From Sabellastarte sp. h YS-2021 (lineage: Eukaryota > Annelida > Polychaeta > Sabellida > Sabellidae): a DNA stretch of 64,000 nt. Below are positions 1 through 64,000 of this stretch, piece after piece. The stretch covers positions 48,892,332 through 48,956,331 of the forward strand of contig OZ024938.1 in assembly GCA_964017235.1 (NCBI GenBank), in the 5' to 3' direction. Below the pieces are notes generated by a model that searched no databases, was not told the DNA's origin, and worked only from the letters and a program-made list of their open reading frames with translations. A program made the translations under genes and the position numbers. Positions within the stretch are counted from its first letter, which is position 1, and each line of letters begins with the position of its first letter.

Positions 1-423
1 TTAAAGTGGTCTGTAATTCCAGTGCTTCCAATCTAGCCTTGTTTTAGTTTTAAACTACCGGTATATACTATTACAATTTGCTTGGCTTACTGACGAATGT
101 ACTTCTTTTTCAAAGGCCTCATGAACCAATTAACCACTCTGTACAGAGCAAACTGGGAAAACTTTCCAATTTATAACTCCTATTTATAGTCACAGATGTC
201 ACTCATTTAACAAAGCTTTCTCAGAGTTTCAGACAAAAGTGAAGATTCAATATTGCAGAAGGCTACACCTTTAGCAAGCTTAGAGTGACAGATGTACACT
301 AGGCTTACTCTACTGTCAGTACTAATAGTACACCTATTGATTAGCAATGTCACAGTAACAGGGACTCTGTCTAATATTTTACAATTTTATTCTCTGATTG
401 TAAAGGCCCAATTTTGTCATATA

Positions 424-649
424 GAGTAAGAAATCTAAAATTTGCCAGAAATCTAAAATTCGGCACCTCTAAAACCTTAGTTAATTCTATGAAGAAAATA
501 ATGTTTTGTCTTAACCTCGGTACATCTTAGTTTAAAAAGCCTTGATTTACTACACATTCAACAAATTTTACCTCAATTCATTAGTTTTATTAGCAAATCC
601 ACATGTGGCGAATTTCAGATATATGGCGAATTTTAGATTTTTTTTACCC
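424..649. mobile_element. TA-flanked MITE, copy 1
   Basis: The inverted ends are GAGTAAGAAATCTAAAATT and its degenerate complement, flanked by TA on both sides (422-423 and 650-651). The interior matches the copy at 2278-2502 in the opposite orientation. The TA duplication suggests a Tc1/mariner-type origin. Confidence 0.8.
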
Positions 650-1129
650 TATATTTAAGTGCATTTTGTTTTTCATTAGTTCTCTATATTTATCTTCTAC
701 AGACAGTAAGATAAATATTTATATATGATGGTAATATGTAAACAACAAAAGTGAATACAAATGTGACATAACTGTAAGTGGAAGCAGTTTGACTTAAACA
801 TATGCTAGTTCTAACTTATACATGTTATGACCACTGCCTAGGAGGCTATATGTTTTTGGTGGCATTTGTTTGTCTGTTTGCAAAATTTGGTGGACATCTG
901 GATCAGCACTTTTTGTAGGATTTTTTTATCTTTGCAAGAGAGGGCCATTTTCAGTTTATGTGTATATACCTCAGTAATAAATTGTCAGACTACTTGGCAA
1001 AAGAAAACTGGACACTCCTACAATTGTGTCTATGACATACTTAAATTAATGGTACAATGGGACACCATCAGACATAGAACAGGTGAGATATAAGTGGTCT
1101 TTCAGAACAGACTGTACTACTCATGTAAA

Positions 1130-1640
1130 GGTGTCCGAGAAATAATACTCAAGAAAGAGAAAATGTATATAAAGAAGAAGTTTCAAAACAAGACAACATA
1201 AAATCAAGATATCAGCATTAATTTGTAAACTAAAAGTTATAAAGCTGTAAAATTTATTAATTGATCTATTTATTAACTGAAGAATGGCCGTCAATAGTAA
1301 TAGCACTATTAGGTTGGTTTCAGCAATGCACATAGCTTTATGATAGGAGAAACATCTCTTCAATGTGGGAGTACTGGCAGAGCCAAGGTCAAAGGTCACA
1401 CCATGACTAACATTGTTATTGCACATAACTACACCCTCCAACCAATATACCCACTAGGTGATACTCTCCTTCACCTTACAGTTTCCAAGATTTTTCCTGG
1501 ACAAGATTTTAAAGGTTAATGTCACTACGACAAAAGTCAAGGCCAAATCAAGGTCACATATGACACTGCACAAGTACCACTGCCAAGTATCAACTTCTTA
1601 CACTTTATCACGTTCAAGATATAGCCCAGACAATATTTTG
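1130..1640. repeat. Dispersed repeat, copy 1
   Basis: Long similarity to 3400-4370, with shared strings such as GAAAATGTATATAAAGA, AAGCTGTAAAATTTATTAA and GGCAGAGCCAA. It ends in GTCAAAGGTCACACCATGA and CTACACCCTCCAACCAAT motifs. It has no coding capacity. The family is unknown to me. Confidence 0.7.
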
Positions 1641-1879
1641 TATGGAGTAATAAGGCCTTATAAGCACACTAAAATGTGTAAAGGAGTGCACAATGAATGT
1701 TTGTTGAAAAATATGTTTGCACCTTTCACTTACTGCTATTAAATTAAATAAATCTACATTATCCCATTAAAATTTTCAACAAAAAGGCAACCAAAAAATT
1801 CTATCTGTACTGTGGTTATGAAGTTTTTTGGGTTTTTTTTTTACATTCACATTTAAGTCTTGTTATTACCTAGAAGGCA

Positions 1880-2090
1880 CTAGTAGAGCCCAAACTGCCA
1901 CCAGAGATGTGTTCCTAAAATTTGATAATTTTTTGTGTCCAGAATACGATGCAGATCTTTCACAGAAAGTAATTAAAATGCATTAAAAACGGGACCTTTG
2001 AAAATTCAAGATTTTTCAGTATCCAGAATATGATCTGGATCTTTCCCAAAATTTACTTACTCTTTCTATGGTCAGGCCCTAACAACAAAA
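1880..2090 (+). repeat. Dispersed repeat family D
   Basis: GTCCAGAATACGATGCAGAT, ATCCAGAATATGATCTGGAT and CTTTCTATGGTCAGGCCCTA follow the order of the copy at 36560. The AGAATA-GAT segment is doubled here. Confidence 0.55.
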
Positions 2091-2277
2091 AAAATCCGAA
2101 AGATCCATTTATAATTTTTAGTGACCACAAACACAGATAAATTAACACACACAAAAATATAACTTTCTGGTGGAGGTAAATATGAAGCAGTGGTGGTACA
2201 GTAATTTACCAAATTCAAGAATAAACAACCGAGTATGGTAGTATTTACATTCACTGCTTATTTACTATACATACATA

Positions 2278-2502
2278 GAGTAAGAAATCTAAAATTCGCC
2301 ACATATCTGAAATTCGCCACATGTCAAAATACTAATAAAATAAATGAATCGTGGTGAGATTTGTTGATTGTATAGTAAATTAAGGCTTTTTGAACTGAAA
2401 AATACCAATTTTTAGACAAAAACATCATTTTCTTCATAAAATTAACTAAGGTTTTAGAGGTGGCGAATTTTAGATTCCTGGCGAATTTTAGATTTCTTAC
2501 TC
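2278..2502. mobile_element. TA-flanked MITE, copy 2
   Basis: The ends GAGTAAGAAATCTAAAATT and AATTTTAGATTTCTTACTC are perfect inverted repeats with TA on both sides (2276-2277, 2503-2504). The GGCGAATTTTAGATT motif is doubled at each end. This copy is better preserved than the one at 424-649 and reversed relative to it. Confidence 0.88.
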
Positions 2503-3399
2503 TAGACCTACATCCCACTCCTGAATATGATGAGCAAATGAAATATAATAGGAAAACTTCCTAAATGACATACATGAAAAATTATTACAAATGAACATAA
2601 TAATATAATACAACTGCATAGCACAAGCACAATTTTAAAACATATTTGTAGTATATTTGTTTTGAGTAATGAATAATTCATCAAACTTAAATTAACTACA
2701 GCACCATACATTTATGGCGTGTGGTAACCTTAACTGCAGTATTTCAAAAAGAGCAATTTACTGTTCCTAAGCTACACTGTGCTAAATAACATAAAATTTT
2801 GTCATGGAGACATTCAATTGTAGCTAATTAACATCAAACCGATCTATGAACTTATCCAGTTCCATACTTATATTTTTGTCCAAATTTATTGATGTTAATA
2901 TGCAAACAAAATGTATTGGTAATATGAAAAGAAGACTTTTGAATAAATGTGCGATATTTATAATGTCACTAATACAACATAAACAATTTATGTCCTAGAA
3001 GGCTAGAATCAACCCCTATCAAATGCTACATTTTTTTATCCTCCACGCACCGTATTTGACCCATATAGTGGGATATATGGAGCGGGATATATTTTATTTG
3101 TATACAACGGCGCCTCTGTACAATGGATAATTCGTGTCAATCACTTCTGGTTTTTCACCAATATATCTCGGAATCCATGTTACCTAAAAATATGTATTAT
3201 ATATCATTAGAAAGGTTGTTTTACAGTGCTTCTGCTCATGGCTGTTGCATAAAAATACCAGAGATGCCCGTAGCCCACAGCCTGGGGAAATAGTTTTTAA
3301 CACAATCAGATATAGAAGTAGTGAAACAGTACAAAGATCGGGATACTTCCAAAGCAGTGTCAGTTATATAAAGCTCAAAATAATGTTTAAGTAGAGAAA

Positions 3400-4370
3400 C
3401 TAACATGTAAGAGAAAGAAAATGTATATAAAGATAAAGTATTAAATAGGGGTGCAACGGTACCACATTTTCTAGTTTGGGATTCCGCCAGTACAAAACCG
3501 TCCCGATTCCGGGATACCGAAGAAGTTTGAGTTTCAGCATTTTCCAAATTGAATAGACCTACAAACAGGAAGTAAAACATCATAGTTTTTCTCAAAGAAA
3601 TCGCTATAAATCCATTAAATCTCGTGAAAAATGAGGTAATAGTGTATAATTTCTTCAGATTCAGGTTTGCTATTTAATATTTTACGTTTCCAAATAAGTA
3701 TATAAGCTGAAATTCGAGATTCCAGTTGTGAAAGTGGTCACGGTATTTCAGTAGAATTGTCTCGATACCGGCATACCGCCACTACCGACTCACCCCCAGT
3801 ATTAAAACAAGACAATTCAATAGCAAGATGACAGCATTAATCAGTAAACTAAAAATTAGGAAGCTGTAAAATTTATTAAATGGAGAATAGCTGTCAATGA
3901 AAAAAGTACAATTATGTATAATAATCAGTTGCAGCAATCCATATGTCTTTGTCATAAGAGAAAGATGTCTAATATATGGCAGGTGAACACACTTTGGCAG
4001 AGCCAAAGTTAAAGATCACACCATGATGCACACTTACACCCCCTGAACCAATGTCTATACCAAGTGTCAACCTTCTGCACCTTATGGAATCCAAGAAATA
4101 GCCCAGACAAGATTTTAAAACTCATGGTCACTATGACAAGGTCAAAGGTCAAATTAAGATCACACCATGATGTTGCACACCTACACCCCCTAACCAATGT
4201 GCCTTCCAAGTGTCAACTTCCTACACCTTACAGTTTCCGAGATATAGCCCGGACAAGATTTTGAAACTCAAGGTTACTGCGGCAAGTTCAAATCAAGAGT
4301 CACACCATGACGTTGCACACCTACACCCCCCAACCAATGTCCCTACCAAATATCAACTTTTTTTAAATGT
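3400..4370. repeat. Dispersed repeat, copy 2, with a tandem tail
   Basis: Matches the copy at 1130-1640 but is split by the hAT-like MITE at 3446-3798. From about 4000 on, a unit of roughly 145-150 bp containing CACACCATGATG, CTACACCCCC and CAAGATTTTAAAACTCA is repeated about 2.5 times. Confidence 0.7.
3446..3798. mobile_element. hAT-like MITE with 8-bp target duplication
   Basis: GTATTAAA stands on both sides (3438-3445 and 3799-3806). Ends are TAGGGGTG and, inward from the right, TGGGGGTG. The interior repeats GGTAC/CCGGTAT-like strings in both orientations. It interrupts a dispersed repeat whose uninterrupted copy is near 1150-1190. No coding capacity. Confidence 0.85.
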
Positions 4371-5319
4371 GTGTTGGTAGACAATATATTAATTCTAAAT
4401 TGGTATTCCATGTACACTTAAAAGAGCATTTTAATGCAAACAACATAGCTTGAAAGCCCACAGAACTCCAACCTCATCTGGTCTTAACATGTGTATAAAC
4501 TTAATTGAAGGAAATCTTTACAAATTTGCACAAACTCATGAATGTTCACAAGGAAATCCATACATATGGCTAGAGATGATATCATAAAGTAAATACCAGA
4601 ATTCAAACTTTATCTGGAATGATGAAAGTATATTACAAGACTTTAGAAGTCATGGTTAGTTTTTACTTTACCAGTATGAGACTTGGGCGATAATTTATAT
4701 TCTATATTTTTAGCAAATTTGATCCTTTTATTTAATTGAAATGCACATACATACTATTTATGGGGGTTGGGAGCTTGCCCCCCATTATAACTGTTCATTT
4801 TATTAAAAATTTCCTAAACAGTTTCCTGCAATCATCCAATATGGCAGATCTCATACCAGTAAAGTGGAATTGCTCCAAAGTCATCTTTGATTATGTAGAT
4901 CTACATTTGATCAATTGAAACACCATTGTCAATAACTAGACATAGAGCTTCAAGACATTCAGCACTGTAGCTTTCGTAGCTAGCTTTTGCCTTGCGGGGA
5001 TTTCTCTACAGAAAAAGGGTTAAAACTTGCTTAAATTGATTTCAATATAAACAATGTAGAAAAAGTATTCTTTCGACTTAAACATTCAAGTAAGTGAACC
5101 AATACATTTCCTAAATAGGGAAAGGATACAGCTATATATCTTATCAAATTCACGTTTCTTACATGAATCAAATGAATAAAGAAATCAGGCCAACATTTAC
5201 TTTTTATTTTGGGTTTAGCATGGCATTTTTGCACTCACTACTGGTTTTTTTTTTTGATCTGTCAACAAAAAGAAAATGTCCGTGGGGGAGGTAGTTTGAT
5301 AAAGCTGTTAAAATAATAA

Positions 5320-5899
5320 TGTCACGGACCTGTGAACGGAAATAAATAGGCTTGTGTCACGGAAATGTCAATACTCGCATCCATGTTTTCATTGGTGGGT
5401 TTGGAAATCACGGCAGCAGCATCACCTTTTTAATATTAATGAGAAGATATGAGTTCACGGATTTCCTGGGGTTTTCTGACAATATTTTGTAAAATGAAAG
5501 CTTCAATGAAGATCAAATACCTCAAACTCGAGAATTCACGGCAGTAGCATCAACTCATTAATATTCATGAGAAGATATGAGGTCACAAATTTCCCGGGGT
5601 TTTCTAACAATATTTTGTAAAATGGAAGCTTCAATGAAGATCAAATACCTCAAACTCAAGAATTCATGGCAGTAGCATCAACTCATTAATATTCATGAGA
5701 AGATATGAGGTCACAGATTTCCCGGGGTTTTCTAACAATATTTTGTAAAATTGAAGCTTCAATGAAGATCAAATACTTCACACTCGAGAATTCACAGCAG
5801 TAGCATCAACTCATTAATATTCATGAGAAGATATGACCATAAAATCCGGGTCCGTGACAACTTGTCACCCTATTAATTTGCGTTCACGGATCCGTGACA
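5320..5899. mobile_element. MITE with TAA target duplication and internal tandem repeat
   Basis: TAA stands at 5317-5319 and 5900-5902. The ends are TGTCACGGACCTGTGAACG and, inward from the right, TGTCACGGATCCGTGAACG (17 of 19 identical). The 3-bp TAA duplication suggests a PIF/Harbinger-type origin, though the termini differ from the element at 26263. Most of the interior is a 128-bp tandem repeat. Confidence 0.82.
5411..5838 (+). repeat. 128-bp tandem repeat inside the TAA-type MITE
   Basis: The TAATATTCATGAGAAGATAT segment recurs exactly 128 bp apart (5431, 5559, 5687, 5815), about 3.3 copies with few differences. Confidence 0.93.
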
Positions 5900-6031
5900 T
5901 AAGCCTCGCCAAATTATTAAATGCCTTAACTATGAAATTTATAATACTTGCCTGTTTGGCTGCATTTTCGTGAGTTTTCTTTGAAAACTTGTAAAAAAAT
6001 ATGCAATTGTCATACAAAATATATCTGTAAT

Positions 6032-6414
6032 TAGTGCTGGGACGATGTTTGAAGAAGTTCGATAGTTCGCTCGTTTACTGCCCCGATTTCGGAGTTCGGT
6101 TCAAACGTCTGAAAATTCGGACTTTGCAAAACGTTTAGAAATCCCCAATATCACACCACATCCCAACGGATTCTATTTTCGCCCATCTATAAAATCTGTT
6201 TCTTTTGTTGAAAATATGGCGGAATTTATTTAAAATATAGATGGATTTTATATTTTAGGTATATTTTCAACAAAGTGACAAGATATTATGTGAGATTTCT
6301 GCGTTTTAACTGGTTTTGAAAACGTTGTTTCGAAGATCGATCTAGACCGAAGTTCGCTAGCTTGTACAGACACCAAACATCGAACCCAATATTTGAAGCG
6401 ATGTCACAACACTA
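6032..6414. mobile_element. hAT-like MITE with 8-bp target duplication
   Basis: TCTGTAAT stands on both sides (6024-6031 and 6415-6422). Ends are TAGTGCTGGGACGATG and, inward from the right, TAGTGTTGTGACATCG. The interior has inverted pieces rich in TTCG. No coding capacity. Confidence 0.85.
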
Positions 6415-6719
6415 TCTGTAATCGATTGAAAACCCCTGGAAATGTTAAACAAGAGGAGAGTGCCCGTGAACGGGCACTGTGTCAGCTGACTGAGTGTTTT
6501 TGATTTGTGAAGGTGATTAGAGGACAGAATAATTATCAGGAAAAGGGCTGTACAGAAATACAGTAAATGGTAACTGAACAGCAAGTTCGAAAGAAATTCC
6601 GAAGCTGACAGAAGAAAAGGATAAAAAAGTTGTGCCCTGTAAATGGTATTATGAAGGAAAATAACAAGGTAATTGCTTAAGTGTAAAAAATAGGTTAAAA
6701 CATATTTAAAGAAATACTA

Positions 6720-7310
6720 CAAATGCAATATCCTCGTTCGACCTTGAAGAAGGGGTCCAAGGTCAAATCTAACCACACAAATACATTCCCAGCCCATGAT
6801 TTCCTATGGTTTACCATTCCAAACCTCTAGGACCAATTATAAATGAGTTATAAACACTTTTAAGCTTGGCTGTCCTCATTTGACCTTGAAGGAGGGGTCC
6901 AAAGGTCAAATCTGACCACACCAAAAGATTCCGATCCAATGATTTCCTATGGGATGGTTTACCATCCCAAATCTCTGTCACCAATAATAAGCGAGTTGTA
7001 GGCACTTTCAATTTCCGCTATCCTCATTTGACCTTGAAGGAGGGTTCCAAGGTCAAATCGGACCATATCAACAGATTCACAGCCCATGATTTCCTGTCTG
7101 TTTACCATCCCAAACCTCTGGGAAAAATAATAAGCGAGTTATAAGCACTTTTAAGTTTGGCTATCCTTATTTGACCTTGAAGGAGGGGTCATTGAAGGTC
7201 AAATCTGACCACACCAAAAGATTCCCACCCCATGATTTCCTACAGGTTGGTTTATCATCCCAAACCTCTAGGATCAATAATAAGGGAGATATAAGCACTT
7301 TTCATGACTG
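6720..7310 (+). repeat. Satellite of 138-152-bp units, 4 copies
   Basis: GACCTTGAAGGAGGGGTCC-type segments recur at 6740, 6892, 7030 and 7173, each followed by CCCATGATTTCCTA and CCCAAACCTCT. Unit length varies because of small indels. Not coding. Confidence 0.88.
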
Positions 7311-7489
7311 ACAAAAAACACCTGTGGCGGCCATCTTGTTTCTCAAAATGAGGCCAAAAATATTCCCAGACAACATTTTATGGTTATTAATATATACTGC
7401 AAACTTAAGAAAGCTAGCTATAATATTTTTTTTCATCAGAGCAGTAATGGTGAAATCTCTCTACACACTGCGGCTATCCAGTGGATACA

Positions 7490-9100
7490 ATGATTTACTC
7501 AACAGTGAGAACCTGAAAGTAGCTATTGCTCAGCTATGCCATGACATAGAGGTCTGCAATTTCACTATGTTATAGCTGACCAAAAATTCTGTGAATAACA
7601 TATTTAACAAATTACTCTAAATGTAATAGTTTTCAAGTTACAACTGATTTACTCAACAGTGAGAACCTCAAAGGAACTATTACTCAGCTATGCAATGAGC
7701 TACATGTCTGAAATTTTACTATGTTATAGCTAACCCAAAAGTAGGTGAACAAGTCAGAACAACATATTTAAGCAAACTACTGTAAATGCAATAGTTTTCA
7801 AGCTACAACTGATTTACTCAATAGTGAGAACCTGAAAATAGCTATTGCTCCACTATGCCATGAGCTATAGGTCTGTAATTTCACTATGTTATAGCTGACC
7901 CAAAAGTAGGTGAACAATATATTTTAACAAAATACTCCAAATGCAATATTTTTCAAGTTATAGCTGATTTACTCAACAGTCAGTACCTGAGAATAGCTAT
8001 TGCTCAGTTGTGCCATGAGCTATAGGTCTATAATTTCACTATGTTATAGCTGACCCAAAAGTAGCTGAATAACATATTTGCACAAATTTCTGTAAATGCA
8101 ATAGTTTTCCAATTATAACTGATTTAATCAACAGTGAGAACTTCAAAGTAGCTATTACTCAGCTATGAAATGAGCCACAGGTCTGAAACTTCACTATGTT
8201 ATAGCTGACCCCAAAATAGGTGAATAACATATTGAAACAAAATACTCTAAATGCAATAGTTTTCAAGTTATAAGTGATTTACTCAACAGTGATAACCTAA
8301 AAGTAGCTATTACTCAGCTATGCCATGAGCTACAGGTCTGAAATTTTACTATGTTATAGCTGGCCCAAAAGTAGCTGATTAACATATTTATACGAAATTC
8401 TCTAAATGCAATAGTTTTTAAGTTACAAGTGATTTTACTCATGATGGAAGTTACTGAAAAGCCCAAAAGTAGCTATTACTCACTTAGCTATTGAGACAGA
8501 CACCCAACTTACTCACCATATTGTAGCTATGAAAAAAGTAGCTGAATAACATATTTTAACAAAATGCTCTAAATGCAACACTTTTCAAGTTATAAGTGAT
8601 TTACTCAACAGTGATAACCTAAAAGTAGCTATTACTCAGCTATGCCATGAGCTACAGGTCTGAAATTTTACTATGTTATAGCTGACCCAAAAGTAGCTGA
8701 ATAACATATTTATACGAAATTCTCTAAATGCAATAGTTTTCAAGTTATAAGTGATTTACTCAACAGTGATAACCTAAAAGTAGCTATTCCTCAGCTATGC
8801 CATGAGCTACAGGTCTGAAATTTCACTATGTTATAGCTGGCCCAAAAGTAGCTGAATAACATATTTATACGAAATTCTCTAAATGCAATAGTTTTTAAGT
8901 TACAAGTGATTTTACTCATAATGGAAGTTACTGAAAAGCCCAAAAGTAGCTATTACTCACTTAGCTATTGAGACAGACACCCAACTTACTCACCATATTG
9001 TAGCTATGAAAAAAGTAGCTGAACAACATATTTTCACAAAATGCTGTAAATGCAACACTTTTGAAGTTATAAGTGATTTAGTGCATGATTTCATGAATTT
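7490..9100 (+). repeat. Satellite of about 155-165-bp units with a higher-order repeat
   Basis: About ten copies of a unit containing GATTTACTCAACAGTGA, AGCTATGCCATGAGCTA and CACTATGTTATAGCTGACCC. A variant unit with ATGGAAGTTACTGAAAAGCC recurs at about 8440 and 8918, 478 bp apart, marking a three-unit higher-order repeat. Not coding; short ORFs here are chance. Confidence 0.9.
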
Positions 9101-10439
9101 TAATGCATTAAAAATTATTAAAAAAATTTATTTAAAAAAAAGTAAGACAGATCCAGGTCTCATACTCACACAAGAGAATCTACCTCTGGCCTAGTACATA
9201 TATGCAAGATATGAGAGAAATCCCTGCAATAGTCACTGAGAAAATTGTGATAAAAAGTTGAAATTTTCACACTTTTGGTGGGGATACCCCCCTTGTAATG
9301 TCTCTAGCAAACAGACGAACAGACAGATTTGCATGCCTTGAACAATTTTTCATCCTCGATAGATAAGGTATCTTTTAAAAAAAACAGCATGTCTCTAGGC
9401 CTTGTAGTTTTGGAGAAGAAGTTGTTCACGCGGACGCGTATGCGGACGCCCACGCCGCAGAGTGATGACATAATGTCAGCTGACTGACAAGTCAGCTGAC
9501 ATAAAAATGACAATGTATACATTTCATCATAGTTAACGCTCGACGATAGGAGAGGGTTATTGTAATCAGTTTGTTTCTGTCTGTCTGTCTTCCTGTCTGT
9601 ATGTACACCGTTTTGACATTATAGCTCAAAAACTATGACATCAATCGCTCTCAAATTTAGTGGGCAGGTATTTCATGGGGTACAGACAGATTCTTCCAAA
9701 TTTGGTGTAATTTGTTTAAAAATTAAAGTCAGGAGAGAGTTTTTCTTATTTTTAATTGGGAATACACTAGTGGTGGCATCGTTTACAGAAATCAAAACTG
9801 GTTACCGGGGCTTTAAAACGAACAAAATCCGGTATTTTGTATGCTTGTTACTGGCAGTGAATATTTCTCACGGGACGTAAATGAACCAGAACTTGCAACT
9901 GGAAATGCCTTTCGCGAGATATTAAAACATATGTAAACATGACTTTTGCTCAATATAAAGTAAAAATGTGATATATTTAACAAAATATGTATATTTTTGG
10001 TTGTTTTGATGAAGCATCATCCATTAGAAAGCCTAAAATAATAACTTCTTCAATAACCGGTCCCCAAATATTCTTTGGGGATTCCGTTTTTTCTACCAAA
10101 ACGAAACGAAATACAGCATACCGGAAAACCGTTAACAACACTAGAATACACAGTGAAATTGCTTCTCTTCATCACATATGTAAAAAATCAATATTTTGCT
10201 TTCTGATGTCATTACACTTAATGATGTCACAATGCAATTCTCATTGTGAGGTCACAAGACTAGCTTGTGATACTTGCTGTCTTTAAGTAAAAATATTTCT
10301 TCTCATTTTATGTCTTGAAATTGACACAAAGATAATAAAGATGGGGGTGATATAGTCATTATTTTTATTAATTATTACTTCTGTTTTTATTTTCTCTTTT
10401 CTTCTTTCAATTCCTTGACAGTCCATCACAAAAATTTAC

Positions 10440-10722
10440 CATGAGTGATTTTCACCAAGAAGTGACTTTTAAGCTATATTTTAGCTCCACCAGCAGTTTA
10501 TGTTTTTGGTTGCAAACTTTTTGTTTGTCTATCTGTCTGTCTGTTTTTTGGTGTTTAGATTACTCAAGAATTAATGAACACATCTTTATTAAAAAAAAAT
10601 TGTGGGTAGGACCTGGCCAAAGGAAGAAGTTACTAAAAGAAAGATCTGGATCTTATTTTGGATACAAAAATTCAAGAACTTTCAGAGGTCCCATTTCAAT
10701 GTATTTTTGGGCTTTCTACTTG
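10440..10722 (-). repeat. Dispersed repeat family D, inverted
   Basis: The minus strand reads CCACCAGCAG-like, AGATCCAGATCTTTC and CCTTTGGCCAGGTCCTACCC. TGTCTGTCTGTT-type low complexity adjoins. Short ORFs in this stretch and across the following SINE are not genes. Confidence 0.5.
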
Positions 10723-10743
10723 ATATATCTTTAAAAATTAATT

Positions 10744-10977
10744 TACTTTTATTTATTTATTTATTTGGGGTTTTACGTCACTTTCAACACTGTACAGGTC
10801 ATATCACGACGGGTAGTTGGAAGGGCAGAGGAAACCAGTACATACAGTTCGTTAGGGTTCTGTACTGTAAACTGCCGACCAACGGCAAGCAACTACCAGC
10901 TTTCCCACTTCAGGCCGTGACAGGGATCGAACCCCGGCCTCAGAGGTGGGAGGCGAGAGTGTTACCAGTCTACCACC
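10744..10977 (-). mobile_element. tRNA-derived SINE, family A
   Basis: On the minus strand it has a tRNA-like head with a box B region (GGGGTTCGATCCC), a conserved body (CCAACTACCCGTCGTGATAT) and a 3' tail of AAATAAATAAATAAA. It is close in sequence to copies at 12684 and 32535. Confidence 0.85.
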
Positions 10978-11032
10978 ATAAAAATTCATTTACATGTTTG
11001 GTTTTATTTATTGTCTTCCTTACAATACTTTA

Positions 11033-11266
11033 CTGCCTTGCTACCAATTATCGCCGGGTACCAATTATCGCCAGACAGAATTCAAATAGATATAACTTCA
11101 CCAACATAGCATCCAAAGTCTAGCAAATAAGGTAAAACTATTTCCAAAGTGAATGGAACAAATACACAACAAAAAGCTTTTAAAATATATGACCATTACT
11201 GAAATATGAATGTTTTATTTTCTGGTGGCGATAATTGGTAGCCGGCGATAATTGGTAGCAAGGCAG
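11033..11266. mobile_element. TA-flanked MITE with doubled terminal motif
   Basis: The ends CTGCCTTGCTACCAATTATC and GATAATTGGTAGCAAGGCAG are perfect inverted repeats, flanked by TA (11031-11032, 11267-11268). The CCAATTATCGCC motif is doubled inside each end. The element is 234 bp with no coding capacity and lies just after a SINE. Confidence 0.85.
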
Positions 11267-11767
11267 TATATCACTTTAGAGACTGGTCACATGGAGTCGA
11301 ACGTTTTGCTCTCTCTGAGTGCATCTTGTTGTATATGCGTCAAATTTACAAAAGACGACGATAGGCCATACTACGATAACAACCCAAATATCGCTCATAT
11401 GTTGTATCAAATACATGAATGCTACGGATACAAAACGAAACATTACAAGAAAAACTGGTAATTATTAAATCTGAATTACTGGGTATACTATTGGTACTCA
11501 AATCACACATGACAATAAATGAAGAACACAAACGTTTTCTTGAACAGCCTTTGTTTTTTCGAAAGTTGTGATAGACCATGTGAGAGGCCGACAACATACT
11601 ACAGAACCGAAAGATACCGAAAAGTAAGAGTGAAACCATACAAAACCATTCTATGGGAAAAAAACATCCTCATGCGAAAGAAGAATAAAAAAACATCTAA
11701 AGAATAGTGCAAAATCATTTTTGATATTTTGGTATTAGTATGAAATAACAGAAGATTCCCAGCAGGT

Positions 11768-12025
11768 ACACAACTTTGAAATCTGGTTGAATCCAACGTA
11801 GAAATCTGGTTGAAATACTTGTGGATTTTGCAAACCGTTTTTAGTTGGATCCAACCAGTGAAACCATGTTGAAACCAACATTGAAATCAGGTTAAATTCA
11901 ATGGATGAAATCTGGTTGAAATATGTGTAGATTTTGCAAACCGTTTTTGGTTGGATCCAACCAGTGAAATCATGTTGAAACCAATGTTGAAATCAGGTTG
12001 AATTCAATGGGTGAAATCAGGTTGT
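11768..12025 (+). repeat. 106-bp tandem repeat, about 2.4 copies
   Basis: GATTTTGCAAACCGTTTTT recurs 106 bp apart, with TTGGATCCAACCAGTGAAA and GAAATCAGGTT in each unit. The unit contains the short palindrome TTGGATCCAA. Confidence 0.85.
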
Positions 12026-12029
12026 TTAC

Positions 12030-12660
12030 ACTGTCTTATTTATTTGAATCATTGTAGTTTGTGTGTCATAATTATAGCTTCTTAATAATATTATACAATA
12101 ACTATACCTATACATATATTCTTTCCAAGATGACATGTTTTCATGAATCATTATATATTCAAAATTATACTTCTGACAACATTGTAATGACACACATAAT
12201 CTTTATCATTTAGTCAATTAGTCTTTGCTTTACAAATACCTACAAATTAAAAAACTATTGCAATAATAGTTCTTTCAAAAGTCAGACTTAATCATTATAT
12301 CTCCCTCTAGAAAAAAAATTTTTCAATCAACGATCACTAGTCATTCATTTCCCAACATTCAACCTGTTTTCTGTTCAATAACATGGCTAAGATTTCATGT
12401 CGGAAAACCTAGCTTGATTTAGTGTTGATTTTTGTATGAAGTATCACTACTTTTTCCAGTCAGAAATCCAGCTTTGAAATAGTGTCAGTGTCAATTTTTC
12501 AACCAAAAATCACCATGATTTCTGATCAAAACATCACTACTTTTTCATGTCAGAAAACTAACTTAGTTTTAGTAGTTGATAATGCAGATTTCAACGTCAG
12601 GACCTGTTTTCAACTCTAAATCAGCAACATTTCAAGGTGTGTGCCTGCTGCGTTAAGTAT
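12030..12660. other. Intergenic, no gene seen
   Basis: AT-rich sequence with weak repeats of a TTTCATGTCAGAAAACTA-like motif (about 12390-12600). Nothing coding was recognised. Confidence 0.5.
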
Positions 12661-12683
12661 CAATTCAATAAATATAAACAAGG

Positions 12684-12917
12684 GCCAGGGTAACAGAGTG
12701 GTAACACTCTTGCCTCCCACCTCTGAGGCCGGGGTTCGGTTCCCGGCACGGCCTCAAGTGGGAAAGCTGGTAGTTGCTTGCCCTTGGTCGGGAGTTTACA
12801 ATACAGAACCTTGACCCACTGTATGGACTGGTTTCCTCTGCCCTTCCAACTACCCGTCGTGATATGACCTGTACAGTGTTGAAAGTGATGTAAAACTCCA
12901 AATAAATAAATAAAATA
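12684..12917 (+). mobile_element. tRNA-derived SINE, family A
   Basis: Box A-like TAACAGAGTGGTAAC is near 12691 and box B-like GGTTCGGTTCC at 12733-12743. The body ends CAAATAAATAAATAAA. Any ORF read on the opposite strand is a shadow of the SINE. Confidence 0.88.
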
Positions 12918-13799
12918 CAAAATATAGAGTAATAACACAAACCAACAAAAGAACTTAGAGAGCAAAGGTAGCTACCAAAGCCACAATATTAGTGTCTGGG
13001 TGTTTTCCCGGAACCTAATAAAACAACCTTTGATATGTTGTCAAACCTGTTATGAAGTTAACATATGTATTTTTGTCCAAGCATCCTGATCATTTCTTGT
13101 TACATACAAAAATAAAATCTTTTCCACAAAGCTTAAGCTAAAGCATTTTGTTGATAATCTTGAAATGAAATTTACAGTATAAGAGACTTTCACCAATTTC
13201 TACACCACTAACAAAACTAGTTTCGTCTTTTGACAAAAACAAAGCGATATTTATGCAAATATTATTGAAAATATTACACCTATTTAATTTATATATACCT
13301 TTTTACCCTGATGTTCCCCAAATAAACTCAAGTATGCAAATAAAAGGCTTCACAGTGAGGTTAAAAACCTGTGTTTGTGTCATAACAACGATCCACAGTC
13401 AGGAACCCAGCATGCTAGCTGTGGCAGTATACCCTCAAAAGGGAAAACCCCATCATATAAATAACAGTATGTTTATATGTTTGGGGTTACCCATACTTTT
13501 ATGGATACAATCGGCATAAACACATCGTCTATTATAGTTGATGCTTATGCTAAATGGGTGCCACAAGTATTTTTCAGAACCTATCCCCTGTACCCAGGAA
13601 TGCTTGTGGTTTAATGAAATCCAATAAGCTTCAAATTCTAATCTAATTGTTCAGGTTAAATATGAATACAAATACATGTACAAAAACTTACAGGAAGTCT
13701 TATCGTCAACTGACTGATTGGTTTATTTAACATTGTACCTAGAACCTTGTTTCAGTTATGTTGTGACAGGACTGCCATTTGAGTGACCATCTGAGTCAC

Positions 13800-13910
13800 T
13801 ATGTATCTGCCCATGCCTGGCCCAGACGGTCATTCATCAAAGTACAAACCACAACCAGTGTTGCTTAACTTCAGTGATCACATGGTAACTGATCAAGCTA
13901 CAGGTGCACC
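13800..13910 (-). repeat. 5S rRNA-derived sequence, possible SINE3-type element
   Basis: On the minus strand, ATCACTGAAGTTAAGCAACA followed by GGTTTGTACTTTGATGAATGACCG matches the 3' two thirds of animal 5S rRNA, covering box A and box C of its internal promoter. The 5' end is not recognisable, so it is not a functional rRNA gene. Box placement suits a 5S-derived SINE. Confidence 0.6.
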
Positions 13911-14751
13911 TCATACGGAAACCTAGAACAAGAAAACAACTAAACAACCATAAATAACGAACTTTCTCTACTTGATAACTGACTTGCACTGTATCATCAT
14001 ACCTACCTGGTTGTGTCCAGCCCTGTCTGGTTTCTTTAATTGACATTTAGTACTTTTCAAAATTCTGTGCTGGGCCGACTTTATATTTCTGGTATGCAAC
14101 CACATTGAGCAAAGTTATCAGTAGATCCAGTAACAGGCAGTACCATTTTATGTGGGCACAACAATTGTATCTTCAGCACACATACAGAATGGCACCACTG
14201 TTTAGGATGCCCCAAATGCCTACCTGAATGATGTTCAAACAGAAATGTTTGCAAGTAAGATAAAATTGAAACCGAATAGGTTTAAATTCATTTTGTTTGG
14301 TTCCAGGTAACATCCAAGAAGTCTAATTGATAAATTCTATGCTAGTGTCTTTGGAAATCCGAAATTTAAGGTTAACATTGTCATCAATCTTGGTGTGTTT
14401 GTTTGCTGAGCTCTCCTTTGTGAGGCACGTTCTGGTGACATGTAAGGTCTATTTCTGACAGTTGCAAGACTTACTGCATATAGACTGTACCTGTAGCACT
14501 GGCAACTTTTCTCTCTAAAAGAGTTTACATCTATATTTTGACGTTTTCACTATCAATTTGAAAGGACGTTCATTTTATCATCATAATATCTTTAATATAG
14601 CTGCAATCTCATAAAATAAATGTGGAAAAAACTTTGTACTAAAGTCGTATTGAAAAGATATGTTGAAGGCAGAAAAATGATAAAATGGTGCAATATTTCA
14701 ACCAAGGAACTAGCACTGTGCCTTTGTTTGTTCATAAAATTGTTTACTTAC

Positions 14752-14828
14752 ACATGCATTTGAAATCACACTTAGAGGAAAATGCCTGCAGGCCTTGAGA
14801 CATCCTCCAGAAACATCAGAAGGCCATC
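14752..14828 (-). other. Candidate orphan coding exon, cysteine-bearing
   Basis: A good acceptor (TTTTGTTTTTAG) and a consensus donor (GTAAGT) bound 77 nt that read WPSDVSGGCLKACRHFPLSV then ISNAC in an open frame. The C-x3-C spacing recalls PAN/apple or other secreted cysteine-rich domains, but no family is certain. No start or partner exon can be assigned. It could be part of a gene with distant exons, or chance. Confidence 0.3.
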
Positions 14829-15289
14829 CTAAAAACAAAATTGCAGACACAATTATTTTTTCAAAAGTTGTCCACTTTGACCCTAAAATAAACACAGGAA
14901 ACGTGAACTTGATATGTCTAATGGTTTTGCTGTAGAGGTAAAAAGTGCTTAGTCAGCAAAATATCAAAAATTATTACTACAGTCATATTTTTGTAATATG
15001 GCAAAAAAGTTCTATATGGGATAAAACACCATGGGAACATTTTTGAGACATTTGAAGCAAGTCTTGTGGTACTTAGCATCACATTGGTAATGTTGCGTTT
15101 TACTAAAAAGAGCCTCATTGAGACTCGTAAAACACAATGAAAAGATCAGTACAGTTTTCAGCGAGGTTAAAGTCATGTCACTTCCATAGGAAGCAGCGAG
15201 TCAAAGTCAGGAGGTGAAAATCCGGGTCAGCGGGGTCCAGCCTGTCAGATTAATGAGTTAATACCCACAGACCCTGAATATAAGACAGT

Positions 15290-15620
15290 TATAGCAATCT
15301 TATGAGAACTCCCTAGGGAGGCGTCATTTCCCTTAGGGTCCAGCTAACCTATCCGAAGCAAAAAATTACCCAATCTTAGGAGAGCTATATCAATCCGCAG
15401 AGAACTCCCTGGGGAGGGATAAGGTCCCCAGGGGTCCAGCTCACCTAAAGACCCTAAAATATAGGAACGCTATATCATTCTTACGAGAACTCCCTGCAGA
15501 GGCATCAAGGCCATAGGGGTCCAGCTAACCTATGTGGAAGATATTTGTACCTAAATTCTTAGGAGAGCTATATCAATCTGGAGAGAACTCCCCAGGGGAA
15601 GGATAAGGTCCCCTCAATTC
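15290..15620 (+). repeat. Tandem repeat of about 85-108-bp units, 4 copies
   Basis: GAGAACTCCCT recurs near 15304, 15400, 15485 and 15593, each followed by GGTCC-AGCT-ACCTA strings. Alternate copies are more alike, implying a two-unit period of about 185-190 bp. Confidence 0.8.
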
Positions 15621-15649
15621 AAATTCTTGAAATATGTCAAATTGGTTGG

Positions 15650-17500
15650 GGGAATACGGGTCAGCCTGTTCCAAACTGCCACAACTTATCTACCCTACTT
15701 AAACCTTATATTTGTCCCAGAGGAGGGAGGTGGGAAAATATTTCTTTTAAAACTCTTGTTGCTATCATGACTTCCAAATTCAAAGCCACCCCATCACACA
15801 GGGAAGACTGATGAAGCTTGACCAGGCTTCTTATTGGTCAATAGAAGGTCACTGTGGAATTCAGTCCAAGCATATCTAATTCTGTAAGGTCATGCAAACT
15901 GCCAAGGCAAGCCCCTAACTATGCCATGCCCTACACAGTTTCCAGATTCAAACCCAAAACCTGGACCAAGAGAGTGGATCAAGCAAGATGTTTACTCTAG
16001 TATGTAAATTCAATAAAACACAGCTTGGGCATTTTGTTTTACATGTTAGTAACACAAATCAAGATAACAGCATTTAAAATTTATATGAAATGAATTTTTT
16101 AAAGCCCCAAGCCCATGATGACAATTACATGACATCTGTGATGTAACCTCAACAACTATGGGGTGAAGTGAATGGGTCCGACTTTGAAACCACAGACATT
16201 TTTTTTGCAGATTGACATATAGCTTTGACAGCTAAGTTTAACTGGCATAATATTTATTGAGGATATATGTTGCCTTAATATTATCTTGGCTCCCAGCCTC
16301 AGTCTCTATAAATGTCTTCTGCTATTCAGTTTGAAATGGCCTCATTTAATTGATGAATGCCATTGAAGAGCACATTATGTAAATTGTGTTTCTTCCCTAC
16401 ATCAACATTCAGTAATGCACTGACTTTAGTATTGTAGAAGTACATTTCCAAAAAGGTTTGGTATATTTCTACAAGAAAATTTACTCAGTTATGGGAGAGA
16501 ATCTGGAGGCTTTGGCAAAATCTTAATATAAAACGTTGGTGATAAAGAGTATAGCTGATTTTTCAACTTAACTTGATCAAACAATGACATTGTGATGCAA
16601 AGTAGATATTAGTGGCATTTTAAAGCATTGACATTGTAAATACCAACAAAATACAGATGACCTATGCTGAAATTAATATCTAAGTAAATAGATGGCTCGT
16701 GCTTAAAACACAAGTTTAACCATATGGTATACTGAAACTGGTATTGTTGTTTGGTCTCATTTAAATCCAGAAAAAAAAAACTATCTGTGCAAAGGCAAAC
16801 CCATTTCATGTCACTACACACACGCGCAGGAACCATAGAGAGTTACCTATGATACACCCTTGCTCATCCCTCAGTGCTCAGATTGCTGTCATTCAGTGCA
16901 GACGTGTTATATAAGGAACCGTTTTTGCTACTGTCACATGTTCTAGGCAATTATTTTGTTGCAAAGTTAGGATCACATTTTTATACATAATCGGGTTTTT
17001 GTTGTAGACAAACTGCCAAGGTTTGGCTTTCTGCCATTCTGACAACTAACCTTTTCATATTCGTCCACCCAAAGGTATTCAGGTTCTTTTTGATACACAG
17101 TAGAGCCAGGTAGATATAAATATATGGAAAAGTGTAAACAAGTGTGGATGTTTCTTTTTTTATTTTAAAGCTGTGGCATCACAATAAATCCTCGTTTTAT
17201 GGAGATAAACATAGTTGTCGCATATCAGAAACATTCACCACACGTGAAAATGCTGAGAACATCATATTGACATAAATTGATATGTTAACAGTCCTTGCGA
17301 CCCTTGCTGGACGAAAAGCTACCAGGTTTGTTGTGTCACAAATACTTTTAAAACCTTCATATAGCAGCTCCCAAAACATCTCAAACCAAGCAGGTTTAAT
17401 CATTTTCACCTTTATTAAGGGACAGAATAGCGCCGGTATATACATTTGGCCAAAGCATAAGAATGGAGAAGTTTGATTGCTGTATAACGGCCTATGCTTC
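15650..17500. other. Intergenic, no gene seen
   Basis: Possible old tRNA-like SINE remnants occur near 15880-15970 (CAGATTCAAACCCAAAACC). No supported exon; the open frame at 17197-17445 on the minus strand lacks a recognisable domain. Confidence 0.45.
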
Positions 17501-17508
17501 TACTGTTA

Positions 17509-18623
17509 TGGGGATGTTCCACTGGAACTGGCCCTCCCCTACTTTAGTGTCGGTTTGCTCTGCTTATATAGTCGGTTAGGGTCAGTTGGGTATTCCTGGC
17601 TTTACTTGGAGGTTTGGTTAAATATCAAACATGATTGATATTTCACTGACCCTGACTGTTCATCCCTACCTTGGTTCCCCCCACAATGAAACCATCTTAT
17701 CCTAATCACTTAACATTTTATCCTAGTCAATTTTACATCTTTTCCTGGTCACTTTAGGTCTAATCCTGCAATGAAACTGTATTGTCATTGTCACTTTATG
17801 TGTAATGCTGCTCACTTTCAGTCCAGTTTGATTAGACTAAAATTGAAAATATTCAACTCAATAAAAAAGAAAAGGGAATGAGAAAAACCAGTGTAATTAT
17901 CAGAATCCTGACAGGTAGCCAAGGTCGTCAAGTATGCTGTAAAGAAAAGATGAAGTGATTATTTTTGTTACACAATAATCAAATGCGTAGATTATTCCAA
18001 CAGAGCATTTCTGGGAAGAAGAGGGATCAAGTGTTAACCAATCAAAAAAGATTGAAACAGGATCACTTGATAACACTTGGTCAAGGATAGTCAACATTAG
18101 TATTTAGATCCTATCACTTGATCTTCATTGCATCTTCTACCCTTACATCCAGAATTTGCCAGTGGCTAGGATTTATTTGCTATAAATTTGCAGAGATATT
18201 GTTCACAGTGACGAAATTTAGGTGTTTTTCTCAGAAGTCCGAATTTGGAGGATAAAAACCAAGAACAAGCAAGAGGGCTAGTATTGTCACGTAAGATATT
18301 GTCAGAAGGTGTATTTATAATGATCCTGAAATCACGGCTGGCAATCTGGGCTGGGACACTTCTCCAGTCTTACAGGGTTGACACAAGATCTTATTGCGAC
18401 CAGCTACGACATGTATGGTTGCCTGTACAGCTTGTCCTAAAAGTTTCACGTCTGACCATGCTGGACTCCAGGACTGGGATGGGATATACTACATCCTGTG
18501 GTGAAGGTCCAACCAACCTATCAGTTTCCACGCTACAATAACTCTGACTCATCTCCTGGCTTGCTAACCCTAAACGGTTAGGGTCGGTTAGGGTCTGCTC
18601 CAGACTCCAGTGGAACACCCACA
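17509..18623. mobile_element. Nonautonomous Harbinger-like element
   Basis: The left end reads TGGGGATGTTCCACTGGA and the right end, read inward, TGTGGGTGTTCCACTGGA. Both match the TGTTCCAC core of the 26263-31511 element. TTA precedes the left end and TAA follows the right end, so the 3-bp target duplication is imperfect. Shared internal pieces include a near-palindrome ATCAAACATGATTGAT at about 17621 and CGGTTAGGGTCGGTTAGGG near the right end. No transposase is present in its 1115 bp. Confidence 0.75.
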
Positions 18624-21600
18624 TAAAGGACATTGTTTGTGCAATATACAAGACTCGGGGAAGTATGAAATCTGTTGCTTCTTAAATGAATAGTACACAA
18701 GGACATACTGCAGTCACATTAGTCCTATGGCAGGAGCCTAGGGTTGGAAACAATGATATCAGTTTATTGAGTCTCAAGGACATATCTTTTGTTATAGGTC
18801 CAGAAAACTCAGGTGTGGCTCGTTTAATGTATGATGCTTGAATAACCTGCAAGAGGCTATAATTAAGATAGTGACCGTGTAGTTAATTTATTTTTTTAAA
18901 TTTTATATCAAGTGATAATTTGAATGAACCAGGTTTGTGTACGTTCAGGTTTTGGGATGCACTGTTTCACAATTAATACAAAATAGGGTCTTATGGTAGA
19001 AGCATTGTTTCATAGATAACCCCTCTGAGGTCTTGAATTTGATACATAGAGTTGCTTGCTCTGGAAATGAAACGTCCCTGGTATAAAGTGCTACATGCTT
19101 CCAACTTATGCCTGTCCACCAACAAACAAAGCTTGGTTAAATTATTTGCATCCTGATGTCCACAAATAAATGTTCTAAAAGTTTAAGCATAACAATAATT
19201 CTCAGCATTTTACATTGCACTAACACCAACGAACTTATACAGATACCCCCCCCCCCAACCACCTAAAATGTGATGTGACCTATAAAGAGCAACATTAAAC
19301 TCCACAAAGTTCAAATATATTTCATTCAAGGAAAAGGCAAAGGTATTTTCTGGGATGAAAATGTCTATATAATCCCATAAGATGGCTTTGGCTGTGATTT
19401 TGTACACCTCTAATGCAAAAGGGAAAGCAATACCATATGAGTGTAATTATTTAGGTTCTCTTTATCAGGAGTGAGACTTGGAAGTTGGATTCTAGGTAAT
19501 GGATGGTAGCTGAGGTTTTACGTTCCTTTGAATGGTTAAGGTCATATCAAAACAGGACATCTTCAGACACTGCCATGAGTTGGGTTCAAACCAATCACCT
19601 TGGCTAAAGGTCAGTTTATCCAATGGAAAACTTTTCCAACACTAGTTCAGCGAGATTTCTCAGCTAAATGTGAATAATTACAATGCAATAAAAGTTATAA
19701 GTTAAAACAACACATCAAATATACTGATAACATACAAAATGAATTGTACTAAAAGTTAAGAAAAATTACCTTTCTTGGCACCAGTTCCCTAATTTAAAAA
19801 AATCCTTTGCCAATGAGTATGTGTTGAAAGTTATGTCAGACCTAAGATATAGGTAATAACTAAGCAATTAATGAAATAAAATATGTATATATTTCGGGTT
19901 GTCATATATTTGGTGTTATAATTGATAAATATTGCGCCCTGTACAGACTAGTTTAGGGTTGTACAGGTATCACAAGGAAAACAACTATATACATATATAT
20001 TGTCCAATTATCCAAGTGCAAGTAGCATGGAAATTGACACATTCAAGATAATTTTATGAGTTGTCTTGAGGGAGTTTAAAACCATAAACATACCTAAACA
20101 GAATCCTATATCTGTATGTCATATACGATGGATACCCAGTGAATTGATAGTGGCACTGTAATTGTGTGCACTGAATGCTGCCTTTCCTCATAAGGCAAAT
20201 AGTTTAACAAAGCCAAACCCATTACCTTGATTGTTGAGTTGTGAGTCGGATATTGGATATATATATGATCTGTATGTCTAGGTAAGTTGATCATATTTTA
20301 AGTGTAATACATACTATGTATGAATGGTATTTGTATTGTGAAATATCTTAGTATGAATACTATATGGAAATAGGAAATAGATTTGTATTTCCTGTCAGTT
20401 TAAATGAGTTAAAGGGGTTTTAGACATGTGTGTGTGCGTATTTGATACTGAATTTCCCCAAAGTTTTAACAAATTTTATATAAATACCTAACATTTTTCT
20501 ACTATCAGTTGTAAGAGATGATTTGACATTTTAAATTATTTATAAATATATATATATTTGTTATTGTTCTGACATTCTGTTGTAATTATTCCAACTCCAT
20601 GATTATAGTTTCTCTCGAGAAATCATTTCAATGTAAACCAGCTCTCTCAGAAACTATATGTACAACCGTATTAATGTTCTTGCTTGAATATACATAATAA
20701 ATATATTTAGAATATTTAAACGACGTGTAGGGTATATATGTAAAGTTATATATATCTCTAAGTATGACAATAATATACATAATAATATATAATAAAATTA
20801 CACATTGTGAAACTTATTTGCTCCCAAAATTCGTCACGGTTTCTGTCAAGGTTTGTCTAAGTTAAAATTACCAACATGAACAGGGGATGATTAAGAACTC
20901 TAAACCTTCATGTTTTTAAATGATCATAAATGCAATTTTATTATCCAAAAATTTAAACTATTTTGTAGCCGTTTAATTATTAGTACAAATTTACTACATG
21001 AATCTGAATATAGAGTAGTGTGTATAGGACTCATAATTACTCCTATATATGTATGTGGATTTTGTGTCTTTATCTGTTTGAGGTCTGTACTCTTTGAATC
21101 TATCTTGTTATCAAATAATTGTTCATCTATATCTCCTGTCACTTTTTAGTTAAAGTAGCAGAATGAAAACATAATAAGCTCTTTAAAATGTAAAAAAAGT
21201 AATATCGAGTTGATTTAGAATGTATTATACTTGATTCTGGCTATGCTAAACTCAGATTAATTTGCTCAAGAGTAATCTTTATTTGAACTTTACTTCCACA
21301 TTGACCACTGTGGTGAGTGAATGGGAATGTAAGCCTACAAACACACAGGCTTGATTTTGTTGAACTGACATTTTGGTCACAGTTACTTAAATAATGAAGA
21401 TTTGCACGAGAAATTAATATGAACTTATTCACCTAAAATATAGAAATGGGAAAAAATAAATCTCAGTGATATATATAAAACTGTATTAAAATTTTAAGTA
21501 GAAGCTAATCACTAGTGTCAAGCATTCATGGTAAGTTCATTAGGCTAGCTGTAAATCTCACAGAATAAATTACCTAGTCCAGTTGTCCTTACTTCAGGTG

Positions 21601-23920
21601 ATAAACTATAACCTATCTTAATAAACATTTTAAAGCTTTATTGTGATGCCTGTTTATGTGTTATCTTCAACAAATAAAAAACAGTTCAATAACAAACCTT
21701 GATTGATTAGGTTATCATCTGGACAACAATTAGTTAAGTTTATTACCAAAACATAAGCATGATTAATAGGATCTGTAATTGACTGTTGAGAGTCATATAG
21801 CAGCATGCCTCAAACATTTATTTCATCCCTTTTGTTTTAAATTCCTGTTTAAGTAGACGTTCTTTTGGCTTCTTTAGAAATAAATAAGTTGTAGTCAAAG
21901 TATGTAGATATGTTCTTTCATATAAATAAATTGAAACAGTACTGTCACAATTCAATAACATTTGAACATTGAATTCAAGAGGAGATGAAATTATGGAATA
22001 ATACATACCAAATAACTCACAGTAAATGAGGTGAAATCAGTCATATGCAGTGACATGAGCGGCACTTCAATTATGTATGAAATACATCCACGGTTGTAAC
22101 TCAACAAAAGCATGTTAGATTTGTAGAAATGATATGAACACCAAGAGTCTGGACGTGTAAAGGCATATAGACCTTGAAATATGAGACTCCAGTGATACAG
22201 TGATACAGTACAGGTTCATGACATTTTACATGCATAACAATAATTCAAACACCTGAAAATTATATAATCAGTTGGTGTTTACAGACACTGTGTAAATGAA
22301 ATGAAAATAGATAAGAGAAATAGAAATATATGTAATAAATTGGGCGATAGGATTAAATCGTATTTGTTTGAGGCACTAACATTTTATAAATTCCTGAAAA
22401 ATTACTGTTTTATTTGTATCACTTTCATATAAGTAAACTGATTTAAAGACGGGTTAGTTGTCTCGACCCATGGGACAAGGTGTGTCTTTTGACAACACCA
22501 GCTCCCCATAAAAACAGCATAAGATTGCATCCTCTTGCTTGTTGGTATAAAAAACTCAGTCACCAAATGCCATCACCATAAGAGTGCATCGAAACAGGGA
22601 CAAGAGAGGGGACAGGACCACCTGAAGATAGTTCTGTATTTCAAAAGCAAGTAAGTATGTAATTCTAAAGGCTAATGTAATTCTAATTCTAAAGTAATTC
22701 TGGTCCCAAAATACCCCCCCTGAAACTATAATGTCTACATCCAACTTTATACCTTCACACAACTTTACTGAACACTCTTACTTGCATATATTTTGCAATA
22801 AATAGATATCAATAGATATAACTTGTAGTTATTTATTATATTTCTATGTGACTGTTGCAATATAAGTAATTAAAAAGTAATGAAACTTGTGAAAAAAAAT
22901 ATTTATTTTTATCCCGGAAGGAGGATGCCTGCCTTACAATGAAGTAGTGATCTGGCTGGGTGTAATAATCAAATTTTTAAGCTTTATTATCACATTTGGC
23001 TATTACCTCTCGGACTGAAACAGATGATCTGCTTTCATAAGAATTTACACACATTATATATGTGGTGCTGCTGTATTAAATATTAATCTGATTATGACAG
23101 TCTTAAACAAAGACTGCAAGCAATAGATGCAGGTAAAAAGTTCTTGAGTGTACTGGATGGCAAAGAAAAGTGTCAGATGATTGGGCAAAAATGAAAACTG
23201 TTTTTAAATTTTCATGAGTAGAAAAAGATAGATGAGGTGACATATAGACATAACTGGATTAAAACCAGAGGCAACACTGTATCAAGGAAGGACCAGTGTG
23301 TGTGTTTGTTTTTGTTTACTTTCTATTGTTACATAGTTATACTAGATCATATTGTTAAAAATATTGTTTAAAACTTATATTATTAATGAGATGATCATCA
23401 ATAGTAAGATGTACAAGTGATGTATAATTGTAACCTTTAATGCATTTATACAAGATCATAACAAATACAGATCTGCCCGTGACGGTACAGGTGAGAAAAA
23501 TCTGAACTTTGTTTAAGAAAGTGTGTCTTCTTTGTCTAAACTGGTAAGGGACAACTTTGTAACAAGATTCTTGTCAGCTTCTTTACATACCATGTCAAGT
23601 TGGAAAGATTTCTTTTCTGCAAGAGAATTGTGTTACCAATCATATTACATTGGTAAAAATATATTATTTAATATACTTGTGACTCTGTATGGGTCTGAGG
23701 GGCAGGGGGAGGGTGTTCTGTTCACTGCACAGAGTCGTATGACGTGTTTTCCAGAATTTTCTTATCCGAAACTGTGAATTCTATTGATGTACCTGTTTCA
23801 GACACTAGTCTGTCTACTCTTGTCTGTTATCTTTTTTTTTTTTCAGATGTCGAATGTTGCATTTTGTACCGAGAAAGTAATACTCTATTTTGGCAAACTC
23901 AAAGGTACAGTTTTACATTG
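18624..23920. other. Gene-free AT-rich interval
   Basis: No exon with credible splice sites, domain or codon bias was seen. Short ORFs are low-complexity or chance. AT-rich microsatellite-like stretches occur near 19970-20000 and 20540-20800. Confidence 0.6.
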
Positions 23921-23924
23921 CGTT

Positions 23925-24045
23925 CAATAGCCAGGGTTATATTAGGACAGACCCTCAGCAGATAGGCCCTGCCGGAATCGAACCCACGAACACATGAGAG
24001 ACTGTGGTTAGATGCCAATCTTAATGACCACTAGGCCACTAAGTA
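23925..24045 (-). mobile_element. tRNA-like SINE, family B
   Basis: On the minus strand it reads TTAGTGGCCTAGTGGTCATT, then a box B-like GGGTTCGATTCC, then GAGGGTCTGTCCTAATATAACC. Copies of the same order occur at 51968, 58318, 58905 and 63822. Confidence 0.7.
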
Positions 24046-24247
24046 CCTCTTTACGTTGTCTGATATTCAAGACAACAGTTTGCACACATGTACTAATAAG
24101 TGTTCAAACTTAGACCAGTAACACTTCTATTGTTTCAACGCTCCATTATTTTTGCATAATGGAGAGTTAAAGCCACATTATTTTCTGAAAATGTGATTTA
24201 AAAGAGTTAACAATGTGTTTTAAAAGGGTTCATTGGGCAGATTGCTT

Positions 24248-24354
24248 TTAACAACAAGGGTGTTTTCCAATGAAGTCATTCTCAGCACAGTGCATTCGAC
24301 ACTGACCATCACTTGCTGTAGTTGTACATTTATTCAGGAAACAATGCCAGATTG
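24248..24354 (-). other. Candidate terminal exon, six-cysteine peptide
   Basis: After an AG at 24355-24356, 34 residues with cysteines spaced C-x4-C-x8-C-x3-C-x10-CC run to TAA. This density of cysteine is unusual for random AT-rich DNA and resembles the layout of secreted disulfide-rich peptides in general, without matching a family I know. The polypyrimidine tract is weak, and no upstream exon or signal peptide was found. Confidence 0.25.
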
Positions 24355-25704
24355 CTGAATGTTTGTTATGAGCATTAAAACTCGGGAAAACACTCTTAAA
24401 TAACATTTGCGTTTCAACTAGGCATACTAGAATACATTGACCACATAAATGTGTAAACAGTTGTTTTATGGTCTGAACCTCTCTTAAGATCAAGTAACAG
24501 ACACAATGACTGTCTGCTACAAGTTGTCTATGTCGATAATAGATTTGATACATGTTATTTGACATAATATTATAAATATCTACTCAGGTGCACGCACTAC
24601 GGTTTGTAGATTTTGTAATTGTTCAAAATGTACTTATCTGTCTTTTGAAAATAGATACATGAATATCTGTTGTCTTCACATTTAAACCCAGTGATCCCAA
24701 AGGTGATCCAGTACAGATGCTAGCCTGCCGTAGTCTCATATTTAAATTTATATGAGTGAGTTCCATGTTTGATATAGAAGAGGTCTTATAATAATGGATG
24801 GCTGAGGGATGGGGGGTAGTTATTGCAAAGTTGTTAGTCAAAATTCTGCAACTCTGAACCAACCAGAAGATGTAAGCTATAAGATACAACCAGCCAACAT
24901 AATTTATATCTGACTCATGTTTTGAACCAATTACTCCAGAGTTTCACGGCGACTGTTCTACGACTACCATACTAAGGTTTTTATCTCTTACTTAAAACAA
25001 ACTGTCCGAATGTAAAAATACTTGATCATGTGACATATTTACGTTTTCACAAACATGGGGCCAGAGTGAAAATAGATATTCTAATTCTAATGGTACTGTT
25101 ATAGTTCTTAATTGCCATCTATTGAAGACGCTAAGACACATAGTTAGAAAGAACAGAGATCCATAATCATTAAGCCAGAAACTCACATGGGTCAGATATG
25201 AACTATTTATTGTTAAAATGCTGTTTCATCTGTTACTTGATATACATTTAAAATGTCACATTGATGCCGTTTAGTATAAACACTATGCCACTAGTTCATT
25301 AGCTGTTCTGGATGCCAGATTAAAGGTCTCACCAATATTTTAGCTCAAAATATAATTAATATAAATTGTATATACTTGATACTACTGTATATCCATGAAT
25401 TACAAGTAGTGCATCCTATCCTGAGTCACATTACATCCAAGTTGACACTTGTTTTGAGTAACCCTGTTATCAGACAAACAGACATTAGTACATAACCATT
25501 TATTGAAGTTTTTTTTAGTACTTACCTCAAAACATACTGAAATATCCAAGAATTTATAATGAGGAGTTTGCATATTTTCCTGGTCAATACTTGTTCAATT
25601 CACAAATTTCCAAACGTACCTGAGTTCAGCCCTATTGAAAAGTCAAGTCATTTTTTCAGGCCTTGTGATCCATATGACTGTTTCTTAAATCCGGTAGCTT
25701 TGAT

Positions 25705-26077
25705 CAGGGGCCAGTTTCACAAAACCTCCTTAAAATAAAGGTCATCTTAAATTTAAGGATTTCCTTGAATTTCTCCCTCCTTTAAAAGTTCTCAGTTTCA
25801 CAAAGACTCCTTCTTTGAAGAAAACCTTAAAAATTCCCTTAAATTTTAAGGAAGCTAAGGACCTACCTTAAATTGAAGGAATTGTCCTTCAAGGAATGTT
25901 AATAACTTTAATGAACATTTGCTCCCTACTTAAGTTTCAAGGAAGACCTTTGGTAAGGAGAATTAAAGGAGGCTTTGTGAAACTGAATTTTAAGGTGGCA
26001 TTCCCAAAGGAATATAAATGACCTTAATTAACTAAAGGAGGTCCTTTCCAAAGGAGGCTTTGTGAAACCGGCCCCTG
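25705..26077. mobile_element. Palindromic MITE
   Basis: The ends CAGGGGCCAGTTTCACAAA and, inward from the right, CAGGGGCCGGTTTCACAAA differ at one base. The interior repeats AAGGAGG and CCTTAAATT in both orientations. It ends 186 bp before the Harbinger element. No clear target duplication. Confidence 0.8.
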
Positions 26078-26332
26078 AAGTCAACCAGAGTACTTCTACT
26101 CCCCTAAACAGAATATCACTCTGTCATAGGTTTACCTATACGGCTAGTGCTGCTACCTATTTGTAGTCTTTGGTGAAAGGTGGCACTTGTGTACAATGCA
26201 CCTTGTCCACAGGTATGAACCGGCTTAAGATTGAACCTGAGAGCTTCTCCTGCCCAATCTAATGTGGGTGTTCCACCACACGACTAAGGCTCCCGATTAA
26301 GGGTTTTGGGGGGTCGGTTTGAAATATTTGCT

Positions 26333-26850
26333 TAGTCCCAGGCTTCCTGTAAGGATTGGTTGTGGTCGGTTGAGGCCGTGTGAAAAATCAAACATGTTTG
26401 ATATTTCACACGACTACAACCGATTCCTATTTCCCGCCGTCAACAAAATGTCCAGTCCCAGGCGTCCTCAGGCCTCCTCAGACCCAAATTTACAGAGTCG
26501 GTTGTTGTCCCAGGCGTCCTGCGACCCTTAGTCCCAGACCTCCGTAGCTTAGTCCCAGGCGGCCGGTTCTTAATCCCAGACTCAAATATGATGCGTATGA
26601 ATTTCATGCGTCTGAAAGTGAGTCGGTTTCATTAGTCCCCGGAAGCCTCAGACCATCTGCGGTGTCCTGCGACCCAAAAATCAAGGTCTGGGACTAAGAA
26701 CCGACTAAGGGTAACCGACCCTAACCGATCCAAACCGGCCTCCCCAGGACGCCTGGGACCACGCATTTTCAGTCTGCGGCGTCCTGAGGACGCCCCAGGC
26801 GGCCTGGGACTAACAACCGATTAAGAACCGACTGTTTTCCGCGCGTTGGA
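26333..26850. repeat. GC-rich subterminal repeat array, left end of Harbinger
   Basis: Variants of TCCCAGGCGTCCT, AGGCCTCC and GTCGGTT are repeated in both orientations through this stretch. The same motif set recurs at the right end. Such arrays are typical binding platforms of the element's own DNA-binding protein. A perfect palindrome, ATCAAACATGTTTGAT, lies in the left array. Confidence 0.75.
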
Positions 26851-26882
26851 AATTAAAACGAGGCAATGAGCAGGTCTGGGAC

Positions 26883-26890
26883 TATATAAG
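26883..26890 (+). promoter_or_regulatory. TATA box of the Harbinger MADF gene
   Basis: TATATAAG sits between the GC-rich subterminal array and the ORF start at 27064. Transcription would start near 26915, giving a 5' UTR of about 150 bp. This is inferred from position only. Confidence 0.55.
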
Positions 26891-27063
26891 CGACCGCGCA
26901 CACTTTGTCATTGTTACTGACTGTTTGGCTACTGAGAGACGTGTGTCACTGATTTGTAGGGGTTTTCAATTTTTATTTTACATTTTATATACTTGAGCTT
27001 AAGGCAAATTTCACAGTTAGGAGACACATTTTACTATTTTTTTATTATTTTGTCGACTGGATC

Positions 27064-28287
27064 ATGAGAAAAGAGAAAGGAAGGAAGAGAGGAAGGAAAA
27101 AGATGGATGAGAGGGAGAAGGAAAGTCAAGTAGAGGAGAGGAGTGAAGTTATTACAGAAGAAGGAAGTGAGAGGAGAGAGGAGGAGGAGATTCAGGAAGA
27201 TCCAGCTATTGGGGAAGCTGTGGCAGAAGAAGAAGAGAGGTGTGAGGAAGATCCGGAGTGCCATTCTTCAGCCAAGAGAGCCAGGGTGTGTGCCACTTTT
27301 ACAGACAGTGATGAAGTTTCCATTGTAGAATTCGTCAAGCTGCACCCTGAACTGTATGACAAGGAACATTCACGTTTCCACGACAGGAACAGAAGAGAGG
27401 CTCTCTGGGCAGAAATATCTGCAGAACTTAAGCTCCAGCCCTTTGATGTGAGAAGGTGGTTTGAGTCCCAGCGAACCCGTTATGGAAAGCTGTCTAAGCT
27501 CCAATCTGGCCAAGCCCCGAGGGAGATGACCAAGAGACAGTCCTGGGTCTACCAACAGATGGGTTTTCTTAAAACCCACATCAGAAGAAAGGGGGCCAAT
27601 AGAAGTTCAGGTTTTGAGGCCAGTCCAAATACCAGCAAGCAGGACGAATCACGTGGGTCAACTACTGACACAGAACACCTCGAGTCCAGTGTCCTGAGGG
27701 AGAGCAGTCAGTCCATCATTACATCAACACCCGTTTCAACTACAGACTCCAAGATTCTCGAACACTTTGAGCAGATGAGGACACTTATCTCAGGTTTTCT
27801 GCATCAGAAGTCAGACAGGCAGCCCTTCTTTGACTACGTGGCATCAGAGGCCGAAAAGATGACTCAAGAAGAATTTGAAGAATTAAAGGGCAAGATATTC
27901 AGAGATATCGAAAATATTAAGAGTAACCGCAGACGTCAGCCATTGCCCAGAAGATCAGCCACTGTTACCACGGAGTCCCAGAGGGTCGGCCTACTGCCAA
28001 CAACCACTCCACAGGCGTCAAGTTCCACTCAAGCAGCAGCTAGCAGCAGTTTTGTGTACTATACACCAAGCCCCATTGGCTTCAGCAACCCTACATCTGT
28101 CCTAACTGTACAGGACGAAGGGAGCAGACACAATCTGAGTGGAATCTTAAGCCAGCTACCAGATCTGACATCAACACAGATCGTCGAGCAGCCTCAGCAG
28201 CAGCAGCAGCAGCAACAACCGCAGCAGCAGCTCTTTACTATCACCACTTCAGCACCGCCTCAACAGCAGCAGCAGCCTCCTCAGTAG
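27064..28287 (+). CDS. Harbinger accessory protein with MADF and BESS-like domains
   Basis: This is a single-exon ORF of 407 residues. Residues 1-63 are highly charged: a basic KR-rich start (probable nuclear signal), then an acidic stretch. Residues 86-173 form a MADF (Myb/SANT-like) DNA-binding domain: a FVKLHPELYDK start, the central ALWAEIS tryptophan, and a second helix with VRRWFESQRTRYGK. Residues 253-287 (PFFDYV to DIENIKS) resemble a BESS protein-interaction motif. The C-terminus is Ser/Thr-rich and ends in glutamine runs coded by CAG. In known Harbinger elements a Myb-like partner binds the ends and brings the transposase into the nucleus; the same role is inferred here. A TATA-like box lies 174 bp upstream of the start. 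Because the element is intact, this is unlikely to be a host gene. Confidence 0.85.
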   Translation: MRKEKGRKRGRKKMDEREKESQVEERSEVITEEGSERREEEEIQEDPAIGEAVAEEEERCEEDPECHSSAKRARVCATFTDSDEVSIVEFVKLHPELYDKEHSRFHDRNRREALWAEISAELKLQPFDVRRWFESQRTRYGKLSKLQSGQAPREMTKRQSWVYQQMGFLKTHIRRKGANRSSGFEASPNTSKQDESRGSTTDTEHLESSVLRESSQSIITSTPVSTTDSKILEHFEQMRTLISGFLHQKSDRQPFFDYVASEAEKMTQEEFEELKGKIFRDIENIKSNRRRQPLPRRSATVTTESQRVGLLPTTTPQASSSTQAAASSSFVYYTPSPIGFSNPTSVLTVQDEGSRHNLSGILSQLPDLTSTQIVEQPQQQQQQQQPQQQLFTITTSAPPQQQQQPPQ

Positions 28288-28649
28288 CCATCCAGTCAGG
28301 GCGGGTCTTTGACCTGCCAGGCCCTTTTCAGGGCCACCAAATCTTCCAAAAACAATTATTCAGCTACGTGTTCTTCCAATTCCCCTCCCAAAACAAAAAA
28401 GTTCAGTACAAATACTTATCACAAGAAAAAAAAAAATTAAAGTCCAACACTTACACCACCCCAAACATGAAACAAATAACCCATGGTACTACACATAACC
28501 AAAAAGGCCACATAAAAAAAATATTAAAAGTAACTCCCAATATGGCCATTAATCAGCCCATTTTTAGATTAAAATCCATGGGATAGTTTAAAATCTGTAA
28601 TTGAAAAGTCCAACACTTGCACCTTCCCTAGAGTTAAAAGGCATAATTA

Positions 28650-28800
28650 CATACTTACCAACCCACAAACAGACAAACCCAATACCAAACATAACCCCCA
28701 AATAACAAACCCAGTACCAAACCTAATACCCAACTACCCCAAAAAAACCCAACCCCAGTAACCACCAACCAACAAACACCCAAACCCAAAAGTAAATAGA
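28650..28800 (-). repeat. Degenerate inverted copy of the 43-bp unit
   Basis: The A/C-rich stretch contains, on the minus strand, GTTATGTTTGGTATTGGG followed by GTTTGTCTGTTTGTGGGTTG, close to the 43-bp minisatellite unit found 400 bp away on the plus strand. It is G-poor on the plus strand. It is in inverted orientation relative to the main array. Confidence 0.6.
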
Positions 28801-29099
28801 ACCCATGCCAACGAACTGACAAACTATTTAGCAAACACAATCCCCCATTATTGAAAGCAAAACTAGTTCCATGGTTATATTTTCCAAATTTTTGTGATTA
28901 GAAATGAATATTTAAAATTGAATATTTCCATAAAAAAATTTCTGCTACAAATAAGTTTCCCAGCCATGAAAAAAGAAAAATGTTTAAATTATGATGTGGA
29001 TTTGAAAATATATAAAATAATTATTCAATTTAGGATATTATGTGTCACTTTGTGTTTCGCTTTTGTTTAACAGTGGGTTTGTCTGTTTGTTGGGTGAGT

Positions 29100-29640
29100 A
29101 AGTTGTGTTTGTCTGTTTGTCTGTCTGAACAAGTTATGTTTGGCATGGGGTTTGTCTGTTTGTCCGTCTCGACAAGTTATGTTTGGCATGGGGTTTGTCT
29201 GTTTGTCCGTCTCGACAAGTTATGTTTGGCATGGGGTTTGTCTGTTTGTCCGTCTCGACAAGTTATGTTTGGCATGGGGTTTGTCTGTTTGTCCGTCTCG
29301 ACAAGTTATGTTTGGCATGGGGTTTGTCTGTTTGTCCGTCTCGACAGGTTATGTTTGGCATGGGGTTTGTCTGTTTGTCCGTCTCAACAAGTTATGTTTG
29401 GCATGGGGTTTGTCTGTTTGTCCGTCTCGACAAGTTATGTTTGGCATGGGGTTTGTCTGTTTGTCCGTCTCGACAAGTTATGTTTGGCATGGGGTTTGTC
29501 TGTTTGTCCGTCTCGACAGGTTATGTTTGGCATGGGGTTTGTCTGTTTGTCCGTCTCAACAAGTTATGTTTGGCATGGGGTTTGTCTGTTTGTCCGTCTC
29601 AACAAGTTATGCTTGGCATGGGATTTGTCTGTTTGTCCAC
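29100..29640 (+). repeat. 43-bp minisatellite, 12 copies, inside Harbinger
   Basis: The segment TATGTTTGGCAT recurs every 43 bp from 29135 to 29608. The unit has no stop codon in any plus-strand frame, and 43 is not a multiple of 3. As a result three long overlapping ORFs (up to 202 codons) appear here; they are artefacts of the repeat and not genes. Single-base variants (GACAAG, GACAGG, CAACAAG) follow a four-unit order that is itself duplicated, implying a 172-bp block duplication. Confidence 0.95.
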
Positions 29641-29730
29641 ATAGCTGATTAATTGTTTTTGGAATATTTGGTAGTCCTGAAAAGGACTGTTATAGTTAGT
29701 CCTGAAAAGGACTGTTTACTGCAACAGGAC

Positions 29731-31038
29731 TTATATTCTGCCATCTTGCCAGGCCACTGCTCCCTCATTATTGAAGTAGTCCTTCAGGTAATCCCTCTGT
29801 CTTTTGGCCTCTCTAGCAGGGTTTCTGTCTTGGCCACCACCAGCAGCACCACCAATCAATCCACAATCACCAGGCACATCATCATCATCATCATCCCCCC
29901 CAGGCTGCTGACCAGCAGGTTGACCTTGATACTGGCTTCTGAGTATATTGTGCAGAACCACACAGGTCATGACCACTTCTCTAACTGTTTCTGGGGGTAG
30001 TTCAATGGTGGTCCTCATGACTCTAAATCTTGACACAAGGATGCCAAAAGCGTTCTCCACAACTCTCCTGCCCCTTGATATTCTGTAGTTGGCAATCCTT
30101 TCCTCCCTTGTTAACAGCCTTCTGCTATAGGGTTTCATGAGCCAGGTCTTCAGGGCAAAGGCATCATCTGCCAAAATGAAGTAGGGGACATCTCTACCAC
30201 CCTGTGTTATAGGAGCTGGGTCAGGGAAGCCTATCCTGCCATCTTCAATCCTCCTCTTCAGCTGAGAGGCATTAAATATCTGGGCATCTGAGCAAGACCC
30301 TTCTGTACCCACATCCACCCATCTGAATTTGTACTGCCCATCTACCAAGGCCAACATGACAATGGAAAAGAACCCCTTGTAGTTGTGGTAGAGGGCTCCA
30401 GAGTTCTTGGGTTTCTTCAGGGCCACATGCTTTCCATCCAGGGCTCCCAGGGCATGTGGAACATTCCACCTGATCCTGAATTCCCTTTCCAGTTCTTTCC
30501 ACTCATCTGGAGTAGTAGGACATTTGAGGTACTCTCTGGTGAACTCATCCTGGATGGCCCTGCAGACCTCTGGTAGAAACTTGGAAATGGTGGATCTGCC
30601 AACCCTGAACTGACAGGATAATGATGTGTATGACTCTCCAGTGGCCAGATATCTGATGGTGAGGGCTAACTTCTCCCCAACACTGATAGGAGCTCTGTAG
30701 TTGGTGGCCTGCCTGGCTAGACGTGGTTCCAGTCTGGTCTTCATCATTTCAAAGAATTCTGGGGTCATCCTCATGTAGTTGGTGAATCCTGGAATGTCTG
30801 TGGCATACAGATCAGCCATAATGTTGTGGTAGGCCCCCCTCTCCTCTCTCTGCAGTAGCCATGGCCTGACCCACATGTTGTGCCTTCTTCTAGGTCTCTG
30901 TATGGGTGCTGGTGGTGCTGGTGGTGGTGGTTGCTGTGCTTGACGTAAAAAATGGAAATACATGATTATTTGTAACTGAATAAAAACCAAAAAAGCCCTA
31001 AGTTGTTGTTGAATCTGTCTTCCATTAAAAGGTGGCAT
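29731..31038 (-). CDS. Harbinger transposase (HARBI1-type DDE nuclease)
   Basis: This is a single-exon ORF of 435 residues. A helix-turn-helix-like segment (GRSTISKFLPEVCRAI) is at 147-162. The DDE_Tnp_4 nuclease spans about 196-365. Likely catalytic residues are D201 in GALDGKHVALKK, D251 in SCSDAQIF and E329 in RRVVENAFG; the ADDAF motif near 290-294 is also typical. The C-terminal tail is acidic (a run of Asp at about 380-386), then basic. No stop or frameshift interrupts the domain, so it could be active. The first 30 residues are atypically hydrophobic for the family, and an internal start or a small intron near there is possible. It is convergent with the MADF gene. A TATA run lies about 46 bp upstream. 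Confidence 0.92.
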   Translation of the reverse strand: MPPFNGRQIQQQLRAFLVFIQLQIIMYFHFLRQAQQPPPPAPPAPIQRPRRRHNMWVRPWLLQREERGAYHNIMADLYATDIPGFTNYMRMTPEFFEMMKTRLEPRLARQATNYRAPISVGEKLALTIRYLATGESYTSLSCQFRVGRSTISKFLPEVCRAIQDEFTREYLKCPTTPDEWKELEREFRIRWNVPHALGALDGKHVALKKPKNSGALYHNYKGFFSIVMLALVDGQYKFRWVDVGTEGSCSDAQIFNASQLKRRIEDGRIGFPDPAPITQGGRDVPYFILADDAFALKTWLMKPYSRRLLTREERIANYRISRGRRVVENAFGILVSRFRVMRTTIELPPETVREVVMTCVVLHNILRSQYQGQPAGQQPGGDDDDDDVPGDCGLIGGAAGGGQDRNPAREAKRQRDYLKDYFNNEGAVAWQDGRI

Positions 31039-31083
31039 CCTGGTGTGTTCCTAGAAAAGCAATGATGATTAGATCGCAAATGT

Positions 31084-31095
31084 TATATATATATA
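31084..31095 (-). promoter_or_regulatory. TATA-like run upstream of the Harbinger transposase
   Basis: The alternating TA run is 46-57 bp upstream of the transposase start codon on the minus strand. It would imply a very short leader. It could equally be low-complexity sequence. Confidence 0.35.
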
Positions 31096-31129
31096 CCCAG
31101 AAAATCCAGCAACTTTGCAAAACAATAAT

Positions 31130-31480
31130 CGGGGATCGTGGTCTGGGGAGGCCTGAGGAGGCCTGAGGACGCCTGAGGACGCCGGTAGTTAATCGTGTGT
31201 TAGTCGGCTCTTAGTCCCAGGAGGCCTGAGGCGTCCTGGGACCCAGTCGGTTTGTGTCAGACAGGATCGTGGTTGAAACCGACCCGAAAACTGGCTTAGT
31301 CGGTTCTTAGTCCCAGACCAGTCGGGGACTGTCTGCGGCCGCCTGAGGCGTCCTGAGGTGTCCTGAGGCGTCCTGGGGACGATCTGTTCTTAATCCCAGA
31401 CTTCAGTACCGACCCAGTATTCCCGCCCATTTTTGTCTTTTTTCAACCGACTGTGCACAATTAAGGGTCGCCGACAGGAT
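31130..31480. repeat. GC-rich subterminal repeat array, right end of Harbinger
   Basis: Repeated GCCTGAGGACGCC, GAGGCGTCCTG and TTAGTCCCAG motifs mirror those of the left end. Pronounced CpG content contrasts with the AT-rich flank. Confidence 0.75.
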
Positions 31481-31779
31481 CGGGGCTTAATCTTTTGGTG
31501 GAACAGGGGCATAAAGGCTTGTAAACATTGTATATATAATATGAGGCAAGACGATCACATCGAATGATATAATTGCCTGTACTGATTCCTTGCCAGATCA
31601 GATCCGTAGGCATATACTATAACTACAGTTCAAATTAACAGAACCTCCTTATTTCTCATCTGACTTAATCTGTGGACGTCTTTGACTCCCATAAGTGGCA
31701 ATGTAGAGGGCCTGCATCCACTCCTGGCTGTTGAATGGGATGTACAACAACAAAGCTGGGCTCTGGGCCATCTGGGATT

Positions 31780-32060
31780 TACATCATAACCACTTTGCAA
31801 CAGAGATAACCTCGCAACAATAGAAGTATATACTTAAAAATAAAAAGGCTAGGAAACACACTCTCCTCCCACCTCTGGGGAAGGCTTTTGAAACCCTGAA
31901 CAGGACCTTATGTAGGAAAGTTGGTAATTGCTTATTGATGCCTGGCAATTTACAGTGCAGTGTCTTGACCAACTAGTACATTCTGCCCTTAAAACGACTG
32001 GTCTTGATATAACACATACAATTTGTTGGAAGAGATGATAAACTTAAATAAATTAAATCA
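31780..32060 (+). mobile_element. Degenerate family A SINE
   Basis: CTCCCACCTCTGGGG, GGAAAGTTGGTAATTGCTTA and CTGGTCTTGATATAAC match the family body at lower identity, ending TTAAATAAATTAAAT. It is an old copy. Confidence 0.55.
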
Positions 32061-32534
32061 AATTAAAAGGACTAGCTTGTTAATATTACGCCAAATGCTT
32101 GGCCAACAAGTATATGTGATTTTATAACCAAAACAAATGTTCAAAGCGTCAACTCGAGAATGACTGTCACAACATTAAAAAAATGTTGAAAGAAGCCCAC
32201 TTAGATTGCTTTTCATGCACAAAAGATCTGCATACCTTAGGGTTAAGGAGAACTGTCTTTTTATGGTAAGGCCTGAATGTTTGGATGAAGCTATAAAAAT
32301 TCCATTGAATAATGATAGTATCTAGTACCTTATAAAAAGTGTTAGTTTGGGGTTCATACCAGTGTTACAGTACCGGTTAGCATTATAGTGTTTATTTAAA
32401 ACTTCAAATAAGAATGAAACACTTGGATTTGATTCCTCCACATATGTTTCACTATTCCCTTGATCTACACTGTAATTATTTGTCTCCTCATACAATGTAG
32501 TGAAAATAGAGTTAATCTTCTTCATTAAACTTCC

Positions 32535-32772
32535 CTGGGGCCACGGTGGCAGAGTGGTAACACTCGCCTCCCACCTCTGAGGCCGGAGATCGGTTCCCGG
32601 CATGGCCTCAAGTGGGAAAGCTGGTAGTTGCTTGAGGTTGGTCGGCAGTTTACACTACAGAGCCTTGACGAACTGTATGTACTGGTTTCCTCTGCCCTTC
32701 CAACTACCCGTCATGATATGACTGTACAGTGTTGAAAGCGATGTAAAACCCCAAATAAATAAATAAATAATT
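32535..32772 (+). mobile_element. tRNA-derived SINE, family A
   Basis: GTGGCAGAGTGGTAACACTC (box A region) is followed by CGGTTCCCGGC (box B region), the common body, and a tail of (AAAT)n. It is the best-preserved head of the family in this window. Confidence 0.88.
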
Positions 32773-32999
32773 AAGTAGTTAAACTCCCCAAGTGGTGATG
32801 ATATAAATGGTTAAGCTAACACTGTTCTAACACTAATTCTTTAATAAGCTGAGGTCATATTATGACGGGGCCAGAGTGCACCGCAGCTATAGGCATGAGA
32901 TGGGTTCAAACCCAAAACCAGACAGGTAAGAGGGAAAATAATTAGATGCAAATTACCTCTCACAATGAGGCTTTGTTTTTAGGTACACTCATTTATTTT

Positions 33000-33120
33000 G
33001 TTTATATGTTTGTTTATCCGTCTGTGTTCATGATTATGTGGGTGGGGGCCTAACCAAAGGGAGAAGAAGTGATTAAGTTTTGTGAAAGACCCGATTCATA
33101 CTCCCAATGCAAACAAATAA
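33000..33120 (-). repeat. Dispersed repeat family D, inverted, partial
   Basis: The minus strand contains TCTTTCACAAAACTTAATCA and CCCTTTGGTTAGGCCCCCAC. It is partial and next to the C23/A18 homopolymer. Confidence 0.5.
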
Positions 33121-33207
33121 CATCTCCCCAAAAAACAAAATAATAAATAAAAATCCCGAATTTCCAACAGCCCCATTTTGAAAGACTGGGGTTTGTGGTT
33201 GAAATTG

Positions 33208-33209
33208 CC

Positions 33210-33240
<31 letters not shown>

Positions 33241-33248
33241 AAAAAAAA
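33208..33248 (+). repeat. C23 followed by A18 homopolymer
   Basis: 23 C directly followed by 18 A. Lengths may be affected by sequencing. A C11 run also occurs at 19246-19256. Confidence 0.9.
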
Positions 33249-33899
33249 GAAGTATTAGGGTGAAATTGCAATATCAGGGTGGTCGTCTGTCCTGGTGGAG
33301 TTCTGTACTCTTTAAGTGCTTTGTTAGAGTATCTGTGAAGGGAGAATCACATCCATCCATTCCAATGGACATCAATTTAAAACATCTGACAGACGCACAG
33401 TAGTATGTCCCAAAACGGTAGAAGATATATGCACATATTTCCAATTTTAAGATGTGATATCGCAGTGTGTTATTCTACAATGCCCACCTACATAAATTTA
33501 CACAATTAAAAGACAAATTGTTAATTTTCATTCGGTTTGGGCAATTTTATGTGAATTTTAAGATAGAAATATACATTGACACAAAGACACAATTATAATT
33601 ATATCTCAAGCAAAGAAATGTCAATGATTGAGCCTTTTATTATGTTTTAAGAGGCAGTAATTAATATCCACTTAAACCTGGCACCCTCTTTACTGACCAC
33701 CAATAAATATTCAGCTTACTAAGCTTTATGTCTGTATTAGTTGTCCTGATTGGCCAAAGACTGAATTTATTGAGTGCTTCAATTTTGTCACATAATGATT
33801 GTGTTTCAGTCCTTTCATGTACTGAATGAAAACACGGTCCATTTTACGGACATTTTATAAAACGACTGAAACCTAATAATACAAGAACACTCAGAGAGA

Positions 33900-34100
33900 G
33901 CAAACCTCCACCAAATCAAGTATAATTTGTTTTTGAAAACGGATCAATCATAAGAAAATGGGTAAATCCGGATCTTTTGTATCCAGGCGGTGATCTGGAT
34001 CTCTCTCAAAATTTAATGGGCTCTAAGTTGGAGCAAGACCCATCTTGTCAGTTTTTGCACGCAGGTCCGACCAGTCGTTTTTGCGTAATCCTACAAACAA
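33900..34100 (+). repeat. Dispersed repeat family D
   Basis: CCTCCACCAAATC, TATCCAGGCGGTGATCTGGA and CTCTCTCAAAATTTAATGGG match the family order. Confidence 0.5.
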
Positions 34101-36559
34101 ACAGACAAATAAATGGTCATGTTACAAGAAATGCGTATTTGATACATATAATGACATAAGCTCTTGTAATACTGTGGAATAGTATCAAGAGTAACTAAAT
34201 ATGCAATGTGAATATGAAGCACAGACATATGGAAGTTAAATCATTGTAAAATTCAATGACTTAATTAAATCTGTCACACACATTAACATACATGTTACAC
34301 AGACTGTATTATGGCAGACAAGAGTTGTTATTCCGTAACAAGCCAAACAGAAACGAGGATGGAAGAAATAAATTTATTAGTACACTACACATTCTACACA
34401 CTCTACAAACACAAATTACTAATAACACTAAAACACAAAGACTAAAACTACATGTGGTCTAAATGTTACTAAAAGTTACTCAAAGTTAAAATGTAAGTTA
34501 TAAAGTTACTAAAGTTTAATCTATCAAGTTACTAAAAGCCTAACTTTCATAATACGACACTAATACCAAATTGCACAAAACCATAACAAGTGCACATTAC
34601 TAAATCACTACCATTGGCATTACTGACCTGTGTTAGCCGACTAAACACTTTGTTATTGCAATGGTTTTTCCCCACCAGAAAGTTACTAAGTTACATTATA
34701 TGTGGTATATTGCAGAGATAACAGCATTTAAGTGCACCAGTTGGGCCACAATGTTCATTACTAAGTTAGTGTGGATATTGGACTAGAATATAATAAACTT
34801 TGCCAAAGGCTTCCGTAAGAATGTATTCTCGTTTAGACTTGCTCCAACTTTTTGTATTTCTCATTCCAGCAAATCTGACATACATGAAATCATTATGAAC
34901 CCATTTGATGAGTAAAAAAGCTTCTGTCTAGAGAAATACAGCCCCACATTCTGGTAAAAAAGTCATTCAGTCTTCATATAATACCTTAGACAAAAGGACT
35001 TGATGAAAGTCTGATTCTCGTAAGGAAATGAAACCATGTCTACATGCTTTGGTCTACATTTTAAGGATAGATTCACACCTCTTTGTATCAAAAGAGAGAG
35101 GGGAGGAGGCAGTCAAAACCTGAATCTGAAGCGTGTAAATATGTGAATGAACATGTGAATAAATTTGTATTCTAATAAACAAAATACGTTTCTCTTTTTT
35201 TAGATAAAATCAGGATACAATATATGTAGGAAGAAACTGTAGAGAAAACAGTTCTCCAATTGACGGACTTTTAACCCGCAAAAAATATCTTACCACTGTC
35301 TGCTAACATATTTGTCTCACTACATTAACTTCCCCTCTTTGTAAAAAAATCGTGAAGTAAGTTGTTATACCCTTTAACCCCATAACAAATGTACAGCCCT
35401 CCCCCATGCCTGGTTAGCCCTGAAAACTCTCTGTAGAATTTCTTTTCTTGTATGGGGCATTACAAAGGCCTATATCTATTCTCAAAACATCAATAACCCC
35501 GATGACATATAATAATGAAATGACAGAAAATGTGTGACAGGTATAGGTAAATAAGAAGCCGTGTTTTATATCCTGAAGGGAAATAGATTTTCCGGGCAAT
35601 TTGATGTGGCGGTGCATAATGCAGAAATAAGATTATATTTCTATATTTCCGCCACTCCCTCCCCTGAAAGTCTTAAATGGGTAAATGTTAATTTTGTTAA
35701 AGGTAGTATAGAGTGTGTTGTATGTATAACAATGTTCTTGGCAGAGACTTCTGGTATGATATAAGCAATTCGGATATATATAAGTATATAAAGTTAAATT
35801 AATCGTAACTGTTGTATGTAAGCAATAGACACACTGATGTCATTTATGTAAACATGTACAAGGAATATATGCAAGAGGTTATTCCAATATTTTAATTTCA
35901 ACATAAGTTTTTGAAGAAGATTTAATTAATATTCCTTATTAAGAGTAAAATGACAAATGCTTGTGTTTATGTGGAGAAGATTTGTTAGTAATAGAAATAC
36001 AACAATAAGTTGACATTAGACTTATATCAATATAGATACTTGGGATATTACTTAAAAGGACAGTAACTTCTAAAGGTAAGGGTTTCAACTTTCTTAGTCC
36101 TCATAGAAAAAGATTTGTTCCCAAAAGATTCCCAAAGTAGTGACAAGGCCAAATTAAGATACTTTTATTTTATTACATATAATAGTTAATAGTTTAAAGG
36201 GAACAACATAACAGTAACAAAGCCCTAAAGTGATCCAGTATGGTCCTCACCGGCCCAAGTAACGGCTACAAGTGTTGTCCATTAAAAGCAATAGTAGTGG
36301 CTGTGAACTTACTGCTCTGTGCAGTCTGAATCAACCATTTCATTTCATTATCCATTTTCTGATTACTTTTGATAATTGGTGTCCTAAAATGACACATGAT
36401 CAATCAATAAAGAGTTTAGAAAGCCACAGTCTTTTATCAGTGAAACTGATTGGCTGAGTGTTGAATTGATTGTTTTTATTTTTTTGTGCTAATTTAGGTG
36501 TGCTGCCAATTTTGCTAAGCCAAGCCATTACCCCTTATCAGTTGAATACTAGAAAGCAC

Positions 36560-36833
36560 CCATCGAGTGCATACCTCCACCAGAACACACTTCCTAAAAG
36601 TTATTATTTTTTTATGTCCAGAATATGATCTGGATCTTCCGGAGCCCTTCCCACATAAAAATTTTTAAAGGTGCACTAATTACTTTTCAAGATACCCAAA
36701 GTCATAAAAATACATTGCAATGTGACCTTATTGGGTATTTCATTGGTATCAAGAATATGAACTGGTGCTGTTCCAAAGTGTAATCACTTCTTTCTTTGGT
36801 CAGTCCCTGCCCCCCCCCCCCCCCCCCCCCCCC
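36560..36833 (+). repeat. Dispersed repeat family D, ending in a C24 run
   Basis: CCTCCACCAGAA, TGTCCAGAATATGATCTGGA and CTTTGGTCAGTCCCTGCCC match segments at 1880-2090, 33900-34100 (plus) and, inverted, at 10440-10720 and 33000-33120. A 24-base C run ends it (36810-36833). The family is unknown to me. Confidence 0.6.
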
Positions 36834-36919
36834 GCGCTAAAAGCTCAGCAAGATCCTTGCATTATTGTGAGACAAATACACCCCAAAACACAACCCCTAT
36901 GGAGGTAAATATTATACTG

Positions 36920-37145
36920 TACTATTGGGGATTTAGTGGGAAACACACTCGCCTCTCACCTCTGAGGTCTGTGGTTCAAAACTTGAACCCTATGTGGGAA
37001 AGTTGATTGTTGCTTACCTATGTGGAGCAGTTTACAGTGTAAACTCTTACCAACACGTATGTTCTGGTTTCCTCTGTCTTTAAAACTACCCGTCCTGATA
37101 TAACATATACAATGCACTGAAATCAACTTTAAACAATAATAAATC
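36920..37145 (+). mobile_element. Degenerate family A SINE
   Basis: CACTCGCCTCTCACCTCTGA, GTGGGAAAGTTGATTGTTGC and AACTACCCGTCCTGATATAA match the family body. The box A region is eroded. Confidence 0.7.
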
Positions 37146-38850
37146 AAGACAAATTACACTGGATTATATCATATTTAGGCATTGTTAGATCTCTGGAATG
37201 GAAAAGTAAGACAGGGGTTTGAGGATATCAAGATATTGTAAATTGACTTTATCTCAATTAAAAGACAGCCAAGGTCTGTACTAACGTGTTGTTGCTCTCA
37301 TTAGTCAAGAACCAGGTCAAGGTCATTGGAACAATGCTACACAGTGCTAGCATTAATGGATATTCTAAGAATGATACTCATGGCACTGCCAGCCCGACCA
37401 ATGTTGTATCTTCATTGTTAATAGGCACAGTGAAATTGTATTCACTTCTCCAGATTAATGTTGTGAGGATATTATTCATTTTGCAATACCTTCTGCTACG
37501 CAATACTCTACATCGGGTTTGTTCGAATGGTTGTATAGATGTACTTCAAATGGTTCTTCCTTTATTTTGCATCCCTTTAAGGACAATTTCATGTTTTCAT
37601 CATTAAGAGACCTGCTGAAATGTCACAGGGTGATTAGTCTTACATTATTACCTTATCAACTAATTAGACTGAACCAGAACACCAGTTTCAACAGAATAAG
37701 TCTCGTTCCTAAAAATAAAACTGGCAATTAAATAAGTTTGTGTTTTGTCCCTGCAGGAGGGCAGATTGTTTATAATAGACAGATGAATAAATTATTAAAC
37801 CTCAATCCCCCTTTCCTGGCCTCACTCAAGACTTGATCCAGAAGTCGTGAATATTGGGGTGTACTTGACATTAATATTTACATATTTTAGCCCCATGCAA
37901 TCTTATATAGCTTACATAGTTTAGCCTTTTGTATGTCGTGTATAGCTCGATCAGGATTATGTCCAAGTTATAACTTGTGCAGAGGAGTTTTATAAGATAC
38001 AACTTGCATAAACTCATTTGATGCAAGTTCTACAAGTAATAACTTTTCAATTTATGGGCTCCCGCAAACCCTTTCTTTAATTATTTTGGTTGCACAAATT
38101 GGGCAAAGCCCTTTACGCATACCAGTACATTTCTTAAACAGTTTTACTTCTCAGAAAAACTTGGAAATAAGTCAGACATAATGTGATGGTCTCTTACTTT
38201 AACGTGCCAATCAAAACAATCATGTGCATCCTTCTAAGCTGTCATTTTAAGGGGTTTCTTGACATTGCAACTGATTTTAATTCTGTCTATATAATTGTGA
38301 CCTTAACGTATAAATAATATAAATATACAATCCAGCACCAATGCAAGGCTCACATTCTTTATAAAAGGTTTACTGTTTGCAGCCATGACCATCTGGCATC
38401 ACCGAACAAGGCATATGGTTTTTATTAAAGCTGTTCTTGCGAAGGAGAGTGCCTAACGAAGTGGACATTAGGAGGCTGTGGATTATACTATCAAAGAATG
38501 CCCATCCTTTGAGGATATTCTATTACTTAAAATTACTTAAAATTAGATATCTATTTGATTCTTCTTACAGTACTTTAAGTAACTTAAAATTGTATTGATA
38601 TATTTGTCCTTTTCTCTGTGTCTCTGCAATGCTGACGGCAGATAATTGGTAAAACTCGACAGTTACTGGGAAAAGAATATCCACATAACTGTACATAATA
38701 CAGATAAATAAATTTACATACACTTTAAACAAAAGTGTGACCTAGCCGGTATATTTTGGACTGGTTGAATTCCTGTTTAATATGATCAGATGTTTTCATC
38801 TTGTGTTTCAGATTTTGGTTGAAGACCAGTGACGTCATTATCGGACTACA

Positions 38851-41800
38851 ATGAATGGTGTGGGCAAACAGAACATGTCAGGAAACTTGGCTGACAATGA
38901 CACTCTCAATGAGGTAGGCTGGTTTTCATTCTTTGTGACAGGTCCTACCTCTTATAACACCTCTTATGATTCCCCTTATAAAGCCAAAAGTGGAGAAGTC
39001 AAAGAACATTTAAAATCATCCAAGTCTCTATCAAATGTGATGCTAACGTAAACACCCTGACATATACATGGCAAGTGCCACATAATTAATGTACACATCA
39101 AAGCAACAATGCTGCTCTTAATATTTGGGTTCATGGAGGATCTTACTGCCAGATGGTATACAATATATCTCAATAGCCAGTTGAGTGTGTTCATTCCAAT
39201 AGATTCCACTAAATATACCAAGAGTGGAATTTAAGAGAAGTTATGTCTTGGAAAGGCAAAAGTCCTACTGATTTTCATTTCAGCTGTATTTCTATATGTT
39301 ATATATATTCTGTTATTGATACAAAAGTGACAGATTTTTGCAAGGATTTTTGTTGTAAAAATCTCTTAAATGTATAGGATGGTTATTTAGCATATCTCTG
39401 CATGGTTTGTAATAAAACTTGTGAACATTTATATGTTGGTTTATGTTACCTCTTACTCCTACTCTTATAGTCATGGGATGGGAACCCACTGCGACACATT
39501 AAAAATGTTTCAATTTGTTTCCGTATTCATAGGTTGTTTCACAATCCTAATTACAACATAATAACAAGATAGTTTCCTAGCATTCTATTTGCATCCGAAA
39601 GAAAACTACTTTCCTGTTGTTCCATTCCGATGCTTTGATAGCCACACCATCCTTGCCAATTTGGAATGGTGAAATTACTGTGGGAGTATGTAACAAAGTG
39701 TGTTAACATAGTGCATTTAGATACAAATTCGAAGATTGCTACTGCCAAGCTAACTGATATGGAATTAGAGTAACTGTGATTAAGGCTTCCCGGTATCTCA
39801 TCCAGGTAGCTTTGTATTTGGAGGGCAAGCTATGTTGCACCTTGCTTATTATACTGGAAACCAGTCTGTTTAAAATATTCCAGATCTTTTAAATGGCAAT
39901 TGAAACTCATTTGTGTTTAACTTTCCCTACTGGCTTTGCACATTCGGTTTTGGTTGCTGACACAGATTTTCCCACGTTTTATCTGTACTGTGACAGTTTC
40001 TGTCACGTGACAACTACGTGGTAACTGTGTAGAGATATATTGAATTGTGGTGTCATGACATAAAATAGTAAAAACTAACCCATTTTCATGCTATGTTTTT
40101 TGCCGCCTGTTCTACTACCCAATTATTTTGCCCAGAGATGCGTGGCAGCTCCTTTGTGGTTTTCCATGTTTTGTGCCAAGTAAATAAAATTACAAATGCA
40201 TCAATTCTTGGGACAGATATTGTGTCAGTCTGTAACACAGGCTCATTGAAGCTATCTTCCAATTAAATACACCAGTCTGATTATGTGGCATTGCCAAGCA
40301 TAGCGCAGATTTAGCAACGTATTATGGATATGTAAATGCAGTTTAGATCATTCTTATGTCACCTTTATTGGTGATAAGTCAAACTTAACATGTAAACATG
40401 AATTCCAAGTATCGCTTGAGAAATAAGACATTCACAGAAATAGGTGCTGTGTTTATATTAAATGTCCATTTTATATGAACATCACTATCTCTCTATATCT
40501 TGTATAGGTTATGTCAAATTACTAATTATAGGCCTAGGCTTACACAGCTTTTAAATAATAGTTCTGGTCTTTGTTTCTTCCAATCTCATGGTACAGTAAA
40601 TACATGCAATAAAGATTTGCACTGGATCCCTGTTAAATATCAATTCCATTTTTAAAACAGTTACACTGGTGTGGAAATACATTCATACAGGTTACATTAA
40701 ATATCTTGGCCTATATTTATCTCCGTACCCCTCTTCCTATAGTACAAGGGGTAGTAGACCTGGAAGATTATTTCTATGGGTTTCTACATGTTTCTCCTTC
40801 CACACACTGACCAAAGAAACATTTCAACCATAATTTTGCTTATGATGCATCATATGGAAGGATCTGCCCTATGACATGAGATTTGCTACATCTCTTACAT
40901 CCTCCAGATCACAAATTGAAACCCTACCCGTTCTCCAAACCTTATCCACCTTAGTTTTTCTTTTCCTTTTTTTAAGCGACAGCTCTAGCAAGGCTTGCGA
41001 TTCTAGAAATCACTCTTTTTGTGTCCTTTTTGTCTCTGGACTTTCATGAATTGTGGCTCAGCATGATGAGTATCTGTCTGCTCACTGAAGTTAAGCAGCA
41101 ATGGGCTATGTTAGTACTGTGATGTTTGTCTGCTTCAGTGAACCACTCATGTCTCTGATGGCTTTGCGTCTCATACTAGTAGACCGAAACCCTTTCAGCC
41201 TTGTTCCTATGTCATATCATGTTCAACCATGGAGCAAAGCAGTGCATATTATTTGCTCATCACACCCACTATCAAACTGTTAATATATTGCTCATGTACC
41301 GAGGAGGAAATTATATGCACAACTGCAGAGGTACTAGGTAGTAAATCATTGTGGTACCCATTCCCTCACAAGAAATAACCAGCTGTGTTAGTATGGTTGT
41401 ATTGACTTTGTATTTCACAGTTTAAAAGTAGAATCAAAGATGTGATGAAGCCAGAACATGATGATTATCACCTCACCAAGTGGCTGAAAGGTCTGTAGAA
41501 ATATGTTTCATATTTACTTGTAGATTCAAAACGAGACTGTGATCTATTTAATTGACTTGCAAAAATCCATGAAGATATAAACCTACCTTTCTGTAGTTCA
41601 TCATGAATTCACCAGGAGTCTGACAGGTCTACAGATATATTTGTAATATTTGTATTTATATTGTAAGCTAAATTGTGCTTCAATTAATTCGTCTTTCGAA
41701 TTAATTTTACTAATGGCCAACAGCATGTTGAAATATTGTACACATATTCGCTTTGTCTTTTTAAAGTTTAGTTTCAAGTGTTTCTAATAAAATACCTTGT

Positions 41801-44800
41801 TTCGCTCTGGTAGAAAACTTTTATACAACATACATATGTAGATATTTGACTCTGTACATAATTGTTCTATCTTTTTTATTTATTTCCAAGTGTTTCTAAG
41901 AAAATAACTTCTTTGCTCTGGTATAAAACTTTTACACAACATATCTTTATACATATTTAATTCTGAGTGTTGTTGTAATTATATGGAGTACAGATATGTT
42001 AACAGAAATACACTTTTCTGCTCTGAGGCCAAAAAAGTTATTTCAATGTTTAAGTGTGCTACATTTTTTAATCCAATTTATTCTTTTTCAGCCAGAAATT
42101 TTGACATCGGCAAAGCAACGGAAATGTACAGAAATGTAAGTCAAATTTAAATATATTTTATGATTTGGTGGAATTTAAAACTTCATTTTTGAAAACTATT
42201 GTGATGGGTTTTAAAACAGATAACAGTACACAAATCTTAATTTTGCAGAGAAAAATCATTCTTTTAAGACAGAAAAATTATGATAATTTTTCGAGATAGT
42301 AAAACAAACTTTAATGTAGACAGCTTTTGTTATCATCTCAATATTACTGTGATGGTTTTGTCAGCCAACAACCAGGAACTAAATATAATTGGTTTTTGTT
42401 TACATAATAACTTTAAAAGTTGTGGACGGATTTACCTGACATTTTAGGAAATATCGACAATGGTACAAGGAACAGATGATTAAATTTTGACAATTGAGAT
42501 AAATTTCTAAATATACCCTCAATTTCAAGTTGATCTCCAAAGTCTGAATCTATCTCGCGTCATCTTATAAGATGTTGGATCAGCTCATTTTCCAATCCAG
42601 TTACCAAAGTTACTATTTAACCTCAAATCTAAAGGTTTCATATATAATTTAACCAGAGCCAATTTTGTTTTCAAAACTTTATCATTAATCCGAAGGCATG
42701 TCAACAGGGAAATGATGCCACATTGCAAGATACATTGGAAGAATGAAAAATAACAAACAATTTGAAGTGAAACTAAGATAGAGTGAAGCTAGTATGAGAA
42801 GTTGTAGGATGGGACTCTGTAAACTTTAATATATTTTTCTTATTTTGCCAATTTTAAGTTTTTTGTTTTAAGATCTCAATATCATTCCAGAGCATGACCT
42901 ACAGGAAGAAGATGGATGTTGACACAATTCTGACAGAGTACACACCACCAGAGGTAAATACTTTGATACATTTCAAACCTAGTGTCTGATAGGTATATCA
43001 CTGGTATGCTTGATGTAACTACATTGGATTGTATAATCTATTTAATCTCCAACTCCTACTACTATTATGTATGATTTATTTGGTGTTTTACATAATGCCT
43101 AGTACCTTTACGGTTATATTGTGATGGGTAGTTGGAAGGACAGAGGAAACTAGTACATACAGCTGGTCAAGGTTCTGTACCATTAAATGCTGACCAACAG
43201 CAAGCAACTACCAGCTTTACCACATGAGGTCAGGGCGGAATATTAACTCCGATCTCAGAGGTGGCAGGTGAGCGTGTTACCACTGCACCACCGTGATCCC
43301 TACTACCAGTATTATCCATGGACAAAAAGATAATAAATCATTTTTAATTAAATTAATGTAATGTGCTATTATAATATTTTTGTTGTATATTTATAGCTCC
43401 CCAGTCTTTTTTTCAAACATAGAGCTATGTTGTTCATTGTTTACCCATTTATCATGATTGTTGTTCCCCAGTTGTATAATTACATATGCTTGCCATTCCT
43501 CAGTTATCCACTTATTTCAAATTTGTTGTTCCTTGGCAATTGTTCAATTATGATTTTTGTTCCTCAGTTATCAATTTATTTATGATCGTCTTCCTTTGAT
43601 ATCCAGTTATTTTATTGCTGTTCCTTATAGTCATCTGTTTATGTATGATTTTTGTTACTTAGTTATCCATTCATTTTATAATTATTATTCCTTTGATATC
43701 CATTTCCTTATTGTTCTTGTTCATTAGTCACCTATATATTTGTGATTGTTGTTCCTTACCTATCTGTTTATGTATCACCGACACAATTCCAATCCCAACT
43801 TGAGCATTACAACACTAAAATAGCTTGCATGTTTCAGGTGTTACAAAAATACATGCCTGGTGGTTTTGCTGGCTTTGACAAAAAGGGCTCACCGATCCTG
43901 GTAGAACTGTTTGGATATCTGGATGCCAAAGGAATCTTGCATTCAGCCAGAAAGGCTGACATAGAAAAGTGTAAACTACAGCTGGGAGAGAATATCACAA
44001 AACTATTAGACGAACAGTCAAAAAAGGTACATTTTTTCTGTATGTAAAGTTTTAACCATAAAATGTAACAATCAAGTGTAAAATTCAGAATTATACAATT
44101 TAACCAATTGTACATTTGGCTTGATGATCTGGTGTGATAACCCTGTGAAACTCTTAGCCTGTGTGAGAAACTTTACAATCTGAAGGAACTAAACTGATTT
44201 AATCCGAAGGTCCTAGATGTAAATGATTATGAGATGTTTTTGACCATTAAGCCAATGTATTCCCTCTCAGTGGGCACATGCCTGGATGTTTAGCTGCTAA
44301 ACGTTTGTCAAGAAGTAACTGAGCCGGATGCTACTTTTGTTAGTCAGAATTAAATAATCAAAGCTTGTTTTCATTTTCTGAAACTATTTACAACAGACCA
44401 TCTAGATTGTCTAAGTGTGCTTAATGATGGTAAGTTAATTGTTTTTACAACTTTCTTTTTGTATGAAAACAACGATGAGACATAAGGAAAGTTACCTGAA
44501 TGTAGTATCTTTTCAAAAAAAATTTATCATGCATAAAGACAAATACATAACATTTCTGTCTGTATGGCGGGTATTATTTTTTTTGTCTTTTGCCTTTTTG
44601 AGTGTTAAGCTTAAATATACCACATAAGGATTAGTTTATATTTATTATCTACCAGTTTCCTTTAAAATCACGCAAAAAAATCAATATTTACCAAAACAAT
44701 AACAGGTGAAACATATCCACAGTGAGGAGCAACAGTTGATATAAAAACTGCAACTTTTTGATGTTAGATTTTTTCACTAATTCTGCATGGATTCAAATTC

Positions 44801-47800
44801 AAAAGACAGGCTTCATGTGTTTCAGGCTACACAGATTCAACCGAACCTAACTTGTTTAAGTGAAATAAGCAAAATGTATAAATTCATGTTTTAAAGAGTA
44901 AGTAGTACAGGATGCTGCAAGATATGGTGGGCTGCATGTGGTGTGTTTATTTCAGCTTGGCAAGCAAGTGGATGGCATGACAGTGATAATAGACATGGAC
45001 CAGGCAGGAGCCAGTATGTTGTGGGGACCAGGTGAGAAAAAATACAGTGTGTGCTGTCAACTCCAACATGACTATCAATGCCTGTTTCATGAAGTAAATC
45101 TTCACTGCTAGGGCCTAAATATTAAGGGCTCAAACCAGAGCTCCGCCAGTTTAAAATAGCATAAGTTACTAATTTCTGTCTTCCTATATAAAATAATCTT
45201 GATTCCAGTGTAAATGATGAATATGCTTTTTTGTGTGCTACCAAATGCTAAACATGGAGTATTTCAGATACTCCGAAGCCTTGTATAGTTCATATAGTTC
45301 CCAGTCTTATATATGTCCAATCATATCTTTCTCATGCCAGGAAATGTAATTTAAACTAGTGACCCCAGCAGAGTATCATTTCTATTTGCTTTATAGAATG
45401 TGGCTATTTATAATTAATTTGTTTTGCATACAAATATTTTAAAACTCTATTTCAACTTAGTCAATGTGCCCACAATACCAATTTAAAATGAATTATAAGG
45501 AGAAAGTTTATAAGGCTATATTTCCATCGAAATCCACTTGCAGAACAATCAATTTTTTTATTAGACAATATCATAATGTAATATGGACTTATTTTTTATT
45601 AGACAATATCATGATGTAATATGGACTTATTTTCCATTATATTAAAATATTTTTGTGCTAATAAGAATTATTAATAATTTTGACCTATGCTATTCTAGTT
45701 TTATCTGAAGAATGGTATAGTGATAAGTAGAATAGAACATACTATTTTATTTGTAACAGTGACACGTAAATATCGAAAATTAAACAAAATACAGTTTAAA
45801 AATGTTGACCATTTCTGTGACGAAAATGGCAGAGCAAAAATGGCAAAGAAAAATCGCAGTAGTTTCATAAGTATGGTTAAATAGTCATGCCACCAAAAAT
45901 ATGTAAGTAACAATCCATAATTCTATACAGGAATAAATGTATAGATCATACCTTTTTAGTGTTAAACTTAACAGCAACAACTGACCAGGCTTGTGTATTT
46001 TCTATTGTGTTGGGTTGTGTGGCTTGGTCCACGTCATGCTTTTTGGTAGGACACCTACATGGAGATTGGTGTCTGGGTAGGACTTCCTCATTGGCATTCA
46101 ACACAAGTCAGAATATATGCTGTGTTCAGAATCACCTTTTGAAATGCTTGAAAAACCTTCCATGATCCTTCACAAGCTTTACTAAACCATACATACTGGA
46201 GAGGTTAAAGGGGGGCATCATGGATATTGGCTGGGGCTGCTTGCTCTTCAATGTCTACTACCAAGATATCAGGGTGTGTTTTAGCAGCCATAAAGACAAA
46301 GTTGTCAAAAATTAAATCCAATACAGAGACAAGTGGAAGGATGTGTATACCATGATGTGGAGTCTACTGAATGTGGCATATCCCAATGTGACCATACCTT
46401 TCAAACCTAACTTTATATACTATATTCATGTATTCTATTATTTCAGGTATGCAGATGATTGCCCACATGGGAAAAGTAATTCAGGATAACTACCCAGAAT
46501 CAGTCCAACGTTCATATATAATCAATGGTAAGTGAAAACATGCTTTCTTACTGAACAGAAGACTTCAAGTTAATTCAAGTTAAACACACATTTACTGCAT
46601 TTTATATTAATTTGGGTAATATTTTGAAGTTTATGAAGTTCTGGCCACATTACATTATGAAAAGTTATTGGACAATTTTCCCCTATTCTTTTAGCTCCAA
46701 GAATCTTCCCCATGTTATGGAAAATGGTACGTCCACTAGTCACAGAAGAAATGAAGAGGAAGGTCTGCATACTGGGAGGTTAGTGACATTTGTTTTTTTG
46801 TTTATATCCACCCTGATATAACCAGTGTTCTATAGACTCTAATTATCGAATTCATCCTTTCTAGAAGTTTTACTCAACCTAGTGTCTGAAACATATATGC
46901 ACAAACTTGCTGGCAGCTGACAGATGACATTGAAGAATGGACTTTGCTGGCTGTAAATTAGAATAAAGTCTGCCTTAGAGTGTTATGTCATGTGATGTAC
47001 TGTGTGCTTAGCAGTTATGGTCAGTCTACATATCGCGTAGTTTATTTATTAAATTAAATATCAATTGTTTGTGTCACTTAAAATTAATTACAATAGTTGT
47101 CTAAATCGATATAACAGTGTAAAAGTAGTAGCTGTGTTTGAAAACGAAAAAACTTTGGAGACATAAATGTGCATCATTGTGACCATGACCATGGTAAGCA
47201 GTAATGTTAAAAAATACTCAAAGCTTTTTGATCACGCAGCACAGCTGATCGTCAAGCTGCCAAAACTCACAGCTTAAGCAATGTTTAGTGGTCTAATCAT
47301 ACACAATATTTGAAACTATGAATTCCAATATGCCAATAATGGTTTAGTAACACATTGAACAATGACAGTAAGAATAATGTCCTCGTGCATAAGTAAAATC
47401 CTACCAGACTGAGAGAATATATAAGCTGACTCTAGTTATGGTAATGTCATTTAGGGCCAAAATAAATGGAATAAAACTCTTTGCTCTTGCAGTCATATAA
47501 TCCACAAGGAAGCAAGAGTTAGTACCCCGGGCAGGCCAGGGAGTCCAACTAGTGTGGAGACTATACACTAATGTCCATTCAGTCCAGAAACTGGCAAAAG
47601 TAACTTATCCACCATGTCATGCCATGTCATTCAGTTGTAACTTGTGTTTTGGGTCCAACATACACCATTAAAAGATTCTGTATCAAACTTTGAAGGATAC
47701 AGTTGTCAGCTATGGCAGTATTGTATATAATACATATTATTTTAAATTTCTCAAGTACAGAACAAGATTTTTTTACTTTCCTTTGTTCTACGACAAACAA

Positions 47801-50800
47801 TACATTAAATTTTATATGTTTAATATAATACCTATTTTTTTCTTTATAATACATACAACAATAACTCTTAACAAAAAACGAGTACCATTGGCATCAAGAA
47901 ATGTAATCAGAGAGCTTATCCATCTTACATTTTAGTCATTGTCAAACAGTAATGTTGGATAGTTCAGAATAGCTACCTAAGGGAATGAAGGCAACTATAC
48001 CCCAGCATGTGATGTCACATATTTATCTAGTTGAAATATAATTAAATGCATATATAAATCAGCTTACAATCGTGTGGTATATATTGTCAAGTTTAGTTAT
48101 ATTTTGACTGACGATAGCTCTTAACCTACTTTTTATGTCTACTATCAGCTGACTACAAGAAACAGCTCCTACAGATTATAGATGCTGATCAGCTACCAGC
48201 CTTTCTCGGTGGAACAATGACAGATCCAGATGGAAATCCCAGATGCCCATCCAAGGTAAGTATGACAATGTATTTATCCCCATTCAAGTTTAGACTTCAG
48301 TTCCTTATTTTATTTATTTTAGAGTTTTGACCAACATACAATATATTTTCCGAAAGTAGCTCTTTGAGGACTGATACAAAATCCATGTTTTGTCTCAACC
48401 TTGTTTATAGCAAGTCTCCTGTTGCATCTTGATCTACAGAAGGTAGGACTTATGAAATGGGCTTCACTAAATGCATCTATGTAGTAAAGTTTTGTCAACC
48501 TCTGACTACTCCCACTCAAAAATACTATATGCACCTTATGCATTCACTAATTGAGGCAATGTGTTTATTAGTATTGTCACAACTCACACAGGATATCCCC
48601 GATTAAGTTTGAGTATTTCCTTTGGAAATTTCTAGTTTGATTTTAAACAAAATATACATGGTACTTGTAGTGTAGGCGTCATGTAGGAGGTGGTCTTACT
48701 TTTCTACCTGTAAGACCTATACCCATTCCATAGTATATCACTTCCATGGGCTATCACTTAAATGAATAGATATATCAATGCGGTCTAATATAGCCATGAC
48801 CCATATACATGGGTCAGAGTATAGATAAAGACATTAAGGACCAACAAAGTAAACGTTAAATATAAGTCCACTTGTCTCAAATTAAACTTTACTATGGCTG
48901 TGAAGTGGGTTAATATTGTAAAAATCAGCAAAATCTTCTGTTCGAAGTAATTGTTACATTATTGTTTTCCAACTTTTATCAACTATATTTTTCTTATTAT
49001 TATGTCCACCTGTATACGTGAAATAACACTTTATTGTGCAAAATTGCAAAGCCTGTGTTTCCTGCAAACAATGAAATGAGATTTTATTTCCTTCTATAAT
49101 GTCTGTAATATGACATTTTAATCTCATTTATTCTTTAGAGATATTGTTCCTTGGCCAATTTAAATCATTTAGCCATGTGTGGGACACAGAGATCATACAT
49201 TGCAAGTTATGACTTAGCTGTCATGTTATAAAGAGACAGAGTGGAATGATTGGTGGCTACATGGTGTAAACTGTCTGAATATAAGAATCTTATATTGATG
49301 TCTAAAGGTCCACTTAATAGTACAATATACAGATGTACTAGAATTTTATAATATTATCATTAAAAGTATCACTAGATTTAGTAGATTAAGAGCATGGTTT
49401 ATAATGAACTGGTTAATGATGCTTTTTCATCAATAATATTTTATCTAGGTGGCCAGAGAAAATAAAAAGTTCTAATAATGCATCTCTCAAAATATACATA
49501 TGTATTTCTAAGAGCTCTTGCTATTTATTCTGTCAGACTTACACCAATTTTCATTTAAAAACTGCTAAACGAAAGCAAGTTTGGCCAGAGTAGATGTAAA
49601 GCTTATACAAATAATGAATACTGTCAAGTGAAAAACATGAGGTTATACCCGTGCCAGACATGTTAAAATTCTGCAATTTAACCCCAGTTCAGATATGAAA
49701 GTAGCAATGAAACACTGAATGGCAGATTTCATCCATTAGATTGCTACACTTTATTAGATTGCTATCATTTGTTTAATGCTAAACCATGATCATTATGCAT
49801 CTATTTATATACTGGAACGGTAAAATAAATAAGATAGTTGGAAAAACTTACCAGTGGCAGTCAATGGAAATTTATAAGTAAAATATAGAAAAATATATTA
49901 AAAAGTTATAGCCGAAAGAAGACTGCTATCATAGGGTATATTTTTGCTTCATAATGTGATCAGTAGTATTTTGATACTATAGTATTGTATCAAGTGTCAC
50001 CTTTTCTGGAAAACATGTGTAAAAAGAGAAAAAGAAAATTTATAATCCAAAACTTCCTAGTAAATTTTGGCTATGATATTCATGTTGTTGTTAATATATT
50101 ATCCTTTGATAATTTACATTTGGCTCTGACCTGGGCCTGTTGGTCATGCTGGTCCGAACTATTTATTTGACCTTCATCACTTTTGTGGAGGAGCCATGTA
50201 CTAGCTAAGAGCCTGGCCTTGTTTAATGATGCACTTTTATGATGCTTGATCTGACTCGGAGACGATCATTGGCTCCTGGATTTCAATAGCTACTGTGAAG
50301 GTGGAATCCAGTTTAACAAAATTCATGTTTGGATGGTGGAATGTATAATTAAAGTAAAAAATAAGCCTAACGAAAAGGCTAGGTATTGCAGAATAAGTTA
50401 TATATTATAATTTTATTTGTCATTTTTGTATGATGGATGCCACTCTGATAAATAATAACAATTATATCTCTGTGTTAGACTATAATTATATCTCTGTGTT
50501 AGACTATAGATTTACATGTAAACACTGTGAACATGAAATTAAAGGCAAAAAGCAAGAATATTTTGATGTGGCAGCCAGTAGCTTAATAGTTGAAAATGGT
50601 CTCAATGTCCAGGTAGCTTTTAAGTTTGGTAATGAATACCTCTCACTTCTGTGATTTGTTGGTTGGCCTTAATTTTTAAGCTCCAAAAAGGTCAGATTGA
50701 ATGGCTATCATAATTTTATGTTATAATTAAGGTTCTTGATTCATGACCACAAAGCAATGTATTTCACATGCACTGGGTGAATGTGTCTTGATGGTAACAG

Positions 50801-52507
50801 TCCCTTTTCTTTAAAGGCAGATTGGTTCCCAATCTAATTGTTCTACTGTTGATGGCATTGCAGATTTGTCAGGGAGGCAAAGTACCCGAGAAGTACTTCC
50901 TAAAAGAGCTGACGTCATTAGATCACATGACGTCAATCACTGTACTACAGAAAGACAAGTACACTCTGAGGTTTAAAGTGATGGAAGTTGGCACTATACT
51001 CAGGTTAGAAAGGGCATGCATAGAAATGGGTCGAACTGTGTTCTTCATAATGTGCAAAGTCTGTATTTTAAACCTCATACAACAGCCAGGATATCAGCAG
51101 TATTGTCACAATAACTAATCACCATTGGTATAAATTAGTGTCAATATGTGAAAAGAAAGGCAAACCATATATTTCTGCAATGAAACAAATTGACCCCAAT
51201 TATTTTTTTTAAATTTATGCACTCCAAAATAAAGTAGCACAACATTTGAAGTATTTGGGATAAAGTCTGATGAGTTTGGTAATAAAGTTAGAACATTAAA
51301 TACCAAGATACCATGGCATACATCAGATCATCGAAGAGTTCTTAGACAACTTGGTACATTTACAAAGGGCAAACTATTCAATAGGATAAAAGTAGTCAAC
51401 AGTTCTTTATTTCCAAACGCTGGACCTCTATTATATAGTTATATACAATTTAGGTATAAAACATGTGTTACCAGATTACGAAAGACGTGAAATAAGGTTT
51501 GCAGTGGACCAACCCACCATGACAATCAAAGGCCTTGTGGTTACTATTTGTTGAATTGTTGAAAAAAAATTTATAACATGATTCTTACACTCAAATCTGT
51601 AGATGCAGCTCTTGACCTGTTTGGTGTTTCTTCTTGCCTTGACCTTGAATATGTATCTCGTAACACCATATTTGTCTGTAGGGGTCTTCTCTGGCAATAT
51701 TACCCTGCAGGGAAGTTAATACCAAGGTTCACTTAAGTAGAAAGCATGCACTCCACTCTTTACCTTTTTGGTCATACGATTCCAGATGGGAGTTCAGGAC
51801 GGATGGCTATGACATTGCTTTTGGTGTGTTCTACCAGTCTTCCACAGGACGCAAGGAAATCATCAAGTCTACCAGAGTCAACAGTCATGCCATACCCGAA
51901 GATGGTATGATCACGTGTACAGAACTGGGCCAATGTAAGTAACAGACATTTCAGTATATTCTATTCAGTGGCCTGGTAGTTGGTAGTTAGCAAGTTTGGC
52001 ATCTGATCCTAGGCTATCACCTCTGTGTTGGTTCAACTCCAACAACTGGGCAATGCTGAGGACCTGTCTCAATATAACCCTGGCTGTTGAACGGAGATAA
52101 AACCCAGCTCTGACATTGTATCGAATAGTATTTTCTAATATTTCTGATCTACCTTGGATATAATATTTTGTAGGTAGGCAACTTCTGAGGGCAAAGTGTA
52201 CAAAAAGTAATGTCTAGAACTGTTTGTCAAGAACTATCTAGCTGTCTTATATGAGTATAGCTGCTGCTAGGGGAATAAAATCTCTACTTTAAGTTTATAC
52301 ATGTCTAAGCTTCTCTCCTTGTTTTCTATTACGACAGATGCTGTGGTATTTGATAATTCCTACAGTTTTATGAGGGGGAAGAAGGTTTACTACAACATAG
52401 ACTTACTGCCCCCTGAGGACAGGAAGGACTTACAGGACATAGATACTGTCACTGCTGGTGGCAGCTGGGACAAAGTATCTGAGAAGACAGAAGACACCAA
52501 GCTATAG
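38851..52507 (+). CDS. SEC14-like protein (CRAL-TRIO and GOLD domains), 12 coding exons
   Basis: Coding exons: 38851-38913, 41421-41490, 42092-42135, 42873-42953, 43838-44026, 44956-45031, 46447-46527, 46695-46778, 48149-48255, 50864-51003, 51786-51934, 52338-52507 (stop TAG). All introns are GT-AG, and the exons join without a frame break to 1254 nt, giving 417 residues; vertebrate SEC14L2-4 are about 400. The CRAL-TRIO N-terminal helices are at about residues 22-85 ([15 protein letters not shown]), the CRAL-TRIO lipid pocket at about 87-262 ([30 protein letters not shown]), and the GOLD domain at about 280-395 ([12 protein letters not shown]). The family binds hydrophobic ligands (tocopherol, squalene, phosphoinositides) in the cytosol and moves them between membranes; the ligand here is unknown. 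The start may be M1 or M9 (38875), since M9 begins MSG like vertebrate relatives. An AG at 38810-38811 suggests an upstream noncoding exon. The paralogue (SEC14L2, L3 or L4) cannot be resolved. Confidence 0.93.
40608..40945 (+). pseudogene. LINE reverse-transcriptase C-terminal relic
   Basis: Three frames together read [13 protein letters not shown], then [13 protein letters not shown], then [20 protein letters not shown]. These are the conserved tail motifs of non-LTR retrotransposon polymerase ORFs (LHWLPV, then PLxxR, then FKSxLKT). Stops and frameshifts separate them, so it is a dead fragment in SEC14-like intron 1. Confidence 0.7.
41068..41140 (+). repeat. 5S rRNA-derived sequence in SEC14-like intron 1
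   Basis: CTCACTGAAGTTAAGCAGCA and TGGGCTATGTTAGTACTGTG match the central part of animal 5S rRNA, including box A and box C. It is more diverged than the copy near 13800. Sense to the host gene. Confidence 0.6.
43074..43305 (-). mobile_element. Family A SINE in a SEC14-like intron
   Basis: Lies in the intron between exons 4 and 5, antisense to the gene. GGGTAGTTGGAAGGACAGAG and AAGCAACTACCAGCTTTACC identify the family, and the tRNA head ends near GGTGGTGCAGTGGTAACAC. Confidence 0.8.
51968..52112 (+). mobile_element. Family B SINE in the last SEC14-like intron
   Basis: GTTAGCAAGTTTGGCATCTG, CACCTCTGTGTTGGTTCAAC and TGAGGACCTGTCTCAATATA follow the family order. It lies between exons 11 and 12, sense to the gene. 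Confidence 0.7.
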
Positions 52508-53819
52508 GTGTTATTACTACAAGTGCTTACCTCAAATGACTCACCTGTAAATGCTTGGCATGATACTGGTCACAAGCCTCAGTGGCAAGTTATGCATTTA
52601 ATCTAGGACTCTCATATCATTGCTAGTGGATTTGAAATCAGTTGATGACAGCATGTAAGATAGTCTGATAACATGTCTTCATTCGGTCTTCACTGGTGAA
52701 GCGGTTGTAAAAACGTCGACTTTGAGTTATAACCTTTGTCGCTGTCATATCATATGTGAACCACATTTTGACCTTTTCTGGTCTAGTACCTATTTTGACG
52801 TACAGCAAGCTGTTAAGAAATTACTTTTCAGATTTTTTTACAGAAACCCTATCTGGCTAAATCTGATATCTAGACAAAGTTGAGAAACTCTTAAGTATTA
52901 CAATTGGACAATAATTTTTGAAGTAGTTTTGATTTTTCCATGCACAAAAATATAAAGATATGTTTGAGCTGATTTCTTCTTTGATTACAACTTACAAGTG
53001 TAATTATTAATTCCAGTGATGTAATCTACATACAGTTAAAAATTATTGTATACAATGAAATTTCTATAGAGTTAAGAGGGTTGCTATACCTTACATTGCC
53101 TCATTCCAATTTCATTTTATTATAGGCTATTTTGTACAGCTATACACCTTGATCCATTCCAAATTTATAGGAATAAATTTCCATGGTTTAGTTATTTCCA
53201 GGATAAAAAGGCAAGGATTATATGAAACACAAACCAACTGGAGAAAATTCCTGGTGTACTTATTTGCCTACACCACACCCATATGTCCAGAAAACCAAAT
53301 ACCTTTTTTCAAACCAGACCAGAACTTCAAATAAACAAAAGGTCATGCATAAAACCAGCAAGAATTTTTCTTATATAAAACTTATAAAAACTTACATACA
53401 AACTTATATAAAACTTACTTGTAAAAAGTATTATTCTGAACATAGTACGTATACATCTTAAAGTTCAATCACTTTGTTTTGAAAAGAATATATCCACATA
53501 TACTTTCAAAACTGGTGGTCGATGGTATTATTTTACTGCACATACACTCAAAAATTTGAACATGGAAGGGTCCATTGTAAAATGTACATATCAACCAGTT
53601 GTAAATGAATCAACTGAGGAAGTATTTTAGAACAGATGCAACCTGAATGTAAACATAATGGACATGTACATATGTAGGATTTATTTATAACTCAACTATT
53701 GTGTGTTAATTTTGAAGATGTATGACACATATGTATGTGGTCTTGTTTTACTGACTGTTCAGTAGTGTACAGATAATGGAGTATTTATAGCCTGTTACAG
53801 AAGGCTCTCCAATTTGCCT

Positions 53820-53825
53820 AATAAA
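53820..53825 (+). promoter_or_regulatory. Candidate polyadenylation signal of the SEC14-like gene
   Basis: AATAAA lies 1.3 kb after the stop codon. It is the best canonical hexamer before the hairpin element at 54271. The 3' UTR between is AT-rich with no other gene signal. The assignment is inference. Confidence 0.4.
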
Positions 53826-54270
53826 ATTGCATCAAACTGTGGTATTTGCAGAATAATAGTTGTTTCCTGTTTAAGATTAATCATTCTAACATGAAACGGA
53901 TGTGTCCGTCATTCTGATTGGTCGAGAGCGATTCCTCAACCGTCTAAAATTCTGAATCAACATGAAGGCTGTTGCATCATCTTCCGCATGCATTTCAAAC
54001 AAACAGAAGAAAATGTTTCCGGTTTTGTTATTTACATTAGTTACGGTGTAAAATGTTTGTAAAAAGGATAATTTCTTTTAAAAGTAACAATTCTTTCAAA
54101 TGCAAAAGAAAATAAACAGAAAAATTTTATTATATTTTAGGAGAAAAAAAATCATCCTTGGTCAATTGATGGAACAGCCAACATGGCGGCACCCTATTGT
54201 GGTCACTTGGATAATTTTTGTTAATCTTACAAGTGTTTTAGGTATTTTATTTTACACAGTCATGTTAGAA

Positions 54271-54417
54271 TAGGAATATGTCACTCAAAAACCGTCCAAA
54301 CGCAGAATTTTAGCACGGGTGGCGCTGTCAAAACACTCAGGCTTCGCCTTCATGCATTGACAACGCCACCCGTGCTAAAATTCCGCGTTTGGACGGTTTT
54401 TGAGTGATATATTCCTA
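54271..54417. repeat. Long perfect-loop hairpin (foldback element)
   Basis: Arms 54271-54331 and 54357-54417 (61 bp each) are nearly perfect inverted repeats around a 25-bp loop. Arms include CACTCAAAAACCGTCCAAAC and TTTTAGCACGGGTGGCG. It lies between the 3' ends of the SEC14-like and lectin genes. Confidence 0.9.
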
Positions 54418-55277
54418 TAACATAACAGATAATGTTGGGATGAAGTATGCACATGGCTGTAGAAACTAGATGAAATATAGTTCAAAACACCGAATTTTTA
54501 CACCTTTAAGGGCGTTTTATGGCGGCCCTGTGCATATGACAAGGTTTGTTATGTGTCCAAAGTTCATCAGTTGATATTTTCACACCCAGTCAAGCTTTTT
54601 TTTGTATCAAAAGTGCAATAGGGATAGTGTTATGTCATGTTTATATTTATATATATATATAAATAAAATAAACTCTATATTGGTGTAGGTTGTTTTTGTT
54701 TGTCTGCTTTTTATTTGCTTACTAGACTTATTATTATTGGTACTAAGGCAACAGTTGTACAAAGTACAGTTGTATTAAGTCCTCTTAGCTGGACTGTCCT
54801 AGAAGACCCTATGAGAGATTTTAACGTTTGCATCGAATAATAGTAACCACAACAGCTGTCTGTTTGTGGCATTGACAAACCAAACAGTTCATTTCTGTTT
54901 GGGAAAATGGCTTTGTGTCCACAGGATAAAATGATAAGGTGTTTGAATTCATTGACTTTGTAAACAACATATTTAAGATTATTCATGGCAGAATTAGTTG
55001 GTAAATATTTGTCTAGACTAGCGTACCTCCATCACAATCATCCTCCTCTGGCGGGCACAGACTGGGTTATGACTTTTGCTTGGTTTATCGACTGTACCTT
55101 TAGAGGATTCCCATCAATTTTGTACTATATAAATGCTTCTATTAATATCTCTTCCATATAAAGCATTAATTATGGCTCAGGTGTGATAGTGTAGTGATAT
55201 TGAAGTATGATAAGTGACGTGAGAGAACTACAGGTTCACAGTTTCTATTTTATTAGTTTCCACAAAGACTATAGATT

Positions 55278-58200
55278 TTAGTCTGCAACTGGTTTCTTAC
55301 ACACATAAGGCAATGCTTCACCACAGCTCCCATCACCCCATGTACCATCGCTCACATCCATGTATACACATACTGCATCCCTTGGGATTCTGTCTGGCTG
55401 TCCAGAACTCCATTGTTTGAAGTCATATGCTGTGGCATCTGTCCAGAGTAAACTTGGGTTGACCTTGTTGCCTTCGTGTTTGATGAGCCCGATGTACATA
55501 TGTTGTACTCCATGCAGGTGATATCTGCAAGTATATTTCTACATATGTTTCTTCAGTTAGATAGTTGTGTTATATTCTGAGTTATGTTATCAAATTAAAT
55601 ATATACAAGAAAAAAATAGGTATTTAAAGTGCTAAAATCTATCAAATATGTTCGGGGACACTAAGGGATTTACAAAAGGTGACTGTATGCTACTGTATAC
55701 TTCGTTGAACAATAATTCTTCAATTGCAATTTTAAAATTGGAAAACTGGGGAGTTCTTAAGTCTCATTTTAAGTTGGCAGATTGTTCCAAAGTTTAGGTG
55801 CACCGAAGAAAAGGATATGTTGCCTATGGTCTCTTGTTTGGCTTGTTAACAGCAAGATACCTTACAATGTGGGGAATACAAATGAGATAATCCTCAATGT
55901 TTGCATTGTTGGTTTATATGGAAACGAGACAATCCACAGTGTTTACATTGCCATGGTTTTATGCAAATCAGACCCTCTTTCAAAAGAACCTCTAAATTAA
56001 AATTCTGTTGCCAGAATTTCAAATTCTGTAAGATTATAGGTTCTGTCGCATCATATAAACTACTTTTCTTTCGTAATTTGTATTCTCCCAACACATTAAA
56101 ATCATCTTTCATATGTCAACCCCAAGAAGACAGTAATCCCCTGACTATAACAGTATTCTATAAGTCTGACTAGTCCACGGTAGCACAGGGCAACACTCTG
56201 TATTTTCCAACTGTAATTTATTATGAATAGGATAATAGACAATAATAGTCCCATACTGGACAGCAAACACAGGGGACATTCCTGGTCCTGTCTTAATTCA
56301 GCCTGGATCCAGCTTCTGGAATGTAGAACTGGGGTCATTTCTCATTAAACAACAAAAAAATCAAAATATGAGGACATTTTGCATGGGGGAATATATTCAC
56401 AGAAATTCACTAATGTGTAAAGAAATTCTCACACTTCAAAGACATAGGAGAGGATTTCCTTACTCATGAATTCTATATACTATAGCGCATTTCACATATC
56501 TTATTCAAACTGTTTACCATTCACACCATACATAATGTTGCAAATACCAATTCAGGAAATACACAAATAACTTGATTGTGTACCTGGCCAGCCAACTGAT
56601 GAATTGGTTCTCCTCCACAGAGTGTATGCTGACCAGATAACCAGTATAAGACTGACATGTCACATCAGCTTGCAGGAATATCTCAGGGCTTTTCTTCAGC
56701 ATGTAGCAAAAGCCACCAAACCTCACCCAACCCATCCCACAGTTGTGGGCAGACATATCTAAATGGATAAAGTTAAACATGTTTTTACTGCAGAGGATAC
56801 CAATCACAAACCCAACCCACCCCACAGTTGTGGGCAGACATATCTAAATGGATAAAGTTAAACATGTTTTTACTGCAGAGGATACCAATTACAAACCCAA
56901 CCCACCCCACAGTTGTGGGCAGACATATCTAAATGGATAAAATTAAACATGTTTTTACTGCAGAGGATACCAATTACAAACCCAACCCACCCCACAGTTG
57001 TGGGCAGACATATCTAAATGGATAAAGTTAAACATGTTTTTACTGCAGAGGATACCAATCACAAACAAACAAGTATTCAACTGGATACAAAGTTATCAGT
57101 TATATTTTTGTAGCTTTCATTTTTTGTCACTGGTATGTTAATCAGTGCAAGTCCGTACACACTTGTGTTGGCTTTATATAATACAGGTGTGAAATCTGCA
57201 AAATTCACAACATGAATTCAGTGGTTTGGAAAGCAAAATCGTCGGAATTGCATTTCCAAACGTGAAAGGACAGAACTACAGCATATTTAGTACATTCTTC
57301 CTAATTTATCAACTAACAGGCTCACAGTATTGGAGGCTTGTGACACTATAAACAACATGGGTGGCATTCACTAACACGGATCAAGATCAGTTCAAGGTCA
57401 GATCAAATTTGAGAAAACAGTTTCAAGTGAGCCAGTAGTTGAAATAGTTATTCATAAAAAAACAATTGCTCACTTGAACTTAAAAAAGATCAAATATTTA
57501 ATCTTTTTTATTATTTCTCACAATTGTGAATATAGGTCTTCACCACTCAAAATATCTAAAAGGTTTGTTCAGTTTTTGCTTCAGTTATGACTGATTAAAA
57601 CATTTATATTCTTCCTTGAGAAATCTTCTATCAGCTTTTTTATCCCTCTTAATCCAAAAAACTAATTCATTATAGAGCATGGATCAAAGCTGATCCAACT
57701 TTGACCAAAAACTCAGATCAATGTTTTGTGAATAACAATCTGAGTGTAGCGTAAAATCTTATCAAAACTTGATCACATTTGCTAAAATTTGATCTGATCT
57801 TCACTGATTTGTGTTAATGAATACCCCCTCTAAGGTTATATCACAATAGGATTTCAGTGTACCTCATATGATGCTATATAAGCTGGATTCTACTGGAGAT
57901 GAGAGATGATTAAGTTCAAAACTTATAAAATCACTAGATGCCTCAGTTTCAAAAGGCGTCAACCATTAACCACGGCCTCTCTGTCTCTGTGGCTAGGGAC
58001 CATAATGTAAGTTGATTATGCAGAGAATCTGCCAAGTAATCAGTTTAAAAGGTGACACATTGTTCCATTATAGATTCAGTCAGTGTTTATGTCAAGTAAA
58101 TCATGTGAAGAAAAAGCTGTAATGACAGGAACTGGAATAGTCTGATTTGAAGCATGAATCAAGTTTGAGTACCAAAAGACGCACTCTCAAATATATGACA

Positions 58201-60014
58201 TTAAGTCATACAGGAATTATGATAGCTATGGTGTAATAAATATGACCTTGTTTTAGGTGTGAATTCAGATTGTTAAGTTTAAGTAGGGTAGATAATGTAT
58301 GTATGAACACAAAAAATCTGGTGACCTAGTGGTTAGCCAGTTTGGTATCTAATTACAGGCTGTCACATCTTTGTGATTCCCACAAATTAAAATGTTGAGG
58401 GCCTATCCCAATATGACCCCAATACTAACTTGAACCTTTTAATTTAAATTGATTCAGTCTTTGAACTTCATTTTGAATGTAACTTTGTTTGAAAAACAAT
58501 AGTTTCTGGCCCATAGAAATATGTGAGAGTATAATAACAAATACACGTCTATTTCATCAGCTTATGGTTCAAAATAATAAAATAAATGAATTACCTTTAT
58601 TGGGAATAACCTGTATCTGAAAACAAAGAAACAACAGTATAAATAAATGTACACACATCAACAATCAAACTAAGTTATATACGGTGGTTTGGTAAGATTT
58701 GAACAATTTTAAATTGAAGAAATCCTGTTACAGCTGAATAATTGTTAAACGGGAGACATCACTTTAGCCACCATAATAACAGTTATCTGTATATATCCTA
58801 TTGCTTTAAGCTGATATTTATTGAAGAATATATGAAACTAACAACAGTCCGTGTGAAATGAAAACGAGATCACTAGAATTATCAATATAGCTAACTGGAT
58901 GAACAAAGTGGCACACACCTCTTGGTGGGTTCGAGTCCCACAACTGACAAAGCTGAGGACTTGTCCCAATATGATCCTGACTATTGAACAGGACGCAAAA
59001 CACCAAATTTGACTTTGGTTCAACTTAATTTCGAATGTAGATTTCTTTAAACAATGTAGTTTAGGAACTCATCAAAATATGCAGGAGTATTATACTAAAT
59101 ACTTCTATTTTTATCAGCTCATGGTTCTCACATTGGCACAGAAATAAAGCATTCAATTTAATCAAACTGCAACCAATCAGAAACACCAATATAAACATGA
59201 TAATCTGTAAGCTGTTTGTGGATTGGTCATCTGCTACATTTGGATTCTGATTGTATTGAGAAATTTTATGATGAAGTCATTAAAAGGCTTTTTTAGGTTA
59301 CTTAGTTTCCTTTTTAGCTGGAGCTATATTTATAATTTAGCTTGTGTAGTGTAAATTTTTACCAAAAGAAGAAACATTATTATATCTTTTTTCTTTAAAA
59401 CATGTGCATGAAAACCAACATAACGTTCAGGTAGAAATATGATACAAGAATACCTTTGCTGAGTGTTTAGAAACATATTTATGAATATGTAATTTGCGTT
59501 CCCCAAATTGACATAAAACTAATCAGCTTTCAGATAAGAAAGAGCATAGTAATTCTTGCATTAGTGATTCTTGATAGTCAAACCGGTGTTAAAATAGTGC
59601 TTCACTTCCTACTTGTGCCAATGTGAGACGTATGCTAATTGAAGAACTAGACAACCAAACGCAAATTCTTACTGGATTTTCCAAAGCTTGGTCTTTCTTC
59701 AGTCGGATAAGGTAGTGGCCATGGCAATTATGTGACACAGTAAGGGGCTGATCAGCATACCCATACAGCTCACACCTACTGAATTCATCCACATAGTTTG
59801 CCCCTACACAAACCATATGTTCACTGGTGATGCACTGAAGAGCACAGGAAGATAGTGACTCGCTTGTTTGAGTAGCTGATGGCCCCCTGTCACTGGTATA
59901 GCAAGCATTCCTCACAGCATCCTTCATGTGCCATCTGACACATGCAGCTTCCAAATGGATGAACAACACAGTCACCAGCAGGTGACATTGTGCAAGTAAT
60001 GCTATCCACTTCAT
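55278..60014 (-). CDS. Secreted PAN/apple plus C-type lectin domain protein, 4 coding exons
   Basis: Exons in transcript order: 60014-59673, 58616-58595 (22 nt), 56758-56584, 55524-55278 (stop TAA). They join in frame to 261 residues with GT-AG introns. Residues 1-23 are a signal peptide ending LEA. Residues 25-107 look like a PAN/apple domain, with cysteines at 25, 38, 57, 61, 69, 81 and 97. Exon 2 encodes a short linker. Residues 122-258 are a C-type lectin domain with cysteines at 128, 139, 156, 232, 247 and 255, and the conserved LVSIHSVEENQFI stretch. The sugar-binding triplet is QPD (222-224), which in known lectins favours galactose; the usual WND is WGD here (242-244), so calcium-dependent binding may differ. 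A role in innate recognition is inference from the family. The acceptor of exon 3 lies in an 85-bp tandem repeat. Confidence 0.88.
56741..57065. repeat. 85-bp tandem repeat over a splice acceptor, about 4 copies
   Basis: The string CAGTTGTGGGCAGACATATC recurs at 85-bp spacing (56740, 56825, 56910 and 56995). On the minus strand each copy carries the ATTTAG acceptor of lectin exon 3 and its first coding bases. Only the most downstream copy, in transcript order, runs into the full lectin exon. The other three run into a TAA about 20 codons later. Copies are nearly identical, so the expansion looks recent. Confidence 0.92.
57359..57829. mobile_element. Palindromic MITE in lectin intron 2
   Basis: The left end GGGTGGCATTCACTAACACG pairs with the right end, inward GGGGGTATTCATTAACACA. 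The interior holds GATCAAATTT and GATCTGATC motifs in both orientations. Exact borders are uncertain by a few bases. Confidence 0.7.
58318..58425 (+). mobile_element. Family B SINE
   Basis: GTGACCTAGTGGTTAGCCAG (box A-like region) is followed by CAGGCTGTCACATCTTTGTG and GAGGGCCTATCCCAATATGA. Located in the lectin intron 2. Confidence 0.65.
58905..59030 (+). mobile_element. Family B SINE, partial
   Basis: GGTGGGTTCGAGTCCCACAA is a good box B region, followed by TGAGGACTTGTCCCAATATG. The head is poorly preserved. Located in the lectin intron 1. Confidence 0.6.
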
Positions 60015-60304
60015 GCTTGAGATGATTCTTACTTAAGATAGGTTATTTACAGGATACCTTAGGGTACAATGATGTTATTTATTATCCTGTAGCTTAGCAA
60101 ATAAACACTATTACAACATCACCATTCCGTGACATTGTGACAGCAAGTAAGTTGCTTTCATACTTCAGAAGGTTCTGCATAGAGAGTGTGTTGCGTTAGC
60201 TGGCAAAATCAGTGCTATTTACTATCCAAAGAGTTCAAAACAACTGTCAACATTATATCACCAGTTGATTTAGTTGTGCGAGGAAATGTATTGCATTCAA
60301 ACTA

Positions 60305-60432
60305 TTTTATTCATTTATTTGGGTTTTAACAAGGTTCTGTACTGTAAACTGCCAACCATCGGTAAGCAACTACCAACTTTCCCACATATTGTCAGGGGTT
60401 TAAACCACAAACCACAAAGGTGGGAGGCTACT
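60305..60432 (-). mobile_element. Internally deleted family A SINE
   Basis: TTCATTTATTTGGGTTTTA at one edge and CTTTCCCACAT...GGTGGGAGGC at the other match the family, but the middle of the body is missing. Confidence 0.65.
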
Positions 60433-60439
60433 TTCAAAC

Positions 60440-62930
60440 TAAAGATGGTTATTCTTTAAGAAATATACAATACATTATTTGTCAGTTGCACTAGTGTACA
60501 CTTTGTGAATAATCATACTAATAGTTCTTAATCAAATAAAATGATAACTAATGGTGATAGAAAGCATTTACTTTGCTGAAGTTTTTAAAGCTGCTTGATA
60601 TTGTTCCAGTTATCCCATAGACAATTGAAATGGTGGTTCTTTTTATGATGATGTGGCATACTCTATTTGGTGAATAAAATGGGTACATAACCACTCAGTG
60701 GAAAAAAAGGTTTACTCAATTCTGATTACTATTATTCCATTACTTTATATGATGATTATATTTTTACTTTAGAGCAAATACTAAACTACAACGCTTTGAA
60801 GGATAAAAATCATAAACTAAACAAAATGAAGGTGAGGAGAAATTACATATTTGGAGATGCAGCATTGTCCAGTATGTGGAATATCACAACTAACATTTAG
60901 CAAATCATGGGTGAAATATCATTCATTAGTGTTTTTATATACAGTATATACATTGGAGCAACTACAAAACTATAATGCTTTTAAGCAAATTTTCTTCTAT
61001 TATTGAATCAAATAAACAAGATATTTTATTACAAATATGTGCAATTGTTTTTGCAAGTCCGTTTATAAACAAAATGTTATTTCTTCTATATAAATATACA
61101 TTTTATACATTTACATTTATGCAGCATTGTCCAGTTAATGTAGTTTATTTTTATCAAATATGATGGCTGATATTATTCCATTTTTATTTTGCACCACATA
61201 GGCTATTTCAGTAAAAAATTTTGTGGAATAAAAAATTATTCTATGAAACATATATTATCCTGAAGTTTCAAAAACAATCATAGTTTTAACATTACCAGAT
61301 GGTGGATCGATGTGCTCCACCAATTCTGTTTCATTCTCACTTCAGCCAAGTGTTCTTGAATTAATATTCACGTGTATTACATTGTACTCCTGGGTGTATC
61401 ATTTAATCCACCCATTAAACTCTGATGATACAATCCCTTTTAGATTATCTCAGAGTATCCAATCCATATAGAACTGTTAACTATGATCATCATGTCCAAT
61501 GTGTCAGTAAAAACGAAAATTTATATTACCACTCTGATACAACACTAAACTGTAATTATACTGTACATAAACTGAACAAAATATCACAATATTTCCATCG
61601 AAATCAACTTCTGAACTGTCTGAATTAGTTTCACAAATATAACCAAAGTAGTTGTCAAAAATGTCACAAAAGCACATTGGATATATACGTCACAGTGACG
61701 TCCAAGGCCTGATCATGTGACCAGGGTTTTTACAGTGGAATAGAATGTCATTTTAATATGTCTCTGTCATTGGTTAAAATAGACCCTGCATTTCTTTTAC
61801 GTCATTCTTCTCTCCACGACAAGTTAAAGATAGCTTCCACCAGGTTAAACTGTCCATAAATTAGCACACCGACTTAAGTAGGCAATTGGGAGAAATTATG
61901 AACAGCATAGTACTTTAGCACAGCTCATTTTTCCAGAATTGAGGCAATGGCGTCAGGTGATGGGTTGATAAATTTGTTTAATACATGATTACAACAATGG
62001 AAATGATTCATTTACATATTATGAGTTAAGCCAGAAAGGCCAAGGATTATAAATAATAGGCATCATGATTTCTATTGTGTTGGGATGAAAATATATCGGT
62101 CAATGTTGACTTCTGTCCTCAAATCGAGCCTTGACCAAGGTTTAAGAAATACACGAGAAAAGGAAGAGTTAAGCGGAACTGTATTGTTTGGCTTTATGAT
62201 TGTTAAGCAAAAAAAACCTTATTTGTCCGAAATAAAATAAAATAAATGGTTATAAGCTCAAATATATTCCTTCAAGGGTACAGTGACAAACCCTTATCTT
62301 TTATTTCACAAACAAAGTTGAAGTTGAGCTGAATTTAAATAGATAACTTTTATTAACTCAATAACTTGCTTAATGTTTTCTATTGTTCATTTTTATTTTT
62401 TAAATGCCACTGCATATAAATAATTCACATAAGATTCACACATTGAATATTCCGTGTCTTGATAAGTTTCAAACTGTTACAGTTTTACAATTTGATAGTA
62501 TCAGACTTACATAATTTGATAATTTGGTGACGTAACTTAAGCAGTGTAATATGGCACTTTAGGTTACTGATACCCCTGGATGCCCGACCATTCATTAATA
62601 TGTGTGGTATTTTTATTTCTGTCTATGTTACCAGTGTTACCAGTCAACTTGGTCGCTAACAAAGAGTAGACAAATGCACTTGACAAGTCTGAATAGAAAA
62701 AACAGTCACTGTATTTCCCATCTCACAAGGTCACACAGTTCTGCTGGTAAATCTGTCCCCAACACGCATGTGCACAAAGGAAGCTATCTACAACGTATCT
62801 GGACTTGATCCATAGAAACTAGGATACATTGTGGTTTCTGCATAGTTGAGACAGTTGGATAAATGGAAATAACTAAGGATTTGGTGGTTAACTCTATTTA
62901 ACACACTAAATCTACACCTTTGGGTTCTCA
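60440..62930. other. Intergenic, upstream of the lectin gene, no gene seen
   Basis: AT-rich sequence beyond the 5' end of the lectin gene. Several weak short ORFs show no domain or splice context. The lectin promoter probably lies in 60015-60300, but no clear TATA element was identified. Confidence 0.5.
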
Positions 62931-62934
62931 TGTC

Positions 62935-63060
62935 CCCTGTAAACAGGTCCTCCGTGGCCCAGGAAAATTGGTATCTAATCACAGGCTGTCACCTCTGTGT
63001 GGGTTCTACTCCCATGGATGTTGAATGGGACCCCAGTTGGGTAATATTACAATATATCAG
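62935..63060 (+). mobile_element. Family B SINE, partial
   Basis: GGTATCTAATCACAGGCTGT, CACCTCTGTGTGGGTTCTAC and TGTTGAATGGGACC match the family, with a damaged head. Confidence 0.55.
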
Positions 63061-63192
63061 TGTTTTGCTGTTTAGTATCATGCGTGGAAAGTCAGTTAAA
63101 AGGACTGAGTGGTGATTAGATTTGGCATTTAATTGTGCTTCTGGCCATTTAATTATTTGGCTGTCACCTCTGTGCTAGGCAGTTTGAAACCA

Positions 63193-63778
63193 GGGCCGGT
63201 ATTCACGAAGGGTCTTAGACTTAGCCAGGTCTTAGGCTTAAATGTGGTCTTAAAGTTGAGACTTTTGTCTCAGCTAAGTTTTGTCTTAAATCTGTATTCA
63301 CAAAAAGGGACTTAACTAAGTCCAAGATTATCAAATAACCACAGTGGTTTTATGTGTCATGTGACCTTTCTTTTCTGTTTCAAACTAAACTATTGGTGAT
63401 ATATATCGTTCATTTAATGCATTTTATCAAAGGAAAAGTGCTGTTTTGAAATGGAAAACCTTGTTACCACACATAAACTCCCAAAGACTGCTTTAGTGAG
63501 GTGTTCTGTATAATTATACTTTATTTACAGCCGTTTCAAATTTTGAAGTGGAGCAAAGTTTATGGCAGCCATATTTAAGTCCTCTTTACAAAACTTAAGC
63601 CCACTACCTATCAGTCTTAGAGTTGAGCCCTTGGCTAAGCCTAAGACCGGTCTTAAATTCTTTGTGAATACCACTAAGCCTAAGACAAAAGTCTTAGCAG
63701 TTTTTGGGCAGAAACTTGAGACAAAAGTCTCAACTTTAAGCCTAAGCCCTGGCTAAGACCTTTCGTGAATACGGGCCC
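63193..63778. mobile_element. Palindromic MITE
   Basis: The left end GGGCCGGTATTCACGAAGG pairs with the right end, inward GGGCCCGTATTCACGAAAGG, and the pairing extends inward through GTCTTAG and GAGACTTTTGTCTC motifs. CCAG on each side may be the target duplication but overlaps the terminus. No coding capacity. Confidence 0.8.
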
Positions 63779-63821
63779 AGGTCATGGAATTTGTAGACGA
63801 AGTCAAAGGTAGGGTTTTGCA

Positions 63822-63945
63822 CACCGTTCAGCAGCCAGGGTCATGTTGGAACAGGTCCTCGGCATAGTCACTTGTGAGGTTCGAGCCCACAGAGATGATG
63901 ACTAGATGCCAAACTTACTAACCACTAGGTCACTGAGGACCTGGA
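63822..63945 (-). mobile_element. Family B SINE
   Basis: On the minus strand: AGTGACCTAGTGGTTAGTAA, box B-like GGGCTCGAACCTC, and GAGGACCTGTTCCAACATGA. It is adjacent to the palindromic MITE that ends at 63778. Confidence 0.7.
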
Positions 63946-64000
63946 AACCTGTGGAATGTGTAATTAAGGCCTCCTCAGCTTTGACCCAAACTGTACACTC

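Follow-up and report, generated by a model that had tools for sequence, protein, structure and literature searches.

We identified at positions 26263–31511 of the analysed window (a 64,000-nucleotide stretch of contig C19 in a 1.79-Gb genome) a 5,249-bp element that is very probably a complete, likely autonomous PIF/Harbinger DNA transposon whose family has recently multiplied in this genome. Five observations support this reading: a two-gene structure, a TWA triplet before 92% of the family's exact 5' ends, empty sites for two sister insertions, near-identity among the sampled copies and purifying selection, between older subfamilies, on the first of the two genes, ORF1. A preliminary description of the window had proposed an intact PIF/Harbinger element whose partner protein joins a MADF domain to a BESS-like one. 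The borders it gave are exact; both frames are uninterrupted, and both ends and the flanking TAA triplets are found in the sequence, as listed here.

26260–26262, unstranded: left target-site duplication, TAA
26263–26278, plus strand: 5' terminal inverted repeat, TGTGGGTGTTCCACCA
26263–26922, plus strand: 5' subterminal region; its 10 RTCCCAG motifs, which occur in either orientation, may bind the MADF protein
26876–26889, plus strand: last 5' motif, CTGGGAC, running directly into TATATAA
27064–28287, plus strand: ORF1, 407-aa MADF protein, the presumed DNA-binding partner
27325–27570, plus strand: MADF domain (PF10545), ORF1 residues 88–169
27820–27921, plus strand: conserved, predicted-helical segment, ORF1 residues 253–286, earlier called BESS-like
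29107–29638, unstranded: 43-bp tandem array of 12.4 units between ORF1 and ORF2, varying in length among copies
29731–31038, minus strand: ORF2, 435-aa DDE transposase
29947–30441, minus strand: DDE_Tnp_4 domain, ORF2 residues 200–364
31112–31511, minus strand: 3' subterminal region holding GC-rich 10-bp repeats and 4 RTCCCAG motifs
31496–31511, minus strand: 3' terminal inverted repeat, reverse complement TGCCCCTGTTCCACCA
31512–31514, unstranded: right target-site duplication, TAA

The terminal inverted repeats are short, as is usual for PIF/Harbinger elements, and imperfect, with 12 of 16 bases matching between the ends. ORF1 reads rightward and ORF2 leftward, so that the two genes converge and face each other across the 43-bp array. 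Copies of RTCCCAG crowd the two ends of the element: 10 lie in the first 660 bp (mean 0.16 and maximum 2 in 500 mononucleotide shuffles) and 4 in the last 400 bp (mean 0.12, maximum 2 in as many shuffles), while the intervening 4,080 bp hold 2 (mean 0.75 and maximum 5 after shuffling). The innermost 5' copy adjoins TATATAA, likely the core promoter of ORF1. Because the Myb-like protein of Harbinger3_DR recognises a 9-bp subterminal motif (excerpts of PMC9710019), we take it as likely that the MADF protein binds these clusters.

ORF2 carries a full-length DDE_Tnp_4 domain (PF13359, E 2.5e-32, profile positions 1–158 of 158). Its residues D201, D291 and E328, which we take to be the catalytic candidates, are kept in the two relatives that were aligned. 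The second gene is of the Myb/SANT/MADF kind that PIF/Harbinger elements carry: ORF1 matches MADF (PF10545) at E 2.1e-11 with 44.5 bits (cut-off 22), and scores 17.4 bits against Myb_DNA-bind_5, under that profile's cut-off of 21.7. A sequence search of the PDB returned no match for ORF2 and two spurious weak ones for ORF1, and a scan of viral contigs found no ORF1 relatives. AlphaFold models of the two proteins, built from single-sequence input, reached a mean pLDDT of 46.5 and 35, too low to use. By analogy with better-studied PIF elements, the MADF protein would bind the clustered motifs near both ends, carry the transposase into the nucleus and recruit it to the DNA; the transposase would then cut at the terminal repeats and re-insert the element at TWA.

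Near-identical copies, which the preliminary description proposed to look for, are abundant. Genome-wide, 3,345 sites match the 26-base 5' end exactly, against none for a backwards-pattern control, and TWA precedes 3,078 of them (92%). With up to 3 mismatches allowed, a 45-mer taken from ORF1 has 1,019 sites and one taken from ORF2 has 2,195; neither control matched anywhere. On contig 1, an exact ORF2 site stands at the expected distance and orientation for 53 of the 59 exact ORF1 sites, 2,859–3,336 bp away. A search with the 5' 1,201 bases, in which the best 40 of 3,867 candidates were scored, brought up at least 40 near-identical copies, counting that of the window. From the 39 other copies so listed we took 20 at full length, chosen for high 5' identity, which with the window's copy makes 21. 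Pairwise divergence, gaps not counted, was 0.30% over the 5' 2.8 kb (20 copies) and 0.40% over the 3' 1.84 kb (19 copies), values that describe the youngest layer only, since the copies were selected for identity. The family is large and young and has recently multiplied.

Integrity within this sample is mixed: by an end-to-end criterion ORF1 is open in 19 of the 21 copies, ORF2 in 12 and both in 11. That at least one frame is missing in the other 10 fits a recently dead element, left intact in the window by chance after the burst had ended, while the 0.3–0.4% separating the sampled copies speaks against it; we consider such a death possible but lean away from it. The window's copy may instead still be mobile, and reads as an ordinary Harbinger with an ordinary MADF partner. 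The family seems very recently active and has thousands of ends in one genome, so insertion polymorphism should be easy to test.

Both ends were found in 19 of the 21 copies, the window's among them, and 15 of these 19 are flanked by the same TWA on both sides, the 3-bp duplication typical of PIF/Harbinger elements; one has no duplication. In the remaining three (L021, L031 and L033) TAA on the left faces TTA on the right, a mismatch at the central W that is surprising beside a divergence of 0.3%. Empty sites were sought with a single query holding seven sister insertions, each represented by 70 + 70 flanking bases joined with one TWA. Among the best 40 of 8,960 candidates, 38 cross the joined junction of L019 and 2 that of L025, at 94–96% identity, and with all 40 taken up by these two the other five flanks have no match among them. 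These matches across the joined flanks show that L019 and L025 each inserted into a repeat that was already in place, duplicating 3 bp. The empty-site check foreseen in the preliminary description was thus borne out for two sister insertions; for the window's own copy, none of the candidates (8 of 8 scored) spanned the junction of its joined flanks of 183 + 115 bases.

Selection on ORF1 was gauged between subfamilies. From the best 150 of 5,868 MADF candidates scored genome-wide, 30 frames were read; by eye, 28 belong to the window's family, many of them to diverged subfamilies of it, and the frames of L037 and L056 were uninformative. In 11 between-subfamily comparisons, ranges that omit the young copies L022 and L025 (3 changes each), dN/dS was 0.10–0.25 for the whole of ORF1, 0.06–0.14 for the MADF domain, 0.05–0.17 for residues 228–290 and 0.14–0.42 for the remainder outside these two parts. 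Judged by residues 228–290, ORF1 has a second, C-terminal region under roughly the same constraint as its MADF domain. Intact frames together with purifying selection on ORF1 recall published co-domestications (excerpts of PMC9710019), but a reading of the copy as two host genes that were domesticated from a PIF element is refuted by a copy number in the thousands, the terminal repeats, the duplicated target sites and the empty sites of sister copies, and we give it practically no weight.

What the constrained C-terminal region is bears on the second half of the preliminary description, the BESS-like part of the partner. Its MADF domain is confirmed by the profile search of the 407-residue protein, and its BESS motif is not: PF02944 gave no Pfam match up to E 10 with the whole protein or with two segments of it. 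A local BESS HMM built from 6 segments of this genome scored ORF1 at best at −0.8 bits, and at residues 132–150 instead, a value equalled by 23 of the 406 block shuffles that scored (999 made). Likewise, hhalign placed BESS at residues 131–154, away from 253–286, with a probability of 4.7%. A gapless profile of 34 columns, made from 4 BESS segments of this genome and with its register fixed after ORF1 had been inspected by eye, ranked residues 253–286 first of 374 windows with a score of 9.25, compared with 24–50 for true BESS segments left out one by one. This score was reached by 1 in 5,000 segment shuffles and by 15 in 1,000 block-shuffled proteins; among the 68 frames of at least 80 aa in the window, ORF1 included, ORF1 alone reached it, with the next two at 8.25 and 7.5. 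A recognisable BESS in the window's ORF1 is therefore rejected on the negative Pfam, local HMM and hhalign results, and a weak gapless resemblance remains.

This resemblance is a weak hint that residues 253–286 may be distantly related to BESS. The low-confidence AlphaFold model predicts helices at residues 228–245, 253–264 and 268–288, and because purifying selection acts on the C-terminal helical segment as it does on the MADF domain, this segment is a real second domain of ORF1 of uncertain kinship, probably an interaction domain. We take seriously, without favouring it, the possibility of a genuine MADF-BESS partner with a BESS too diverged for Pfam to reach. The top gapless rank, rarely matched by shuffles, the C-terminal position under selection and the Pfam BESS exon that related Harbinger elements carry downstream of their MADF exons all argue for it; the silence of Pfam, the pull of the local HMM and hhalign to another place, the distance from the scores of true BESS segments, the control frames close behind and a register set after ORF1 had been viewed argue against it.

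The related elements emerged from a genome-wide BESS search, which scored all 59 of its candidates and yielded seven places. Four of the seven (L010–L013) have, on the opposite strand and in pieces, a Harbinger transposase homologous to ORF2, and in each the BESS exon lies between the N-terminal and C-terminal exons of the transposase. At the other three, L009, L014 and L015, no Harbinger transposase was found within the 3.1-kb locus; their BESS frames are candidate host MADF-BESS genes or remnants, and L015 looks by eye like the same family as L010–L012. The MADF- and BESS-bearing Harbinger elements are located as follows.

C1:42950317-42955489: loci L066/L011/L068
C4:129240093-129245227: loci L069/L012/L070
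C6: loci L010/L071
C6: loci L067/L013

The C1 and C4 copies share 98.2% identity over 5.15 kb, and their similarity stops at the same points. Scans for terminal repeats in the C1 copy alone found nothing; its borders were set by comparison with the C4 copy. Both have the terminal repeats TGTAGAAACTTCACCT / TGTGGGAACTTCACCT, which set them apart from the window element. The C4 copy is flanked by TTA on both sides, the C1 copy by TAA and TTA, its 3' end lacking the last base.

Both the MADF and the BESS exons of these relatives exceed the Pfam cut-offs. In the C4 copy, two exons joined at GT-AG make a full MADF domain (E 1.6e-16) upstream of the BESS exon, and MADF exon 2 continues in frame into the BESS exon start. 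The C1 copy matches MADF with exon 1 at E 7.4e-9 and BESS at E 7.7e-8; for L013 the values are E 2e-7 and E 1.9e-6, and Pfam finds nothing in a 35-aa stretch of its MADF exon 2. The exons of C1, C4 and L013 follow one order: MADF 1, MADF 2, transposase 2 (opposite strand), BESS, transposase 1 (opposite strand). This arrangement suggests that the MADF and BESS exons would be spliced into one protein. All four copies are damaged. MADF exon 2 is disrupted by a frameshift in C1, by a deletion or rearrangement in the L010 copy on C6 and by a stop in L013; in C4 a frameshift lies in the BESS exon. Like the window element, these Harbingers encode the MADF partner on the strand opposite to the transposase, which is 44–45% identical to ORF2 over 223–243 aa (L011 and L013); unlike it, they have a Pfam BESS exon, introns and interdigitated exons.

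Placed beside described systems, the element in the window is an ordinary representative of a well-known superfamily. The PIF/Harbinger elements of Drosophila, Anopheles and Lepidoptera and zebrafish Harbinger3_DR share with it two genes, a transposase of about 400–500 aa and a Myb/SANT/MADF protein of about 300–400 aa, together with a 3-bp target duplication, short terminal repeats and a partner that binds a subterminal motif, a binding that is putative in the window element (excerpts of PMC9710019 and PMC2836001). Judged by those descriptions, the window element is set apart by its own terminal sequence, its own RTCCCAG clusters, the 43-bp array between convergent genes and a high recent copy number. 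In rice and zebrafish Harbinger elements both proteins are needed for transposition, and excision is precise (excerpts of PMC2836001 and PMC9710019). A Harbinger burst in marine animals is likewise described for Harbinger-Snek and its relatives of fish, bivalves and echinoderms, bivalve members included (excerpts of PMC8437027), a likeness drawn from description, and 2,470 Harbinger/Tourist elements are listed for one hard clam assembly (PMC8905726).

The architecture had been put forward as better known from host transcription factors and as bearing on how such host genes arose. A MADF partner is standard in animal PIF elements, for which it has been published (excerpts of PMC9710019, PMC11893794 and PMC10027918). 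The word BESS is absent from PMC9710019, and the literature on MADF, BESS and transposons, represented chiefly by listings and passages, including those of PMC11893794, PMC5021357 and PMC5982830, yielded no description of BESS in a Harbinger element. The Drosophila Adf-1 and MADF-BESS factors (Stonewall, Dip3, CP60), as partial sources describe them, have the N-terminal MADF domain in common with the window's ORF1, which differs from them in being transposon-borne and in having no recognisable BESS. The evolutionary idea is strengthened by other Harbingers in the same genome that have both MADF and BESS exons, and it rests better on those relatives, which bear directly on the origin of MADF-BESS transcription factors, than on the window copy. 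We offer as a tentative and rather unlikely reading that Harbingers natively carry MADF-BESS partners, that the C-terminal helices in the window would be a strongly diverged BESS, and that animal MADF-BESS factors would be captured partners, interaction domain included. If true, these transcription factors would have arrived with their BESS, as opposed to MADF domains gaining one in the host.

Two further features of the window lie outside the element. An open frame at 43697–44047, which by eye resembles a SEC14/CRAL-TRIO exon, may belong to a host gene near the insertion, and positions 5404–9080 hold several long-period tandem arrays with units of 128, 143, 155, 310 and 477 bp.
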